DNA from: Aliiroseovarius sp. Z3
Lineage (GTDB): Bacteria; Pseudomonadota; Alphaproteobacteria; Rhodobacterales; Rhodobacteraceae
Assembly: GCF_029105185.1 (NCBI RefSeq)
Contig: NZ_JAFMZK010000003.1
Location: forward strand, 186,001-250,000
Reading direction: 5' to 3'
Length of the DNA stretch: 64,000 nucleotides
Below the pieces are notes generated by a model. The model saw only the letters and a program-made list of their open reading frames with translations. It was not told the DNA's origin and did no database searches. The position numbers and the translations under genes were made by a program. This document shows positions 1 through 64,000 of the stretch, one piece after another. Within the stretch, counting starts at the first letter, position 1; every line of letters begins with the position of its first letter.

Positions 1-171
1 AATGCGATAGGTTTTAAGGATCTCGGTGCCATGCATCAGATACATCTTCCGCGCACCCTTGTTGACGATGATCTGAGTCACTTCTGGTCCGTCATACTTG
101 TATCTTTTCGGGCCGCACGAGGCGACAAAGACCAAGGACAGGACGGTAAGGATCGTTAAGACGGCTCTCAT
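1..171 (-). CDS. L,D-transpeptidase (YkuD) family lipoprotein, N-terminal part
   Basis: Only the first 57 codons are in the window; the gene runs off the left edge. An ATG at 171 opens a protein with a short basic start, a hydrophobic segment and a lipobox-like VASC at residues 16-19, so it is probably exported and lipid-anchored. The following stretch (VTQIIVNKGARKMYL, then a short turn and LKTYRI) matches the opening of the YkuD fold, where L,D-transpeptidases crosslink peptidoglycan or attach proteins to it. The catalytic Cys/His region is outside the window, so the family call rests on the N-terminal pattern alone. Confidence 0.7.
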   Translation of the reverse strand, partial: MRAVLTILTVLSLVFVASCGPKRYKYDGPEVTQIIVNKGARKMYLMHGTEILKTYRI

Positions 172-276
172 TTGATGTCCCACACTGCTCGTTTTTTGCG
201 ATTATGGTAGATCAGATTGATCACAACACAAGCGAATTTGCCCTGTGATCACCCTATCGGCGAATCCCTGAGCGTG

Positions 277-1497
277 TCAGGCCCTTGTGAAGCTGGCGAC
301 TTGTTCCGTGTGGGTGGACCAGCGGAACTGATCCACCACCTGAACCCAATTCATCCGATATCCTGCATCCACAAGAGCTTTTGCATCACGCGCAAATGTC
401 TGTGCATTGCATGACACCATGGCGATTCGCTTGATGTCGGACGCCGCAAGCTGCGCGATCTGTGCTTCGGCTCCGGCGCGGGGTGGATCAATGACGGCCG
501 CGTCAAAGCGCGCCAAATCCTCGGCCATCAACGGGTTGCGGAACAGATCCCGCACCTCTGTCGTAACATGGCGCAATCCCTGCGTCTGACGCCAGCCAAG
601 GGCAAGCGCATCGGTCATCGCGGCGTGGCCCTCGACCGCATGCACTTCCGCAGCTTGCGCCAAAGGCAGGGCGAACGTGCCGCAACCAGCGAACAGGTCA
701 ATCACCGATTTTGCGCCGCCCACGATTTCGCGCACCCCGTCCAGCAAGGCCGCTTCACCCGCGCGTGTGGCTTGCAGGAACGCACCGGCGGGCGGCACGA
801 CAGCGGCGATACCAAACAATTGCTCAGGCGGCGTTTCGGTGGCAATCACTTCGCCATCCCATGTCAGGCGGGCAAGGCCATAGGTGTGCAAAGCCTGCGC
901 CAAATCAGTCTCTAATCCACGGTCAAGTGGCTTTCCGCCCGTAACTGACACGTCCAGTCCAGACGCAGATTGCACGACATTGATGGACAGCGCGCCTTTG
1001 CGCGATGCGCCCAGCATGGTTAGGGCACCCAATGCGGGAAGCGCCGCCAGAATATCGGGATGCACAAGCTGACAGCTTGTGATTTCGGTGATGGTGTCTG
1101 AACGGCGCCCATGAAACCCGACAATCGCGCCTTTCTTGCCGCGTCTACCCGACAGAACCGCCCGACGGCGTGACGCGGCAGGCGATGTCATGATCGGCCG
1201 AAATTCAGAGGTCAGGCCATGGGCGTCCAGCGCGGCTTTAACCACACCGACCTTCCAATCTGCAACAAACTGATCCGAGGCATGCAGCAAGGCACATCCC
1301 CCGCACGCGTTGTAATGTGGGCATGGCGCTTTGACCCGGTCAGGTGATGGCGTCATGATACGCGGCGCTGCGATGCGCCCGTCGACAACATCGCCCGAGA
1401 TTTCTTCACCCGGCAGGCAGCGCGGCGCAAAGACAGGTCCGGGCGCGATGCCGTCCCCAAGATGCCCCAATCGTTCAATCGTATAGGTTTTGGTCAC
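277..1497 (-). CDS. Class I SAM-dependent 23S rRNA (uracil-5) methyltransferase, RlmD/RumA type
   Basis: A 406-residue protein expected to methylate C5 of a uridine in RNA. A TRAM-like N-terminus is followed by Fe-S cluster cysteines C59, C65 and C68 (CPHYNACGGC), with C142 as probable fourth ligand. The SAM motif VIDLFAGCGTF is at 265-275, the VIDPPRAG motif near 335, and the catalytic cysteine C363 sits in MVSCN. The chosen GTG start at 1497 overlaps the TGA of the upstream cca gene (GTGA), typical of coupled genes; a longer reading starts at 1542 inside cca. It is the last gene of the leftward hslO-nudix-cca operon. Whether the target is rRNA or tRNA cannot be told from sequence. Confidence 0.9.
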   Translation of the reverse strand: MTKTYTIERLGHLGDGIAPGPVFAPRCLPGEEISGDVVDGRIAAPRIMTPSPDRVKAPCPHYNACGGCALLHASDQFVADWKVGVVKAALDAHGLTSEFRPIMTSPAASRRRAVLSGRRGKKGAIVGFHGRRSDTITEITSCQLVHPDILAALPALGALTMLGASRKGALSINVVQSASGLDVSVTGGKPLDRGLETDLAQALHTYGLARLTWDGEVIATETPPEQLFGIAAVVPPAGAFLQATRAGEAALLDGVREIVGGAKSVIDLFAGCGTFALPLAQAAEVHAVEGHAAMTDALALGWRQTQGLRHVTTEVRDLFRNPLMAEDLARFDAAVIDPPRAGAEAQIAQLAASDIKRIAMVSCNAQTFARDAKALVDAGYRMNWVQVVDQFRWSTHTEQVASFTRA

Positions 1498-2639
1498 GGC
1501 AACAGATCCTCGCGCTTCAAGGTGAACCCAGATGCGATCCACAGGCTCTCTAACCGCCGCAACTCTGCTCCCAGCGCGGGGCCTGTATGGGTCGGCAACA
1601 GGTCGGCGGGCTGAATGGGAAAGACCGCTTGCGCACCGGTTTCAACCTCGGACCAGACGCCTGCATGAACCTGACCACCCGTCTGCGCTGCACGCAAAAG
1701 CACCACGTCGGTGGCAAGGTTGGCGCCATGGCGATAGGCAAGCTCGCCTGCACCCTCCGTCGACCCCATCGCGTCACGCATCAACGCAAGCCGCTTGCGG
1801 TCACGTTTGGACAATCGAAGCCTGTCTGCAACCTCGCCGCCGCCCAATGCCGCAAGGCGGCGCAGCGGATCGGGCGCACGTTGGGCTTCAAGATGGACCA
1901 GAACCGGCAAGGCACGGGGATCCGCACCGGGCAAGATTGAACCCAGAACGCCAATCTGTGCCATTGCGCCAACAGCGGTCGAAGGATCAGACGCTGCCAA
2001 CAGTTTCAACATTTCTGCACCCACGCGCTCGCGCGAAAGTGTCTCTAACCCGCCTAGATTTGCTGCAACACCCGCCAGGGCTTCTGCATCCATTCCCTCG
2101 GCAGCGTCACCATACCAAGCGTGGAAGCGAAAGAAGCGCAAGATCCGCAGGTAATCTTCGCGAATGCGGTCGCCGGGATTGTCGATGAAGCGCACGCGGC
2201 GCGCCTTTAGATCGGCCAAACCACCCAGCGGATCAATGACCCGCCCATCCGGCGCCGCATACAGCGCGTTCATGGTGAAATCACGCCGATGCGCGTCATC
2301 CTCAAGCCTGTCGGAGTAAGCGACCACAGCGCGCCGACCATCGGTTTCGACATCTTTGCGAAAGGTCGTAACCTCAAGCCCGTGACCATCGACGACAATG
2401 GTGACGGTGCCATGATCAACGCCCGTTGGCACGGCGCGCATCCCGGCCTCGTCGGCGATCTTAATCACCTGCTCGGGCCGCGCATCGGTGGACAAATCCA
2501 GATCCGAGATGGGCGCCCCAAGCAGATCGTTGCGCACACATCCGCCCACGAAATACACCTGATGACCCGCTTGCGCGATCATTTCGCACACCGCCTGTGC
2601 CGCCGGCATCTTGATCCAATCGCCGGTGACGCGGGTCAT
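1494..2639 (-). CDS. cca: CCA tRNA nucleotidyltransferase / poly(A) polymerase family
   Basis: A 381-residue class II nucleotidyltransferase that would build or repair the 3' CCA end of tRNAs. The family signature FVGGCVRNDLLG is near residues 30-41, followed by the metal-binding DLDLS, then RRDFTMNALY and the RNA-binding helical region with a basic RFFRFHAWYG segment. Class II enzymes pick CTP and ATP with a protein template rather than an RNA one. The ATG at 2639 overlaps the stop of the upstream Nudix gene by four bases (ATGA), and its own stop overlaps the next gene, so the three are translationally linked. Poly(A) polymerases share the fold; the length and single-copy context favour the CCA enzyme. 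Confidence 0.92.
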   Translation of the reverse strand: MTRVTGDWIKMPAAQAVCEMIAQAGHQVYFVGGCVRNDLLGAPISDLDLSTDARPEQVIKIADEAGMRAVPTGVDHGTVTIVVDGHGLEVTTFRKDVETDGRRAVVAYSDRLEDDAHRRDFTMNALYAAPDGRVIDPLGGLADLKARRVRFIDNPGDRIREDYLRILRFFRFHAWYGDAAEGMDAEALAGVAANLGGLETLSRERVGAEMLKLLAASDPSTAVGAMAQIGVLGSILPGADPRALPVLVHLEAQRAPDPLRRLAALGGGEVADRLRLSKRDRKRLALMRDAMGSTEGAGELAYRHGANLATDVVLLRAAQTGGQVHAGVWSEVETGAQAVFPIQPADLLPTHTGPALGAELRRLESLWIASGFTLKREDLLP

Positions 2640-3223
2640 TGCGGCAACCTTTCCGCAAGGGCGCGCAACATCCGGGCGGTCGCCCCCCAGATATAGTAGG
2701 GCCCATAAGGCACGGTTTCATACAATCGCATCCGCCCCTGCCACATCCGCCCCTGACGGGCATAATTGGCAAGGTTAGAGACATGTTTGAACGGTACGGT
2801 AAAGACTTCTTCAACCTCGCCAATCTCGGCGACGATGTCGAAAGGTTGTGGGATAAACCCGATCACCGGGGTGACTGAAAAGCCCGTAACCGTTTCATGT
2901 GGCGGCATCTGACCGATCAGCTCCACCTGCGTTGGTGGCAGCCCAATTTCTTCATGCGCCTCGCGCAGCGCCGCGGCAACCTCATCGGCATCGTCTGGAT
3001 CGACCTTGCCGCCCGGAAACGCGATCTGCCCCGGATGGTGCTTCAATGCCGAGGACCGCTTGGTCATGATAAGCCGCAACTCGTTCCCTGACTGGATCAG
3101 GGGCACCAAGACACCCGCAGGTCGCAGCTTGCGATTCGCCGGCAGTTGAATGTCTGGGTTCAGATCGAAATCCGAACTGCCCTTGCCGGTCTGGGCAACA
3201 GCTTTTCGGATACGATTCAACAT
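2636..3223 (-). CDS. Nudix hydrolase, CoA pyrophosphatase (NudL) type
   Basis: A 195-residue Nudix protein. The Nudix box starts with GGKVDPDDADE and ends with REAHEEIGL, giving the expected G-x5-E-x7-REUxEExGU pattern, with a one-residue variation in the first part. The preceding hydrophobic strand and the LIMTKRSSALKHHPGQIAFPGG segment match the CoA-pyrophosphatase (NudL/YeaB) subgroup, which cleaves CoA and its derivatives. The ATG at 3223 lies one base after the hslO stop; a longer frame to 3331 would sit inside hslO. It overlaps cca downstream by four bases. Substrate is inferred from subgroup resemblance only. Confidence 0.85.
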   Translation of the reverse strand: MLNRIRKAVAQTGKGSSDFDLNPDIQLPANRKLRPAGVLVPLIQSGNELRLIMTKRSSALKHHPGQIAFPGGKVDPDDADEVAAALREAHEEIGLPPTQVELIGQMPPHETVTGFSVTPVIGFIPQPFDIVAEIGEVEEVFTVPFKHVSNLANYARQGRMWQGRMRLYETVPYGPYYIWGATARMLRALAERLPQ

Positions 3224-3224
3224 A

Positions 3225-4226
3225 TCAGTCACTCTTGTCGCCCGAATCGACCGCATCCTTGCCCAGCGTTTCCGGATCAAGATCGTAATGCGCGCCACAG
3301 AACTGGCAATCTGCGGTGACGCGCCCATCATCCGTTGTCATGTGACCAATGTCGCGCGTGGAATAGATCGACAGGCTTTCGCGAACGCGGTCTTCCGAAC
3401 ACGGACAGCCGAAACTGATGGTCTGAGGTTCGAAAACGCGGGGCGCTTCCTCGTGGAACAGCCGCACCAGCAAATCAGTGGGTTGGACGGACGGACCAAC
3501 CAGTTCCAACTCTTCTACCGAGCTCAGCAGGATATTCGCGCGGTTCCAGTTTTCGGCATCATCGTCCGACAGCAAATCCTGTGCGGACAACAAGCCGCCT
3601 TCGCCAGACCCACCTTCGCCCGTCACGTGCGGAGAGGCTTTGGGCATATGCTGCAACATGATCCCGCCAGCCCGCCAGCTTTCTGTGCCGCCGGTCCAGG
3701 TCGACTTCCCGAATGTCAGATGAAACCGGGTCGGCAGCTGTTCGGACTGTGCAAAATAGGCTTGCGCGCAATCTGACAGCGACTGACCCGCAATCGGTGT
3801 CATCCCGGTATATGGCTTTTGCTCGCTGCCCTGATGGATCAGCACGGCAAGATACCCTTTGCCGATCTGCGGAAAGCCCGGCGCATCCGGTTGCAACCGA
3901 TCTTCGTCAAAGCTGGCATAGGCACGGATCGTGGCCGAGTCGCCCTCTTTCTCGGGGGCATAATAGTCGGTGGCGATCAGCCGGGCCGGACCATCACCGC
4001 GCACCTGCAACGACAGCTTCCACTGCATCTTGATGGTCTGCCCGATCAGCGCGGTCAACATGGCAGCTTCGGCCACCAAGGCTTCAATCGCCGGGGGGTA
4101 GTTGTGTTGTGACAGGATGGTGTCCAACGTGCCGTCCAGCCGCAACACGCGCCCGCGAATGTCGCTGCGATCCAGTTGAAAGGGCAGGATGGTGTCATCC
4201 CAGGCGATTTGAGTTCCAAGGGTCAT
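3225..4226 (-). CDS. hslO: Redox-regulated holdase chaperone Hsp33
   Basis: A 333-residue protein of the Hsp33 family, a cytoplasmic chaperone that becomes active when oxidative stress releases zinc from four cysteines. Those cysteines are visible near the C-terminus as CPC (in SFGCPCSEDRV) and CQFC (in DCQFCGAHYDL). The N-terminal region with RGRVLRLDG and the central MTPIAGQSLSD are typical. It is the first gene of the leftward operon ending in the RNA methyltransferase. Start is an ATG at 4226. The acidic C-terminal tail after the second cysteine pair is slightly longer than in Escherichia coli. Confidence 0.95.
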   Translation of the reverse strand: MTLGTQIAWDDTILPFQLDRSDIRGRVLRLDGTLDTILSQHNYPPAIEALVAEAAMLTALIGQTIKMQWKLSLQVRGDGPARLIATDYYAPEKEGDSATIRAYASFDEDRLQPDAPGFPQIGKGYLAVLIHQGSEQKPYTGMTPIAGQSLSDCAQAYFAQSEQLPTRFHLTFGKSTWTGGTESWRAGGIMLQHMPKASPHVTGEGGSGEGGLLSAQDLLSDDDAENWNRANILLSSVEELELVGPSVQPTDLLVRLFHEEAPRVFEPQTISFGCPCSEDRVRESLSIYSTRDIGHMTTDDGRVTADCQFCGAHYDLDPETLGKDAVDSGDKSD

Positions 4227-4298
4227 GGGGTTTCCTATCGGCGTTCAGCTTGGCATACCGCGTCTATATGGTGTCGGCAACCGAAGGGAAAAGAGCAG

Positions 4299-4742
4299 AT
4301 GCGCAGATTCGGCAGACAGCGGCAACAGGGCCGTAAATACGTGCTGCGGCCGGGCGCTTATGCCGTCCTGCTCCGCGGGCACGATATGCTGATCACCCAC
4401 CAAGCCGAACCGTTTAACGAATTCCAGCTTCCCGGTGGTGGGATTGATCCGGGTGAAACCGGGATTGTGGCCCTGCATCGTGAGGTGATGGAGGAAACAG
4501 GATGGAAGATTGCCGCACCAAAGCGGCTGGGGGCATATCGCCGGTTCAGCTTTATGCCGGAATACGATCTTTGGGCCGAGAAGATTTGTCACATCTTCGT
4601 CGCCCGCCCGGTTCGGCAGATCGGCGCACCGCTAGAGCCGGACCATCAGGCCATCTGGACCAATATCGATACCGCCCTGCAAATTCTGTGCAATGAAGGA
4701 GATCGCCATTTTGTTCGCCGTCACCTGCGATCCGGCTGGTAA
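4299..4742 (+). CDS. Nudix hydrolase (MutT-like)
   Basis: A 147-residue Nudix protein with box residues GGGIDPGETG, then HREVMEETGW, matching the G-x5-E-x7-REUxEExGU signature. The N-terminal GRKYVLRPGAYAVLL strand leads into the box and the C-terminus carries a WAEKICHIF strand. The chosen ATG at 4299 follows a purine-rich GGGAAAAGAG; the same frame is open upstream into hslO but lacks support. The 3' end overlaps the convergent phosphatase gene by 22 bases. Substrate cannot be assigned; the Nudix protein at 2.6-3.2 kb is of a different subgroup. Confidence 0.8.
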   Translation: MRRFGRQRQQGRKYVLRPGAYAVLLRGHDMLITHQAEPFNEFQLPGGGIDPGETGIVALHREVMEETGWKIAAPKRLGAYRRFSFMPEYDLWAEKICHIFVARPVRQIGAPLEPDHQAIWTNIDTALQILCNEGDRHFVRRHLRSGW

Positions 4743-6019
4743 GTGACCATCACGCAGGACAGGTCGTCCCCAAGGTCCTGCCCACCCGAAAAGGCATCGA
4801 GATCCCAAACCAGGGCGTCGAACAGGGCTTCGTTGGTCAGTTCGGCGTTCCGCCCGAGAATGTCCGCAAACCCAGCCTCGTCCAGCATGGCACCTGTGTT
4901 GTCGACGCATTCGGTAAACCCGTCGGAATAGAAAATCAGCCGCTCACCCGGAGAGAGCATTAGCTGTTGTCGGTCAAACTGCGCCTCGGAAATAAGGCCA
5001 ATCGGCATTCCGCCCTTGCCAAAATAGCGCACCTCGCTCTGGCGCGACAAAAGCACCGCATTCGGATGGCCGCATTGTGACAGCTCGACTGCCCCGGTGT
5101 TCAGGTCAAGATACCCGAACAGCATTGTAAAGTAATGCTCAGATCGCAGGTCATTCAGCAGCAATTTGTTCAGCTCATCGGCAACCACCTCTGGCGGCCG
5201 GCAACGGTAAAACCCGCCCGGCCCCCGTTCTAACGCGATGTTATGTGTGGGCGATCCGTCAGAGAAATAGGATGCCAGACGCGCGGTCAGAAGTGCCGAT
5301 GCGATTCCATGCCCGGACACGTCGATGGAATAAAACGCCAACCTGTCGGGACCGGCATCAAAAAAACCGGCAAGATCACCACCGACATGGCCACAGGGCT
5401 TCAGCATCAATGACACCTCGGCCGCACCAAAATCCCGATATTTTTCACGCACAAGCGATTGCTGCATCTTGCGGGCTTCGACCAGATCGCGATCCAGCGA
5501 ATCATACAACGCCTGAATTTCCGCAAGGGTCGACGTGACGAGGCGGTTCTTATCCTGAAGCTCACGCTCCATCGACAGGATGCGACCCCCGGCATTGATG
5601 CGTGCGCGCAGCTCATCCGGGTTTACGGGCTTGGCCAGAAAATCATCTGCCCCCACATCCAGCCCCTGCGCGACCGCCCCTTTGTCGGTCTTTGACGTTA
5701 ACAAGATGAAATAGACATAGCCCCCAAGCGGCAACTGACGAAACGCGGCGCACAGCTCAAGCCCATCCATCCCCGGCATCATCCAATCGCTGAGAATGAG
5801 GTCAAACTGATCCCGTCGGAGAATTTCCAACGCCTCGTCCCCGGTTCCGGCTTCGGTCACGTCATATCCCTGCCGGGTCAGGGACGAGGTCAGAATACGA
5901 CGCTGCGCCCGACTGTCGTCGACCACCAAAATCCGGCGCACCGGATTTTCAACCACCTGAACAGGCGTTTCGGTTGGGGTTGGCTTCTCACACCTTAGAT
6001 ATGCATTTGCGGCGCTCAC
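4721..6019 (-). CDS. Response regulator fused to PP2C (SpoIIE/RsbU-type) phosphatase
   Basis: A 432-residue cytoplasmic two-domain protein. Residues about 29-145 form a receiver domain with acidic pair D34-D35, phosphoacceptor D78 (LILSDWMMPGMDG) and conserved LTSK and AKPVN. After a probable coiled linker (about 150-190) comes a SpoIIE/RsbU-type Ser/Thr phosphatase with GGDLAGFF, SIDVSGHG, QCGHPNA and FYSDGFTE metal-site motifs. Such proteins dephosphorylate an anti-sigma-factor antagonist in partner switching. The architecture resembles RbaY of Rhodobacter capsulatus; that link is an inference. Start is a GTG at 6019 preceded by GTCGGGAC. A divergent HPt gene and a CtrA box lie immediately upstream. 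No STAS or RsbW-like gene is in the window. Confidence 0.9.
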   Translation of the reverse strand: MSAANAYLRCEKPTPTETPVQVVENPVRRILVVDDSRAQRRILTSSLTRQGYDVTEAGTGDEALEILRRDQFDLILSDWMMPGMDGLELCAAFRQLPLGGYVYFILLTSKTDKGAVAQGLDVGADDFLAKPVNPDELRARINAGGRILSMERELQDKNRLVTSTLAEIQALYDSLDRDLVEARKMQQSLVREKYRDFGAAEVSLMLKPCGHVGGDLAGFFDAGPDRLAFYSIDVSGHGIASALLTARLASYFSDGSPTHNIALERGPGGFYRCRPPEVVADELNKLLLNDLRSEHYFTMLFGYLDLNTGAVELSQCGHPNAVLLSRQSEVRYFGKGGMPIGLISEAQFDRQQLMLSPGERLIFYSDGFTECVDNTGAMLDEAGFADILGRNAELTNEALFDALVWDLDAFSGGQDLGDDLSCVMVTYQPDRR

Positions 6020-6072
6020 ACTTATGTCCCGACCTAGGAATCGCGTTGTCAGAAATGGTTAGCGCCCGTCGT

Positions 6073-6087
6073 TTAACAGCCATTTAA
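6073..6087. promoter_or_regulatory. Candidate CtrA-binding site (TTAA-N7-TTAA)
   Basis: TTAA at 6073-6076, seven bases, then TTAA at 6084-6087: an exact fit to the full CtrA consensus. It sits between the divergent phosphatase gene (start 54 bases to the left) and the HPt gene (start 84 bases to the right). The same site can be seen as a direct repeat TTTAACAG (6072-6079 and 6083-6090) spaced 11 bases, about one helical turn. CtrA is the conserved alphaproteobacterial master regulator; binding here is inferred from sequence only. Confidence 0.6.
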
Positions 6088-6138
6088 CAGGAAAATTTTA
6101 CATGATCGTCGCAGCTTACCGCTTGTTAACCAGAGGCA

Positions 6139-6144
6139 TATAAG
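6139..6144 (+). promoter_or_regulatory. Candidate -10 element for the HPt gene
   Basis: TATAAG, five of six to the housekeeping -10 consensus, 27 bases before the HPt start codon. The -35 region 17 bases upstream (TTACCG) is poor, which fits a promoter that needs an activator such as CtrA at the box 50 bases upstream. Confidence 0.35.
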
Positions 6145-6170
6145 CTGGATGCGTTATGAGGGAGGTCTTG

Positions 6171-6530
6171 ATGATCAACTGGACGCGCGTGAATGAGCTA
6201 AAGGCCGAGCTCGGGGAAGACGATTTCGCCGAGGTGGCTGATCTGTTTCTGGAGGAGGTAGAAGAGGTGATTTGCCGCCTGAAATCCACGCCCAAACCGG
6301 ATCTGTTCGAACAGGACATGCACTTTCTGAAAAGCTCGTCATTGAATCTGGGGTTTGACCAACTGTCCAAACTGTGCGGCGAGGGAGAGCGGGAAGCCGC
6401 TGCGGGCAATTATGATGCCGTCCCTCTGACCCCCGTGTTTCAAACCTATGACGCGTCGAAACAGGCCTTTCTAAGCGGTGATCAAACCACAAACTCGGCA
6501 ATGGTTTCGTCGTTCGTGATATCGGAATAG
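6171..6530 (+). CDS. Histidine phosphotransfer (HPt) domain protein
   Basis: A 119-residue, mostly helical protein with the HPt signature: acidic helices, then DMHFLKSSSLNLGF with the candidate phosphoryl-accepting His51, then a helix with KLCGEGE. The family form is H-x-L-K-G-S-S-x-x-x-G; here serine replaces the first glycine. The ATG at 6171 follows a strong GGAGG at 6161-6165, which decides it over an upstream ATG at 6156. It is divergent from the receiver-phosphatase gene, suggesting that it passes phosphate to or from that receiver. Its last 49 bases overlap the 3' end of the convergent ilvA. Confidence 0.8.
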   Translation: MINWTRVNELKAELGEDDFAEVADLFLEEVEEVICRLKSTPKPDLFEQDMHFLKSSSLNLGFDQLSKLCGEGEREAAAGNYDAVPLTPVFQTYDASKQAFLSGDQTTNSAMVSSFVISE

Positions 6531-7729
6531 ACGAAGCCGCCCGTATCCAACCGAGCATAGAGTGTTTCGAAGTTTTCAGGTGTGCGTGTTTCGATGCCGA
6601 TAAGCACCGATCCGAAATTCCGGGCGCTTTTCTTCAGATACTCAAACCGCGCAATATCGTCGTCAGGCCCCAGCGCCTCAAGGAAATCTCTTAATGCGCC
6701 CGGCCGCTGGGGAAGTCGCAACAGGAAGTATTTCTTAAGGCCAGCATATCGTTGGCTGCGCTCTTTCACCTCGGGCAAGCGTTCGAAATCGAAGTTTCCG
6801 CCCGAGGTCACGCAGACCACGGTCTTGCCCTTCACCTCGGCGCGCAGATCTTTCAACGCATCTATCGACAATGCGCCCGCGGGTTCCAGCACCACGCCTT
6901 CGACGTTCAGCATCTGAACTATGGTCGAGCAGATACGGTCTTCGGGCGCTGTCAAAACATGCTCGGTTGGCGTTTTTTTCAGTGCGTCGAAGGTCAGTTG
7001 ACCGATCTGCGCAACGGCGGCGCCGTCGACGAAATTGTTGACCTGATCCAGCTTGACCGGGGCTTTGGCCCGCAGTGCAACGGTCAAACTTGCCGCCCCC
7101 GCAGGCTCCACATACCTGATGTCCGTTTCAGGTGATACATCCCGCAGGTATCGGGTGACGCCCGCCGACAGCCCGCCACCGCCAACCGGCAGAAGCACCA
7201 TGTCCGGCGGGCTTGGCATCTGCTCAATGATCTCCGCCGCAACGCTTGCCTGACCTTCGATCACATCATGGTCATCAAACGGCGAAAGGAAATGCCCGCC
7301 CGCGTCTGAACAGAACTGCATCGCTTCTGCCAGAGTGTTGTCGAAATAGTCACCAACAAGGCGGATTTCGACATTGTCGCCGCCGAAGATACGGGTCTTG
7401 TCGATCTTCTGTTGGGGCGTCGTGACCGGCATGAAGATCACACCTTTCACACCAAAATGGCGGCAGACAAACGCCACGCCCTGCGCGTGATTTCCGGCCG
7501 AAGCACACACGAAAACGCTGACCCCGGGGTTGGCCGATCGCGTCTTGGCCATCGCGTTCAATGCACCGCGGATCTTATAGCTGCGCACCGGGCTCAGATC
7601 TTCCCGCTTCAGCCAGATATCGGCCTCGTAAAGCTCGGACAGGTGATCGTTCCGCTGCAAGGGTGTTGCAGGAAACAACGTGCGCATCAAATGTTCCGCG
7701 CTGTGGGCTTTGTCAGTGAACTTGGTCAT
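6482..7729 (-). CDS. ilvA: Threonine ammonia-lyase (threonine deaminase)
   Basis: A 415-residue PLP enzyme that converts threonine to 2-oxobutanoate, the first step of isoleucine synthesis. The PLP lysine is in SYKIRGA near residue 55; a glycine-rich phosphate loop (PVGGGGLSAG) is near 180-190 and CVTSGGNFD near 310. A single ACT-like regulatory domain follows (FLLRLPQRPGALRDFLEALG onward), as in shorter biosynthetic IlvA forms. The ATG at 7729 gives the usual MTK start; the frame also has a GTG at 7747 with no better ribosome site. The 3' end overlaps the HPt gene. No other ilv gene is adjacent. Confidence 0.92.
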   Translation of the reverse strand: MTKFTDKAHSAEHLMRTLFPATPLQRNDHLSELYEADIWLKREDLSPVRSYKIRGALNAMAKTRSANPGVSVFVCASAGNHAQGVAFVCRHFGVKGVIFMPVTTPQQKIDKTRIFGGDNVEIRLVGDYFDNTLAEAMQFCSDAGGHFLSPFDDHDVIEGQASVAAEIIEQMPSPPDMVLLPVGGGGLSAGVTRYLRDVSPETDIRYVEPAGAASLTVALRAKAPVKLDQVNNFVDGAAVAQIGQLTFDALKKTPTEHVLTAPEDRICSTIVQMLNVEGVVLEPAGALSIDALKDLRAEVKGKTVVCVTSGGNFDFERLPEVKERSQRYAGLKKYFLLRLPQRPGALRDFLEALGPDDDIARFEYLKKSARNFGSVLIGIETRTPENFETLYARLDTGGFVYSDITNDETIAEFVV

Positions 7730-7783
7730 CCAACATGTCTGGATCACCAGCAGGGTATTGGCAAGCCTGATCCAGCCGCCGTC

Positions 7784-8587
7784 TTATTGAAGCGACAGCT
7801 CTCGCCCTTCGACGTAGTGGCCATAGATTGTTGTCACGACGCTGATCGAAACAATCGATAGGAACCATTGGGCAATAATCATAAAAGGCAACATGATCAA
7901 ACCGGCCACCCCGCCCAGTAGAGCCAAAATGAAGGAGAGACAAAACATCACTACAAAACCAATCAGAAAGCTCCAGAAAAACAGCCCGATGATCGCCTTG
8001 CTTGATCCCTGTGTCGCTTTCCACGCTTCGGAAAGGCCAAGTCGTTGTCCCAAAGCGCGTGATACGAGAACGGGCGAAAATCGGGCCAAAACGACAATGG
8101 CTGCCAGAAAACAGATCAAGAAAACAATGGCAATCAAGGCGACCTGTCCGGGGCCTGCATCCGGGGTTCCGCCGGGTTGTGAGATTTCAGGAAACAGCCA
8201 CCCAAACGCTATCACGCCTACTGGGGCCAAAAACAACACATAAGTCACGGTCAAAACCAAGGCCCAGATCACGTAGTTGATGATGTTCGATCCATGGAAA
8301 GTTGGAATCCAACCCCTTGGCGCTTCGTTCATCAGAACGTAGCGGTGCCACGCGACGGCGATCCATGCAGTTATGACCATGCTGATCAGGCCGATCACGA
8401 GCTGAAACGCAACGGCGCCTGCTGCTCCGAATGACACAAGAACCTGCGCATTGGCGACCACCCAAGATGATAACAGGAAAGAGACGACCATCATCAATAT
8501 CATCAAAACGACAGAAATCCGCACTGCGGCACCAAAATTTCGTTCGACCATTCCGAAAGAATGCTTCAACAAAGCCCAACCCGTCAT
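7784..8587 (-). CDS. Multi-spanning membrane protein of unknown function
   Basis: A 267-residue protein with about six hydrophobic segments: residues about 22-45, 50-75, 100-130, 145-170, 200-225 and 230-260. The segment VALIAIVFLICFLAAIVVLARFSPVLVS is split only by a short polar turn before RALGQRLGLSEAWKATQG, an amphipathic stretch. This pattern (long helices, a conserved SEAWKAT-like loop) recalls a group of uncharacterised integral membrane proteins common in Rhodobacterales. The ATG at 8587 has a good GAGGTGGTGAC ribosome site. It is divergent from argG and no enzyme or transporter motif is recognisable. Confidence 0.75.
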   Translation of the reverse strand: MTGWALLKHSFGMVERNFGAAVRISVVLMILMMVVSFLLSSWVVANAQVLVSFGAAGAVAFQLVIGLISMVITAWIAVAWHRYVLMNEAPRGWIPTFHGSNIINYVIWALVLTVTYVLFLAPVGVIAFGWLFPEISQPGGTPDAGPGQVALIAIVFLICFLAAIVVLARFSPVLVSRALGQRLGLSEAWKATQGSSKAIIGLFFWSFLIGFVVMFCLSFILALLGGVAGLIMLPFMIIAQWFLSIVSISVVTTIYGHYVEGRELSLQ

Positions 8588-8733
8588 GTCACCACCTCAA
8601 ATAGATTTTCACCAACCAAACACATCTTTCTCGCTATCGCAACACGGTCGCAAACTCGCCGGAGCGTATGCAAAACTTGCCCTTGGTAAAGAAACCAGCT
8701 AAGCGCGCAGCGATATCTTCGAAAGGGAAAACG

Positions 8734-9957
8734 ATGTCTGCGCCCAAGAAAGTTGTCCTGGCCTATTCCGGCGGTCTTGATACCTCGATCATCCTGAAAT
8801 GGCTTCAAACCGAATACGGTTGCGAAGTGATTACCTTCACCGCTGACCTTGGTCAGGGGGAAGAGTTGGAGCCGGCCCGAAAAAAGGCCGAGATGTTGGG
8901 CATCAAGCCGGAAAACATCCACATCGAAGACCTGCGCGAGGAATTCGTGCGCGACTATGTGTTCCCGATGTTTCGCGCCAATGCGCAGTACGAGGGGCTG
9001 TATTTGCTAGGCACCTCGATCGCACGCCCGTTGATCTCCAAACGGCTGGTCGAGATTGCCGAAGAACACGGCGCCGATGCGGTAAGTCATGGTGCGACCG
9101 GCAAGGGCAACGATCAGGTTCGGTTTGAATTGGCTGCCTATGCACTCAACCCAGAAATTAAGGTGATTGCGCCTTGGCGTGAGTGGGATCTTGGTTCGCG
9201 GACCCGTCTGCTGGAATTTGCAGAGCAGCACCAGATTCCGGTTGCCAAAGATAAGCGCGGTGAAGCGCCGTTTTCGGTTGACGCAAACCTTCTGCACACC
9301 TCGTCCGAAGGTAAGGTGCTGGAAGACCCTGCCGAAGATGCGCCGGATTACGTCTATCAACGCACCGTCCATCCGGAAGATGCGCCAGACACGCCTGAAT
9401 TCATCGAAATCGGCTTTGAAAAGGGTGACGCTGTGTCGATCAACGGCGTCGCAATGTCGCCTGCAACCGTTCTGGCCGAGCTGAACGAATACGGCCGCAA
9501 GCACGGCATTGGCCGTCTTGACTTGGTTGAAGGTCGCTATGTCGGGATGAAATCGCGCGGTATCTATGAAACACCCGGCGGCACCATCTTGCTGGACGCC
9601 CATCGTGGCATCGAATCGATCACCATGGATCGTGGCGCGATGCATCTGAAAGACGAGCTGATGCCGAAATACGCCGAGCTGATCTATAACGGCTATTGGT
9701 TCTCGCCCGAGCGCGAGATGCTGCAAGCCGCCATCGACGCCAGCCAGGAACACGTCACCGGCACGGTGCGTATGAAACTTTACAAAGGCTTGGCCCGCGT
9801 GGTTGGCCGTTGGTCGGATCATTCGCTGTATTCCGAAGAACACGTAACGTTCGAAGAGGACATGGGCGCATATGACCAGACCGACGCCGCGGGCTTCATC
9901 CAGCTGAACGCCCTGCGCCTGAAGCTGATCGCGATGCGTGACCGTCGTTTCAAATAA
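8734..9957 (+). CDS. argG: Argininosuccinate synthase
   Basis: A 407-residue enzyme joining citrulline and aspartate with ATP, in arginine synthesis. The N-type ATP-pyrophosphatase loop AYSGGLDTS is at residues 10-18, followed by [10 protein letters not shown] and [24 protein letters not shown] and [10 protein letters not shown]. The ATG at 8734 lies after GAAAGGGAAAA and gives the usual short N-terminus; the frame is open upstream without support. It stands alone, ending in a strong rho-independent terminator. The arginine gene argJ is 49 kb away in the same window. Confidence 0.96.
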
Positions 9958-9990
9958 CCTCGCGCCACGTCACCGTGGACCGACGCTGAA

Positions 9991-10018
9991 CGCCCCCGTA
10001 TCAAACGGGGGCGTTTTT
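9991..10018 (+). terminator. Rho-independent terminator of argG
   Basis: An 8-base-pair GC stem (CGCCCCCG at 9991-9998 with CGGGGGCG at 10006-10013), a 7-base loop and a T5 tail, 33 bases after the argG stop codon. Confidence 0.9.
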
Positions 10019-10032
10019 GTTTGGAGACCCAG

Positions 10033-10320
10033 ATGCCACTGACCCCGATTGCCGAAAAGATCGAACGCGGCCTGAAGAAGCGTCCATTCGGCGAAAGCCT
10101 GAAACTGGACTGCGGTGGCGATGGTGTCATCGTGCTGCAGGATGGTGTCCTGTCGCGCGACGATGTCGATACGGCCTGCACAATCTCGATGACCCGTGAC
10201 AATCTTGAAAAGCTCATGGCGGGAAAGCTGAACCCGGTCAGCGCCTTTGCGATGGGCAAGATCAAAGTGTCGGGTGATGTGTCGATTGCCATGCGTCTGG
10301 GGCAGCTGCTGAAAGGTTAA
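10033..10320 (+). CDS. SCP2 sterol-binding domain protein
   Basis: A 95-residue single-domain protein of the SCP2 fold, which makes a hydrophobic lipid-binding cavity. The C-terminal half is characteristic: DNLEKLMAGKLNP then AFAMGKIKVSGDVSIAMRL, the G-K-[IL]-K-[VI]-x-G-[DN] signature. The ATG at 10033 follows GGAG at 10023-10026. It starts 15 bases after the argG terminator and converges on the PfkB kinase gene with a 4-base overlap. Ligand and role are unknown in bacteria. Confidence 0.85.
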   Translation: MPLTPIAEKIERGLKKRPFGESLKLDCGGDGVIVLQDGVLSRDDVDTACTISMTRDNLEKLMAGKLNPVSAFAMGKIKVSGDVSIAMRLGQLLKG

Positions 10321-11204
10321 TCAGAGCCTTTTTCTGCCAAAAACGCCTCGACCTCGGCCCGGCTTGGCATTGCATCTGCCGTGCCATGTCGCGTGACCTG
10401 AATGGCCGATGCGGCCGCACCAAACCGCATGGCATCAGCGATGGTCATACCCTGATCCAGCGCCGCGACGGTATTGCCGATGAAGCAATCGCCCGCACCC
10501 GTTGTGTCGACCGGATCGACCGTGAACGCATCCACCGAGATGCGTTCGCCCGTCGCCCCCACCCGCCACTCTGCGCCATTCGAACCACGTGTGATCAGAA
10601 GGTTGGGCACATCTATATCTTCGATGGCTGTGCCCAGCGCTTTGGACAGTTGCTGCGCCTCGACCTCGTTGACAACAAGAAGATCAACGACCGGCAACAT
10701 CTGTATTGCGCGGGTGGCGTCGAAGGGGGCAGCAGAATAGACCACGAACGCGCCGCGCGCGCGGGCCATTTGGGCGGCCTCAAAGGTCAGACCGGTTTCA
10801 TTTTGCAAAACAAGATAGTCATCTGACCCCGCTTCGCGCAGTGCTTTGTCAATCTGCGCCTCGGAAATCTGCGCATTTGCGCCGGAATAGAGAATGATCA
10901 GGTTCTCGCCAGCCGTATCAACGCAGATATTCGCATGGCCGGTTGCGGTCGACAGAATGACAACATGATCTGTATCGACGCCCGCATCAGACAGTCGCGC
11001 CTTGCACCATTCACCTTCGGCGCCGATGGCACCGATATGGCGAACCTGAGCGCCCGACAGCGCAGCGGCGATGGACTGGTTTGCACCCTTCCCCCCCAAT
11101 CCAACACGATAGGACAAGGATGCAAGCGTTTCACCCGAGACGGGCAGATGATCCACCTCGTAGAAGTGATCCATGTTGATAGAGCCCAGATTGTAGATCG
11201 CCAC
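10317..11204 (-). CDS. PfkB-family carbohydrate kinase, ribokinase-like
   Basis: A 295-residue kinase of the ribokinase/PfkB fold. The N-terminal GSINMDHFYEVDHLP and GGKGANQS (near residues 37-44) match the sugar-binding first PfkB signature; the second, DPVDTTGAGDCF near 235-246, carries the catalytic aspartate and anion hole. The GGKGAN segment is typical of ribokinases, but no ribose transport or pentose gene is adjacent, so the substrate is open. Start is a GTG at 11204 with GGGAGG just upstream. It is divergent from the NAD-isocitrate dehydrogenase gene. Confidence 0.82.
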   Translation of the reverse strand: MAIYNLGSINMDHFYEVDHLPVSGETLASLSYRVGLGGKGANQSIAAALSGAQVRHIGAIGAEGEWCKARLSDAGVDTDHVVILSTATGHANICVDTAGENLIILYSGANAQISEAQIDKALREAGSDDYLVLQNETGLTFEAAQMARARGAFVVYSAAPFDATRAIQMLPVVDLLVVNEVEAQQLSKALGTAIEDIDVPNLLITRGSNGAEWRVGATGERISVDAFTVDPVDTTGAGDCFIGNTVAALDQGMTIADAMRFGAAASAIQVTRHGTADAMPSRAEVEAFLAEKGSD

Positions 11205-11305
11205 GGCGCCCTCCCGTTTTGGAGCAGCCTATTGCAGTGGACAGCGATCACAAGGGAAAGCTAGGTTGGAAGACAATCGCCCCTAGTTTATTCGGGATCA
11301 TGAAT

Positions 11306-11334
11306 TTGACTTTCCACTTGTATTCCATTGTATA
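11306..11334 (+). promoter_or_regulatory. Candidate sigma-70 promoter of the NAD-isocitrate dehydrogenase gene
   Basis: TTGACT at 11306-11311, a 17-base spacer, then TGTATA at 11329-11334, 46 bases before the start codon. Five of six bases fit the -35 consensus; the -10 is weaker. A near-CtrA half-pair (TTAA-N7-TTGA, 11339-11353) follows but is imperfect. Confidence 0.45.
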
Positions 11335-11379
11335 CCGTTTAAGTGAGCATTGAACCCGCCCTTTAGCCAGGAGGCAACC

Positions 11380-12399
11380 ATGACCACCAAGATCCAAGCA
11401 ACCCTGATTCCCGGCGACGGCATCGGACCGGAAATCACCGAAGCTGTGACTGCCATTCTTGACCATATGGGCCAGCCGTTTGAATGGGACGTGCAACAAG
11501 CTGGTATGGCTGGCGTCGAGGCATCTGGCGATCCGCTTCCACAAGCCACCATCGACAGCATCCGCCGCACCAAGCTGGCGCTCAAGGGTCCGCTCACCAC
11601 GCCGGTCGGTGGCGGCTACAAGTCGATCAACCTCCAGCTGCGGCAGGAATTCGAACTTTTTGCCAATGTGCGCCCCACCAAGACGATCAAGACCGATGGG
11701 CGCTATGACAATATCGACATGGTGATTTTCCGCGAAAATCTTGAAGGCTATTACATCGCCGACGAAGGTTATTTGGAGCATAACGGCGACCCCGAAGGTA
11801 AAGTCTATTCCACCGGCTACAACACAAAGGAAGAAGCGCGCCGCATCACCCGCGCAGCGTTCGACTATGCGGTGGCGAACGGGCGCAAGAAGGTGTCGAT
11901 CGTGCACAAGGCCAACATTCTGAAACTGCTCTCCGGCATGTTTCTGGAAGAAGCCCGCGAAGTGGCCAAGGAATACGAAGGCCGCATCGAGGTTGACGAG
12001 CGCATTGTGGATGCCTGCGCCATGCAGATGGTGATGTATCCTGATGCGTTCGACGTGATCGTCACCACCAACCTGTTTGGCGATATTCTATCAGACCTCG
12101 CCGCTGGGCTGGTCGGCGGTCTTGGTCTGGCCCCCGGCGCAAATATCGGCAAGGACGCAGCGATCTTCGAAGCGGTCCACGGCTCGGCGCCTGACATTGC
12201 CGGACAACAGAAAGCCAACCCTTGTGCATTCCTGATGGCCGCAGGTCTGATGCTTGAACATGTAGGATTGAACGACGAGGCAAATCGTCTGAAGAAGGCC
12301 GTCATAGACACTGTTCAGGCCAAAGATCGCATTACCCCCGACCTTGGCGGCACGGGCAACACCATGTCGATTGCCGAAGCAATCATGGATCGCCTTTAA
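11380..12399 (+). CDS. Isocitrate/isopropylmalate dehydrogenase family, probably NAD-dependent isocitrate dehydrogenase
   Basis: A 339-residue short-form beta-decarboxylating dehydrogenase. Substrate residues fit isocitrate: S82, N84 and R88 (KSINLQLR), R98, R118 and Y124, K177 and the metal aspartates in FGDILSD near 235-239. D272-I273 in HGSAPDIAG replace the Lys-Tyr pair that binds the NADP phosphate in dimeric NADP enzymes, so NAD is expected. Related enzymes act on tartrate, homoisocitrate or isopropylmalate, so the substrate is an inference. The ATG at 11380 follows AGGAGG. An unrelated monomeric NADP-isocitrate dehydrogenase lies 1 kb downstream on the same strand. Confidence 0.82.
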   Translation: MTTKIQATLIPGDGIGPEITEAVTAILDHMGQPFEWDVQQAGMAGVEASGDPLPQATIDSIRRTKLALKGPLTTPVGGGYKSINLQLRQEFELFANVRPTKTIKTDGRYDNIDMVIFRENLEGYYIADEGYLEHNGDPEGKVYSTGYNTKEEARRITRAAFDYAVANGRKKVSIVHKANILKLLSGMFLEEAREVAKEYEGRIEVDERIVDACAMQMVMYPDAFDVIVTTNLFGDILSDLAAGLVGGLGLAPGANIGKDAAIFEAVHGSAPDIAGQQKANPCAFLMAAGLMLEHVGLNDEANRLKKAVIDTVQAKDRITPDLGGTGNTMSIAEAIMDRL

Positions 12400-12464
12400 C
12401 GGCATTTGACGCGGCTCAAAGACTGACACCGCCAAGCATGCGAGGCTCATTGAAGGAGGCTCGC

Positions 12465-13217
12465 ATGACCAAATTGATCGCCGTCACCAATGATACCGTC
12501 GAAAAACACGGCTTCTTTTGCAAGATGAGCGCGCGCAAAACCACTGCGTGGAAGCGCAAGCGCGCTTGGCTGGCCGACCGGTTTGATGAAGGGTTGCAGT
12601 TGCGTTTGCTGGGTGACGGCGAACGTGGATTTGTCGAGTTTATCCCCGCAAGACATGCTTGGCGCGGGATCGAAAACGCTGATGATCTTGTCGCCATCCA
12701 TTGTCTTTGGGTGGTCGGCAAAAGCAAAGGCAAAGGCCACGCCAAACAGTTGCTGAACGAGGTCGAGACCTGGGCGCGCGACCACGGCTATCGTGGCGTG
12801 ACCGCCCTGACCCGTTCAGGAAATTGGCTGATCGACAAGAAGATACTGGCTTCGCGCGGCTATAAATCTGTTGATCAGTCAGACCCCGACTATGATCTGA
12901 TGCTCGGGACGTTTGGCGATGGCCCCCTGCCGCGCATTGTCGGCGGATTCAATCAGAAAGCCGCCGCATGTGGCTCTGGGCTGACGGTGTTTCACAGCGC
13001 GCAGTGCCCGTATCTTGAAGACGCGGTCAATAACGCAAAGGATGCGGCGCACGAGGCAGGCATTCCCTTCCGAGCGATCGAAGTCACATCCGCACAGCAG
13101 CTTCGCCAGCAGGTTCCGAACCCCTATGGCGTGTTTTCCATCGTCTATGATGGACGTGAAATCGCTAGCAACTACCTTTTGAAGAAGCAGATCTTGCCAC
13201 TGCTTGCATTATCATAG
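12465..13217 (+). CDS. GNAT acetyltransferase with C-terminal YoaP-like domain
   Basis: A 250-residue two-part protein. Residues about 40-150 resemble a GNAT fold with HCLWVVGKSKGKGHAKQLL, the acetyl-CoA binding loop (GKGHAKQLL). The C-terminal third (GLTVFHSAQCPYLEDAV onward, ending DGREIASNYLLKK) resembles the thioredoxin-like YoaP domain, with a single cysteine in AQCPY instead of a CxxC. The ATG at 12465 follows GAAGGAGG. It sits between the two isocitrate dehydrogenase genes on the same strand; no functional link is evident. Substrate unknown. Confidence 0.75.
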   Translation: MTKLIAVTNDTVEKHGFFCKMSARKTTAWKRKRAWLADRFDEGLQLRLLGDGERGFVEFIPARHAWRGIENADDLVAIHCLWVVGKSKGKGHAKQLLNEVETWARDHGYRGVTALTRSGNWLIDKKILASRGYKSVDQSDPDYDLMLGTFGDGPLPRIVGGFNQKAAACGSGLTVFHSAQCPYLEDAVNNAKDAAHEAGIPFRAIEVTSAQQLRQQVPNPYGVFSIVYDGREIASNYLLKKQILPLLALS

Positions 13218-13355
13218 TCGAAAACGGCGCCTGCGTCCGCAAGTCCCTTTTTTTTCGCGGCAATCTTGTATATGTGGGTGTGGAAATCTCACCTTTCACC
13301 GTCTGGGCAATGGTCCCGAGGTGAAGCTCTCCGCGAAAAAAAGAGGTGTCCTGAC

Positions 13356-15569
13356 ATGACCGATACATCGCAACCTGATATTCTGTATACCATTGTAGAC
13401 GAAGCGCCCGAGCTGGCCAGCGCGTCGTTCCTGCCCATCATCAAGCGTTTCGCCTCGGCGGCAGGCGTGACAGTTGGCACCAAAGACATTTCGCTTGCCG
13501 CGCGCATCATCTCGGCCTTTCCCGAGAATCTGACCGAAGACCAGCGCCAATCGGATGACCTGGCCGAGCTTGGCAAGCTGGTGAAAACACCAGATGCCAA
13601 CGTGATCAAGCTGCCCAACATCTCGGCCTCGGTGCCACAGCTTGTCGCTGCGGTGGAAGAGCTGCAAGCTCAGGGTTATGCCCTGCCCGATTATCCCGAA
13701 GAACCCAAGACCGATGAAGAAAAGGCGATCCGCGCCCGGTATGATGCGATCAAAGGGTCTGCGGTGAACCCGGTTCTGCGCGAAGGCAACTCGGACCGTC
13801 GCGCCGCAAAGGCGGTGAAGAATTACGCCCAGAACAACCCGCATTCGATGGGGGATTGGTCGGCGGACAGCAAGACCAAGGTCTCGTCCATGCCGGACAA
13901 TGATTTCTATGCCAACGAAAAGTCCGCGACGATTACCGCAGATCAGGCAGGTGATGCGAAAATCGAATTCGTCGGCAAGGATGGCAACGTGACCGTTCTG
14001 AAAGACGGCTGGACGCTGGACGAAGGCACGATTGCCGACGCCACCTTCATGTCGGCCAAGGCGCTGGGCGCCTTCCTGGCAGATGCCATCGCGGACACCA
14101 AGAAAGACGGCACCATGTTTTCGCTTCACATGAAGGCGACCATGATGAAGGTTTCGGACCCGATCATCTTTGGTCACGCCGTCAAGGCATGGCTGGCCCC
14201 GGTTTTCGAAAAATTCGCCGATAAGCTGGACGCACTGGGCGTGAACCCGAACTCGGGCATGGGTGACCTGTTGGAGCGGGTCGAAGGCGATGCCGAGATT
14301 ATGGCCGCCATTGAAGCTCTGACCGCCGAGCGTCCTGCAATGTATATGGTCGACAGCGACAAGGGCATCACCAACCTGCACGTGCCCTCGGATGTGATCA
14401 TCGACGCCTCGATGCCCGCCGTGATCCGTGCGGGCGGCAAGGGCTGGGATGCGGCAGGCAAAAAGGGCGACACCAACTGCGTGATCCCCGACCGCTGCTA
14501 TGCCACTGTCTATGACGAAACGATCAATTTCTTCAAAGAAAATGGTAAACTGGACGTGACCACCGCAGGCGCCGTTGCGAATGTGGGCCTGATGGCGCAG
14601 AAGGCCGAAGAATATGGCTCGCACCCCACCACGTTCGAAGCGCCCGCTGACGGCACGATCCGCGTGGTTCTGGCAAACGGTGAAACCCTACACAGCCACG
14701 AGGTTGAGGCCGGCGATATCTGGCGCGCTTGCACCGTCAAGAAGGCTCCGATTGAAAACTGGATCGAGCTGGCGATGGATCGTCAACGTCTGACCGGGTC
14801 GGAAGCGATCTTCTGGCTGGATGCCAATCGTGCCCATGACGCCGAGCTGATCAAATATGTCGAACCCGCCCTGAAAACGGCCGGTGTTGCCGACAAGTTC
14901 CAGATCATGGCCCCGCGCGAAGCCACCCGCCAATCGCTGGAAACCATCACTGCGGGCAAAGATTCGATTGCCATCACCGGCAACGTTCTGCGCGACTATC
15001 TGACCGACCTGTTCCCGATCCTTGAGCTTGGCACCTCAGCCAAGATGCTGTCGATTGTGAAGCTGATGAATGGTGGTGGGTTGTTTGAAACAGGTGCGGG
15101 CGGCTCTGCCCCCAAACATGTTCAGCAGCTTGTTGAGGAAAACCACCTGCGCTGGGATTCGATGGGTGAATTCTGTGCGCTTGGTGAAAGCCTGAACTTC
15201 CTGGCCGACGCCAAGGGCAACACCAAAGCAGGCGTTTTGGGCCGCGCGGCCGAGGATGCCACGCAGGGCATTCTGGACAACAACCGCTCGCCCTCGCGCA
15301 AGGTCGGCGAACCGGACAACCGCGACAGCCACTATTGGTTCGCGCGCTATTGGGCCGAAGCCCTTGCTGCGCAAACCGACGACGCCGCGATTGCGGCAGA
15401 GTTCGCTCCGGTTGCCAAGGCTCTGGCCGACGGCGAAGATGCGATCCTGTCAGAGATCGCTGCGGTTCAGGGACCGGCTGCCGACATTGGTGGGTATTAC
15501 CACCCCAGCGTCGAAAAGAAGGCGAAAGTCATGCGCCCAAGCGCCACGCTGAACGCCATCATTGGCTAA
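13356..15569 (+). CDS. icd: NADP-dependent isocitrate dehydrogenase, monomeric type
   Basis: A 737-residue protein of the large monomeric isocitrate dehydrogenase family (IDH-II), which makes 2-oxoglutarate, CO2 and NADPH. Typical segments include the N-terminal [25 protein letters not shown]-like [13 protein letters not shown] with NPHSMG near residue 165, [19 protein letters not shown] near 255, and [14 protein letters not shown] near 580. It has no homology to the short dehydrogenase at 11.4 kb. The ATG at 13356 follows AAAAAGAGGTG. It ends in a clear terminator. In Rhodobacterales this would be the main NADPH-forming isocitrate dehydrogenase of the TCA cycle. Confidence 0.95.
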
Positions 15570-15591
15570 CATTCCAGACAATACTGCAAAT

Positions 15592-15620
15592 ACACCCCGT
15601 CATTCGTGGCGGGGTGTTTT
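15592..15620 (+). terminator. Rho-independent terminator of monomeric icd
   Basis: Stem ACACCCCG (15592-15599) with CGGGGTGT (15610-15617), a 10-base loop and a short T run. It lies between the convergent icd and the membrane-anchored ClpP-fold gene. Confidence 0.85.
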
Positions 15621-16496
15621 CTATTCGTCCTGACGCACTTGAGTCAGAACATTGGCCCGTGACAGTTCATCATGATCGGGGAACCAAATGGACCGATTTG
15701 GGCTGTCATAGATACGTGCCGCAAAACTGTCAGTGACGCCTTGCTGAACAAAGAAAGCCCTGTCGCGCTCTTGCTCGGCCTTGATGTCAAACTGCGGCAG
15801 TTTGGCGGCGTCCATCAGTGCGTAACCATGGAAACCCAGCCGCGCGTCTGGATCAGCCGTGCGCGTCGCCCCGGCAATGAAGACAATCGTGCAGGCCGAA
15901 CTGCAGCTTTCATCAACATGTGTGTCTAACTTGGCCGAAACGATCAGTTTTGCCAGCCCACGCGCCTCGAATATATTGCCGCCGGAGCTGTTCAGATGAA
16001 CAACGGAGATCCCATTATTATCGTCCAATATCGACGCCATCCGCTTGGTGACACCATGGGTCAGCGCGCCGCTGAATCTCACGACGCTCCGCGCCTCATC
16101 GACCGACAGTTCATATTGCGCTGCGCGCATCCGATCCATCTTTGTGGAATACAGCTCATCTTCGGGCAAGGCATTGGCGGCCAGTACCAGCCCCCACCAC
16201 TGCGCCAGCATCACGGAAACACCGACGATCAATGCAATAATCCCGCCCCATAAGGGCAGCATCGAGCTGGACCCTGACAGGTTATGTTCAGCCGCCCGAA
16301 AATACCCGACGGACTGCCAGATCATGACGATAAGATCGCCCGCAACCGCCACGAACAGGACGGCCTTGGGCAAGGGCTGCGCCCATGTCAGCACCGCCAG
16401 AAGGCCGTAGACGCACAGCCGCAACAACACGCCGTTCACCCAAAACGAGCGGTTCAGGGGCTGCTCGCCACGCCAATGAGTTGTCAGATATCCCAT
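15621..16496 (-). CDS. Membrane-anchored ClpP/crotonase-fold protein, possible serine protease
   Basis: A 291-residue protein in two halves. Residues about 1-115 hold three or four hydrophobic segments (FWVNGVLLRLCVYGLLAVLTW, the AVLFVAVAGDLIVMIW stretch, and GGIIALIVGVSVMLAQWW). The rest is a soluble domain with the ClpP/crotonase pattern: VHLNSSGGNIFEARGLA as oxyanion-type loop, then CSSACTIVFIAGATR with candidate nucleophile serine and LGFHGY with candidate histidine. The layout resembles COG3904-type proteins with an N-terminal membrane anchor. The ATG at 16496 was preferred over a GTG at 16514; neither has a strong ribosome site. Activity is untested by sequence alone. Confidence 0.7.
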   Translation of the reverse strand: MGYLTTHWRGEQPLNRSFWVNGVLLRLCVYGLLAVLTWAQPLPKAVLFVAVAGDLIVMIWQSVGYFRAAEHNLSGSSSMLPLWGGIIALIVGVSVMLAQWWGLVLAANALPEDELYSTKMDRMRAAQYELSVDEARSVVRFSGALTHGVTKRMASILDDNNGISVVHLNSSGGNIFEARGLAKLIVSAKLDTHVDESCSSACTIVFIAGATRTADPDARLGFHGYALMDAAKLPQFDIKAEQERDRAFFVQQGVTDSFAARIYDSPNRSIWFPDHDELSRANVLTQVRQDE

Positions 16497-16541
16497 GCCC
16501 CACGATAGGGACACAGGACAAAGCCGGTCAAACGGCCTTAC

Positions 16542-18803
16542 TTATCGTTCACCCAGCCGAGCCGCCGCCAGAACCGCCATGTTCAGAATGTCGTTCGAGG
16601 TCGAATTCGTCGAACAAATCTGGATCGGCTGGTCGATGCCCGACAGAATCGGGCCAATGACCGTCGCGCCCGCAAGCTCCTGCATCATCTTGACCGAAAT
16701 CGACGCCGAATGGCGCGCGGGAACGACAAGCACATTCGCCGGACCAGACAGGCGGCAGAAGGGGTAATGGGCCATCACCTCGGCATTCAGGGCCACATCG
16801 GCGGTCATCTCGCCATCAAACTCGAAATCCACACCGCGTTTTTCAAGGATCGCCGGGGCTTCGTGCATCTTCTCGGCCCGCTCCGACACCGGATAGCCAA
16901 AGGTCGAGAAGCTGACGAAGGCAACCCGCGGTTCAAGTCCAAGACCGCGCGCCACGCCGGCGGCACGCTCGGCGATATTGGCCAGATCTTCGGTTTCGGG
17001 CCATTCATGCACCAAAGTGTCGGCGATCAGCACGATCCGCCCCCTGTGCAGAACAGCGGTGACACCCACAGCGCCGTCAGTCGCCCTTGCGTCAAACACA
17101 TGGTTGATCCGATCCAGAATGTAAGCGGATTTGCGTGTGGCCCCGGTGATCAGCCCGTCACCATGCCCGTGCGCCAGCATCAGCGATGCAAAAACATGTC
17201 GATCGCGCGCCGCAAGCCGATGAATGTCATGGCGGTCAAAGCCGTTGCGCTGCAAGCGTTCATACAAAAACTCTTTGTACTGATCCATATGGTCGGTGTT
17301 CGCGGCATTGACCACACGCAATTCGCGCACCGCATCGCCCAGCCCTTCGGCCTCCAGCTTGGCTTTCACATCTTCTTCGCGGCCAACCACCAACGCGCGG
17401 CCATAGCCATTGCGTTGATACTGAACGGCGGCCCGCAACACTTGCGGCGTATCGCCTTCGGCAAACACCATCGTCGCCTGATTCTTGCGCGCCCGGGCCG
17501 TGATCCCCCGCAAGATCGAGGCGGTTGGATCCATCCGCGCCTTCAGGCTTTGCTCGTAGCCATCCATGTCGATGATCGGACGACGCGCCACGCCAGTGTC
17601 CATCCCGGCACGCGCAACGGCTGGCGGCACGACATGAATCAAGCGCGGATCAAAGGGCGTGGGGATGATGTAATCGCGCCCGAAGGTCAGCTTCTTGCCA
17701 TAGGCCATCGCGACCTCGTCCGGCACATCTTCGCGCGCCAACTCGGCCAGAGCGCGGGCACAGGCGATCTTCATCTCGTCATTGATGGCCCGCGCATTGA
17801 TGTCTAACGCACCGCGAAACAGGTATGGAAAGCCCAGCACGTTGTTCACCTGGTTGGGATAATCCGACCGGCCCGTCGCCACGATTGCGTCATTGCGCAC
17901 CTCGTGAGCCTCTTCCGGTGTGATCTCGGGATCTGGGTTCGCCATTGCGAAAATCACCGGATTATCCGCCATCGACGCAACCATGTCCTGCGTCACCGCC
18001 CCCTTGACCGACACGCCAAGGAACACGTCTGCGCCATCCATCGCCTCTTCCAGCGTGCGCAGATCGGTGTTGGCGGCGTGGGCTGACTTCCATTGGTTCA
18101 TACCGTCTTTGCGGCCCTGATAGATCACGCCCTTGGTGTCGCACACGATGCAGTTGTCATGCTTGGCACCCATCGCCTTGATCAGCTCGATACACGCGAT
18201 CCCGGCAGCCCCGGCCCCGTTCAGCACGATCCGGCAGTCTTCGATCTTCTTTCCTGACAAATGCAGCGCGTTCATCAGGCCAGCCGCACAGATCACCGCC
18301 GTGCCGTGCTGATCGTCGTGAAAGACAGGAATGTCCATTTCCTCTTTCAAACGCTGTTCGATGATGAAACATTCCGGCGCCTTGATGTCCTCAAGGTTGA
18401 TGCCCCCAAAGGTCGGACCCATCAGTTTCACCGCGTTGATGAAGGCCTCGGGGTCTTCGGTGTCCAGCTCGATGTCGATCGAGTTCACATCGGCGAAACG
18501 CTTGAACAGAACCGCCTTGCCTTCCATCACCGGTTTTGAGGCAAGCGCACCAAGGTTGCCCAACCCCAAAACCGCCGTCCCGTTCGAGATCACAGCGACA
18601 AGGTTGCCCTTGTTCGTATAGTCATAAGCTGTCTGCGGGTCGGCGGCGATGGACTCGCACGGGACAGCAACGCCGGGGCTGTATGCCAGCGACAAATCGC
18701 GCTGTGTGGTCATCGGAACCGAGGGCGTAACCTCAAATTTGCCGGGCACGGGGTCCAGGTGGAAGGCAAGCGCCTCTTCCGAGGTTATCTTGGCTTTGGG
18801 CAT
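16542..18803 (-). CDS. maeB: NADP-dependent malic enzyme with phosphotransacetylase-like domain
   Basis: A 753-residue fusion. Residues about 1-425 are a malic enzyme (malate to pyruvate, CO2 and NADPH): YSPGVAVPC, the GNLGALASKPVMEGKA stretch, LEDIKAPECF, FHDDQHGTA and the nucleotide-binding LNGAGAAGIA. Residues about 430-753 resemble phosphate acetyltransferase (VFAEGDTPQVLRAA, NVLVVPARHSASI), which in MaeB proteins is regulatory rather than catalytic. The ATG at 18803 gives the normal start (MPKAKITSEEAL); the frame is open further upstream. It is a single-gene unit divergent from galE. Confidence 0.95.
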   Translation of the reverse strand: MPKAKITSEEALAFHLDPVPGKFEVTPSVPMTTQRDLSLAYSPGVAVPCESIAADPQTAYDYTNKGNLVAVISNGTAVLGLGNLGALASKPVMEGKAVLFKRFADVNSIDIELDTEDPEAFINAVKLMGPTFGGINLEDIKAPECFIIEQRLKEEMDIPVFHDDQHGTAVICAAGLMNALHLSGKKIEDCRIVLNGAGAAGIACIELIKAMGAKHDNCIVCDTKGVIYQGRKDGMNQWKSAHAANTDLRTLEEAMDGADVFLGVSVKGAVTQDMVASMADNPVIFAMANPDPEITPEEAHEVRNDAIVATGRSDYPNQVNNVLGFPYLFRGALDINARAINDEMKIACARALAELAREDVPDEVAMAYGKKLTFGRDYIIPTPFDPRLIHVVPPAVARAGMDTGVARRPIIDMDGYEQSLKARMDPTASILRGITARARKNQATMVFAEGDTPQVLRAAVQYQRNGYGRALVVGREEDVKAKLEAEGLGDAVRELRVVNAANTDHMDQYKEFLYERLQRNGFDRHDIHRLAARDRHVFASLMLAHGHGDGLITGATRKSAYILDRINHVFDARATDGAVGVTAVLHRGRIVLIADTLVHEWPETEDLANIAERAAGVARGLGLEPRVAFVSFSTFGYPVSERAEKMHEAPAILEKRGVDFEFDGEMTADVALNAEVMAHYPFCRLSGPANVLVVPARHSASISVKMMQELAGATVIGPILSGIDQPIQICSTNSTSNDILNMAVLAAARLGER

Positions 18804-19045
18804 AGGGGCGGCCTTTTGTAAATGATCGTTGTCCGGCAAAGCCTTACAGGGGGGAGGCAGCGGCCTCAACCACTAATCACGTAACTTTATGTCTGAAATG
18901 TTATTTGTGGCGCAATTATCATGCTGCAACCCCATTGTTATTCGCAACAACAGAAATTGCAGCGTGGTCGCCAGATCTCCACCATTCGCACGTGCCTTTT
19001 GGTTCGATCCGGCCTATACCTCGACCAATGACCAAGGGGCTTCAC

Positions 19046-20056
19046 GTGGCACAAAAAATCTTACTTACCGGCGGGGCGGGATTTATCGGATCGCATACCT
19101 ATGTTGCGCTGAAGAATGCCGGGTTTGAAGCGGTTATCCTCGACAACTTCTCGAACGCGCGCCGCGATGTAACAGACCGGCTTGAGGTTATCACGGGCGC
19201 ACCTGTCATCTTGATCGAAGGCGATGTGCGCGACGAGGCGCTGCTGCACCGCATCTTCGCCGACCACGACATTACCGCCGTCATACATTTCGCTGCTCAG
19301 AAAGCGGTGGGGGAAAGCGTCGAGAAGCCGCTGGATTACATGGATTCGAATATTGCCGGGCTCTATGCCTTGCTCAGGTCAATGCAGCGGGCCGAAGTAT
19401 TCAGGCTGGTCTTTTCGTCTTCGGCAACCGTATATGGCCAGCCCGATCAACTGCCTGTCAGCGAAACCGCCGCGCGCAGCTTCAACAATCCATATGGTTT
19501 TACCAAGCTGGTCTGCGAACAATCCTTGGAACAGATCGCCGCGTCGGACGATCGCTGGGCCTTCGGAGTATTGCGTTATTTCAATCCCGTGGGCGCACAT
19601 GAAACCGGCCTGATCGGCGAAGATCCCAATGATATTCCGAACAACCTGATGCCCTATATTGCCAAGGTCGCCACCGGCGAACTGGCGCAGCTTTCGGTCT
19701 GGGGCGATGACTACGACACCCCGGATGGCACAGGTGTTCGCGACTATATCCATGTGATGGATTTGGCGAAGGGACATGTGCAGTCCCTTGATGCGCTGCT
19801 GACCTCGGGCACCGGGCACGTGGTCAATCTTGGCACCGGCACCGGGTATTCGGTGCTTGAGGTGCTGCGGGCCTATGAGCGCGCCTGCGGGCACACGATA
19901 CCTTGCCGGATCGCGCCGCGTCGCGCTGGGGATGTGGCCCGCGTTTATGGCGATACGCGATTGGCTGAACAGATTCTGGGTTTCAAGGCGGAATTGGGTC
20001 TGGATGAGATGTGCGCCTCAAGCTGGAACTGGATCTCGCGACGTAAAAACACCTGA
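19046..20056 (+). CDS. galE: UDP-glucose 4-epimerase
   Basis: A 336-residue extended short-chain dehydrogenase interconverting UDP-glucose and UDP-galactose, for envelope sugars. The NAD loop TGGAGFIGSH is at residues 8-17, the catalytic SSSATVYG near 120-127 and YGFTK (Tyr-x3-Lys) near 148. HFAAQKAVGES and GVRDYIHVMDLA are typical. The GTG at 19046 was chosen because AAGGGG lies six bases upstream and the protein then starts right before the first strand; an ATG at 19028 has no ribosome site. It lies 64 bases before mutS, with no transcription terminator seen between them. Confidence 0.92.
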   Translation: MAQKILLTGGAGFIGSHTYVALKNAGFEAVILDNFSNARRDVTDRLEVITGAPVILIEGDVRDEALLHRIFADHDITAVIHFAAQKAVGESVEKPLDYMDSNIAGLYALLRSMQRAEVFRLVFSSSATVYGQPDQLPVSETAARSFNNPYGFTKLVCEQSLEQIAASDDRWAFGVLRYFNPVGAHETGLIGEDPNDIPNNLMPYIAKVATGELAQLSVWGDDYDTPDGTGVRDYIHVMDLAKGHVQSLDALLTSGTGHVVNLGTGTGYSVLEVLRAYERACGHTIPCRIAPRRAGDVARVYGDTRLAEQILGFKAELGLDEMCASSWNWISRRKNT

Positions 20057-20120
20057 TGGCCCTTTCGTCCGGGAAGTGAAGGACATAGTCTGTCGCAAAC
20101 CGGATCACGGGGGATCAGAG

Positions 20121-22772
20121 GTGAGCGATAAGACGGCCAAAGTCACGCCGATGATGGCGCAATTTCTTGAGATCAAGGAAGGCTATCCCGACGCGCTTTT
20201 GTTCTATCGCATGGGCGATTTTTACGAGCTGTTTTTTGACGATGCCGTGGCCGCAGCCGCCGCGCTGGACATTGCCCTGACCAAGCGGGGCAAGCATCTG
20301 GGGGAAGACATTCCCATGTGCGGCGTGCCGGTTCATTCCGCAGAAGGATATTTGCTAACCCTGATCCGCAAGGGGTTTCGCGTCGCGGTTTGCGAACAGA
20401 TGGAGGATCCAGCCGAGGCCAAGAAGCGTGGATCAAAGTCGGTGGTGAAACGCGACGTGGTCCGATTGGTTACACCCGGCACCCTGACCGAAGAAAGCCT
20501 GCTGGACGCGCGCCGTCACAACTTCTTGGCCGCCTATAACGAGGTGCGCGATGATGCGGCGCTGGCATGGGTCGATATCTCGACCGGGGCCTTCCGCGTC
20601 ATGCCATGCAACCGCACACGGCTGTCGCCCGAGCTGGCCCGCCTTGCACCGCGCGAGATGGTCATCTGTGACGATCTAGGCGCGGAACTGGGTGGATTAG
20701 TCTCTGAATCCGGCGCATCCGAAACCGGCCTGGGACGCGCGGCATTTGACAGCGCCGGTGCTGAAAAACGCTTGCTGGAGCTGTTCAAGGTCGGATCGCT
20801 GGACGCCTTCGGTTCCTTTTCTCGTGCCGAGACGGGCGCGATGGGCGCGATTGTCGAATATCTTGACATCACGCAGAAAGGAAAGCTGCCGCTGCTGCGC
20901 CCTCCGGTTCGCGAGATGGCACATGGCACGATGCAGATCGACGCCGCCACGCGCCGCAATCTGGAGCTGACCCACAGCCTTTCGGGCGGACGGGATGGAT
21001 CGCTGCTGTCCGTGATCGACCGGACAGCGACCGCAGGCGGCGGGCGCTTGTTGGAGCGTCGCTTGTCCAGCCCCTCCTGCGATCTGAAAGACATCCGCGC
21101 CCGGCTGGACGGGGTCACATTCTTCAAAGAAGCGCCGCGCCTGACCGAAGATGTCCGCGCGGCCCTGCGAAACGTTCCTGATATTGATCGCGCATTGTCC
21201 CGCCTTGGGCTTGACCGCGGCGGACCGCGCGATTTGGCCGCCATTCGCGGAGGGGTTGCGGCGGCGGCTGATATTTCCAAGACGCTTTCAGGTCAGGATC
21301 TGCCTGACAATCTGGCCAACGCTGCGAAAGCACTGACTGGGCATGACGACCTGTCCAGCCTGCTGGAAGACGCGCTGGTTGCCGAACCGCCCCTTCTGGC
21401 CCGCGACGGCGGCTTTATCGCACCCGGTTACGACACCGAACTGGACGAAGCGCGCCAGTTGCGCGACGAGGGGCGCGGCGTGATTGCCGGAATGCAGGCG
21501 CAATATGCTGAGCATACCGGCATCGGTAGCCTGAAGATCAAGCACAACAATGTTCTTGGCTATTTCATCGAAACAACAGCGACCCACGCCCAGAAAATGC
21601 TCGGCGCACCCTTGTCCGAGCATTATATCCACCGGCAAACCACGGCCAATGCGGTTCGATTCACCACCGTGGCGCTGAGCGATATGGAAACCAAGATCCT
21701 GAACGCCGGCAACCGTGCGCTGGAGATTGAGAAGAGGCTCTATTCCACCCTAGTTTCGCAGATTTTGGATCAGGCCGCCGAGCTTGCAACTACCGCTCGC
21801 GGCCTGGCCGAACTGGATGTGTCGGCAGGTTTCGCAACGCTTGCCCGATCAGAAAACTGGACCGCGCCGAAAGTCGATGACAGCCGTGTTTTCGATGTGC
21901 AAGCGGGACGCCACCCGGTGGTCGAAGCCGCGCTGAAGCGTGCGGGTGATCCGTTTGTCGCCAATGACTGTCGCCTTTCTGACGGCGCACGTGATGCCGA
22001 CATCTGGTTGCTGACCGGTCCGAACATGGCCGGTAAATCCACCTTTCTGCGACAGAACGCCTTGATCGCGCTGCTCGCGCAAAGCGGAAGCTATGTTCCT
22101 GCCAAGTCCGCTCATATCGGGATCGTGTCACAATTGTTCAGCCGCGTGGGTGCGTCGGACGATCTGGCGCGCGGGCGATCCACTTTCATGGTCGAAATGG
22201 TAGAAACCGCCGCGATCCTGAACCAGGCAGACGACCGGGCATTGGTCATTCTGGATGAAATCGGACGCGGCACCGCGACCTATGACGGGCTGTCGATTGC
22301 CTGGGCCACGCTTGAGCATCTTCACGATGTAAACAGGTGTCGCGCTTTGTTCGCCACGCATTATCACGAGATGACACAGCTCGCCGCCAAGCTGGACGGC
22401 GTGGAAAACGCCACGATCGCCGTGAAAGAATGGGAAGGCGAGGTCGTCTTTCTGCACGAGGTGCGCAAGGGCGCCGCTGATCGGTCTTATGGCGTGCAGG
22501 TCGCCAAGCTGGCGGGCTTGCCTGACAGCGTGATTGCGCGGGCCAACACTGTTTTGGAAGCCTTGGAAAAAGGCGAGCGTGAAGGCACCGGTCAGAAGGC
22601 CGTGATCGACGATCTTCCCCTGTTTGCCGCCACGCCAGCCCCGGTGCAAACCAACACCAAAGGCCCGTCAGACATCGAGCTGGCCTTGGCGGACATTCAG
22701 CCCGACGGTCTCAGCCCGATCGAGGCGCTGAACCTGCTCTATCAGCTTAAGGAAAAGCTGGGCGACACATAA
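20121..22772 (+). CDS. mutS: DNA mismatch repair protein MutS
   Basis: An 883-residue mismatch-recognition ATPase. The mismatch-binding phenylalanine-glutamate motif appears as GDFYELFFDDA near residues 34-44. The ATPase part has the Walker A GPNMAGKST at 633-641 and VILDEIGRGTATYDG with FATHYHEM. The GTG at 20121 follows GGGGGA; the same frame is open 97 codons upstream inside galE. The C-terminal LSPIEALNLLYQLKEKL is the usual dimerisation tail. A terminator separates it from the convergent grpE. mutL is not in the window. Confidence 0.96.
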   Translation: MSDKTAKVTPMMAQFLEIKEGYPDALLFYRMGDFYELFFDDAVAAAAALDIALTKRGKHLGEDIPMCGVPVHSAEGYLLTLIRKGFRVAVCEQMEDPAEAKKRGSKSVVKRDVVRLVTPGTLTEESLLDARRHNFLAAYNEVRDDAALAWVDISTGAFRVMPCNRTRLSPELARLAPREMVICDDLGAELGGLVSESGASETGLGRAAFDSAGAEKRLLELFKVGSLDAFGSFSRAETGAMGAIVEYLDITQKGKLPLLRPPVREMAHGTMQIDAATRRNLELTHSLSGGRDGSLLSVIDRTATAGGGRLLERRLSSPSCDLKDIRARLDGVTFFKEAPRLTEDVRAALRNVPDIDRALSRLGLDRGGPRDLAAIRGGVAAAADISKTLSGQDLPDNLANAAKALTGHDDLSSLLEDALVAEPPLLARDGGFIAPGYDTELDEARQLRDEGRGVIAGMQAQYAEHTGIGSLKIKHNNVLGYFIETTATHAQKMLGAPLSEHYIHRQTTANAVRFTTVALSDMETKILNAGNRALEIEKRLYSTLVSQILDQAAELATTARGLAELDVSAGFATLARSENWTAPKVDDSRVFDVQAGRHPVVEAALKRAGDPFVANDCRLSDGARDADIWLLTGPNMAGKSTFLRQNALIALLAQSGSYVPAKSAHIGIVSQLFSRVGASDDLARGRSTFMVEMVETAAILNQADDRALVILDEIGRGTATYDGLSIAWATLEHLHDVNRCRALFATHYHEMTQLAAKLDGVENATIAVKEWEGEVVFLHEVRKGAADRSYGVQVAKLAGLPDSVIARANTVLEALEKGEREGTGQKAVIDDLPLFAATPAPVQTNTKGPSDIELALADIQPDGLSPIEALNLLYQLKEKLGDT

Positions 22773-22773
22773 A

Positions 22774-22797
22774 AACGCCCCCGGCTCTGGGGGCGTT
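22774..22797. terminator. Bidirectional terminator between mutS and grpE
   Basis: A 9-base-pair stem (AACGCCCCC at 22774-22782 with GGGGGCGTT at 22789-22797) and 6-base loop, 1 base after the mutS stop. The leftward strand has a T5 tail, so it is strongest for hrcA-grpE transcripts; the rightward tail is weak. Confidence 0.85.
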
Positions 22798-22811
22798 CTT
22801 GGTCGATCAGC

Positions 22812-23375
22812 TTATTTCGGGGTCGAGGACACGCCGACCTGCGCGGGACGCAGCAATCGGTCATGCAACATGAAGCCTTCGCCCATCACTTGAATGATGT
22901 CGCCCGACTTGGTGCCGGGCACGGGGGCTTCGAACATGGCTTCGTGCACTTCCGGGTCGAACTTGTCACCTACTTCCGGCGCCAAAAGCCGAATACCGTG
23001 TTTTTCAAAAATGTTCAGAAGCGACCGCATCGTCAGCTCAACACCCTCAACCAACGCCTTCGCGCCGTCGCCAGCTTCGCCCGCAGCCTCCAGCGCACGT
23101 TTCATGTTGTCGTAAACAGGCAGCATGTCACGTGCCAGCTTCGACCCGCCGTATTGCTCGGCTTCACGGCGGTCGCGTTCGCCGCGTTTGCGCGTGTTTT
23201 CGGCATCCGCCAACGCCCGCATGAAGCGGTCTTTGAATTCGTCCCGCTCGGCGCGCAGGGCAGCCAGTTCGTCAACCGGCTCTTCCTCGGTCAGATCAAT
23301 TTCTACTTCCTCGGTCATCAGCTCTTCGATTGCCGATTCCAGGTTCTCTACTGCTTCGTTCTTTGCGTCAGCCAT
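22812..23375 (-). CDS. grpE: Nucleotide exchange factor GrpE
   Basis: A 187-residue cochaperone that releases ADP from DnaK. An acidic N-terminal coiled region (ESAIEELMTEEVEIDLTEEE) leads into RFMRALADAENTRKRGERDR, the long helix signature, then a C-terminal beta domain with VMGEGFMLHDRLLRPAQVGV. It follows hrcA by 10 bases on the same strand, so both are probably one heat-shock transcript ending at the terminator beside mutS. dnaK/dnaJ are not in the window. Confidence 0.95.
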   Translation of the reverse strand: MADAKNEAVENLESAIEELMTEEVEIDLTEEEPVDELAALRAERDEFKDRFMRALADAENTRKRGERDRREAEQYGGSKLARDMLPVYDNMKRALEAAGEAGDGAKALVEGVELTMRSLLNIFEKHGIRLLAPEVGDKFDPEVHEAMFEAPVPGTKSGDIIQVMGEGFMLHDRLLRPAQVGVSSTPK

Positions 23376-23385
23376 CTCTTCGCCT

Positions 23386-24450
23386 TTACCTTCGATCCGA
23401 GATCATCTTGCCAATCAGTTGCGCGGTGTAATCGACGATGGGCACGATCCGCCCATAGTTCAATCGCGTGGGCCCGATGACCCCAACCGCACCAATGATC
23501 TTTCGATCAGCGTTCATATATGGGGAAACCACCAAAGAGGAACCCGAAAGTGAGAAAAGTTTGTTCTCGGACCCAATAAAAATGCGCACGCCTTCGCCCT
23601 GATCGGCCAATTCAAGGAATTCGGCGATGTCGCGCTTGCGCTCAAGGTCGTCAAACAGCGTTTTGATCTTCTCAAGATCGGCCGCCTCGGCGTCTTCCGC
23701 CAGCAGATTCGACCGCCCGCGGACAATCAATCGCTCATAAGGCTGGCCTTCGTTTTCCCAAAGAGCCGCACCGCTTTCGACAAGATCCTGGGCCAAAACG
23801 TCCAGCTCCTGCCGTCGCTTCTTGATCTCGCGTTCGACCAGCGTTTGCAGCTCGGACAGCGTGCGCCCTTCCGCAAGGGCGTTCAGAAAATTCGCAGCCT
23901 CGCGCATCGAGGACGGAGTTTGCCCGATCGGTGGGGTGAACACCCGGTTTTCGACATGTCCGTCAGCAAACACCAAAACCACCAGCGCACGGTCTGCGCC
24001 CAGCGATACGAACTCGATGTGTTTGATCGGTGCCTCATGCTTCGGCGTCAGAACAAGACTTGCCCCGGCGGTAATCCCCGACAACGCCGACCCGACGCGA
24101 TCCATCATCGTGTTGATATTGTTGTCAGCTTTCCCAACAGTCTCATCAATCTTCTGGCGATCATCCTGATCCAGATTGGACACCTCCAGCAACCCATCGA
24201 CGAACATGCGCAAGCCAAGCTCGGTCGGAATGCGGCCAGCCGAAACATGCGGGCTGTCCAGAAGGCCCATAAACTCCAGATCCTGCATCACGTTGCGAAT
24301 GGTCGCCGCGCTGACCTTTTCGGTCAGCGCACGGGTCAGTGTGCGCGAACCCACCGGCGCGCCTGTGCTCAGATAGCTTTCAACGACACTTCGGAACACC
24401 TCGCGCGAGCGGGCGTTCATATCGTTCATCAGTTCATGACGGTCTTCCAT
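23386..24450 (-). CDS. hrcA: Heat-inducible transcription repressor HrcA
   Basis: A 354-residue repressor that binds CIRCE operators of chaperone genes. An N-terminal winged helix ([20 protein letters not shown] then [14 protein letters not shown]) is followed by [15 protein letters not shown] and the central GAF-like domain, with the C-terminal [15 protein letters not shown] motif. The ATG at 24450 begins [10 protein letters not shown]; the open frame extends to 24510 without support, and another ATG exists at 24429. No CIRCE inverted repeat was seen in the 72-base gap to rph, so hrcA itself is probably not under CIRCE control here. Confidence 0.93.
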
Positions 24451-24522
24451 ACGCAATCGCCTTGCCTTTTCGCCAGAGCCATGGGTATCACGCCTTTGAA
24501 CATGAAACAAAGGGGGAAGCCC

Positions 24523-25233
24523 ATGCGCCCGTCAGGTCGGAATCTAGATCAAATGCGCCCGATTTCAATTGAGACCGGGATCACAAAGCACGCAGAAGGA
24601 TCCTGCATGATCCGCGTTGGCGACACGCATGTGCTTTGCACCGCGTCCCTTGAGGAGCGTGTGCCCCCATTTCTGCGAAATTCCGGCAAGGGCTGGGTGA
24701 CAGCAGAATACGGGATGTTGCCCCGGTCCACCGGGTCGCGGATGCGGCGCGAAGCTGCGTCCGGAAAACAGGGCGGACGCACCGTTGAAATCCAGCGATT
24801 GATTGGCCGGTCCCTTCGGGCGGGCGTTGATCTGGTGGGGCTGGGCGAACGTCAGATCACCGTCGATTGCGATGTGATTCAGGCCGATGGCGGCACAAGA
24901 TGCGCCGCGATCACCGGCGGTTGGGTCGCCCTGCGTCTTGCCGTGAACAAGCTGCTGAAAGCTGGCGACATCACCACCGACCCGCTGATGGATCCAGTCG
25001 CCGCTGTGTCATGCGGCATTTACGCTGGTCAGCCGGTGCTCGATCTGGATTATCCCGAGGATTCAGAGGCCGGTGTTGATGGTAACTTTGTGCTCTGCGG
25101 GCCGAAACTGATCGAAGTTCAGATGTCCGCAGAAGGTTCGACCTTCACCCGCGACCAAATGAACGAACTGATGGATCTGGCCGACAAAGGTGTGTCCGAG
25201 TTGGTTGCCGCCCAGCTGGAGGCGACGAAGTAA
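24523..25233 (+). CDS. rph: Ribonuclease PH
   Basis: A 236-residue phosphorolytic 3'-exoribonuclease that trims tRNA precursors. Conserved segments are [19 protein letters not shown] at the start, [42 protein letters not shown] and [18 protein letters not shown]. The ATG at 24523 follows AAAGGGGGAAG; the frame is open hundreds of bases upstream as a shadow of hrcA. Its TAA shares a base with the ATG of rdgB (TAATG), so the two are coupled. It is divergent from hrcA. Confidence 0.96.
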
Positions 25234-25841
25234 TGCGCAGGTTCGGGGGCAAAGAGCTGGTCATCGCAACGCATAATGAAGGCAAGCTGCGTGAGATTTC
25301 CGCATTGTTAGAGCCTTTCGGCGTTCAGGTGACATCGGCTGGCGCTCTCGGATTAGATGAACCGGAAGAAACCGAGGATACGTTCGCCGGAAACGCCCGG
25401 ATCAAGGCGCATTTCGCGGCCAAAGCCTCGGGTCTGCCCGCCCTGTCCGATGACAGCGGCATTATGGTTGACGCGCTTGACGGTGCCCCCGGCGTTTACA
25501 CAGCCGATTGGGCGGAAACGCCAAATGGCCGTGATTTTCCGATGGCGATGGAAAAGACCTGGCGCTTGCTTGAAGACAAGAACGCGCCCCATCCCCGGAA
25601 GGCCCAGTTTCGTTGCACGCTCTGCCTGGCATGGCCGGACGGCCATGACGAACTCTTTGAAGGCAAGGTTGATGGCAGCCTGACTTGGCCAATGCGGGGC
25701 GATCTTGGGTTCGGCTATGATCCGATCTTCATTCCCGACGGCCATGACATCACGTTTGGCGAAATGGACCCTGCGAAGAAGCACCAGATGAGCCACCGTG
25801 CCGACGCCTTCGCCAAACTTGTGCGGGGCGCGTTTGCTTGA
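25233..25841 (+). CDS. rdgB: XTP/dITP pyrophosphatase (RdgB/HAM1 family)
   Basis: A 202-residue house-cleaning enzyme hydrolysing non-canonical purine triphosphates (ITP, XTP) to monophosphates. The N-terminal [46 protein letters not shown] and the C-terminal [10 protein letters not shown] and [11 protein letters not shown] motifs are all present. It starts one base inside the rph stop and its own stop overlaps hemW, forming rph-rdgB-hemW. Confidence 0.95.
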
Positions 25842-26991
25842 GAATTGGCAAATCGGGGGCTTTGGGCTTTACGTCCACTGGCCCTTTTGCCAATCCAAAT
25901 GCCCTTATTGCGACTTCAACAGCCATGTCGTCGCGTCGATTGATCACATCGCTTGGCTTGACGCCTATGTCGCTGAAATCGACCGCTACGCTATGGAAAC
26001 GCCCAACCGTGTTCTCAGTTCGATCTATTTCGGCGGTGGCACGCCCAGCCTGATGGCCCCAGCGACGGTTGCCGCGATCATCGACCGGGCGGCACAGCAT
26101 TGGACCTTTGCCAATGACGTCGAAATCACGCTGGAGGCCAATCCCGGTTCGATCGAGGCGCGGAACTTCGCTGGATACAAGGCGGCGGGCGTCAATCGGA
26201 TTTCAATCGGCGTTCAGGCGTTGAACGATACGGACCTGAAACGGCTGGGACGACTGCATTCGGTCAGTGAGGCAAAACAGGCTCTATCCTTGGCCAAATC
26301 CCTGTTTGACCGGGTCAGCTTCGACCTGATCTATGCCCGTCAGGATCAATCGCTCGCCGCCTGGCAAGCCGAACTTGAAAGCGCGCTGGCACATGACCCC
26401 GACCACCTGTCGCTGTATCAACTGACCATTGAACCGGGCACCGCCTTCGGGGCGCGGTTCGATGCAGGCAAGCTGCGCGGCTTGCCCGAAGAAGATCTGG
26501 CGACCGACATGTTTTTCCTGACGCAATCCCTGTGTGACACCGCCGGGTTGCCAGCCTACGAAGTGTCGAACCACGCGAAGCCCGGACAGGAAAGCCAGCA
26601 CAACCGCATCTACTGGCGATCCGGCGATTGGGTGGGTATCGGTCCGGGCGCACATGGCAGGCTGACACTGAACGGCGTGCGCAGCGCGACGGAAACCGCA
26701 CTTGCCCCGAAAGGCTGGCTTACTGCCGCCACCTCGGGTCACGGCGAACGTCAGCGCACAGTTATCCCCCGCGACGAGCAGATCACCGAGTTTTTGCTGA
26801 TGGGCTTGCGAACGACGGAAGGCATTGATCTGCGCCGTATGGAGCAGCAGCTTGATTTCACACCAAATATCAATAAAATCAATGACTTAATTGATCTGGA
26901 GCTTATCAGCATCAAAGATCAGCGGTTAATGGCGACCCCAAAGGGCCGCCCGGTGCTAAACGGTATTCTTCGTGAACTGATCCCAGACTAG
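25834..26991 (+). CDS. hemW: Radical SAM heme chaperone HemW (HemN-like)
   Basis: A radical SAM protein of about 385 residues. The 4Fe-4S motif [17 protein letters not shown] (CxxxCxxC) lies just after the start, then [27 protein letters not shown], and FDLIYARQ. HemW-type proteins lack the extra N-terminal residues of true coproporphyrinogen dehydrogenases and act in heme delivery. The start is uncertain: TTG at 25834 with GGGGC nearby, or GTG at 25798; neither is ATG. It overlaps rdgB and converges on parB with a 4-base overlap. Confidence 0.88.
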
Positions 26992-27869
26992 GACGTCAGT
27001 TTTCCGCACAGGGTATCGAGATCATCCAGCGAGCCATAGCGCACTGTAACGGTGCCGCTTTCCCCGCCCACCGCATGGTCGATCTGAACCTTCATCCCCA
27101 AAGCAGCTGACAAATCACCTTCAAGCGCACGGGTGTCCGCATCTTTTTCAGGCTTCTGACGCGGTTGATTTGGCGCTGTGGGTTTCGGCGATTTTGCCAA
27201 TGCCTCGGCGGCACGGACGGACAGGCCCTTGGCAATGATCTGGCGCGCCAGGTCGATTGGATTATCTGCGGTCACCAAGGTTCGCGCGTGCCCCGCGCTC
27301 AGCTTGCCGTCGCGCACAAACTCCTGCACCTCTTCCGGTAGGTTCAACAGACGCAACAAGTTGGCAATGTGGCTTCGGCTTTTGCCCAGCGCCTCTGATA
27401 CCTTTTCCTGTGTGTGACCAAACCGATCCATAAGATCTCGATAGCCTGCAGCCTCTTCGATCGCGTTCAGATCAGCCCGCTGAATATTTTCGATGATAGC
27501 GACTTCCAGGGCTTCGGTATCGCTATATTCTCTAATAATAACAGGAAGTTCGTGGAGTTGGGCCATCTGGGATGCCCGCCAGCGGCGTTCGCCTGCAACG
27601 ATCTCGTATTCACCCTCTGCATCAGGCTTCGGACGCACGATCAGGGGTTGGATTACACCCTTCTCACGGATCGAGGCCGCAAGATCGTTCAGCTGTTCTT
27701 CGGTAAACTGACGCCGCGGCTGTTCAGGGTTTGGCGTGATTTTTTCGACCGGCACAACCAGATCGGCGCGACGCGCGGTTTGCGTGTTTGGCGCTTCTTC
27801 GGTCGTCACATCGGCCATCAACGCAGACAAGCCGCGACCCAGGCCACGTTGTTTTTGATTCTTGCTCAT
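26988..27869 (-). CDS. parB: Chromosome partitioning protein ParB
   Basis: A 293-residue CTPase clamp that loads at parS sites and spreads on DNA. N-terminal RGLGRGLSALMAD is the ParA-interacting segment; IRPNP-like ITPNPEQPRRQF, the CTP-binding GERRWRA box, ENIQRADLNAIEEA and the helix-turn-helix TQEKVSEALGKSRSHIANLLRL follow. The C-terminal dimerisation domain ends in RYGSLDDLDTLCGKL. The ATG at 27869 comes one base after the parA stop. Two perfect parS sites are 1.4 and 3.3 kb away in rsmG and mnmG. Confidence 0.96.
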   Translation of the reverse strand: MSKNQKQRGLGRGLSALMADVTTEEAPNTQTARRADLVVPVEKITPNPEQPRRQFTEEQLNDLAASIREKGVIQPLIVRPKPDAEGEYEIVAGERRWRASQMAQLHELPVIIREYSDTEALEVAIIENIQRADLNAIEEAAGYRDLMDRFGHTQEKVSEALGKSRSHIANLLRLLNLPEEVQEFVRDGKLSAGHARTLVTADNPIDLARQIIAKGLSVRAAEALAKSPKPTAPNQPRQKPEKDADTRALEGDLSAALGMKVQIDHAVGGESGTVTVRYGSLDDLDTLCGKLTS

Positions 27870-27870
27870 C

Positions 27871-28674
27871 TCAGCCTCTTCTATTGCGTATGGACAATTC
27901 GGATGCCAGCTCGCGGTAAGCCTGGCTGCCCTTTGACATCGGATCATACATCAGAACGGGCAACGCAAAAGACGGGGCCTCGCTGACGCGGACATTGCGC
28001 GGGATCATGGTGTCGAACACAAGTTCACCCAGATTGCCGCGCGCGTCAGCTTCGACCTGACGGGACAGGTTGTTCCGGGTATCAAACATGGTCAACACAA
28101 TCCCCTCGATCCTAAGATCGGCATTGGCGGTTTGACGCACTTCGCGAATGGTCAACATCAGTTGAGAAAGACCTTCCAGCGCGAAAAACTCGCTTTGCAG
28201 CGGGATCAGAACGCTATCCGCGGCCACCAGCGCATTTACGGTAAGAAGGTTCAGCGACGGCGGGCAGTCGATCAGGATATAGTCCAGATCCATCTGGCCC
28301 AGCCCCGTCGCCCGCACAGCATCATGCAACAAATGACTGCGCTTTTCGTTCGAGACCAGTTCGATATCCGCCGAGGACAAGTCAGTGGTCGCTGGCGCAA
28401 TGAACAGGTTTTCGATATCGGTTTCTTGCAAGACATCGGTCAGCGGCGCTTCTTCCAGCAAAAGGTCATATGTTGTGAGTTTTCGATCCGCGACCTCTAC
28501 ACCTAGCCCCGTCGACGCATTCCCTTGCGGGTCGAGGTCGACAAGAAGCACCCTGCTTCCCTTCTCGGCCAAAGCAGCGCCAAGGTTGATCGTGGTGGTC
28601 GTTTTGCCCACCCCGCCTTTTTGATTGGTAATCGCAATGATCTTTGGGCCATAGCCATTGATGATATCAGGCAC
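27871..28674 (-). CDS. parA: Chromosome partitioning ATPase ParA
   Basis: A 267-residue deviant-Walker ATPase that moves ParB-parS complexes and so segregates the origin. KGGVGKTT at residues 19-26 carries the signature lysine, with LLVDLDPQGNAST next and IDCPPSLNLLT near 135. Start is a GTG at 28674 overlapping the rsmG stop by eight bases; parB follows after one base. Chromosomal rather than plasmid type is supported by its place in mnmE-mnmG-rsmG-parA-parB. Confidence 0.96.
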   Translation of the reverse strand: MPDIINGYGPKIIAITNQKGGVGKTTTTINLGAALAEKGSRVLLVDLDPQGNASTGLGVEVADRKLTTYDLLLEEAPLTDVLQETDIENLFIAPATTDLSSADIELVSNEKRSHLLHDAVRATGLGQMDLDYILIDCPPSLNLLTVNALVAADSVLIPLQSEFFALEGLSQLMLTIREVRQTANADLRIEGIVLTMFDTRNNLSRQVEADARGNLGELVFDTMIPRNVRVSEAPSFALPVLMYDPMSKGSQAYRELASELSIRNRRG

Positions 28675-29287
28675 GTCTTAGATCTCCGATCTCCAAAACA
28701 ACAGCGTTTGGGTTTGTCTTGCTGGGATATGTATCAAGTTCAAACTGCCATTTTTCAAGCGCTTCTTCGACCTCGGCGCGGTAATTCTCGCCTTTCAGGT
28801 AAATCGCTGTTCCCCCTGCCTTCAGGTGCAAATCAGCAAGGTCCAGCAGGCTGGTCAGCGAGGTCAGCGCCCTAGCCGACACCACATCCGCCCCCAAAGG
28901 CGTAACCGCTTCAATTCGCTTGGAAATAATATCGGCGTTGATACCCGTCTCGCGCACAACCGTTCGCAGAAATGTGGCCTTCCGCAGATCGCTTTCGATG
29001 CAGATCGTGTTGCGGCCGGGGTCGAATTCTTGCGCAAGTATAGCCACGATCAGCCCCGGAAACCCGCCGCCCGTCCCCATATCGCACCATGTTGCGACCT
29101 TTGGCTGCGACAAACGGAATATCTGCGCCGAATCCAGAAAATGGCGGGTCCACAAAGATGACAGCGTTGATGGCGAGACGAGGTTGATTGCGGGATTCCA
29201 CTTCTCAAGCAACTTCGCGTAGATATTCAATCGCTCCATTGTTTCACGTGAAACATCAAGCCCGGCAAGGGCGTCTTGGCCCATCAT
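28667..29287 (-). CDS. rsmG: 16S rRNA (guanine-N7) methyltransferase RsmG (GidB)
   Basis: A 206-residue SAM-dependent enzyme methylating N7 of G527 in 16S rRNA. The N-terminal [22 protein letters not shown], and the SAM loop [16 protein letters not shown] near residues 68-83 are family hallmarks. Its ATG at 29287 overlaps the mnmG stop (ATGA). Codons 11-17 (DVSRETM) are written by a perfect parS palindrome, so this part of the protein is constrained by the DNA site. Confidence 0.95.
29240..29255. promoter_or_regulatory. parS site (ParB loading) inside rsmG
   Basis: The exact 16-base palindrome TGTTTCACGTGAAACA, identical to the consensus parS of chromosomal ParB proteins. It lies within the rsmG coding region, 1.4 kb from parB. 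Confidence 0.95.
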
Positions 29288-31161
29288 GCTGAACGTTTCC
29301 GGCTGGCGCGGCGCAATCTGGCAAGGATCAATGTCAACGCAGCAGGCGTCATCCCCTCGACCCGGGCCGCCTGTGCAAGCGTTCTTGGGCGTGCCAATGT
29401 TAGTTTGCTGGCCAACTCATTGGAAAGCCCTTCCATCTCATCATACTGGAAATCGTCCGGAATGCGTTGCGCTTCATCCCGCTGTAGCGCCTCGACATCG
29501 CGCGCCTGTCGTTCGATATAATTGGCATACATCGCATCACGCGAAATCTGGGTCTGTATCTCACCTGATACATCCGCAAAAGAGCTGTCCAAATCCGCGA
29601 TCATCGCATAATCCACCGTCGGAAAGGCCAGAAGCTCAAAAGCGGTGCGCTTTGTGCCATCCTTGCGCACCGTCAATCCCAGTCTTTCCAAATCCTGAGG
29701 TGTAAAAGTCCGCCCGGTAAGGGCTGCTTTCGCACGCGCAAGCCCTTCTGCCTTATTTTCAAAGGCATTTTGACGCTCAGGCCCGACACAACCCAAAGAT
29801 ATTCCCAGCGGGGTCAGCCGCTGGTCGGCATTGTCAGCGCGCAGTGAAAGGCGGTATTCAGCCCGCGATGTGAACATGCGGTACGGTTCGGTCACACCGC
29901 GGGTGATCAGGTCATCCACCATCACACCCATATAGGAATGCGCCCGCGAAAAGATGACCGGATCACGATTCAGGGCGGTCAGCGCAGCATTCAGCCCTGC
30001 GATCAGACCTTGTGCAGCGGCTTCCTCGTATCCGGTTGTTCCGTTGATCTGCCCGGCCAGATACAACCCTGGCACATCGCGAAGTCGCAAGGTCTCGGTC
30101 AGTGATCGGGGGTCCACATAGTCATACTCAATCGCGTAACCCGGTTGCAAAATCTCGGCCTGCTCCAACCCGATGATCGACCGGACATAGGCATCCTGCA
30201 CCTCGACCGGAAGGGATGTGCTGATCCCGTTCGGATAGACCGTGTGATCGTCCAAGCCTTCTGGTTCGAGGAAAATCTGGTGCGAGTCCTTGTCCGCGAA
30301 TCGAACAATCTTATCTTCGATCGACGGGCAATAGCGTGGTCCGACCCCGTCGATATGACCGCCATACATTGCGGACCGATCAAGGTTTTCGCGAATGATC
30401 TCATGGGTTTGTGCATTCGTGTGGGTAATCCCGCAAGAAATCTGCCGCGCCTCGGGTGTGGTGTTCAGGAACGAAAAGACCACCGGGTCATCATCCCCCG
30501 GCTGGCTATCCAGAATGTCCCAATTGATCGTGCGCCCATCCAGACGCGGCGGTGTGCCGGTCTTGAGCCGCCCAAGCGGCAGACCAAAACTGTCGATCCG
30601 CTCAGCCAGCTTGACCGAAGGACGATCCCCCATGCGGCCACCCGCAGTTTGCTGATCGCCCACATGGATGATGCCCCGCAGGAACGTGCCCGTGGTCAGA
30701 ATGACGGCATGCGCCGAAATGGTGCTACCGTCCTGCAAGACCACACCACCAACGCGCCGACCATGCATCACAAGATCGGTCGTCTCGCCTTCGATGACGG
30801 TCAGGTTCGTGGCTTTCGCGATCTCTTCCTGCATCGCGGCGCGATAAAGTTTCCGATCCGCTTGCGCACGCGGCCCTTGAACCGCAGGGCCTTTGCGTCG
30901 GTTTAGCAGTCGGAACTGAATACCCGCGCGGTCGGCAACGCGACCCATCAGGCCATCCAGCGCGTCGATCTCGCGCACCAAATGACCCTTGCCCAACCCG
31001 CCAATGGCAGGATTACAGGACATAACACCCAAATCGCTTTTCCGCAGTGTAATCAAAGCGGTGCGCGCGCCAAGACGGGCGGAAGCGTGTGCCGCATCTG
31101 CGCCTGCGTGGCCTCCGCCAACGACGATCACATCGAAATCCAAATGTTTCACGTGAAACAC
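29284..31161 (-). CDS. mnmG: tRNA uridine 5-carboxymethylaminomethyl modification enzyme MnmG (GidA)
   Basis: A 625-residue FAD enzyme that with MnmE modifies wobble U34 of tRNAs. The FAD loop [14 protein letters not shown] is near residues 11-24, followed by [22 protein letters not shown] region segments, the GTFLRG and RLKTGTPPR motifs, and [21 protein letters not shown] near 365. The start is a GTG at 31161 directly within a parS palindrome (M-F-H-V-K-H); a GTG at 31152 would have a better-spaced ribosome site (GGAG, 8 bases). It is 21 bases after mnmE and overlaps rsmG. Confidence 0.95.
31145..31160. promoter_or_regulatory. parS site (ParB loading) at the start of mnmG
   Basis: A second exact TGTTTCACGTGAAACA, 1.9 kb from the first. 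It covers the mnmG initiation codon region, so ParB binding would sit on the translation-start DNA of mnmG. Confidence 0.95.
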
Positions 31162-31182
31162 TCCATACCCAAATTTCCGCGG

Positions 31183-32472
31183 CTACTTCCCAAGACAAAA
31201 GCTTGCAAAGATTTCATCCAACAGATGCTCTACATCTATGCGCCCAACCAAACTATCAAGGGCGCGAATGGCGGTTCGAATTTCTTCCGCTGCGAACTCG
31301 GCCCGGTCTGGCCCATGTTGTAGCTCGATTCGAGCATCCTCCAAAGCGTCAAGCGCGCGTTGCATTGCGATCCGGTGACGCGCCCGCGTTGCAATGCCAG
31401 CCCCTTTGACCCGATCTTCCAGCACATTGGCGATACGAGCCACCAGCTTTTCAACGCCCTGCCCCGTCAACCCGGAAACCGCGAGGCCATCCGTGGCGCG
31501 CAAATCTGCCTTGCCAAGAACCACGATATCATCGGTCGCTGGATTCAGCGGCATCACTTCATCCATGTCAGTTTTCAGGAACACGCGTAGATCAGCCGCC
31601 TTCGCCCGCGAAAGCGCCCGTTCAACACCAATGGCTTCAACGGCATCCTGCGCTTCCCGCAGCCCAGCCGTGTCCAGAATCGTCACAGGCAGGCCTGCCA
31701 ACTCCATCTGCACCTCGATCACATCACGCGTGGTGCCGGCAACCTCGGACGTGATAGCCGCATCCCGCCCCGCCAGTGCGTTCAGAAGGGTTGATTTGCC
31801 AGCGTTGGGTGCACCGACAATCGCGACCTCGAATCCGTCGCGGATGCGTTCGGCGATACGCGTTCCAGCAGTCTCGCTCTGCAATGTCGTCAGAACGCCG
31901 TTCAGTAACGCCGTTACTTCGGGCGAGACATCGACGGGCACGTCTTCGTCCGCAAAATCAATCGTGGCTTCCAGCAACGCTGCGGCGCGGATCAGATCAC
32001 GTCGCCACCCTTCCGCGAGGCCCCCCAACGCGCCGGACAAAATATTAAATGCCTGCCGCCGCTGCGCTTCGGTTTCCGCATCCAGAAGATCGGCAAGCCC
32101 TTCGACCTGGGCCAGATCCAGACGTTCATTTTCAAGTGCACGGCGCGTGAACTCGCCCGGTTCCGCCAGGCGAAGATTGGCGTAAGATGACAGCTCATCC
32201 AACACTGCGCGCACCACGGCAGTCGATCCATGAAGCTGGAATTCGACCACCGGTTCGCCGGTGAAGCTGGCCCCATCATCAAAACAAAGCACAAGGGCTT
32301 CGTCCAGAACATACCCGTCCGCGGCTTTCAGGTTTCGCAACCCGGCCTTTCGAACTGTCGGCAAGCCGCCCGCCATCCCCTGCGCAGCCGAAAACGCGTG
32401 TGGCCCGGAAATCCGGACCACGGCGACACCCGATTTACCGCGGGCACTGGCAAGAGAGTAGATCGTATCCAT
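31183..32472 (-). CDS. mnmE: tRNA modification GTPase MnmE (TrmE)
   Basis: A 429-residue dimeric GTPase, partner of MnmG in wobble uridine modification. The N-terminal tetrahydrofolate domain begins [19 protein letters not shown]; the G domain has [14 protein letters not shown] near 220-233, DTAGLRE and a degenerate NKxD-like LGKAD. The C-terminal FCLGK keeps the invariant cysteine. The ATG is at 32472; rho ends 28 bases upstream. First gene of the mnmE-mnmG-rsmG-parA-parB run. Confidence 0.95.
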
Positions 32473-32481
32473 ATTTAACCC

Positions 32482-32497
32482 ATTGTTTTATAACAAT
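32482..32497. repeat. Small AT-rich inverted repeat between rho and mnmE
   Basis: ATTGTT (32482-32487) and AACAAT (32492-32497) around TTAT. It lies in the 28-base rho-mnmE gap. Too AT-rich to be a strong terminator; on the leftward strand TATAAA inside it could be a -10. Confidence 0.4.
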
Positions 32498-32500
32498 AAG

Positions 32501-33772
32501 TTACGTGTTCATTGAATCGAAGAACTCACCGTTGGTCTTGGTTTGCTTCAGTTTCGAAATCAGAAACTCGATCGCGTCCGTGGTGCCCATTGGGTTCAGA
32601 ATACGGCGCAGCACATAGGTCTTTTGCAAGTCCTTTGCGTCCACCAAAAGCTCTTCTTTCCGCGTGCCGGATTTCAGGATGTCGATGGCCGGGAAGACGC
32701 GCTTGTCGGCGACCTTGCGATCCAGAACAATCTCGGAGTTACCCGTGCCTTTGAATTCTTCAAAGATCACCTCGTCCATCCGCGAACCAGTATCGATCAG
32801 CGCGGTCGAGATGATGGTCAGCGAGCCACCTTCCTCGATATTCCGGGCGGCGCCGAAAAAGCGTTTCGGGCGCTGCAGGGCGTTGGCATCCACACCACCC
32901 GTCAGAACCTTACCAGACGACGGCACGGTCGTGTTGAATGCGCGGCCAAGGCGCGTGATCGAATCCAGCAGGATCACCACATCACGCTTATGTTCTACCA
33001 GACGCTTGGCTTTTTCGATCACCATCTCGGCCACCGCAACGTGACGCGACGCCGGTTCGTCGAAGGTCGAGGACACAACCTCGCCTTTCACCGACCGTTG
33101 CATGTCCGTCACCTCTTCGGGGCGTTCGTCGATCAGAAGAACGATCAGATAGCATTCCGGGTGATTGGTTTCGATGGAATGGGCGATGTTCTGCAACAGC
33201 ACCGTCTTACCCGTCCGCGGCGGGGCCACGATCAGCGCCCGCTGGCCTTTCCCGATCGGCGACACAAGGTCGATGATCCGGGCCGAACGGTCCTTGATGG
33301 TCGGATCCTCGATCTCCATCTTCAGGCGTTCATCGGGGTAAAGCGGGGTCAGGTTGTCGAAGGCAACCTTGTGTTTCGCGGCTTCGGGATCGCCGAAATT
33401 GATCTTCTCGACTTTGGTGATGGCAAAATAGTTTTCGCCCTCGCCCGGCGCCTGGATGATCCCTTCGATCGTATCGCCGGTGCGCATCGAATATTGCCGG
33501 ATCACATCGGGCGACACATAGATGTCGTCCGGGCCGGGCAGATAGTTGGCTTCGGGCGAGCGCAGAAAGCCGAAGCCGTCCTGTACAACCTCAAGCACGC
33601 CATCGCCGCCAATGATCCATTCATCCTCGGCCAGCTCTTTCAGGATCGAGAACATCATCTCGCCCTTGCGCATCGTCGACGCATTTTCGATTTCAAGCTC
33701 TTCAGCCATGTTCACAAGCTCTTTCGGGCTTTTGGCTTTCAGCTCGGCGAGGTTCAGACGGTTATCGGACAT
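32501..33772 (-). CDS. rho: Transcription termination factor Rho
   Basis: A 423-residue hexameric RNA helicase. Residues about 1-50 form the N-terminal helical part ([20 protein letters not shown]), the cold-shock-like RNA site is [23 protein letters not shown] with RNP-like residues, the Walker A is [13 protein letters not shown], and the Q/R-loop region carries [22 protein letters not shown] (with its stretch of conserved basic residues). ATG at 33772. It has its own candidate promoter about 100 bases upstream and lies downstream of hemJ. Confidence 0.97.
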
Positions 33773-33870
33773 GAGAATACTCTGGGATTGCCTTAGGACG
33801 GCATGCGCATGGCGCTGCGGTCAAAGTAGGAATGGGAAACATGCGTGGCCGGACGGCCCGCGTTAAACGT

Positions 33871-33899
33871 CACATAAGGCGGATCGCCCCACGAGTCAA
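33871..33899 (-). promoter_or_regulatory. Candidate sigma-70 promoter of rho
   Basis: On the leftward strand, TTGACT (33899-33894), 17 bases, then TATGTG (33876-33871). It overlaps the very end of the gap before hemJ and would give a leader of about 95 bases for rho. Confidence 0.45.
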
Positions 33900-33904
33900 C
33901 GATG

Positions 33905-34354
33905 CTAGAATTTCATCACGACCGAAAAGACGATGACCAACATCAGGATCGTAGGAAACTCGTTCATCATTCGATATCGCCGCCCCGTCAGCACATTGGT
34001 GCCAGTCATGAACTCCTTGCGCCGCGCGCCCAGCCACATGTGAAACCACGTCATAAGGATAACCGACAGGGCTTTGGTCCACGGCCAGATCATTGACCAA
34101 TCGACAAGGCCCGGTGTGAAGACAAGCAAAAGACCAAACAGCCAGGTGCTGATCATCGCCGGATTCATGATCGCCTTCAGCAGGCGACGTTCCATGGTCT
34201 GAAACAGATCATCCGTTTCATTGCCTGATCCGACAACCTCGACATGATAAACAAACAGACGTGGTAAATAGAAAAGCCCAGCCATCCAGGCAATCACGGA
34301 CACGATGTGAAGTGATTTTGTCCAAGGGTAAATATCGGCCAGAAATTCACCCAC
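33905..34354 (-). CDS. hemJ: Protoporphyrinogen IX oxidase HemJ
   Basis: A 149-residue membrane protein with four hydrophobic helices, a heme-dependent protoporphyrinogen oxidase. The first helix region reads YPWTKSLHIVSVIAWMAGLF followed by YLPRLFVYH, with the conserved His residues; the WFHMWLGARR segment and C-terminal NEFPTILML are typical. The start was set at GTG 34354 because AGGAG at 34363-34367 is eight bases upstream; the frame also has a GTG at 34363. It is the last leftward gene before the AT-rich origin candidate. hemH and hemW are elsewhere in the window. Confidence 0.9.
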   Translation of the reverse strand: MGEFLADIYPWTKSLHIVSVIAWMAGLFYLPRLFVYHVEVVGSGNETDDLFQTMERRLLKAIMNPAMISTWLFGLLLVFTPGLVDWSMIWPWTKALSVILMTWFHMWLGARRKEFMTGTNVLTGRRYRMMNEFPTILMLVIVFSVVMKF

Positions 34355-34440
34355 TCTCAGCACTCCTGTTCACACGGGTCCGGTCTGCCCTTCTTAAAAT
34401 AATAAAGAAGAAGAAAGAAAGATGATGTTTATGTAGGGGC

Positions 34441-34449
34441 TGTGAATAA
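34441..34449 (-). promoter_or_regulatory. DnaA box (exact TTATNCACA)
   Basis: Reads TTATTCACA on the leftward strand, a full match to the DnaA consensus TTATNCACA, inside the AT-rich origin candidate. Confidence 0.7.
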
Positions 34450-34484
34450 TGGGGATTATTAAGTTGTCCCAGTGTTTGTTAACA

Positions 34485-34493
34485 GGTGGATAA
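34485..34493 (-). promoter_or_regulatory. DnaA box-like site
   Basis: TTATCCACC on the leftward strand, eight of nine to TTATCCACA, 44 bases from the exact box and in the same orientation. Confidence 0.55.
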
Positions 34494-34560
34494 TAAGTGA
34501 TTGGGTAAGAGGTAAAATACAGTAAGCCATTGTTATAAAATAGAATATGGAAATGTCTAT

Positions 34561-34569
34561 TGGGGATAA
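34561..34569 (-). promoter_or_regulatory. DnaA box-like site
   Basis: TTATCCCCA on the leftward strand, eight of nine to TTATCCACA, next to the most AT-rich 60 bases. Confidence 0.5.
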
Positions 34570-34732
34570 CCAATAGGATAAATGTCAAGGGTGGGCAAAA
34601 AACCTCACCCCCGCAAAAACCACTTTCCACAGTGGAGGAAACTTGAAAACTGTCTTAGGAAAGGGATGAGTTTTCCAGTCGTGTCGTCAGGGTCGTGTTT
34701 TCCGATTTTCTGAGCACCGGAACAAACAGAGT

Positions 34733-34741
34733 TTTTCCACA
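34733..34741 (+). promoter_or_regulatory. DnaA box-like site before maf
   Basis: TTTTCCACA on the rightward strand, eight of nine to TTATCCACA, 10 bases before the maf start. A further 7-of-9 site (CTTTCCACA) is at 34623-34631. Confidence 0.4.
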
Positions 34742-34751
34742 GGGTTATCAC

Positions 34752-35351
34752 ATGGCCTTCTCTCTGACTTTGGCTTCGGCTTCGGAAATTCGGGCGCAAT
34801 TGTTGCGCAATGCCGGGGTTGAAATTGATATCCAGCCCGCCCGTATTGACGAAGAAACCATCCGCGCTTCGTTAGAGGCTGATGGGGCAAGTCCCCGCGA
34901 TCTGGCCGATGCGTTGGCCGAATTCAAAGCCCGCAAGATCAGTGAGAAAAATCCAGATCATCTGGTTCTGGGATGTGATCAGATCGCCGAGCTTGGGGGT
35001 AAGGTTTTGTCCAAGCCGCGGGATGAAGAGGACGCGAAAGCGCAACTGACCTTGATGTCGGGTCAAACCCATCGCTTGTTGTCGGCGGCCGTTCTGTATC
35101 AGGATGGCAAGCCCCTGTGGCGCCATGTGGGTGTCGTTCGTATGAGGATGCGAAATTTGTCTGACGACTACATCGCCAATTACATCACCAGAAACTGGGA
35201 AAGCATCCGCCATTCTGTTGGGGCGTATAAGCTGGAAGAAGAAGGCGTTCGACTGTTCGCCAAGGTGGATGGCGACTATTTTAACGTGCTGGGTTTGCCG
35301 CTGACAGAACTGCTGTCATACCTGATCTTGCGAGGAGATCTTGAAATATGA
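34752..35351 (+). CDS. maf: Maf-family nucleotide pyrophosphatase
   Basis: A 199-residue Maf/HAM1-fold protein, of the group that hydrolyses modified or canonical nucleoside triphosphates and is linked to septum formation. The N-terminal LTLASASEIRAQLLRNAGV and DEETIR match the family, with LGCDQI, SKPRDEEDA and the C-terminal GDYFNVLGLPL. The ATG at 34752 gives the usual MAFSLTLAS start. It begins the rightward run from the origin candidate, overlapping aroE by four bases. Confidence 0.9.
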   Translation: MAFSLTLASASEIRAQLLRNAGVEIDIQPARIDEETIRASLEADGASPRDLADALAEFKARKISEKNPDHLVLGCDQIAELGGKVLSKPRDEEDAKAQLTLMSGQTHRLLSAAVLYQDGKPLWRHVGVVRMRMRNLSDDYIANYITRNWESIRHSVGAYKLEEEGVRLFAKVDGDYFNVLGLPLTELLSYLILRGDLEI

Positions 35352-36184
35352 GTGAACGACGTATCCCGTTGGCAGGCGTGGTCGGAGACCCGATTGAGCA
35401 TTCTTTGTCACCGCGTCTGCACGGGCATTGGCTGCGGACGAATGCCATTCCTGGGTATTACATTCCGATGCGGGTCAGTAACGAAGATTTCGCGCATGTC
35501 ATTCGAACACTTCCGCAAGCGGGGTTTGTCGGTGTGAACGTGACGATACCCCACAAGGAAACAGCGCTGAACATGGCGGATACGGTGACAGATCGTGCCG
35601 CTTTGATCGGGGCAGCGAATACGTTGATCTTCCGGCCGGACGGTAAGATTTACGCTGATAACACCGACGGTTACGGGTTCGTCGAAAACCTGCGTCAGGG
35701 CGCGCCAGACTGGGCACCTGAAACCGGACCCGCCGCTGTATTTGGCGCAGGCGGCGCAGCGCGTGCTGTCATCGCCTCGTTGATCGAGGTTGGAGTGCCC
35801 GAGATCCGTCTTGCCAACCGTACGCGCGCCCGGTCCGATGCGTTGCGGGCCGAGTTCGGCAACCGGATCAAGGTGTTCGACTGGCTGCAAGCGGGCAATA
35901 TGCTGGATGATGCGATGACGGCGGTGAACACCACGTCGCTTGGTATGGTGGGCAAGCCTGATTTCCGTGTGCCGCTGGACGGGTTCAATCCAAACGCCGT
36001 GGTCACCGATCTGGTCTATACCCCGCTGCGCACACATTTCCTGGACGAGGCCGAGAAAGCCGGATGCGTGACCGTTGACGGGTTGGGTATGCTGTTGCAT
36101 CAGGCGGTTCCGGGGTTCGAACGCTGGTTCGGGATGCGTCCGGTGGTTGATGAGGCGCTGCGAAATGCGGTGCTTGGCCCATGA
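35348..36184 (+). CDS. aroE: Shikimate dehydrogenase (NADP+)
   Basis: A 278-residue enzyme reducing 3-dehydroshikimate to shikimate. Substrate residues are in HSLSPRLHG (residues about 18-26), catalytic Lys in TIPHKETAL, and Asp in DNTDGYGF. The NADP loop is [10 protein letters not shown] near 131-140, with NRTRAR behind it, consistent with NADP. ATG overlaps the maf stop (ATGA) and its stop overlaps coaE in the same way. Confidence 0.96.
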
Positions 36185-36780
36185 CCAACCCGTTCATCAT
36201 CGGCCTGACCGGGTCGATTGGCATGGGAAAATCCACCACGGCGGCGATGTTCGCGCAAGAAGGCGTGCCGGTCTGGGATGCCGACGCGGCGGTTCATCGT
36301 ATCTATGCCCAAGGGGGGGCTGCGGTTGACGCAATCCGCGCGATTTGTCCGTCAGCGATTGTGGACGGGGCGGTCGACCGGGACGTTCTGAAAGACTGGA
36401 TCGGCAAAGACCCAACGGCGCTGTCGCAGATCGAGGCCGTCGTGCACCCGTTGGTCGGGCAGGATCGCGCTGAATTTATCGCCGATGCTGACGCGCCCAT
36501 CCTTTTGCTTGATATCCCCCTGCTTTTTGAAACCGGCGCAGATGATCAGATGGACCTTGTTGTCGTCGTCTCTGCCCCTGCTGATTTGCAGCGCGAACGG
36601 GTTTTGGCCCGCGGGACCATGAGCACAGAACAGTTCAACACAATCCTTGCAAAACAGATGCCGGATGCGGAAAAACGTAAACGCGCCGATGTGGTGATCC
36701 CAACGGAAACCATGGAAGATGCGCGTGCCGCCGTAAGTGCGGTGATCGCCAAGGTGAAGGAGCGTTTGTCCCATGCGTGA
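36181..36780 (+). CDS. coaE: Dephospho-CoA kinase
   Basis: A 199-residue kinase for the last step of coenzyme A synthesis. The P-loop [14 protein letters not shown] is at residues 9-22, with [13 protein letters not shown], the lid-like [11 protein letters not shown] and [11 protein letters not shown] segments. It overlaps aroE by four bases and dnaQ by eight, so maf-aroE-coaE-dnaQ is a tight rightward operon. Confidence 0.96.
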
Positions 36781-37504
36781 GATTGTGCTGGATACAGAAA
36801 CCACGGGGTTTGACCCGGATGGCGGCGACCGGATCGTCGAAATCGGGTGTCTTGAGCTTTACAACCACATGCCCACGGGCAAGACCTTTCACCAATACAT
36901 CAACCCGGAACGTGACATGCCGGAGGAGGCATTCGGGGTGCATGGGATTGGCCCCGACCTGCTTTTGAACCCACGCGCCGCGCAAGCAGGCGAGGTCACG
37001 TTAAAAGACAAGCCGGTGTTCAAACTGATTGGTCAAGCCTTTCTGGACTTCGTTGGCGATGCGCGTCTGGTCATCCACAATGCCAGCTTTGACATGAAGT
37101 TCCTGAATGCCGAATTGAAATGGATGGGCCTTCCGACACTTCCATGGGAGCAGGCCACCGACACGCTTGCCATCGCACGCAAGAAATTCCCGGGGGCACC
37201 GGCCTCACTGGATGCCTTGTGCCGACGATTTGGCATCGACAACTCATCCCGTACGTTGCACGGCGCGCTCTTGGATAGTGAAATTCTGGCCGAAGTGTAT
37301 CTGGAGCTGATTGGGGGTCGCCAGCCTGACCTTGTGCTGGCACCGGATCAGGGTGCCTCGGCCGGGTCAGGTGCTGGTGGGGCATGGCGCCCGACACAAC
37401 GCCCGACCCCCTTGCCCAGCCGGATCAGCAAAGAAGAAGCCGCCGCCCATGACGCTTTCGTTGAAAAGCTGGGCGACGGCGCTGTTTGGAAATCTTATAG
37501 CTAA
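36773..37504 (+). CDS. dnaQ: DNA polymerase III epsilon subunit (proofreading exonuclease)
   Basis: A 243-residue DEDD 3'-5' exonuclease of the replicase core. Exo I is [10 protein letters not shown] with D7 and E9, Exo [13 protein letters not shown] with its Asp, and Exo [14 protein letters not shown] with His and Asp. The C-terminal part (about 185-243) is proline-rich then helical, as needed to bind the alpha subunit. Eight bases of overlap with coaE; 14 bases separate it from the convergent secB. Confidence 0.95.
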
Positions 37505-37518
37505 CGGGGCCAGCTGGA

Positions 37519-38010
37519 TCAGTTGACCTTTGCGCCTTCCTGTTCGGCGGCAACACGGCGTTCGATCTCGTGGCGATACAGCGCAAGGAAATCGACGGTA
37601 TCCAGATTCAGCGACGGGAAGCCGCCGTCGCGGGTCACGTCAGCCACGATGCGGCGCACGAAGGGGAACAACATGCGCGGGCATTCGATCATCAGAAACG
37701 GGTGCATCTGATCGTCTGGAACATTTTCGACCTGAAAAATACCAGCATATTCCAGTTCCATCAGGAACAGTTGCTCGCCACCGTTCTTGTTCTTCGATCC
37801 AATCGTGTATTTCGAGATCACTTCGAACTGGTTGTCAGCCGGGCGCTTCTTTGCGTCCAGAGCAACTTCGACATTGATGTCAGGCTGAACCTCACCCTGA
37901 ACACCTTTCTGGGCCAGAATGTTTTCGAACGACATGTCGCGGATGAATTGGCCCAGAACCTGCATCTTGGGCTGGACGGGGGCGGTTTGTGCTTTGGCTT
38001 CCTCGGCCAT
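37519..38010 (-). CDS. secB: Protein export chaperone SecB
   Basis: A 163-residue tetrameric chaperone that holds preproteins for SecA. The GQFIRDMSFENI start, YAGIFQVENVPDDQMHPFLMIECPRMLFPF (read in two pieces) and VTRDGGFPSLNLDTVDFLALY motifs are present. The start at 38010 (MAEEAKAQ) follows GGAGAAGATC. It is divergent from idi with 103 bases between; secA lies 23 kb away in the window. Confidence 0.96.
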   Translation of the reverse strand: MAEEAKAQTAPVQPKMQVLGQFIRDMSFENILAQKGVQGEVQPDINVEVALDAKKRPADNQFEVISKYTIGSKNKNGGEQLFLMELEYAGIFQVENVPDDQMHPFLMIECPRMLFPFVRRIVADVTRDGGFPSLNLDTVDFLALYRHEIERRVAAEQEGAKVN

Positions 38011-38113
38011 GATCTTCTCCTTCGGGAAAAACTGTTGGCATGTGCTTACCACCTTGCCCCGGCACCCTCAACAAGGGGTTTTCCAGCGCCCGGTTTGGCG
38101 GTATCTGGGCGCT

Positions 38114-38635
38114 ATGACTGATATGATCCCCGCCTGGATAGACGGCACACTGACCCCTGTTGAAAAAATTCAGGCCCATGTGGATGGCGTGAAACACAAA
38201 GCCGTGTCGGTATTTTTGTTTCACGCGGGCAAGGTGTTGATCCAGCAACGGGCGGCAGGCAAGTATCATACCCCCAACAGATGGGCGAACAGTTGCTGCA
38301 CCCATCCGCATTGGGATGAAGAACCGCGCGATTGCGCGATCCGACGTCTGGAAGAAGAGCTGGGGATCACCGGGGTTCACCCCAAATGGGTCGAGCAGTT
38401 GGAATATCGCGCCGACGTTGGCGGCGGGCTGATCGAGCACGAGGTGGTCGACATGTTCGTCATTCACGCCGACGAGATGCCACAGATCACCCTGAACCCG
38501 TCAGAGGTGCAAGCGGTGCGGTGGCTTGACCGGGTGACGCTGGAACAGAAAATCGCCGAAACCCCCGACGCGTTCACGCCGTGGCTGAAAATCTATATGT
38601 CCAGACACGCAAGCTCAGTGTTTGGTCCAGCCTGA
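38114..38635 (+). CDS. idi: Isopentenyl-diphosphate delta-isomerase, type I
   Basis: A 173-residue Nudix-fold enzyme interconverting IPP and DMAPP for isoprenoids. The catalytic cysteine is in NRWANSCCTHPHW and the glutamate in RRLEEELGI; VSVFLFHAGKVLIQQRA is the first core strand. The ATG at 38114 (MTDMIPAWIDG) starts beyond a long open frame that overlaps secB. The 3' end overlaps the convergent fxsA-like gene by 21 bases. Only certain bacteria, including Rhodobacterales, carry type I. Confidence 0.93.
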   Translation: MTDMIPAWIDGTLTPVEKIQAHVDGVKHKAVSVFLFHAGKVLIQQRAAGKYHTPNRWANSCCTHPHWDEEPRDCAIRRLEEELGITGVHPKWVEQLEYRADVGGGLIEHEVVDMFVIHADEMPQITLNPSEVQAVRWLDRVTLEQKIAETPDAFTPWLKIYMSRHASSVFGPA

Positions 38636-39118
38636 AGGGCCTTCCACCCCCGGATGGGTCGGGCGTTTTTCCGGCGTCACATCGGTGAAATCGCCATCAA
38701 TCACGTCATCCTCGGGGTGTTGGGGGCGCCGCGCATCATGCGGCCCCTGCTGTCCCATCGTGAAGGTCTGCACCTGAATGCGCGACCGCGCCCAGTTGTA
38801 AACCGCGCGACGCACGGCTGGGATCAACAGCGCAAATCCCACGAAGTCGGTAAAGAAGCCCGGTGTCAAAAGCAGCGCGCCGGAAAACAGGATCATCGCG
38901 CCATGGGCCAACGGTTCGGTCGGATCGTTCAACTGACCGAAGCTTTCACGCAGTTGTGACAGCGCCAAGGCCCCCTGCGCGCGCATCAATTGTGTGCCGA
39001 CAACGGCGGTCAAAACAACGATGGCAAGCGTTGGCCACAAGCCGATTGCGCCCCCAACTTGGATGAACAGGGCGATCTCGATCAGCGGAACCGCAATGAA
39101 CAGCGCAAAAAGCCACAT
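38615..39118 (-). CDS. FxsA-family membrane protein
   Basis: A 167-residue protein with three or four hydrophobic helices. MWLFALFIAVPLIEIALFIQVG at the start and GAMILFSGALLLTPGFFTD with LLIPAVRRAV near 100 are the FxsA signatures. FxsA of Escherichia coli relieves exclusion of phage T7 by F; its normal role is unclear. The C-terminal tail is hydrophilic, with HDARRPQHPEDDVIDGDFTDV. The ATG at 39118 has AGGAG nine bases upstream. Divergent from the Tim44-like gene. Confidence 0.88.
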   Translation of the reverse strand: MWLFALFIAVPLIEIALFIQVGGAIGLWPTLAIVVLTAVVGTQLMRAQGALALSQLRESFGQLNDPTEPLAHGAMILFSGALLLTPGFFTDFVGFALLIPAVRRAVYNWARSRIQVQTFTMGQQGPHDARRPQHPEDDVIDGDFTDVTPEKRPTHPGVEGPSGWTKH

Positions 39119-39223
39119 AAGGCATGTCTCCTTTTCATTTCGAACGGTGGACTTGGCCCCGCTCAGCACCTACATATGTCTCCGGTTGACGCGTTTCCAT
39201 ATCGCGCTTGAAAAGAGGTATAA

Positions 39224-39883
39224 ATGAGCTCATCCCTGATCCAGCTTCTGGTGCTTGCCGGAATTGCCCTGTTTCTGATTTTGTGCCTGCGCGATGTGCT
39301 TGGAACGCGTGAAGGGTTCGAAAAGCCCGTGGTCACGCGAAAGGACGATCGTCGCCTTGGCCGCGACCAGCTTGAGGTGATCGAAGGTGGCCCGGACAGC
39401 GACATCACCGACCATGTGCCCGAAGGCAGTGCCGCCGCCCACGCCCTGGCCGCGATGAAGGGGGCAGAGCCGAGCTTCAGTGTCAGCGAATTTCTGGGCG
39501 GCGCGCGCGGTGCCTATGAGATGATCCTGATGGGGTTCGAGGCCGGGGACATGGCCCAGATCAAACCGTTCCTTGCCGACGATGTATACGAGACCTTCGC
39601 ATCCGTCATCGAGGCGCGTGAAAACAAGGGCCTGACCGTCGAAGCCAAATTCGTCGGCCTGCGCGAGATGAAGCTTGTGGACGCTGCCTATGACCCCGAC
39701 ACCGGCGAAGGCGAAGTGACCGTGCGCTTTATCGGCGAGCTGACCTCGGTCGTGCGCGACAAGGGTGGCGATGTTATCGAAGGCAACCCCAACGAGGTGA
39801 AGCGCCAGAAAGATGTCTGGACCTTTGCCCGCATCATGGGTTCGGACAACCCGAACTGGCAGCTTGTCGCCACGGGTGGATGA
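39224..39883 (+). CDS. Tim44/TimA-like domain protein
   Basis: A 219-residue protein with an N-terminal membrane anchor (IQLLVLAGIALFLILCL, residues 6-22), a charged linker, and a C-terminal Tim44-like domain starting near 85 (SVSEFLGGARGAYEMIL, then FLADDVYETFASVIEAREN). Alphaproteobacterial TimA is the presumed ancestor of mitochondrial Tim44; its bacterial task is not settled. ATG at 39224 follows AAGAGGT. It overlaps mltA by four bases (ATGA), so the two form an operon with the Smr gene. Confidence 0.88.
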   Translation: MSSSLIQLLVLAGIALFLILCLRDVLGTREGFEKPVVTRKDDRRLGRDQLEVIEGGPDSDITDHVPEGSAAAHALAAMKGAEPSFSVSEFLGGARGAYEMILMGFEAGDMAQIKPFLADDVYETFASVIEARENKGLTVEAKFVGLREMKLVDAAYDPDTGEGEVTVRFIGELTSVVRDKGGDVIEGNPNEVKRQKDVWTFARIMGSDNPNWQLVATGG

Positions 39884-40911
39884 TGCTTCGGGGGCTGGCA
39901 CTTGCGCTGGCCCTTTTGGGCACGCCCGTATTGGCCGGGTTGGATCACGCCGACATCACGATCTTGTCTTTTGACGACCTGGATGGTTGGGACCGTGACA
40001 ACCACCAGGAAGCGCTGGCGGTATTTCTGGATACATGCCGCGATCTGGACGATCCGCAATGGCGGCCCATTTGTGCGCTGGCCGCGCAGCAGGACGACGG
40101 CAAAACCTTTTTCGAACTGTTCTTTCGCCCCGTCCTGATCGAAGACGGGAACGCGCCGCTGTTCACCGCCTATTACGAACCCGAAATCCGCGGTTCGCGC
40201 ACGCAATCGCTCAGGTATCGGTATCCGGTCTATCGAAAACCGCCAGAACTGAAATCGGGTGATGTCTGGTTGTCGCGGCGTGAGATCGAGGAAGGCGGCG
40301 CCCTTCAGGGGCGCGGGCTTGAAATTGCCTGGGTGGAAGACCCGGTCGAGCTTCAGTTTCTGCAAATTCAGGGATCCGGGCGTATTCGATTGGCGGAAGG
40401 CGGCACCATCCGGTTGGGCTATGGCGGTTCGAACGGCCATAACTTCATGTCGCTCGGCAACGAGCTTGTGCGGCAAGGGATCTATAACGAACATCAGGTT
40501 TCCCAGAAGGTCATTCAGAACTGGGTCAGGCGCAATCCCGAGGCCGGGCGCGAACTGCTTGTGTCGAACCCATCCTATGTATTTTTCCGGGTGATCGGAA
40601 ACGTCTCGGCGCATAAGGGACCGTTGGGGGCGATGAACCGTTCGATCACCGCGCATAGGTCCGTCGCTGTAGATCCAGTGTACACCGCGCTGGGCGCACC
40701 GGTCTGGATAGAGAAAAAAGGCAAAGAACCATTCAATCGTCTGATGATCGCACAAGATACGGGATCACGGGTTAAGGGCGCGCAGCGCGCCGATATCTTC
40801 TGGGGCACGGGCGAGCGCGCCGGGCGGCTGGCCGGACAAATTCGTGATGACGGGCGCATGGTCGTGCTGCTTCCAATCCAGCGCGCCTTTTCCATGCTGC
40901 CCGAGGAATAG
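39880..40911 (+). CDS. mltA: Membrane-bound lytic murein transglycosylase A
   Basis: A 343-residue exported enzyme that cuts the glycan strands of peptidoglycan. A signal peptide (MMLRGLALALALLGTPVLAG) opens it; LFTAYYEPEIRGS, LQIQGSGRIRL and GAMNRSITAHRSVA follow. The C-terminal 3D domain has LMIAQDTGSRVKGAQRADIF with the catalytic aspartates. No lipobox cysteine is seen, so it may be periplasmic rather than outer-membrane anchored. Two bases separate it from the Smr gene. Confidence 0.95.
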   Translation: MMLRGLALALALLGTPVLAGLDHADITILSFDDLDGWDRDNHQEALAVFLDTCRDLDDPQWRPICALAAQQDDGKTFFELFFRPVLIEDGNAPLFTAYYEPEIRGSRTQSLRYRYPVYRKPPELKSGDVWLSRREIEEGGALQGRGLEIAWVEDPVELQFLQIQGSGRIRLAEGGTIRLGYGGSNGHNFMSLGNELVRQGIYNEHQVSQKVIQNWVRRNPEAGRELLVSNPSYVFFRVIGNVSAHKGPLGAMNRSITAHRSVAVDPVYTALGAPVWIEKKGKEPFNRLMIAQDTGSRVKGAQRADIFWGTGERAGRLAGQIRDDGRMVVLLPIQRAFSMLPEE

Positions 40912-40913
40912 AA

Positions 40914-41507
40914 ATGGCCCGCCGCCCCAGACATCTAAGCGCCGAGGACAAGGCGTTGTGGAAAAAGGTGGCGGACAGCACCGAACGGATGCACACCGCC
41001 CGACCGCTGGCCGACCTGCCTGCGCTGACCGCCGCCCCACCGAAAGAACGACAGCCGAAGGTGCGCCATCCGGCGTTTCAGGTTGGGCAGAATGCCAAAC
41101 CATCCGCCCCGCCGCACAATTTGGCGCCGTCTTTGTCCAACAGCGTCGCCAGCCAGCCGCTGGCGATGGATCGCAAGACATTTGGCAAGATGAAAAAGGG
41201 GCGTCTGGCGCCGGAAGCGCGAATTGATTTGCACGGAATGACCATCGCACAGGCTCACCCCATGCTGATACGGTTCATCCTCGATGCTGCTGCTGCTGAT
41301 CGTCGGCTGGTTCTGGTGATCACCGGCAAGGGCAAGCATCGTGATGATGGTGGACCTATCCCGGTGCGTCACGGCGTATTGCGCCATCAGGTGCCACACT
41401 GGTTGAAGACAGAACCCCTGCGCCAGCATGTGCTTCAAATGTCCGAGGCGCATCTGAAGCATGGGGGGCAAGGGGCGTATTATGTCTATCTGCGAAGGCG
41501 CCGCTGA
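40914..41507 (+). CDS. Smr domain protein
   Basis: A 197-residue protein: a low-complexity basic and proline-rich N-terminal half (to about residue 90), then a Smr domain with RIDLHGMTIAQAHPML, LVLVITGKGKH, and GPIPVRHGVLRHQVPHWL. Smr domains are nicking endonucleases or nucleic-acid binders in MutS2 and in stand-alone bacterial proteins. It is the last gene of the timA-mltA-smr run and ends 3 bases before a convergent gene. Confidence 0.88.
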   Translation: MARRPRHLSAEDKALWKKVADSTERMHTARPLADLPALTAAPPKERQPKVRHPAFQVGQNAKPSAPPHNLAPSLSNSVASQPLAMDRKTFGKMKKGRLAPEARIDLHGMTIAQAHPMLIRFILDAAAADRRLVLVITGKGKHRDDGGPIPVRHGVLRHQVPHWLKTEPLRQHVLQMSEAHLKHGGQGAYYVYLRRRR

Positions 41508-41510
41508 CGG

Positions 41511-42605
41511 CTATTGCGTAATCGGCGTCACGATCAGGCGCGTTGCGTTTTGGACCACCAACACGGTTCCCGGAATAAGCCCAACCCGCGTGGACGGGTC
41601 GCCACCATAGGACGCACCCAAATCAGGCACCCCCTGCAGCAGGCGCAGAAAGGACGGTGACGCCAATGCGGTCGTGTGGTCGATCTTGCCGTCACTGAAC
41701 GCCGAAATATCGACCATGGTCACATCCAGGGCGGCCAGCTTCTGAACATCTGTTGTGTTCCCCAATCGTGCAGCTTGCCCGGTCAGGCCGGCTGACAGGC
41801 GTAGCGCGATGTCGCGGGTCGATGTGAAGATATAGAACGGTTGAGGCAGCTTGCCGATCCGATCCGCCTGCGCGCGGAAGACGTCGATATCAATGTCGGG
41901 CGAGATCAGGATAACGCCGCTGATTTTGCGCAAACCGCTTTGGCCGTCCGCGATGGTCATCTGCCGCATCGTTTCCATTGCCAGCAGTGCACCCATCGAA
42001 TGTCCGACCAGCAGGATTTCGTCGGCACCTGCTTCCGAGACGGCCCGGATGGTTGCCTCTAGCCCATCGCGTGCGATCAGCATTGAATCTCGGTCATACC
42101 CATATCCCAGCGGATGTCCGGCGCTGGGCCAGGAATAGTGGACCGGCAAAAACGGCAAATCCAAATCTTCGGAAATCTGAGCGAACCGGTACAGACCTTC
42201 CGCGAACGTGTTGTTGAACCCATGCACGAATATGATGGCCGTACGCTGCTCGGCCCGCCTGTGGGCCAGTTCTCCACGCAGTGCCGTGCGGAACGTGCCC
42301 TGTGTTGTTAGTGGCTGGAAGCTGTCCAACAGGAAATGCTTGTTGGGATCCGGCGTCTTGCGGCGTGGCCATTCGATGCTGCCTGGTTCGCGGTCGCGCG
42401 GAACCGAAACATCATATCGACCGAAGATCAGCTGGCGACTGCGACTGCCGCTGGGTATACCCTGCGCGTCCATCTCGCGCGTTGTGCCGACATATATACG
42501 CTGCAAATCACCGGTTTGGGCGGCCTTATCAAAAAGCGTGATCGTCCCGCGCGGCGCGCAGGAGGCAAGCAGCAAGACAATGACAAGATGATGAACAATC
42601 CGCAC
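41511..42605 (-). CDS. Alpha/beta hydrolase lipoprotein (DUF900-type)
   Basis: A 364-residue protein with a signal sequence and lipobox (VLLLASCAP) and an alpha/beta hydrolase domain of the DUF900 kind: FVHGFNNTFAEG near 130, FLPVHYSWPSAG, and the nucleophile elbow LVGHSMGAL near 207. The GTG at 42605 is favoured by GAGGAG six bases upstream; the longer frame starts at 42629 and would bury the signal peptide. Substrate unknown. It probably faces the periplasm. Confidence 0.85.
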   Translation of the reverse strand: MRIVHHLVIVLLLASCAPRGTITLFDKAAQTGDLQRIYVGTTREMDAQGIPSGSRSRQLIFGRYDVSVPRDREPGSIEWPRRKTPDPNKHFLLDSFQPLTTQGTFRTALRGELAHRRAEQRTAIIFVHGFNNTFAEGLYRFAQISEDLDLPFLPVHYSWPSAGHPLGYGYDRDSMLIARDGLEATIRAVSEAGADEILLVGHSMGALLAMETMRQMTIADGQSGLRKISGVILISPDIDIDVFRAQADRIGKLPQPFYIFTSTRDIALRLSAGLTGQAARLGNTTDVQKLAALDVTMVDISAFSDGKIDHTTALASPSFLRLLQGVPDLGASYGGDPSTRVGLIPGTVLVVQNATRLIVTPITQ

Positions 42606-42662
42606 GTATGACTCCTCGGGCTTCGCCATTGGATACCCGAGGATTCACCGTCTGCATAGACA

Positions 42663-43970
42663 TCAAAGCATGTAGCGGCTCACATCTGTCGCGGTCATCA
42701 GCTCTCCGAGGTTCTGATCCACGAATGCTTTATCGACCACCACCGTGTCGCCCGCGCGATCCGGGGCGGTAAAGCTAAGCTCTTCGAACACGCGTTCCAG
42801 CACGGTATAAAGGCGGCGCGCGCCGATATTTTCGACGCTCTGGTTGACCTCGGCGGCGATGCTGGCCAGCGCGGCGATGCCGTTTTCAGTGAACTCGACC
42901 GTGACCTCCTCGGTGTTCATCAGGGCCGTATACTGACGCGTCAGCGCATTGTCGGTTTCGGTCAGGATGCGCACGAAATCCTCTTCTGTCAGCGCACGAA
43001 GCTCGACCCGGATGGGCAGCCGGCCCTGAAGCTCGGGCAGCAGATCTGACGGCTTGGCCACATGAAACGCGCCTGAGGCGATGAACAGGATATGGTCTGT
43101 TTTCACCGGCCCGTGCTTGGTCGACACGGTTGTGCCTTCGATCAGTGGCAACAGGTCGCGCTGCACGCCTTCGCGGCTGACATCGGCGCCGCGCGCATCC
43201 GACTTTGCGCAAACCTTGTCGATCTCGTCCAGAAAGACGATGCCATTCTGTTCGACCGCTTCAAGGGCCGCACGGGTCACGGTTTCGTCGTCCAACAGCT
43301 TGTCAGCTTCGTCCGAGATCAGAATGTCATAGCTGTCGCGCACGGTCATTTTCTTCTTAACGGTGCGCTGCCCGAAGGTCTTGCCGAACATGTCGCCAAG
43401 GTTCAGCATCCCCATGCCCTGCCCCGGCTGACCGGGCACATCGAACATCTGCATGGGGTTGGAGTTTTCGGCAATGTTCAGCTCGACCTCATGGTCGTCC
43501 AGCTCGCCCGCGCGCAGCTTCTTGCGGAACATCTCGCGCGTGTTTTCGCGCGCGTCGGTGCCGGCGATGGCTTCGATCACCCGGTCTTCAGCAGCGGTTT
43601 CGGCGCGGGCTTTCACATCCTCGCGCATGTGTTCACGGGTCTGCATAATTGCGGCATCCACCAGATCGCGTACGATCTGCTCCACATCGCGCCCGACATA
43701 GCCAACCTCGGTGAATTTTGTCGCTTCGACCTTGATAAAAGGCGCGCGGGCGAGTTTTGCCAACCGGCGGCTGATCTCGGTTTTCCCGACGCCGGTCGGG
43801 CCGATCATCAGGATGTTTTTCGGATACACTTCATCGCGCAGATCATCTGACAGCTGCTTGCGCCGCCAACGGTTGCGCAAAGCCACGGCGACGGCGCGTT
43901 TCGCGTCTTTCTGCCCAATGATGTAACGATCCAGCTCGCCGACGATTTCGCGGGGGGTCAGGTCGGTCAT
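42663..43970 (-). CDS. hslU: ATP-dependent protease ATPase subunit HslU
   Basis: A 435-residue AAA+ unfoldase, partner of HslV. Start [17 protein letters not shown], then Walker [14 protein letters not shown] near residues 56-68, pore loop VGRDVEQ, FLDEIDK Walker B, and the C-terminal DVSRYML tail that docks into HslV. It overlaps hslV by four bases and is co-transcribed from the hslV promoter region. Confidence 0.97.
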
Positions 43971-44524
43971 GCGCCGATCTCCTCAACAGTCAAGTTGCCA
44001 TTGGTGTAAACACAGATGTCCGCGGCAATTGCCATCGCCGTGCGGGCCACGGCTTCGGCGTCCATGTCGGTTTCCATCAGGCCACGCGCGGCGGCCAGTG
44101 CGAAATTACCACCCGACCCGATGGCTGCCACATCATGTTCAGGTTCCAGCACATCTCCTGCACCGGTGATAACCAACAGCTCTTTGCCGTCGGTGACGAT
44201 CAGCATGGCTTCGAGCTTCTGAAGATATTTGTCCGTGCGCCAGTCTTTCGCCAGCTCGACCGAGGCGCGGGCCAGCTGCCCCGGCGTTGCCTCCAGCTTT
44301 TTCTCCAGACGTTCAAGCAGGGTGAAGGCATCCGCAGTGGACCCGGCAAACCCTGCCACGACATCAAACCCGCCGGGTGAGAGTTTGCGCACCTTGCGCG
44401 CCGTGCCCTTGATGACGGTTTGGCCCAGACTGACTTGTCCGTCGCCTGCAATCACCACTTTACCACCCCTGCGCACGCCAATGATTGTTGTGCCGTGCCA
44501 ACCGGGAAAATCCGTATCTGCCAT
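43967..44524 (-). CDS. hslV: ATP-dependent protease peptidase subunit HslV
   Basis: A 185-residue proteasome-like peptidase. The catalytic threonine is T12 in [10 protein letters not shown], so an 11-residue propeptide must be removed, longer than the single Met of Escherichia coli. [30 protein letters not shown] and [11 protein letters not shown] are typical. ATG at 44524 (frame open to 44545). First gene of hslVU, with a sigma-70/heat-shock-like promoter upstream. Confidence 0.96.
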
Positions 44525-44547
44525 GTCGCCTCCGTTAATCTTCACCC

Positions 44548-44576
44548 TATATGGACGCGGGCGGCAGATCAGACAA
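44548..44576 (-). promoter_or_regulatory. Candidate promoter of hslVU, possibly heat-shock type
   Basis: Leftward strand: TTGTCT (44576-44571), 17 bases, CATATA (44553-44548), 24 bases before the hslV start. The CCATAT core at the -10 resembles some RpoH promoters, but the -35 lacks a clear CTTGAA, so sigma factor use is open. Confidence 0.45.
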
Positions 44577-44621
44577 CCACCCCGCCTTGTTCTTCGGCAG
44601 ATCGGGGGCTAGCGTGCGGCT

Positions 44622-45542
44622 ATGCCGGTTGCCAAAATCCTTCGCGTTTATCTTGATCCCGAGCCGTTGCAGCGCGCCCGGCAAGGCGAGTTCAACTTCG
44701 TGAACAGGATTGCGTCGGCGCTTGAAAAGCGCGGGTTTCGGATCGAATACCGCAGGAACAGTGACTTGGAGCGGTTGGCGTCCGCTGCCCGGAACGGGTA
44801 CGCCCTGTTTTTGATGGAAGACCCGCTTCACGACCGCGCGTTGACCATCCGGCGCAGCTATTTCTATCCGTTCTGGCGGATCGAAGCCTCGGCCAAGCGG
44901 TGGGAGTTCGAGGTCGCAAGAAAGGATTTTGATCCCAGTTCGATTGATCCCGATGTCGCCCGTAGCTGGGCAGATGGTTGGCGCAAGTGGCTGTTCAAGG
45001 GTGCGGCTTCACATGTGACGCGCGACGGTCCGATCTATGTGCCGCTTCAAGGTCGGCTGTTGCAGCACCGCAGTTTTCAGGCCGCCAGCCCGGTCGAAAT
45101 GGTCGATCAGGTTGCCACCCGTTTTCCCGATATGCCCGTTCTCGCCACCTTGCACCCGTCTGAAACCTACATGCAGGGCGAACGCGATGCGCTGGATGCG
45201 TTAGGCGCGCGCCATCCAAATCTGACTGTCACCACCGGGCAGATGAACGAAGCCCTTGCCTCCTGCCGTTTCGTGGTGACGCAAAACTCCTCGGCTGCGC
45301 TGTTTGGCTATTTCTTCGCCAAGCCCGCGATGCTTTTTGGGCGGGTCGACTTCCACCACATCGCCGCGAATGTGCACGAGCTGGGCGTGCAAGACGCGTT
45401 TGATGCCGTGCAGAGCATCGCCCCGGATTTCGACCGCTATCTGTATTGGTTCACGATGCGGAATGCCATTCAAGCGGATGCGGATGATTGCGAAGATCAG
45501 ATCCTGCGCACGTTGCGAAAACGCGGTTGGCAGGTGGATTAG
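44622..45542 (+). CDS. KpsS-like (capsule export/biosynthesis) protein, function uncertain
   Basis: A 306-residue cytoplasmic-looking protein without a signal peptide. The middle and C-terminal parts resemble the GT-B/KpsS-LipB fold: IYVPLQGRLLQHRSF as the nucleotide or Kdo-binding strand, ATLHPSETY near 185, and FVVTQNSSAALFGYFFAKPAML near 220 (in two pieces). KpsS-like proteins link Kdo to lipid in capsule assembly, but no other capsule gene is adjacent, so this may be a divergent stand-alone group. It is divergent from hslVU and ends 3 bases before the convergent hemH. Confidence 0.55.
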   Translation: MPVAKILRVYLDPEPLQRARQGEFNFVNRIASALEKRGFRIEYRRNSDLERLASAARNGYALFLMEDPLHDRALTIRRSYFYPFWRIEASAKRWEFEVARKDFDPSSIDPDVARSWADGWRKWLFKGAASHVTRDGPIYVPLQGRLLQHRSFQAASPVEMVDQVATRFPDMPVLATLHPSETYMQGERDALDALGARHPNLTVTTGQMNEALASCRFVVTQNSSAALFGYFFAKPAMLFGRVDFHHIAANVHELGVQDAFDAVQSIAPDFDRYLYWFTMRNAIQADADDCEDQILRTLRKRGWQVD

Positions 45543-45545
45543 AGC

Positions 45546-46580
45546 CTATTCCAGCCAACCCGCAAGGTTGCGTTCGGCCACGCCGAGAAGCGCGTCGATA
45601 TGCGCGTCCTCATCGTTCAGGCAGGGGATGTAGGTGAAGCTTTCACCGCCCGCTTCAATGAAGGCTTCCTGAATCTCTTCCTGAATTTCCTCAAGCGTTT
45701 CGATGCAATCGGCCGAGAAAGCAGGCGCGATTACCGCGATGTTTTTCTTCCCGGCCTTGGCCAGCCGCGCAACCTCTTCCACCGTATAGGGTTTCAACCA
45801 TTCCTCGGGCCCGAACACCGATTGGAACGTGGTGGTGATGTCGTCGTCACCCCAACCCAGCCGCTCTTTCAACAAGCGGGTGCTTTTCTGGCACTGGCAA
45901 TGATAGGGGTCGCCTTGCTGTAAATAGCGCTCGGGCATCCCGTGATAGGACACCACCAGCAGGTCGGGCTTTTTCTCGATCGCCGCATAGTCGCGTTCGA
46001 CCGATTGCGCCAGCGCGTCGACATAGGCGGGATCGTCGAAATAGGGTTCGATGGTGCGGCTGGCGGGCTGCCATGCCTCGTCCATCAACGCGCGGAAGAA
46101 CGCGTCGTTCGCCGTCGCCATCGTGGCCCCCGCATATTGCGGATAAAGCGGGAAGAACAGGATGCGGTCGCAGCCCGCGGCGACCATTTCCCGCACCTTC
46201 GATTTGGTCGACGGGTTGCCATAGCGCATACAGAAATCAGTGACTATTTCTGCACCAAACCGCTTTTCCAGACCGCTGCGCAGCTTTGCGACCTGCTGTT
46301 TGGTGATCGTCATCAAGGGGCTTTCACCCAGCTCTTCGTTCCAGATCGACTTATAGGCCTCGCCCGATGAAAAGGGGCGCTTGGTCAGGATGATGCCTTG
46401 CAGGATCGGCTGCCATTTCCACGCGGGATAGTCGATCACCCGCTTGTCCGACAGAAACTCGCTCAGATAACGGCGCATGGACCAGTAATCATAGCCATCC
46501 GGCGTGCCAAGATTGGCAAACAGGACCCCGACCTTTCGGGCGGGCAGTTTGGGGTGGTCGGCTGGCTTCTTCATGTTCAT
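45546..46580 (-). CDS. hemH: Ferrochelatase
   Basis: A 344-residue enzyme inserting Fe2+ into protoporphyrin IX, the last heme step. VGVLFANLGTPDG, the proton-accepting His in VVSYHGMPERY, the conserved FQSVFGPEEWLKPYT and the acidic IAPAFSADCIETLEEI are all visible. The ATG at 46580 has GGAG seven bases upstream; the frame extends to 46610. Product of hemJ would be its substrate, though the genes are 11 kb apart. Confidence 0.95.
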   Translation of the reverse strand: MNMKKPADHPKLPARKVGVLFANLGTPDGYDYWSMRRYLSEFLSDKRVIDYPAWKWQPILQGIILTKRPFSSGEAYKSIWNEELGESPLMTITKQQVAKLRSGLEKRFGAEIVTDFCMRYGNPSTKSKVREMVAAGCDRILFFPLYPQYAGATMATANDAFFRALMDEAWQPASRTIEPYFDDPAYVDALAQSVERDYAAIEKKPDLLVVSYHGMPERYLQQGDPYHCQCQKSTRLLKERLGWGDDDITTTFQSVFGPEEWLKPYTVEEVARLAKAGKKNIAVIAPAFSADCIETLEEIQEEIQEAFIEAGGESFTYIPCLNDEDAHIDALLGVAERNLAGWLE

Positions 46581-46631
46581 CTTTACGCTCCGTTTCGCAC
46601 CCTGGATCAATCGCGGGCCAAGGGGTCTGTG

Positions 46632-47465
46632 TCAATCGGACAGTTTGGTTTCGTCTGCGCCCAACGCATCGGCCAGCCGTGCGACGGCAGAGCCGGGCCG
46701 AAGCGGCTTGGGTTGGCTGTCATCAGGCGCCCAACCTGTCAAGAATACCAGATCGAAACTGGCCGAGATGCGGCCATCAGACGCGGGGAAGTGGCGCCTG
46801 TAGCGATCATTCACCGCAGACAGGACCGAGCGGGAAAGCTGCTTCTTCAGTCTCTGTTCCAGCGCATTCCGCTCTCCCATCAAGCGCAGATCGCGGATCA
46901 GGGCAGTGGCGTTCTTGTATGTCACCTCGCGCAAATCACTGTCGGCGACCGGCAGCGCAAAGCCTGCCCGCTGCAACAGCGCACCAAGATCGCGGATTTC
47001 GCCCATCGGCAGGATGCGCGGAGACAGGCCGCCGGTCGTCTCGATCTCTACCTCGGACAATACGGCGCGAAGCTCCGACAGGGTTTGTCCGCCGAACATG
47101 ACCCCCATGAACAGCCCGTCAGGCTCCAACGCCCGGCGGGCCTGAATCAGCTGCCCGACGGGATCATTGGCCCAGTGCAAAGACAGCCCGTGTATCACCA
47201 GATCATGCGCGCCGGGGGCAAGGTCCAGCGTGTCATCATCGGCCACGATCTTGGCGCTGGGAAAGGATCGCGCCCATATTTCAGGAAAACCTGTCACGAT
47301 CGCCGGTTTGGTAAACCTTCTGTTAACCTCTGTCAGGCGATCCTTGACCTCGTCCGCCGCAAGGTTCTGCAGAAACAGCCCGTCGGGCGTGGCGCGCTTG
47401 CGATTGCGGTCAAGTTGCGCGCGATCGGTCAGGCGGGGGGGCAAATCAGGGTCGGTTTGTGTCAT
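46632..47465 (-). CDS. SAM-dependent methyltransferase, BioC/NDUFAF5-like
   Basis: A 277-residue methyltransferase with the BioC-type layout: DRNRKRATPDGLFLQNLAAD at the start, then a shortened SAM region, LVIHGLSLHWANDPVGQL, GLFMGVMFGGQTLSELR and a C-terminal SASFDLVFLTGWAP. Alphaproteobacterial members of this group resemble mitochondrial NDUFAF5, a complex I assembly hydroxylase, as well as BioC. No bio gene is near, so biotin synthesis is not implied. The ATG at 47465 is 30 bases from the divergent comF. Confidence 0.72.
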   Translation of the reverse strand: MTQTDPDLPPRLTDRAQLDRNRKRATPDGLFLQNLAADEVKDRLTEVNRRFTKPAIVTGFPEIWARSFPSAKIVADDDTLDLAPGAHDLVIHGLSLHWANDPVGQLIQARRALEPDGLFMGVMFGGQTLSELRAVLSEVEIETTGGLSPRILPMGEIRDLGALLQRAGFALPVADSDLREVTYKNATALIRDLRLMGERNALEQRLKKQLSRSVLSAVNDRYRRHFPASDGRISASFDLVFLTGWAPDDSQPKPLRPGSAVARLADALGADETKLSD

Positions 47466-47495
47466 GGGCGCGGACCATAGATGGAAGGTGGGAAA

Positions 47496-48212
47496 ATGCA
47501 ATCGGCGCTTGGCGTGCTTTACCCCCCGCAATGCGTCAGTTGCGCGGCGCCCACGGACACCGATTTTGCGCTTTGCGGTAATTGCTGGCGCGAGACCCCG
47601 TTTATCGAAGGGCTGGCCTGCGACCTGTGCGGTGACCCCTTGCCCGGCGAAGATGACGGATCGCCCAGCCATTGCGATGCTTGCCTGGCCGCAAACCGGC
47701 CTTGGCAGAAAGGGCGGGCAGCGATGGTTTATGACGGAAACGCGCGGCGGTTGGTGCTGGCGCTGAAACACGGAGATCGGCCTGAACTTGCCCGCGCCGC
47801 CGCCCCATGGCTGGCCCGCGCGGCGACCCCTTTGATCTGTCCTGACACATTGATTGTACCCATGCCGATCCATTGGTCGCGCCTGCTGCGAAGGCGTTAC
47901 AATCAATCGGCCGAGCTTGCTCGATCTCTGGCGCGCATTCTGGATATCGATCATGTGCCCGATGCGCTGGTGCGGCCAAAGCGGACGCGCGCCCACGACG
48001 GAATGGATATCGACGCGCGGTTTGCCAACATGCACGGGGCGATTTCGCCTCATCCGAAGCGGGGCGCACAACTTGCGGGGCGATCGGTGTTGCTTGTGGA
48101 TGATGTGATGACATCGGGTGCCAGCTTTGATGCGGCGACGCGGGCTTGCCTTGCGGCGGGGGCGGATCACGTAAATGTGCTCGCCCTTGCCCGCGTGACA
48201 CGGGACGCATAG
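47496..48212 (+). CDS. ComF-family phosphoribosyltransferase-like protein
   Basis: A 238-residue protein with an N-terminal zinc ribbon (YPPQCVSCAAP...CGNCWRETPFIEGLACDLCG, cysteines in CxxC pairs) and a PRTase domain ending VLLVDDVMTSGASFDAATR. ComF takes part in DNA uptake in competent bacteria; the same family occurs widely in non-competent ones. The ATG at 47496 follows GGAAGGTGG. It heads a rightward run comF-grxC-nit-marR-gnat. Confidence 0.85.
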   Translation: MQSALGVLYPPQCVSCAAPTDTDFALCGNCWRETPFIEGLACDLCGDPLPGEDDGSPSHCDACLAANRPWQKGRAAMVYDGNARRLVLALKHGDRPELARAAAPWLARAATPLICPDTLIVPMPIHWSRLLRRRYNQSAELARSLARILDIDHVPDALVRPKRTRAHDGMDIDARFANMHGAISPHPKRGAQLAGRSVLLVDDVMTSGASFDAATRACLAAGADHVNVLALARVTRDA

Positions 48213-48260
48213 GTTTCGGACGTTCTGGCCGCCTTGGCCTATCACGATACGGAGCCACCC

Positions 48261-48518
48261 ATGCAGCCTGTCACCATCTACACCTCGCAACTTTGCGGAT
48301 ATTGCCACGCGGCAAAACGTCTTTTGAACAGCAAGGATGTGCCATTTGACGAGATTGACGTGATGATGAACCCCGATAAGCGGCAGGAAATGATGCAGCG
48401 TGCCAACGGGCGCCATACCGTGCCGCAAATCTTTGTCGGCGACACGCATGTGGGGGGGTATGACGACATCGCTGCGTTGGAGCGGGACGGCAAACTTGAT
48501 CGTTTGCTGGCGGGTTAG
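48261..48518 (+). CDS. grxC: Glutaredoxin 3
   Basis: An 85-residue dithiol glutaredoxin. The active site is CGYC (C12, C15) in IYTSQLCGYCHAAK, instead of the common CPYC; HTVPQIFVGDTHVGGYDD is the glutathione-binding TVPxxF and GG region. The start is the ATG at 48261; the frame is open to 48234. It would reduce disulfides with glutathione. Three bases before the nitrilase-family gene. Confidence 0.92.
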   Translation: MQPVTIYTSQLCGYCHAAKRLLNSKDVPFDEIDVMMNPDKRQEMMQRANGRHTVPQIFVGDTHVGGYDDIAALERDGKLDRLLAG

Positions 48519-48521
48519 ACT

Positions 48522-49340
48522 ATGAAAACGGCGCTGATTCAGTTCACGGCAGGCGAAGACCCGGACGCCAACCTGAAGGTGGTGCGGCGCATGGTTCATG
48601 ATGCCGCCAAGGCGGGCGCCGAGTTTGTTCTAACCCCTGAAGTCAGCAATGTGTTGTCCAACAGTCGCCGCCGCCAGCAAGCGGTTCTGCACCACGAAGC
48701 GGATGACCCATTCCTTGCTGCAATGCAGGAAGACGCTGGCGTGCTGGGCATCTGGCTGCTTGTCGGATCGCTCGCGCTCAAGACGGATGACGAAGACGGG
48801 CGTTTTGCGAACCGATCTTTCCTGATTTCACCCGAGGGAAAGATCGTCGCGCGGTATGACAAGATCCACATGTTCGATGTCGAGATCGACGAGACCGAAA
48901 CCTATCGCGAAAGCGCAGCCTATCGCCCCGGAACCCGCGCAGTCGTGGCTGACACGCCCTTCGGTAAGATCGGGCTAACCATCTGCTATGACATGCGATT
49001 TCCGCACCTCTATCGCGGGCTTGCCAAGGCGGGCGCAACGATCATCACCGCGCCGGCCGCGTTCTCTCCTGTGACCGGCAAGGCGCATTGGGAAAGCCTG
49101 CTGCGCGCCCGCGCGATTGAAAACGGCGCGTTTATCCTTGCCCCCGCGCAATGCGGACAAAACGGACCGAAGCGTGCGACGCATGGGCATTCCCTGATTG
49201 TCTCGCCCTGGGGCGAGGTTCTGGCCGATGGCGGGGACGCGCCGGGCATCACAATGGTTGATCTTGACCTTGAGGACGTGGGAAGGTCGCGCCGACGCGT
49301 GCCGTCGCTTGACCATGATCGTGAATTTGAGAGCCCCTGA
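48522..49340 (+). CDS. Carbon-nitrogen hydrolase (nitrilase superfamily, Nit-like)
   Basis: A 272-residue hydrolase of the nitrilase superfamily with the Glu-Lys-Cys triad E40 (VLTPE), K114 (YDKIHMFDV) and C155 (ICYDMRFP). The pattern is closest to Nit1/Nit2-type amidases that hydrolyse deaminated glutathione or omega-amides, which fits its place just after grxC; that assignment is an inference. It shares one base with the next gene (TGATG). Confidence 0.85.
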   Translation: MKTALIQFTAGEDPDANLKVVRRMVHDAAKAGAEFVLTPEVSNVLSNSRRRQQAVLHHEADDPFLAAMQEDAGVLGIWLLVGSLALKTDDEDGRFANRSFLISPEGKIVARYDKIHMFDVEIDETETYRESAAYRPGTRAVVADTPFGKIGLTICYDMRFPHLYRGLAKAGATIITAPAAFSPVTGKAHWESLLRARAIENGAFILAPAQCGQNGPKRATHGHSLIVSPWGEVLADGGDAPGITMVDLDLEDVGRSRRRVPSLDHDREFESP

Positions 49341-49786
49341 TGTCAGAAAGTTCGGTTGATACCCTTTCGGTCGCCCTGTTCAGCGAAATGTTCATGGCCG
49401 ACCAGTTGGCGCGCAACCGCCTGTCAAAGGCGTTGCCCAAGGGGATGGAGTTGAGCCATTTTTCCGTGCTGAATCATCTGGCGCGGCTGAACGAAGAAAA
49501 AAGCCCCGCGCAACTGGCCAAGGCGTTTCACGTGACTCGCGGGGCCATGACCAACACGCTGAACAAGCTGGAATGGGCCGGCCATGTACATATTCGCCCT
49601 GACTGGGACGATGCGCGGCGCAAGTTCGTGACCATCTCGCCGTCGGGCCGGGCCGCGCGGGATGCGGCGCTTCAGGCCATCACGCCGATCATCGGCAACA
49701 TGGTCACAAAGATCGGCGCAGACAGGGTGCGCAACGCGCTGCCAGTTCTGCGCGAGATGCGGCAGTTGCTTAGCGACATCGAATGA
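49340..49786 (+). CDS. MarR-family transcriptional regulator
   Basis: A 148-residue winged helix-turn-helix repressor. The DNA-binding region is LNEEKSPAQLAKAFHVTRGAMTNTL followed by NKLEWAGHVHI and the wing DWDDARRKFVTISPSGR. It starts at the last base of the nit stop and overlaps the GNAT gene by four bases (ATGA). Its ligand and targets are unknown; it could control its own operon. Confidence 0.9.
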   Translation: MSESSVDTLSVALFSEMFMADQLARNRLSKALPKGMELSHFSVLNHLARLNEEKSPAQLAKAFHVTRGAMTNTLNKLEWAGHVHIRPDWDDARRKFVTISPSGRAARDAALQAITPIIGNMVTKIGADRVRNALPVLREMRQLLSDIE

Positions 49787-50565
49787 AGGCGCTGGAGTTT
49801 GCAACGGACCTGATGGTGCAATCGGGGCAATGCTTGGTCACCCGGCACGCTGATCGCGTTGTGCAGACCACCCCGGACGAGCCGAATTTCTGGTTCGGGA
49901 ATCGTGTGATTTTCAAAGATGCGCCGTTCGACGCCGCCTCGCTGCTCGCGCAATTTCACACGGACATTCCAACGGCTGAACATATCTGCATCGGATGGGA
50001 TATTCCCAACCTTTCGCGCGACGATGTTGCGGCCGTGTTCGACGGATCAGGACTGCGCGTTGAGCAATCTGACACCCTGGCTTTGCGCGGTGATCTGAAC
50101 CGTGCGCAGATCGCTGACGGATTGGTGATACGCCCGATGACCAGCGCCGAAGACTGGACACAGAGCGAGATGATTGCAAAGGTCGATCTTATCAAGGATG
50201 GCGCGCCCGAGCGGGGTATGGACGACTATCTCCGCCAGAAAACCAATGCTCGGCAAGCGCAGATTGCCAAGGGGCTGGGCCAATGGTTCGGCGCGTTCGA
50301 TGGCGATCGGCTGGTCGGGGACATGGGAATCTTTCACGATGAAAAGCTGATGCGCTATCAGTCTGTGCAGACGCATGAAGATTATCGGCGGCGCGGCATA
50401 TGTTCGTCGCTGTTATGCGCCAGTCTGGATTGGGCCAAGGCCCGCGCGCCCGACGCTTTGCCCGTGATTGTCGCCCATGCCGACAGCGATGCCGGACGGC
50501 TGTATCGCCGCGCGGGGTTTGAGTTGGCTGAAACGACTATGAGCGTATATAGACCGCCGCGTTAG
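49783..50565 (+). CDS. GNAT-family N-acetyltransferase
   Basis: A 260-residue protein with two GNAT-like halves. The C-terminal one has [19 protein letters not shown], matching the R-R-G-I-C pyrophosphate loop for acetyl-CoA, then a [19 protein letters not shown] ending. The N-terminal half is a degenerate copy with no loop. It overlaps the MarR gene and converges on ubiG with a 4-base overlap. Substrate unknown. Confidence 0.8.
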
Positions 50566-51314
50566 CCCTTTGGCTTCACGCTCGCCATCGCATAGTTTAC
50601 TGACAGATCCCGGTCCGAGATTGACCAGCTCCACCCCAGCGGGTTGAACACCATGCCCTTGCGGTCGACCTCGGTCAGGCCAACCTGGCCGATCAAAGCG
50701 GCCAGCTCATCGGGCGTGATGAATTTCGACCATTCATGCGTGCCCTTGGGCAGCCAGCGCATGACATGTTCGGCCCCGACGATGGCCACCATGAAGCTTT
50801 TCGGATTGCGATTGATGGTGGATGCCACCATCAACCCACCGGGTTTCAAAAGCCGTTGGCAGGCGGTCAGGTAAGCCAGCGGGTCGGCCACATGTTCGAC
50901 CACCTCCATGTTCAGAACCACATCGAATTGCTCGCCCGCATCGGCCAGCGCCTCGGCGGTGGTGTGGCGATAGTCGATGTCCAACCCCATTTGTTCGGCG
51001 TGAAGCTGTGCCACCGGGATGTTCCCGGCGGCGGCATCCGCGCCCACGACCTCGGCCCCCAGACGGGCCATCGGTTCAGACAGCAATCCACCGCCGCAGC
51101 CGATATCCAGAAGCCGCAGACCCTTAAACGGCTCGACCTCGACCAGATCGCGCCCAAACTCGGCGGCAATCTGGCTGGTGATGTAATCCAGCCGCACCGG
51201 GTTCATCATGTGAAGCGGCTTGAACTTGCCGGTCGGATCCCACCACTCGGCGGCCATGGCTTCGAACTTGGCGACTTCGGCGGGGTCAACGGTAGTTTGG
51301 GTGTCAGCACTCAT
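50562..51314 (-). CDS. ubiG: Ubiquinone biosynthesis O-methyltransferase UbiG
   Basis: A 250-residue SAM enzyme that O-methylates two intermediates of ubiquinone synthesis. [19 protein letters not shown] and NPVRLDYI are the family start, the SAM loop LLDIGCGGG is at 68-76, with GADAAAGNI and [10 protein letters not shown] next, and [20 protein letters not shown] near 185. The ATG at 51314 (MSADTQ) was taken; the open frame to 51554 is a shadow. Divergent from the iminopeptidase gene by 56 bases. Confidence 0.96.
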
Positions 51315-51370
51315 CAAAGGCGACTTTCTTTCTGATGGCGGGCGCGGCCGGGTCAATATATAGATGACAT

Positions 51371-52360
51371 ATGGACAAGGCCGCAGGAAAAAACAACGCC
51401 ACGCCCCGGCTCTATCCGTCGATTGATCCGTTTGATCGGCGCATGTTGGATGTGGGTGACGGGCATCGAATTTATGTCGAGCAAAGCGGCAATCCGCACG
51501 GCATTCCCGTTGTGGTGTTCCACGGTGGGCCGGGGGGTGGATCGTCGCCTGCAATGCGGCGGTTCTTCGACCCCGACGATTATCGCATCATCCTGTTTGA
51601 CCAACGCGGCTGTGGACGTTCGCGGCCCCATGCCAGCATCGAGGCGAACACCACGTGGCATCTGGTTCAGGATATTGAACAGATTCGGCTGACCCTTGGC
51701 ATTGACCGCTGGGTCGTGTTCGGCGGCTCCTGGGGGGCGACGCTGGCGCTGGTCTATGCGCAGACGCACCCGTCCCGCGTGGCATGGCTGGTGCTGCGCG
51801 GTGTGTTTCTGGCGACGCAGGTCGAGCTGGATTGGTTCTATGGCGGGGGTGCCGGGCGGTTCTGGCCCGAGCTGTGGGAGCGGTTCGAAAGCCTGATTCC
51901 CGAAGACGAGCGTCACGACATGATCGCCGCCTACAACCGGCGTCTGTTCTCGGGCAATTCGAGCGAAGAGGCGCGCTATGCCAAGGCCTGGACCGGGTGG
52001 GAAAACGCGCTTGCTTCGATCCAGAATGCGGGCACGGCAATCGACAGCCCGGCGGATTATGCGCGCGCTTTTGCCCGGCTGGAAAACCACTATTTCAGCC
52101 ATGGCGCGTTTCTTGAGACCGACGGCCAGATTCTGCGCGATATGCCAAAGATTGCCCATATTCCCGGCACCATCGTGCAGGGTCGGCACGATATGATCTG
52201 CCCACCTACAACCGCCTATCAGCTACATCAGCGATGGCCGTCCTCGGACCTGCGGATGATCCACATGGCCGGTCACGCGCTGTCCGAGCGGGGCATCGCC
52301 GACGAGCTGGTGCGCACGATGCAGAAACTGGCCCGGCAAAGGGATACGCTGGGGGCATAG
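51371..52360 (+). CDS. pip: Proline iminopeptidase
   Basis: A 329-residue alpha/beta hydrolase that releases N-terminal proline. The HGGPGGG oxyanion motif (51-57), [11 protein letters not shown] near 77-87, nucleophile S120 in GGSWGA, aspartate in [10 protein letters not shown] and histidine in MAGHALSE are all present. ATG at 51371 gives MDKAAGKNN; the ribosome site is weak. No terminator of its own is clear before the rimP promoter. Confidence 0.93.
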
Positions 52361-52370
52361 CAGACTCAGC

Positions 52371-52399
52371 TTGCATCCCCGCAGCATCTGACCTATATC
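52371..52399 (+). promoter_or_regulatory. Candidate sigma-70 promoter of rimP-nusA-infB
   Basis: TTGCAT at 52371-52376, a 17-base spacer, and TATATC at 52394-52399. It lies just after the pip stop and would give a leader of about 88 bases before the rimP start. Confidence 0.6.
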
Positions 52400-52454
52400 C
52401 CCTTCAACAGCGGCGTTTCGGCCTCCACCCCCGAAGCTCCACCGGAAAATCCGA

Positions 52455-52477
52455 CGGGCCCGCTGGCCCGTTTTTTT
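52455..52477 (+). terminator. Terminator-like hairpin in the rimP leader
   Basis: CGGGCC (52455-52460), CGCT loop, GGCCCG (52465-52470), then T7. It is downstream of the candidate promoter and only 15 bases before the rimP start, so it could be an attenuator as well as the end of pip transcripts. Confidence 0.7.
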
Positions 52478-52492
52478 GTTTTGGAGATACGT

Positions 52493-53077
52493 GTGAGCAA
52501 CCTTGTTGCCAAAGCAGCCATTGACCGGCGCCTTGCCGAGATCGTCCAGCCCGTGATCGAAGGGATGGGGTTCGAGCTTGTGCGCCTGCGCCTGATGGGT
52601 GGCAAGACGCCCACCTTGCAGATCATGGCGGAACGTCCCGATGGCGGGATCGAAGTTGATGAATGCGGTGATATCTCGACCGCTGTCAGCGCGGTTTTGG
52701 ATGTCGAAGACCCGATTGAAGACAACTATACGCTCGAAGTCGGCTCGCCCGGCATCGACCGCCCCCTGACCCGCCTGAAGGATTTTCAGGATTGGGAAGG
52801 CTATGTGGCCAAGATCGAAACGTCCGAGATGATTGACGGTCGTAAGCGCTTCAAAGGCGAACTGGCGGGCGTTGAAGGCAACGACGTGCTGATCGAAATC
52901 GAAAATAAAGGTGAAACAGTCACGATTGGGCTTGATTTTGACTGGCTGTCCGAGGCCAAGCTGGTCCTGACAGATGACCTTATTCGTCAGGTTCTGAACC
53001 AGCGCAAAGACGCAGGCCAGATCGACGAAACGCAATTTGACGAAATTCAAGAAATCACCGGTTCCGAGGAGGACTGA
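52493..53077 (+). CDS. rimP: Ribosome maturation factor RimP
   Basis: A 194-residue protein for 30S subunit assembly. [20 protein letters not shown]-like and VSPGLDRPLT-like segments are seen as [20 protein letters not shown] and [16 protein letters not shown]. The GTG at 52493 has GGAG at 52483-52486. First gene of the rimP-nusA-ylxR-infB operon, 4 bases before nusA. Confidence 0.94.
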
Positions 53078-53081
53078 ACCC

Positions 53082-54695
53082 ATGGCAATTACATCTGCAA
53101 ACCAGTTGGAGCTGCTCCAGACCGCCGAGGCCGTCGCGCGTGAAAAGATGATCGACCCGGCGCTGGTGATCGAAGCGATGGAAGAAAGCCTGGCCCGTGC
53201 GGCCAAGTCGCGCTACGGCGCAGAGATGGACATTCGCGTGTCGATCGACCGCAAGACAGGCCGCGCCACGTTCACCCGTGTGCGCACCGTGGTCGAGGAA
53301 GAAGAGCTTGAGAACTATCAGGCCGAATTCACCGTCGAACAGGCCAAGCAGTATATGGACGACCCCAAAGTTGGCGACACGTTCGTTGAAGAAGTGCCGC
53401 CGGTTGAAATGGGGCGCATTGCTGCCCAGTCGGCCAAGCAGGTGATCTTGCAGAAGGTGCGCGAAGCCGAACGGGATCGTCAGTATGAAGAATTCAAGGA
53501 CCGCGCCGGTACAATCATCAACGGTCAGGTCAAGCGCGAAGAATATGGCAACGTCATCGTCGATGTGGGCACCGGCGAAGCCATCCTGCGCCGGAACGAA
53601 AAGATCGGCCGCGAAGCCTATCGCCCGAATGATCGCATCCGCTGCTATATCAAGGACGTTCGTCGCGAAACCCGTGGTCCGCAGATTTTCCTGAGCCGCA
53701 CCGCGCCCGAGTTCATGGCCGAGCTGTTCAAGATGGAAGTGCCCGAAATCTATGACGGTATCATCGAAATCAAGGCCGTCGCCCGTGACCCCGGTTCGCG
53801 TGCAAAGATTGCCGTGATCTCCTATGATGGCTCGATTGACCCGGTTGGTGCCTGTGTCGGTATGCGCGGTTCGCGCGTGCAGGCCGTGGTGAACGAACTT
53901 CAGGGCGAAAAGATCGACATCATTCCGTGGAATGAAGATCAGCCGACCTTCCTTGTGAACGCGCTTCAACCTGCCGAGGTGTCGAAGGTTGTTCTGGACG
54001 AAGAAGCGGGCAAGATCGAAGTTGTTGTCCCCGACGAGCAGCTGTCGCTGGCCATTGGTCGCCGGGGCCAGAACGTGCGTCTGGCGTCGCAGCTGACGGG
54101 TCTGGACATCGACATCATGACCGAGGCCGAGGAATCCGAGCGTCGTCAGGCCGAGTTCGCTGAACGCACCAAGCTGTTCATGGACACGCTGGACCTTGAT
54201 GAATTCTTCGCCCAGCTTCTTGTTTCTGAAGGATTTGCAAACCTTGAAGAGGTTGCTTATGTGGAACTTGACGAGCTGCTGGTGATCGACGGTGTCGATG
54301 CCGCGACGGCAGAAGAGCTTCAAGCCCGTGCCCGTGACTATCTGGAAGCCCAGAACGCCAAGGCGCTGGAAAATGCCCGCGCGCTGGGCGTCGAAGACAG
54401 CCTGATCGCTTTTGAAGGTTTGACACCTCAGATGGTTGAAGCCTTGGCCGAGGACGGTGTGAAGTCTTTGGAAGATTTTGCAACCTGTGCGGACTGGGAG
54501 CTGGCCGGCGGCTGGACGACCGTCGATGGCGAGCGGTCCAAGGACGATGGGTCGCTTGAAAAATTCGGCGTCACCCTGGAGCAGGCGCAAGACATGGTGA
54601 TGACCGCCCGCATCCTTCTGGGTTGGGTGGACCCTGCCGATCTTGAGGCTGAAGAAGCCGAAGAAGAAGCTGATACCGAGGAGGCCGAGGCCTGA
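53082..54695 (+). CDS. nusA: Transcription elongation/antitermination factor NusA
   Basis: A 537-residue RNA polymerase-binding factor. An N-terminal polymerase domain ([19 protein letters not shown] onward) leads to an S1 domain ([20 protein letters not shown] near 150), two KH domains ([21 protein letters not shown] and [18 protein letters not shown]) and a C-terminal helix-hairpin-helix repeat pair. The tail is strongly acidic. The ATG at 53082 follows GAGGAGG. A long antisense ORF over it is a shadow. Confidence 0.97.
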
Positions 54696-54708
54696 TTTCA
54701 GGCCTCGG
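54685..54708 (+). other. Perfect hairpin across the nusA stop codon and the ylxR ribosome site
   Basis: CCGAGGCCTGA (54685-54695) and TCAGGCCTCGG (54698-54708) form an 11-base inverted repeat. It contains the nusA TGA and runs into the GGAG (54707-54710) before ylxR. There is no T run, so it is not a classic terminator. Confidence 0.65.
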
Positions 54709-54717
54709 AGGCGGCGC

Positions 54718-55356
54718 ATGACGCGCGGTGGTCAAAACAAGCGGCCGGAAGAGCCGGAACGGCGCTGTATCGCGACCGGAGAAACCCAGCTCAAAGCCGG
54801 GATGATCCGTTTTGTCGTGGGGCCGGACGGGTCGATTGTGCCGGACCTTCTGGGCAAGCTGCCGGGTCGCGGGATCTGGGTGTCGGCGGATCGCGCCGCG
54901 TTAGAGAAGGCCGCCAAGAAGGGGCTGTTCTCGCGCGCAGCGAAGCAGCAAGTGACCGTCCCCGGTGATTTGCTGCCGATGCTTGAGACGGCGCTGGCGG
55001 ATCGCGTGGTCCACCTGATCAGCCTTGCGCGCAAGGCCGGGGGTGCGGTCGCCGGGTTTGAAAAGGTGAAAGACTGGCTTGTTAAGGAACAGGCGGCGGT
55101 CTTGATCCAGGCGTCGGACGGGTCCGAGCGGGGCAAATCGAAGCTTCGCCCACCGCCCGGCCGTGACCGGTTCTTTACTTGCCTGACGGCAGATGAGCTG
55201 GGAATGGCCTTCGGGCGTGAAAATGTGATACATGGCGCGCTTGCGTCTGGTGGTTTGGCATCCCGTGTTGTAGAGGAAGCCAAGAAACTACAAGCGATGC
55301 GCGTGCAAGATAGCGACGGTGGCAACGGTCACCGGAAAGGTACGAAGACCAGATGA
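54718..55356 (+). CDS. YlxR-family RNA-binding protein with L7Ae-like domain
   Basis: A 212-residue protein. Residues about 12-90 are a YlxR domain (ERRCIATGE, then [22 protein letters not shown]), the usual companion of nusA and infB. Residues about 100-190 resemble an L7Ae/ribosomal L30e fold ([21 protein letters not shown]). The pair of domains in one protein is common in alphaproteobacteria. ATG at 54718; the start of infB overlaps its stop by four bases (ATGA). Confidence 0.88.
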
Positions 55357-57854
55357 GCGATAATGACGGCAAAAAGACCCTTGGACTGCGTGGCGGTGGA
55401 CGCCCCGGTCAGGTAAAGCAAAGCTTTAGCCACGGGCGGACGAAGAACGTCGTGGTCGAAACGAAACGCAAGCGCGTTGTCGTGCCCAAACCGGGTGCGG
55501 CATCGGGTTCTGGTGCGGCCTCTCCTTCCGCGGGTGATCCGAAGAAGCGCCCCGCTGGCATTTCAGATGCCGAGATGGAGCGCCGGATGAAAGCCTTGCA
55601 GGCCGCCAAGGCCCGCGAGACGGAAGAAGCCGAAGCCCGCGCAGCCGAAGAAAAAGCACGCGAGGAAGAGCGCAATCGCCGCCGCGAAGAGGCCGAGGCC
55701 AAGGAACGCGAAGAACGCGAGCGCGAAGAAGCCCTGAAAGCCAAGGCGGAAGAGGAAGAGCGCAAGAAGCGTGACGCCGAAGAAGCCAAGAAGGCGGCCA
55801 AACAGCCAGCCCCTGCCGCAGATCCTGCTGCCGCTCAGGCTGCCGAGCAGCGCGGCACAGGCAAAGCGCCGTCAGGGACACGCAAGAAAGACGACCGTGG
55901 CGGTGCCGCGGATCGCCAGAATCGCAACACCAAAGGTGCGGCGCGCGATGACGGTCGCCGTTCTGGCAAGCTGACCTTGAACCAGGCCCTGCGTGGGGGT
56001 GGCGATCGTCACCGCTCGGTCGCTTCGATGCGCCGCAAGCAGGAGCGCGCGCGCCAGAAAGCGATGGGCGAACAGGTCGATCGGGAAAAGGTTATCCGCG
56101 ACGTTCAGTTGCCCGAAGCGATTGTTGTTTCAGAGCTGGCAAACCGTATGGCTGAACGTGTGGCAGATGTTGTCAAATCGCTCATGACCATGGGCATGAT
56201 GGTGACGCAAAACCAAACGATTGACGCCGACACGGCCGAGTTGATCATCGAGGAGTTCGGCCACAAGGTTGTGCGCGTCTCGGATGCTGACGTCGAAGAC
56301 GTGATCGACCAGATCGAGGACAAGGAAGAAGATCTTGTTGGTCGCCCGCCGGTCATCACCATCATGGGCCACGTTGACCACGGTAAAACCTCGCTTCTGG
56401 ATGCGATCCGCAATGCAAAAGTGACCGCTGGCGAAGCTGGTGGGATCACTCAGCATATCGGTGCCTATCAGGTCAAAACCGACAGCGGTGCGGTGTTGTC
56501 CTTCCTGGATACGCCGGGCCACGCGGCCTTTACGTCGATGCGTGCCCGCGGGGCTCAGGTCACGGATATCGTGGTTCTGGTTGTCGCTGCCGATGACGCG
56601 GTCATGCCGCAGACCATCGAAGCCATCAATCACGCCAAGGCCGCCGACGTGCCGATGATCGTTGCGATCAACAAGATCGATAAACCTGCCGCCAACCCCG
56701 ATCAGGTCCGCACCGAGCTTTTGCAGCACGAGGTGATCGTCGAAAAGATGTCGGGCGATGTGCAGGATGTTGAAGTGTCCGCCATCACCGGCCAGGGTCT
56801 GGACGAATTGCTGGAAGCCATCGCGCTTCAGGCCGAAATCCTTGAGCTGAAGGCCAACCCGAACCGCGCCGCTTCCGGTGCTGTGATCGAAGCCCAGCTT
56901 GATGTGGGCCGCGGCCCCGTCGCCACCGTTTTGGTGCAGAACGGGACGCTGAAGCAGGGCGACATCTTCGTTGTGGGCGAGCAGCATGGTAAAGTCCGTG
57001 CCCTTGTGAATGATCAGGGCGACCGCGTCAAAGAAGCCGGTCCATCTGTTCCTGTCGAGGTGCTGGGTCTGAACGGCACGCCCGAAGCGGGTGACGTTCT
57101 GAACGTCGTAGAGACCGAGGCGCAGGCCCGTGAAATCGCTGAATATCGTGAACAGGCCGCCAAGGACAAACGTGCCGCCGCAGGTGCCGCAACGACGCTG
57201 GAACAGATGATGGCGAAAGCAAAGGCCGACGAAGACGTCGCCGAGTTGCCCATTCTGGTCAAAGCCGATGTGCAAGGCTCTGCCGAAGCGATCGTGCAAG
57301 CGATGGAGAAGATCGGTAACGAAGAGGTGCGCGTGCGCGTGCTGCACTATGGTGTGGGCGCCATCACGGAATCCGATATCGGTCTGGCCGAGGCATCGAA
57401 CGCCCCGGTGATCGGCTTCAACGTCCGCGCAAATGCGTCGGCCCGCAATTCGGCCAACCAGAAAGGCGTCGAGATCCGCTATTACTCGATCATCTATGAC
57501 CTCGTGGATGACGTGAAAGCGGCAGCATCGGGCCTGCTGTCCGCCGAAGTGCGCGAGAACTTCATTGGCTATGCCGAGATTCGCGAAGTCTTCAAAGTGT
57601 CGGGCGTTGGCAAGGTTGCCGGTTGTCTGGTCACCGAAGGGGTCGCGCGTCGTTCCGCTGGTGTGCGTTTGCTGCGAGACAACGTGGTGATCCACGAAGG
57701 CACGCTGAAAACGCTGAAGCGCTTCAAGGACGAAGTGAAAGAGGTGCAGTCAGGTCAGGAATGCGGGATGGCGTTCGAGAATTATGACGACATCCGTCCG
57801 AACGATGTGATTGAAATCTTCGAACGGGAAGAAGTTGAGCGTACTCTGGACTAA
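55353..57854 (+). CDS. infB: Translation initiation factor IF-2
   Basis: An 833-residue GTPase that delivers initiator tRNA. A long, charged, Ala/Glu/Arg-rich N-terminal arm (residues about 60-210) precedes the conserved core: [12 protein letters not shown] (G1), DTPGHAAF (G3) and NKIDKP (G4), then domains II and III and the tRNA-binding domain IV. Last gene of the rimP operon; a strong terminator follows. rbfA is not adjacent. Confidence 0.97.
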
Positions 57855-57873
57855 TGTCCGGTGTCAGGATGCA

Positions 57874-57905
57874 AAAAAGGGGACGGTTTGGCCGTCCCCT
57901 TTTTC
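57874..57905 (+). terminator. Rho-independent terminator of the rimP-nusA-infB operon
   Basis: AAAAAGGGGACGG (57874-57886) with CCGTCCCCTTTTT (57892-57904), loop of five bases, symmetrical enough to act on both strands. It lies 19 bases after the infB stop, and also before the 3' end of the leftward 46-residue gene. Confidence 0.92.
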
Positions 57906-57933
57906 GTTTGCCAACAGGCAATTCGCTGATGGA

Positions 57934-58074
57934 TTAAGCTGCCTTGCGCTGCTCAACCGGGCGACCGGAAAACAGGCGGTCTTCCACCCGAACGACGATG
58001 CGTCCATCTGAAAGGTCGCGCACATACTGACCCTGAACCATTACACAACTTCCAAGTACAATCGTCCGCAGCAT
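57934..58074 (-). CDS. Small conserved-looking protein, 46 residues, unknown function
   Basis: A 46-residue ORF starting MLRTIVLGSCVMVQGQYV and ending in RPVEQRKAA. Its ATG at 58074 has a strong GGGAG ribosome site six bases upstream, better than for the longer frame to 58173. The composition (VLGSCV, DGRIVVRVEDRLFSG) is a compact beta-type pattern, and I recall similar short hypothetical proteins in Rhodobacterales, from memory only. It lies between the infB terminator and mutT, on the opposite strand to infB. No function can be offered. Confidence 0.6.
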   Translation of the reverse strand: MLRTIVLGSCVMVQGQYVRDLSDGRIVVRVEDRLFSGRPVEQRKAA

Positions 58075-58163
58075 CTGAATTCTCCCAATCCATAGGTGCC
58101 GAATCAATGCAACCATAGCAGGTATTCGGCGCTTGGACACATTTTCGTCACAAGCTGCGCGGA

Positions 58164-58562
58164 TTAAAGCCAATCTCGCAAAATAGGGATCAAGGGCAGG
58201 TCGGCGGGCGGCATCGGATATTCACGCAATTGGTCGACACGCGCCCAGCTAAGGGATTGACCTTCCTGCGGTTTTGGCTGGCCCTCCCACTTGCGACAGG
58301 CAAAGACGGGCATCAGCAAATGAAAATCATCATAGCTGTGACTGGCGAAGGTCAGGGGCGCAAGGCATGACGCCCATGTGTCGATATCAAGCTCTTCCTT
58401 CAGCTCGCGGATCAGCGCGTGTTCCGGGGTTTCGCCGGGTTCAACCTTGCCGCCTGGAAATTCCCACAGACCGGCCATGGATTTTCCTTCGGGCCGCTGG
58501 GCCAGCAACACCCGTCCATCGCGGTCGATCAGCGCAACGGCCGAGACAAGAACAATCTTCAT
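58164..58562 (-). CDS. mutT: 8-oxo-dGTP diphosphatase MutT
   Basis: A 132-residue Nudix enzyme that cleans 8-oxo-dGTP from the nucleotide pool. The Nudix box GGKVEPGETPEHALIREL with KEELDI (read in two pieces) fits exactly, after LLAQRPEGKSMAGLWEFP, the classic MutT start. The ATG at 58562 gives MKIVLVSAVAL; the frame is open to 58619. It follows argJ on the leftward strand with 19 bases between. Confidence 0.92.
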   Translation of the reverse strand: MKIVLVSAVALIDRDGRVLLAQRPEGKSMAGLWEFPGGKVEPGETPEHALIRELKEELDIDTWASCLAPLTFASHSYDDFHLLMPVFACRKWEGQPKPQEGQSLSWARVDQLREYPMPPADLPLIPILRDWL

Positions 58563-58581
58563 TCTACGCCCCTGCCTGGTC

Positions 58582-59883
58582 CTATGACCGATAATCGGCG
58601 TTGATCTGGATGTAGCCATGCGTCAGATCGCAGGTCCAGACAGATGATGTGCCGTCACCTATGTTCAGATCGACGGCAATAACAAGCTCGTCACGCGTCA
58701 TGTAATTCGCGCCGTCCTCTTCGCGATACTGCGGCGAGACCCAGCCGTTTTCCGCCACCAGTACGTCCCCGAACCGGATGGCCAGTTTGTCACGTTCGGC
58801 ATAGGCGCCGGATTTCCCGATGGCCATGACCACCCGGCCCCAATTGGGATCCTCGCCCGCGATTGCTGTTTTCACCAGCGGCGAATTGGCAATCGCAAGT
58901 GCATGGGTGCGGGCGTCGGCGTCAGATTTTGCGCCGGTGACGCGCACTTCGACAAACTTGGTTGCGCCCTCACCGTCGCGCACCACCTGATGTGCCAGGT
59001 CCAGCATCACGTCATGCAGGGCGGATCGGAAAGCCTGATTGTCCTTCGCAACTTCGATGCCTGAGGCACCCGTCGCCGCCAGCAAAAGAGAGTCGGAGGT
59101 AGAGGTATCGCTGTCGACCGTGATGCTGTTGAAACTTGTTTCGGTCAGGTCTGACAGCATTGACTGCAGATCACCCTGCGCCACCTTTGCGTCAGTGAAG
59201 ATAAACACCAGCATCGTCGCCATGTCTGGTGCGATCATGCCCGACCCTTTGGCGATTCCGGCGATGTGGACGGTCTGATCACCGATCTTGACCTCGGCCT
59301 TGGCGCCTTTGGCGAATGTGTCTGTGGTGCGGATGGCTTGCGCGGCCTGCTCCAACCCATCGGGCGCCAGCGTGCCCTTTAGCTCATCAATGCGCGCGGT
59401 GATGCGGTCATGCGGTAAGGGCTGGCCAATCACGCCGGTTGAGGCGGTATAGACCCTGTTTTTCGGCACTGACAGTGCTTTGGCAACCTCGGTCGTGATG
59501 GCATCGACCGATCCATCACCCGCAGCCCCGGTAAAAGCGTTCGAGTTTCCGGCATTGACCAATATGGCCGCACCTGCGGAGGCATCAGACCCGAGCTTGG
59601 ACTGGCAATCCAGCACCGGCGCAGACCGGGTGGCCGATTTGGTGAATACACCCGCAATGGTCGTACCGGGTTGCAGTTCGGCCAGCATGACATCCAGCCG
59701 ATCCGCGTATTTTACCCCTGCCTTGACGGCTGAAAATCTTGCGCCCGCAATGACGGGCAAATCCGGGAAAGATTTCGGTGCCAGCGGCGCGACGGCATGG
59801 GTGTGCGTCCGAGCCGCCTTTAGCTGTGCCTTCAATGTCTTCAGCTTGGCCTTCAGCTTCTTGATCTTGGCAGTCTTTCCCAT
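58582..59883 (-). CDS. argJ: Bifunctional ornithine acetyltransferase / N-acetylglutamate synthase
   Basis: A 433-residue self-cleaving enzyme that recycles the acetyl group in arginine synthesis. The self-cleavage site is MIAPDMA|TML with nucleophile T223; the oxyanion residues are in ASTGVIG near 147-153. The N-terminus carries an extra Lys/Ala/Leu-rich helical stretch (residues 2-24, MGKTAKIKKLKAKLKTLKAQ) before the catalytic fold starts near 34. Monofunctional versus bifunctional activity cannot be told. Gene order mutT-argJ-ppiC is kept in relatives. Confidence 0.95.
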   Translation of the reverse strand: MGKTAKIKKLKAKLKTLKAQLKAARTHTHAVAPLAPKSFPDLPVIAGARFSAVKAGVKYADRLDVMLAELQPGTTIAGVFTKSATRSAPVLDCQSKLGSDASAGAAILVNAGNSNAFTGAAGDGSVDAITTEVAKALSVPKNRVYTASTGVIGQPLPHDRITARIDELKGTLAPDGLEQAAQAIRTTDTFAKGAKAEVKIGDQTVHIAGIAKGSGMIAPDMATMLVFIFTDAKVAQGDLQSMLSDLTETSFNSITVDSDTSTSDSLLLAATGASGIEVAKDNQAFRSALHDVMLDLAHQVVRDGEGATKFVEVRVTGAKSDADARTHALAIANSPLVKTAIAGEDPNWGRVVMAIGKSGAYAERDKLAIRFGDVLVAENGWVSPQYREEDGANYMTRDELVIAVDLNIGDGTSSVWTCDLTHGYIQINADYRS

Positions 59884-59901
59884 GCCCGCACCCTTTGTGG
59901 T

Positions 59902-60798
59902 TTATTGGTCCAGAAGCGTCATATCACGCAATTTGGCCGGGTCGATCCCCTCAAGTGCGATGCGGTCAATTTTTGCGGCATCCAGAAGCGCCTTCAGGGC
60001 AGCTTCGACAGCGTCGTTTTCAACCTTGATGGTCAATTCGCTGCGGACGTCATCCAGCGTCGGCGCGCCTTTCATACGGGTTTCGTTCAGCTTGATCACA
60101 TGCCAGCCAAACTGGGTCTGGACCGGGTCCGAGATGGCGCCGGCATCCATTTCCATCACGGCATCTTCGAAAGGTTTGACCATCATACCGGCACTAAACC
60201 AGCCCAAATCGCCGCCGCTGGGGCCTGACGGGCCGGTCGAATGTTCTTTTGCCAGCTCGGCAAAATCCGCACCGCCGCTTAGTTCTTCGATCAACTCCTT
60301 CGCCTTGTCCTCGGTCTCTACAAGGATATGCGCGGCGCTGAATTCCTGCGTCGGCTCGGCATTGGCGTATTCCGCATCATAGGCGGCTTGAAGCGCCTCA
60401 TCGGTGACGGCGCTTGCAATCACCTCTTCCACCTTATCGTTGGCGGCCATTTCGCGGCGTTGGTTTTCCAAGCGGATTTCCGCACGATGGCTCAGTTCAC
60501 CCATCGCCTGTCCCAGAACAGCCTGCTGAATCAACTGCTCGACAATGCCCGGCAAAAGCACGTCATCGGGCAATTGCTGAAACTGCTCGGGAAGGCTGGC
60601 CCGTGCGGCAACCAGATGCGCCATGGTGATGTCTTCGCCATTGACAGTGGCAACCACGGTATCACCCGTCACGTCGATCATTTCGACCGCCGGTTCCTCG
60701 GTTTGCACTTCGGCGGTGTCGGTATCCTGGGCGCTCAGCGGCAGGGCCAGACAAACAGATAAGGCAGTGGTCAGAAAAAGAGCGTTGCGGTTCAACAT
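59902..60798 (-). CDS. Periplasmic parvulin-type peptidyl-prolyl isomerase
   Basis: A 298-residue exported protein: signal peptide MLNRNALFLTTALSVCLALP with AQD cleavage, an acidic linker, a SurA-like helical N-domain (INGEDIT-like VNGEDITMAHLVAARASL), then a parvulin domain near residues 155-245 (AAHILVETEDKAKELIEEL, GDLGWFSAGMMVKPFEDAV and TQFGWHVIKL). It would assist folding of outer-membrane proteins. The ATG at 60798 was chosen over 60837. Divergent from secA. Confidence 0.92.
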   Translation of the reverse strand: MLNRNALFLTTALSVCLALPLSAQDTDTAEVQTEEPAVEMIDVTGDTVVATVNGEDITMAHLVAARASLPEQFQQLPDDVLLPGIVEQLIQQAVLGQAMGELSHRAEIRLENQRREMAANDKVEEVIASAVTDEALQAAYDAEYANAEPTQEFSAAHILVETEDKAKELIEELSGGADFAELAKEHSTGPSGPSGGDLGWFSAGMMVKPFEDAVMEMDAGAISDPVQTQFGWHVIKLNETRMKGAPTLDDVRSELTIKVENDAVEAALKALLDAAKIDRIALEGIDPAKLRDMTLLDQ

Positions 60799-60836
60799 GT
60801 TTTTATCCTCAAAGCGGGCCGGTTTCCCCGGCAACA

Positions 60837-60865
60837 TTGACAGTATTACACCCGACGCTTACATC
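60837..60865 (+). promoter_or_regulatory. Candidate sigma-70 promoter of secA
   Basis: TTGACA (60837-60842), 17 bases, TACATC (60860-60865): a full -35 and a reasonable -10. The resulting leader of about 105 bases holds a hairpin AGCCCC/GGGGCT (60895-60900 with 60908-60913). Confidence 0.65.
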
Positions 60866-60978
60866 GCTTGAAGGCTTGAGAGCGCTGGTTCTTGAGCCCC
60901 TAGATAGGGGGCTGGACAGGGACGGGCAAGTTCCCTCTGGTCACACCAGCGTCAGAACCGCATTGAGGCAAGAATAAC

Positions 60979-63651
60979 ATGCTTGGAAAAATCGCGCGTA
61001 AGGTCTTTGGCACCCCCAATGACCGTATGATCAAAGCGACCCGCCCGATCGTCGACAAAATCAACGCGCTTGAGGATGAGTATGCCGCCCTGACGGATGA
61101 TGGCATCATCGCCAAGACGGAAGAGTTCAAGAAACGCATCGCGGATGGCGAGAAACTTGACGCGATCCTGCCCGAGGCATTCGCGAACTGTCGCGAGGCC
61201 GCAAAACGGGCGCTGGGCCTGCGCGCGTTTGACACTCAGTTGATTGGCGGCATCTTCCTGCACCGCGGCAACATCGCCGAAATGAAGACAGGCGAAGGCA
61301 AGACACTTGTCGCGACCTTTCCGGCTTATCTGAACGCGCTGTCCGGTGCCGGTGTGCATATCGTGACTGTAAACGACTATCTGGCGAAACGTGACGCGGA
61401 ATGGATGGGCAAGGTTTATGGCGCGTTGGGGATGACAACCGGTGTCGTCTATCCACATCAACCGGATGATGAAAAACGCGCGGCTTACGCCTGCGATGTC
61501 ACATACGCGACCAATAACGAACTTGGCTTCGATTATCTGCGCGACAACATGAAATCCGAACTGAAGGACATGTATCAGCGTGGTCACAACTTCGCGATTG
61601 TGGACGAGGTCGACTCGATCCTGATCGACGAAGCCCGGACACCCCTGATCATCTCGGGCCCGTCCGAAGATCGGTCCGAGCTTTATGTGACCATCGACAA
61701 GCTGATCCCCGAATTGACCGATGCGCATTACGAGATCGACGAGAAAAACCGCGGCGCCACCTTCACCGAGGAAGGCAACGAGTTTCTCGAAGGGCTTCTG
61801 CAGGCGCATGGCCTGCTGCCGGAAGGTCAGTCGCTTTATGATCCGGAAAGCACCACCATTGTTCACCACGTGAACCAGGGCTTGCGTGCGCACAAACTGT
61901 TCCAGCGCGACAAGGATTATATCGTGCGCGATGGTGAAGTTGTACTGATTGACGAATTCACCGGACGTATGATGGCCGGTCGCCGTCTGTCCGAGGGTTT
62001 GCACCAGGCCATTGAGGCCAAGGAAGGCTGCAAGACGCAGCCCGAGAACGTGACGCTCGCCTCGGTCACCTTCCAGAACTATTTCCGCCTGTACAACAAG
62101 CTTTCTGGCATGACCGGCACGGCGCTGACCGAAGCGGACGAGTTTGACGAGATCTATAAGCTGGGCGTGGTCGAAATTCCGACCAACCGCCCCATCGCGC
62201 GTGTTGATGAACACGATGCGGTCTATCGCACAACAGGCGAGAAATATGCCGCTGTGGTCGAGGAAATTCGCGCGGCCAACGAAAAAGGCCAGCCGATCCT
62301 TGTTGGCACAACCTCGATTGAGAAATCCGAGGAACTTTCGCGGCTTCTGACCGAAGCCGGCATCAAGCACGATGTCCTGAACGCGCGCCAGCACGAGCGC
62401 GAAGCTCAGATCGTCGCCGATGCGGGCAAGTTAGGCTCTGTTACAATCGCCACCAACATGGCGGGGCGCGGGACCGACATCAAACTGGGCGGCAACGTCG
62501 AGTTCAAGGTGATGGAGGCCATTGCCGCCGATCCTGACGGCAATCCCGACGAAATCCGCGCCAAGATCGAAGCTGCCCACGAGGCGGACGAGCAGGCAGT
62601 CAAGGATGCGGGTGGGCTGTTCGTTCTGGCCACCGAACGTCACGAAAGCCGCCGGATCGACAACCAGCTGCGCGGTCGCTCCGGCCGTCAGGGTGACCCC
62701 GGCAAATCATCGTTCTTCCTGTCACTTGAAGACGATCTGATGCGTATTTTCGGGTCCGAACGGTTGGAAAAAGTGCTGTCTACCCTTGGCATGAAAGAAG
62801 GCGAGGCGATCATCCACCCGTGGGTGAACAAATCGCTGGAACGCGCGCAGGCCAAGGTCGAAGGTCGCAACTTTGACATTCGTAAGCAGCTTCTGAAATT
62901 CGATGACGTGATGAACGATCAGCGGAAGGCGATCTTTGGACAGCGTCTGGAAATCATGGAAGCCGAAGACTTGTCGGAAATCGTTGGCGACATGCGTCAT
63001 CAGGTCATCGACGATCTGGTCGACGTCCATATGCCGCCGAAATCCTATGCCGACCAGTGGGATACCGCTGGTCTGCAAGCAGCAGCGATCGAGAATCTGG
63101 GCTTTGAAGCCCCGGTGATCGACTGGGCCGCCGAGGAAGGCGTGGACGATGACAGCATTCGTGAACGGCTTTACGATGCCTCGGACGAGTTTATGGCGAA
63201 GAAGGCCGCCGAGTTCGGCCCGGAAACCATGCGCTCGATTGAAAAACAACTGGTGCTGCAAACCATCGACAGCAAGTGGCGCGAACATCTTCTGACGCTG
63301 GACCACCTGCGGTCGGTTGTTGGCTTCCGCGGGTATGCCCAACGCGACCCGCTGAACGAATATAAGAACGAAGCCTTCCAGCTGTTCGAGAGCATGCTTG
63401 ATGGCTTGCGCTCTGACGTGACCAAGAAGCTGGCGCAGATTCGCCCGATGTCCGAAGCCGAACAGCAGGCGATGATGCAGCAGATGGTGCAGCAACAGCA
63501 GGCGTTGGCGCAGGCGGCGGACAACGCACAGGATGCCAAGGACGGGTTCGACGAAACCAATCCGGCCACATGGGGCAACCCGTCACGCAACGACCCCTGT
63601 CCTTGTGGATCGGGCAAGAAGTTCAAGCATTGTCACGGTCGTCTGGCCTGA
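60979..63651 (+). CDS. secA: Preprotein translocase ATPase SecA
   Basis: An 890-residue motor that pushes preproteins through SecYEG. Walker A MKTGEGKT at residues 102-109, [13 protein letters not shown] near 210, [10 protein letters not shown] near 495, and the HAEREAQIV-like [10 protein letters not shown] region are seen. The C-terminal zinc site is C874, C876, C885 and H886 ([13 protein letters not shown]), which also binds SecB. ATG at 60979. SecB is encoded 23 kb to the left. Confidence 0.97.
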
Positions 63652-63738
63652 TCGCGCGCGCTGACAATATCAGTGGTTGAAATCCGACGCGCCAATTCGG
63701 ATGATTGCGCAAGGGGTTTGCACGGGTTGGGGGGCGCC

Positions 63739-64000
63739 ATGAACATTTTGCGCGCGGTCATCGCGATGGCATATGTGATGCTGGCAACCGGCCAGGCCGC
63801 TTTTGCGGACGACGTGACACTGACGTCGCGAGATGGCGCGATCGAGTTGACCGGCACCCTTCTGACCTTCGACGGCGAATTTTATCGCGTAGATACCGAG
63901 TTCGGCATCCTGACGGTCGACAGCTCTGGCGTCACGTGCGAAGGACCGGGCTGTCCCAGCCTTGGTCCGTTTGTGGCCGAGCTGACCATTTCCGGCGCCT
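63739..64000 (+). CDS. Periplasmic PstS-like/OmpA-family protein, N-terminal part
   Basis: Partial at the right edge. The ATG at 63739 opens a signal peptide (MNILRAVIAMAYVMLATGQ, cleaved about AFA/DD) and then VTLTSRDGAIELTGTLLTFDG, YRVDTEFGILTVD, and a two-cysteine CEGPGC. It ends in FVAELTISGA at the window edge. In Rhodobacterales this start belongs to phosphate-ABC substrate-binding-like proteins with a C-terminal OmpA domain; only the start is seen, so the call is from pattern memory. Confidence 0.6.
   Translation, partial: MNILRAVIAMAYVMLATGQAAFADDVTLTSRDGAIELTGTLLTFDGEFYRVDTEFGILTVDSSGVTCEGPGCPSLGPFVAELTISGA

Follow-up and report, generated by a model that had tools for sequence, protein, structure and literature searches.

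In Caulobacter crescentus, the chromosomal origin Cori is located between hemE and COG1806, and the origin sequences described in that study are similar only among close relatives (PMC1914354). The oriC of Ketogulonicigenium vulgare, predicted with Ori-Finder, adjoins maf, and this position is conserved in Rhodobacteraceae according to DoriC; the accessible text of that report gives no box layout, no conserved module and no comparison across the class (PMC4793288). Origins were also assigned with Ori-Finder in 101 Rhodobacteraceae, with eight strains lacking a clear oriC; a word search of the main text of that paper found neither maf nor hemE (PMC6699656). Marker-frequency analysis exists for Cereibacter and Paracoccus (PMC13342612). 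The parAB genes lie near the origin in almost all genomes analysed in a further study (PMC8116508).

The window considered here is a stretch of 64,000 nucleotides, positions 186001-250000 of contig C5 (507.5 kb) in a draft genome of 3.52 Mb in 11 contigs. By HemJ, its nearest named relatives are Aliiroseovarius, Rhodobacteraceae. The divergent genes hemJ and maf are separated by a gap of 388 bp (Table 1). We conclude that this gap is almost certainly oriC, the DnaA-dependent origin of the main chromosome, and presumably its only origin. The original prediction had made the same assignment, and it is supported by the strand skew, the conservation of DnaA boxes, profile matches in the family and the class, the parS sites, and the published origins adjacent to maf. 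It had given 397 gene-free bases; the gap proper is indeed gene-free, and the leftmost 9 bp, from 34355, belong to hemJ. The start codon of hemJ is GTG at 34363, and ATG in the other 20 rows of the genus. The predicted gene directions hold on both sides, with parB-parA-rsmG-mnmG-mnmE-rho-hemJ pointing left and maf-aroE-(coaE)-dnaQ pointing right; the gene between aroE and dnaQ is presumably coaE. Past dnaQ, secB is oriented left.

The gap shares both the family and the maf neighbour with the predicted origin of K. vulgare, and we know of no essential difference between the two (PMC4793288). The likeness to Cori is that of an AT-rich gap with DnaA boxes, and the family profile described below finds matches beside hemE in other families. 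The flanks differ. Here they are hemJ and maf; hemE is on a different contig (C4:96960), and no gene of PF03618, which we take to be equivalent to COG1806, was found in the genome. Another difference from Cori is the lack of an exact TTAA-N7-TTAA, which we take to be the CtrA-type site, in the gap; one site with a single mismatch overlaps box 3. There is no GANTC, presumably the CcrM-type motif, in the gap. This motif is strongly depleted in window 1-64000 (75 sites against 306 expected from shuffles), and is absent between 34167 and 37604, a stretch that includes the origin.

Table 1. Features of the hemJ/maf gap and its surroundings (window coordinates)
Feature	Position	Strand	Basis or remark
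parB	26988..27947	-	TIGR00180 above cut-off
parA	27871..28674	-	ParA-family matches; none of the 25 shown above its own curated cut-off
parS, exact 16-mer	29240..29255		sequence scan
parS, exact 16-mer	31145..31160		sequence scan
hemJ, left flank	33905..34363	-	TIGR00701 135.9 bits, slightly below cut-off 138.05
oriC candidate, entire hemJ/maf gap	34364..34751		388 bp; skew minimum, boxes, low GC
A-rich trinucleotide array (AAT/GAA/GAT repeats), candidate unwinding start	34399..34427	+	beside box 1; conserved in genus and family
Family profile R1 match (unwinding module)	34409..34489	+	E 9.2e-14
DnaA-trio-like block, 3'-5' from box: TAG TAG AAA GAA	34415..34426	+	four consecutive NAN triplets; spacer of 14 to box 1
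G-rich spacer GTAGGGGC between array and box 1	34433..34440	+	commonest base per column 0.48-0.92
DnaA box 1 (TTATTCACA)	34441..34449	-	1 mismatch; 95% mean column conservation in genus
DnaA box 2 (TAATCCCCA), abuts box 1	34450..34458	-	2 mismatches; 97% mean genus conservation
DnaA box 3 (TTATCCACC)	34485..34493	-	at most 1 mismatch; 90% genus conservation
Least stable 100 bp of C5; alternative or second unwinding region	34489..34588		nearest-neighbour energy
DnaA box 4 (TTATCCCCA)	34561..34569	-	at most 1 mismatch; 97% genus conservation
Weak DnaA-like box (CTTTCCACA)	34623..34631	+	2 mismatches; 73% genus conservation
DnaA box (TTTTCCACA), 10 bp before maf start	34733..34741	+	at most 1 mismatch; 99.5% mean genus conservation
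maf, right flank	34752..35351	+	TIGR00172 above cut-off; start codon ATG at 34752

The exact DnaA box TTATCCACA does not occur in the gap. The looser pattern TTWTNCACA is matched twice, at 34441 on the minus strand and at 34733 on the plus strand, and thus the "one exact" box announced earlier was loosely worded. At most one mismatch from the consensus yields four boxes in the gap (34441-, 34485-, 34561-, 34733+), and at most two mismatches add two further boxes (34450-, 34623+), six in all. This is the cluster of DnaA boxes by which an oriC is recognised. Three of the better boxes lie in one orientation within 130 bases (34441-34569, minus strand), and 17 of the 60 bases at 34501-34560 are G or C, both exactly as first described. 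Among 2536 tiles of 397 bp on C5, the number of boxes at either threshold is reached by one tile only, which overlaps the gap, and the same tile is the only one to equal its low GC content. By nearest-neighbour energy, the least stable 100-bp and 200-bp stretches of C5 lie in the gap. With 50-bp stretches, nine sites outside the gap are lower in stability than any within it. The gap thus contains an AT-rich candidate unwinding element at the scale of 100 and 200 bp, not at that of 50 bp.

The cumulative GC-skew of the complete contig C5 has its minimum at 220393, which is position 34393 of the window and falls inside the gap, in agreement with the original prediction; the keto-skew minimum is at 34420. 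A one-step fit to the skew of C5 places the break best at 220 kb, with 307 kb close (residuals 1.5526 and 1.5558). As the draft consists of 11 contigs, the genome-wide minimum rests on C5 and on 43 sampled stretches of 20 kb from the ten other contigs, eight of which were sampled by two to six stretches each. These stretches contain no lasting switch from minus to plus. Switches from plus to minus were seen in the samples of C1, C2 and C10; one may mark the terminus, and the others may be rearrangements or ends of replicons. In a congener (G015, contig of 3,210,813 bp), the first 100 kb has its skew minimum at 70091, within the homologous segment 70071-70466. Interpolation from 40 stretches over this whole contig gives a minimum near 74 kb and a maximum near 1.71 Mb, roughly opposite. 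In a genome of another genus (G406), sampled sparsely by 20 stretches, the bottom of the curve is flat; interpolation puts its minimum at 2.70 Mb, and the module is located at 2.457 Mb.

The dnaA gene was considered as the site of the origin and rejected, as the skew minimum is not at dnaA. A second match to the DnaA family (PF00308, 37 bits) was observed at a contig end (G000:C3:66-359); it is perhaps an Hda-like protein cut by that end.

A DNA search matched the segment in every one of the 21 genomes of the genus, over nearly its full length in eight (own included) and in pieces in 13. Gap lengths range from 384 to 388 bp across the 21 loci of the genus and from about 364 to 469 bp across 78 named loci, of which three (L069-L071) belong to the same genus; the lengths for named loci are approximate where the maf alignment starts past residue 1, and L136 was set aside. 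Of 101 loci, 100 yielded both hemJ and maf, invariably in divergent orientation. Mean identity in the genus alignment is 0.919 over the six boxes (54 columns) and 0.678 over the remaining 334 columns (Mann-Whitney p 1e-13, with every column counted as independent). Thus the boxes on which the prediction rested are kept in relatives, at 92% against 68%. The sequence GGGGATTA in box 2 is invariant across the 21 genus rows. In 68 of the 78 named loci, a plus-strand box with at most two mismatches lies no more than 40 bp from the estimated start of maf. In the window, the terminal box at 34733-34741 may tie maf expression to DnaA.

These data bear on the possibility that the gap is a divergent promoter of hemJ and maf with regulatory DnaA boxes, and that replication starts elsewhere, for example at dnaA. 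DnaA boxes can regulate genes, the terminal one, highly conserved in the genus, stands 10 bp before the maf start (Table 1), and dnaA itself is 71 kb from the gap, at C5:149445. However, the skew reaches its minimum in the gap rather than at dnaA, the length of the gap is nearly constant in the genus, its box content, GC content and stability are extreme for the contig, and the module profile has matches beside hemE in other families. We therefore regard a mere promoter as very improbable.

The only exact parS sites in the whole genome are the two listed in Table 1, both 3-5 kb from the gap. The origin candidate is thus accompanied by two exact parS sites, parB and parA. The proximity of parAB and parS could also point to the origin of a plasmid or a secondary replicon inserted at this place. 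However, a scan of 17 proteins of the window recognised no plasmid initiator, hemJ and maf diverge at each of the 100 loci where both were located, and every matched genome of the family has a single profile match. Such an insertion is extremely improbable, and a chromosomal origin remains the preferred reading.

The alignment of 75 rows from the family with the window revealed a module with nearly fixed spacing. It consists, in this order, of the A-rich array, GATGATG, TGTAGGG, box 1, GGGGATTA, and one more TCCACA box, degenerate in the window genome. The module is exactly 86 bases long in 55 of 76 rows, and the closest 86-base row is at most 67.4% identical to that of the window, position by position. 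G34427, next to the trio-like block, is kept in 97% of the 75 family rows. At position 34439, in the spacer, C is the commonest base in the family and the window has G. The TCCACA-type plus-strand box, common in other genera and degenerate here at 34476-34484 (TTGTTAACA), adjoins the retained minus-strand box 34485-34493. Loci L091 (no maf) and L136 (partial maf) were dropped before the family footprint, and L069-L071 were left out as belonging to the same genus. L073, titled Aliiroseovarius, was kept in the 75 rows; its Maf is 67% identical.

An nhmmer profile of the 75 rows, applied to 1.40 Mb of the window's own genome, found the segment with E 1.3e-11, the next match having E 2.4. Repeated without L073 (74 rows, none titled with the likely genus), it gave E 1.1e-11 and again 2.4 for the next match. 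A second profile, R1, is an Infernal sequence model without base pairs built from 66 of the 75 rows, L073 included; near-duplicates (L086, L145) and rows differing in length (L100, L106, L109, L116, L123, L132, L133) were left out. In its own genome the module is the sole R1 match at E <= 1 among the best 150 of 300 first-look candidates.

R1 has one match each in 126 of 150 family genomes, own included (best 29 first-look candidates per genome), some of which may have supplied rows for the profile. Among the best 29 candidates per genome, no match was observed in the other 24. Twenty of these were probed with HemJ, and a HemJ match was found in 14. A permissive nhmmer search over 15 loci from genomes with no match gave E <= 0.01 in five, where the E-values are lenient owing to the search space of 51 kb. 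This suggests that some of the genomes with no match carry divergent copies. In one family genome (L260:2979-3073), a module match lies roughly 1.0 kb away from the estimated start of hemJ, with no match to maf in the locus; it seems that in this genome the flank changed while the module stayed.

The layout resembles the basal unwinding system (BUS) of Bacillus subtilis, as surveyed in PMC8287927, in its tandem boxes, the G-rich spacer and the triplets with central A at 14 bp. The window has four NAN trios at spacer 14, where BUS is defined by at least three within 16 bp of a DnaA box. The triplets here read mainly TAG from the box, whereas in BUS they read GAT. In the relatives, the array read from box 1 has a period of three bases, with A commonest at positions 10, 13, 16, 19 and 22. 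A first count with free choice of the box gave at least three trios in 23 of 75 rows. Since free choice could take the wrong box of the tandem pair, the trios were recounted at a fixed box position in the 54 ungapped rows of the 75. At least four trios were then found in 25 of 54 relatives, against a mean of 14.7 and a maximum of 23 in 300 shuffles. However, at the threshold of the survey, at least three trios, the relatives as a set are not above shuffles (35 of 54 against a mean of 32.3), which is a further difference from BUS as described there (PMC8287927). Among boxes of C5 with at most one mismatch (n=69), 14.5% reach at least three trios and 4.3% at least four. A function of the array as DnaA-trios is plausible from its sequence.

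One possibility is that the origin is indeed here and that melting begins in the AT-rich stretch 34489-34588 rather than at the array beside box 1. This stretch is the least stable of its length on the contig, and the count at three trios gives the array no excess over shuffles. On the other hand, the stretch is poorly conserved in the genus, but the family conserves both the array and its distance from box 1, and both enter the profile that has matches beside hemE in other families. Melting in the AT-rich stretch is thus a minority possibility, unlikely but to be reckoned with, and the array is our preferred candidate for the site of unwinding.

The mechanism may be envisaged as follows. DnaA-ATP would bind the minus-strand boxes at 34441-34569 and the plus-strand box at 34733. 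A DnaA filament starting from the abutting boxes 1 and 2 would run leftward over the G-rich spacer onto the array at 34399-34427, and/or DnaA would open the least stable 100 bp. The duplex would melt and admit the helicase, and forks would depart both ways; bidirectional forks would account for the switch in skew and for the divergence of the genes. Bound to the two parS sites, which lie 3-5 kb leftward, ParB would move the new origins apart.

In a sample of the class, R1 has a match (E <= 0.01) in 84 of 289 genomes (best 15 candidates per genome). With E-values calculated per genome, about three chance matches are expected. Five of the 84 genomes, own included, belong to Rhodobacteraceae; in three of the 84 the model matches twice. 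For the 79 matched genomes of other families, hemE was located independently (PF01208, E <= 1e-30). In 63 of the 79 the best R1 match is within 1 kb of hemE, the actual distances being 25-356 bp (median 76). There is no hemE match in six, and hemE is elsewhere in ten; in two of these ten (G052 and G201), the second R1 match is the one beside hemE. Ten flanking ORFs of distant loci were tested, and eight of them are URO-D. Among the 20 best loci, four of them of Rhodobacteraceae, Maf was matched near the module in 16. The matches beside hemE indicate that what the profile picks out is the hemE side of the Caulobacter-type origin.

The simplest reading of these sequences would be that the origin DNA stayed while the neighbouring genes changed. 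We lean towards the view that many alphaproteobacterial chromosomes keep a homologous origin core of about 86 bp from a common ancestor, with exchanged flanks: hemE and COG1806 in Caulobacter, hemJ and maf here. Such an ancestral core could well comprise the trinucleotide array, the G-rich spacer, the tandem DnaA boxes and the further box. However, most of the class sample, 205 of 289 genomes, has no R1 match at E <= 0.01 among the best 15 candidates per genome. It is also possible that the matches across the class reflect convergence of generic origin parts. No description of the 86-bp module across the class was found in the open-access literature searched, which is no proof of its absence.

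The origin adjacent to maf in Rhodobacteraceae has been described already (PMC4793288), and the point added here is that its core is recognisable in some distant alphaproteobacteria. The origin of the window is itself of modest interest. Its placement within a few hundred bases orients the replichores and gene dosage. The putatively homologous core reaching other families is the part worth following, and a profile built from Rhodobacteraceae only that picks the hemE side in other families may be the more useful by-product. A module of this kind, if shared, would be of use where skew and box counts give no answer, as in the eight strains without a clear oriC (PMC6699656), and it offers defined bases for mutation in harmless laboratory species. 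If the common core is real, many origins of the class would be findable by a sequence profile alone.
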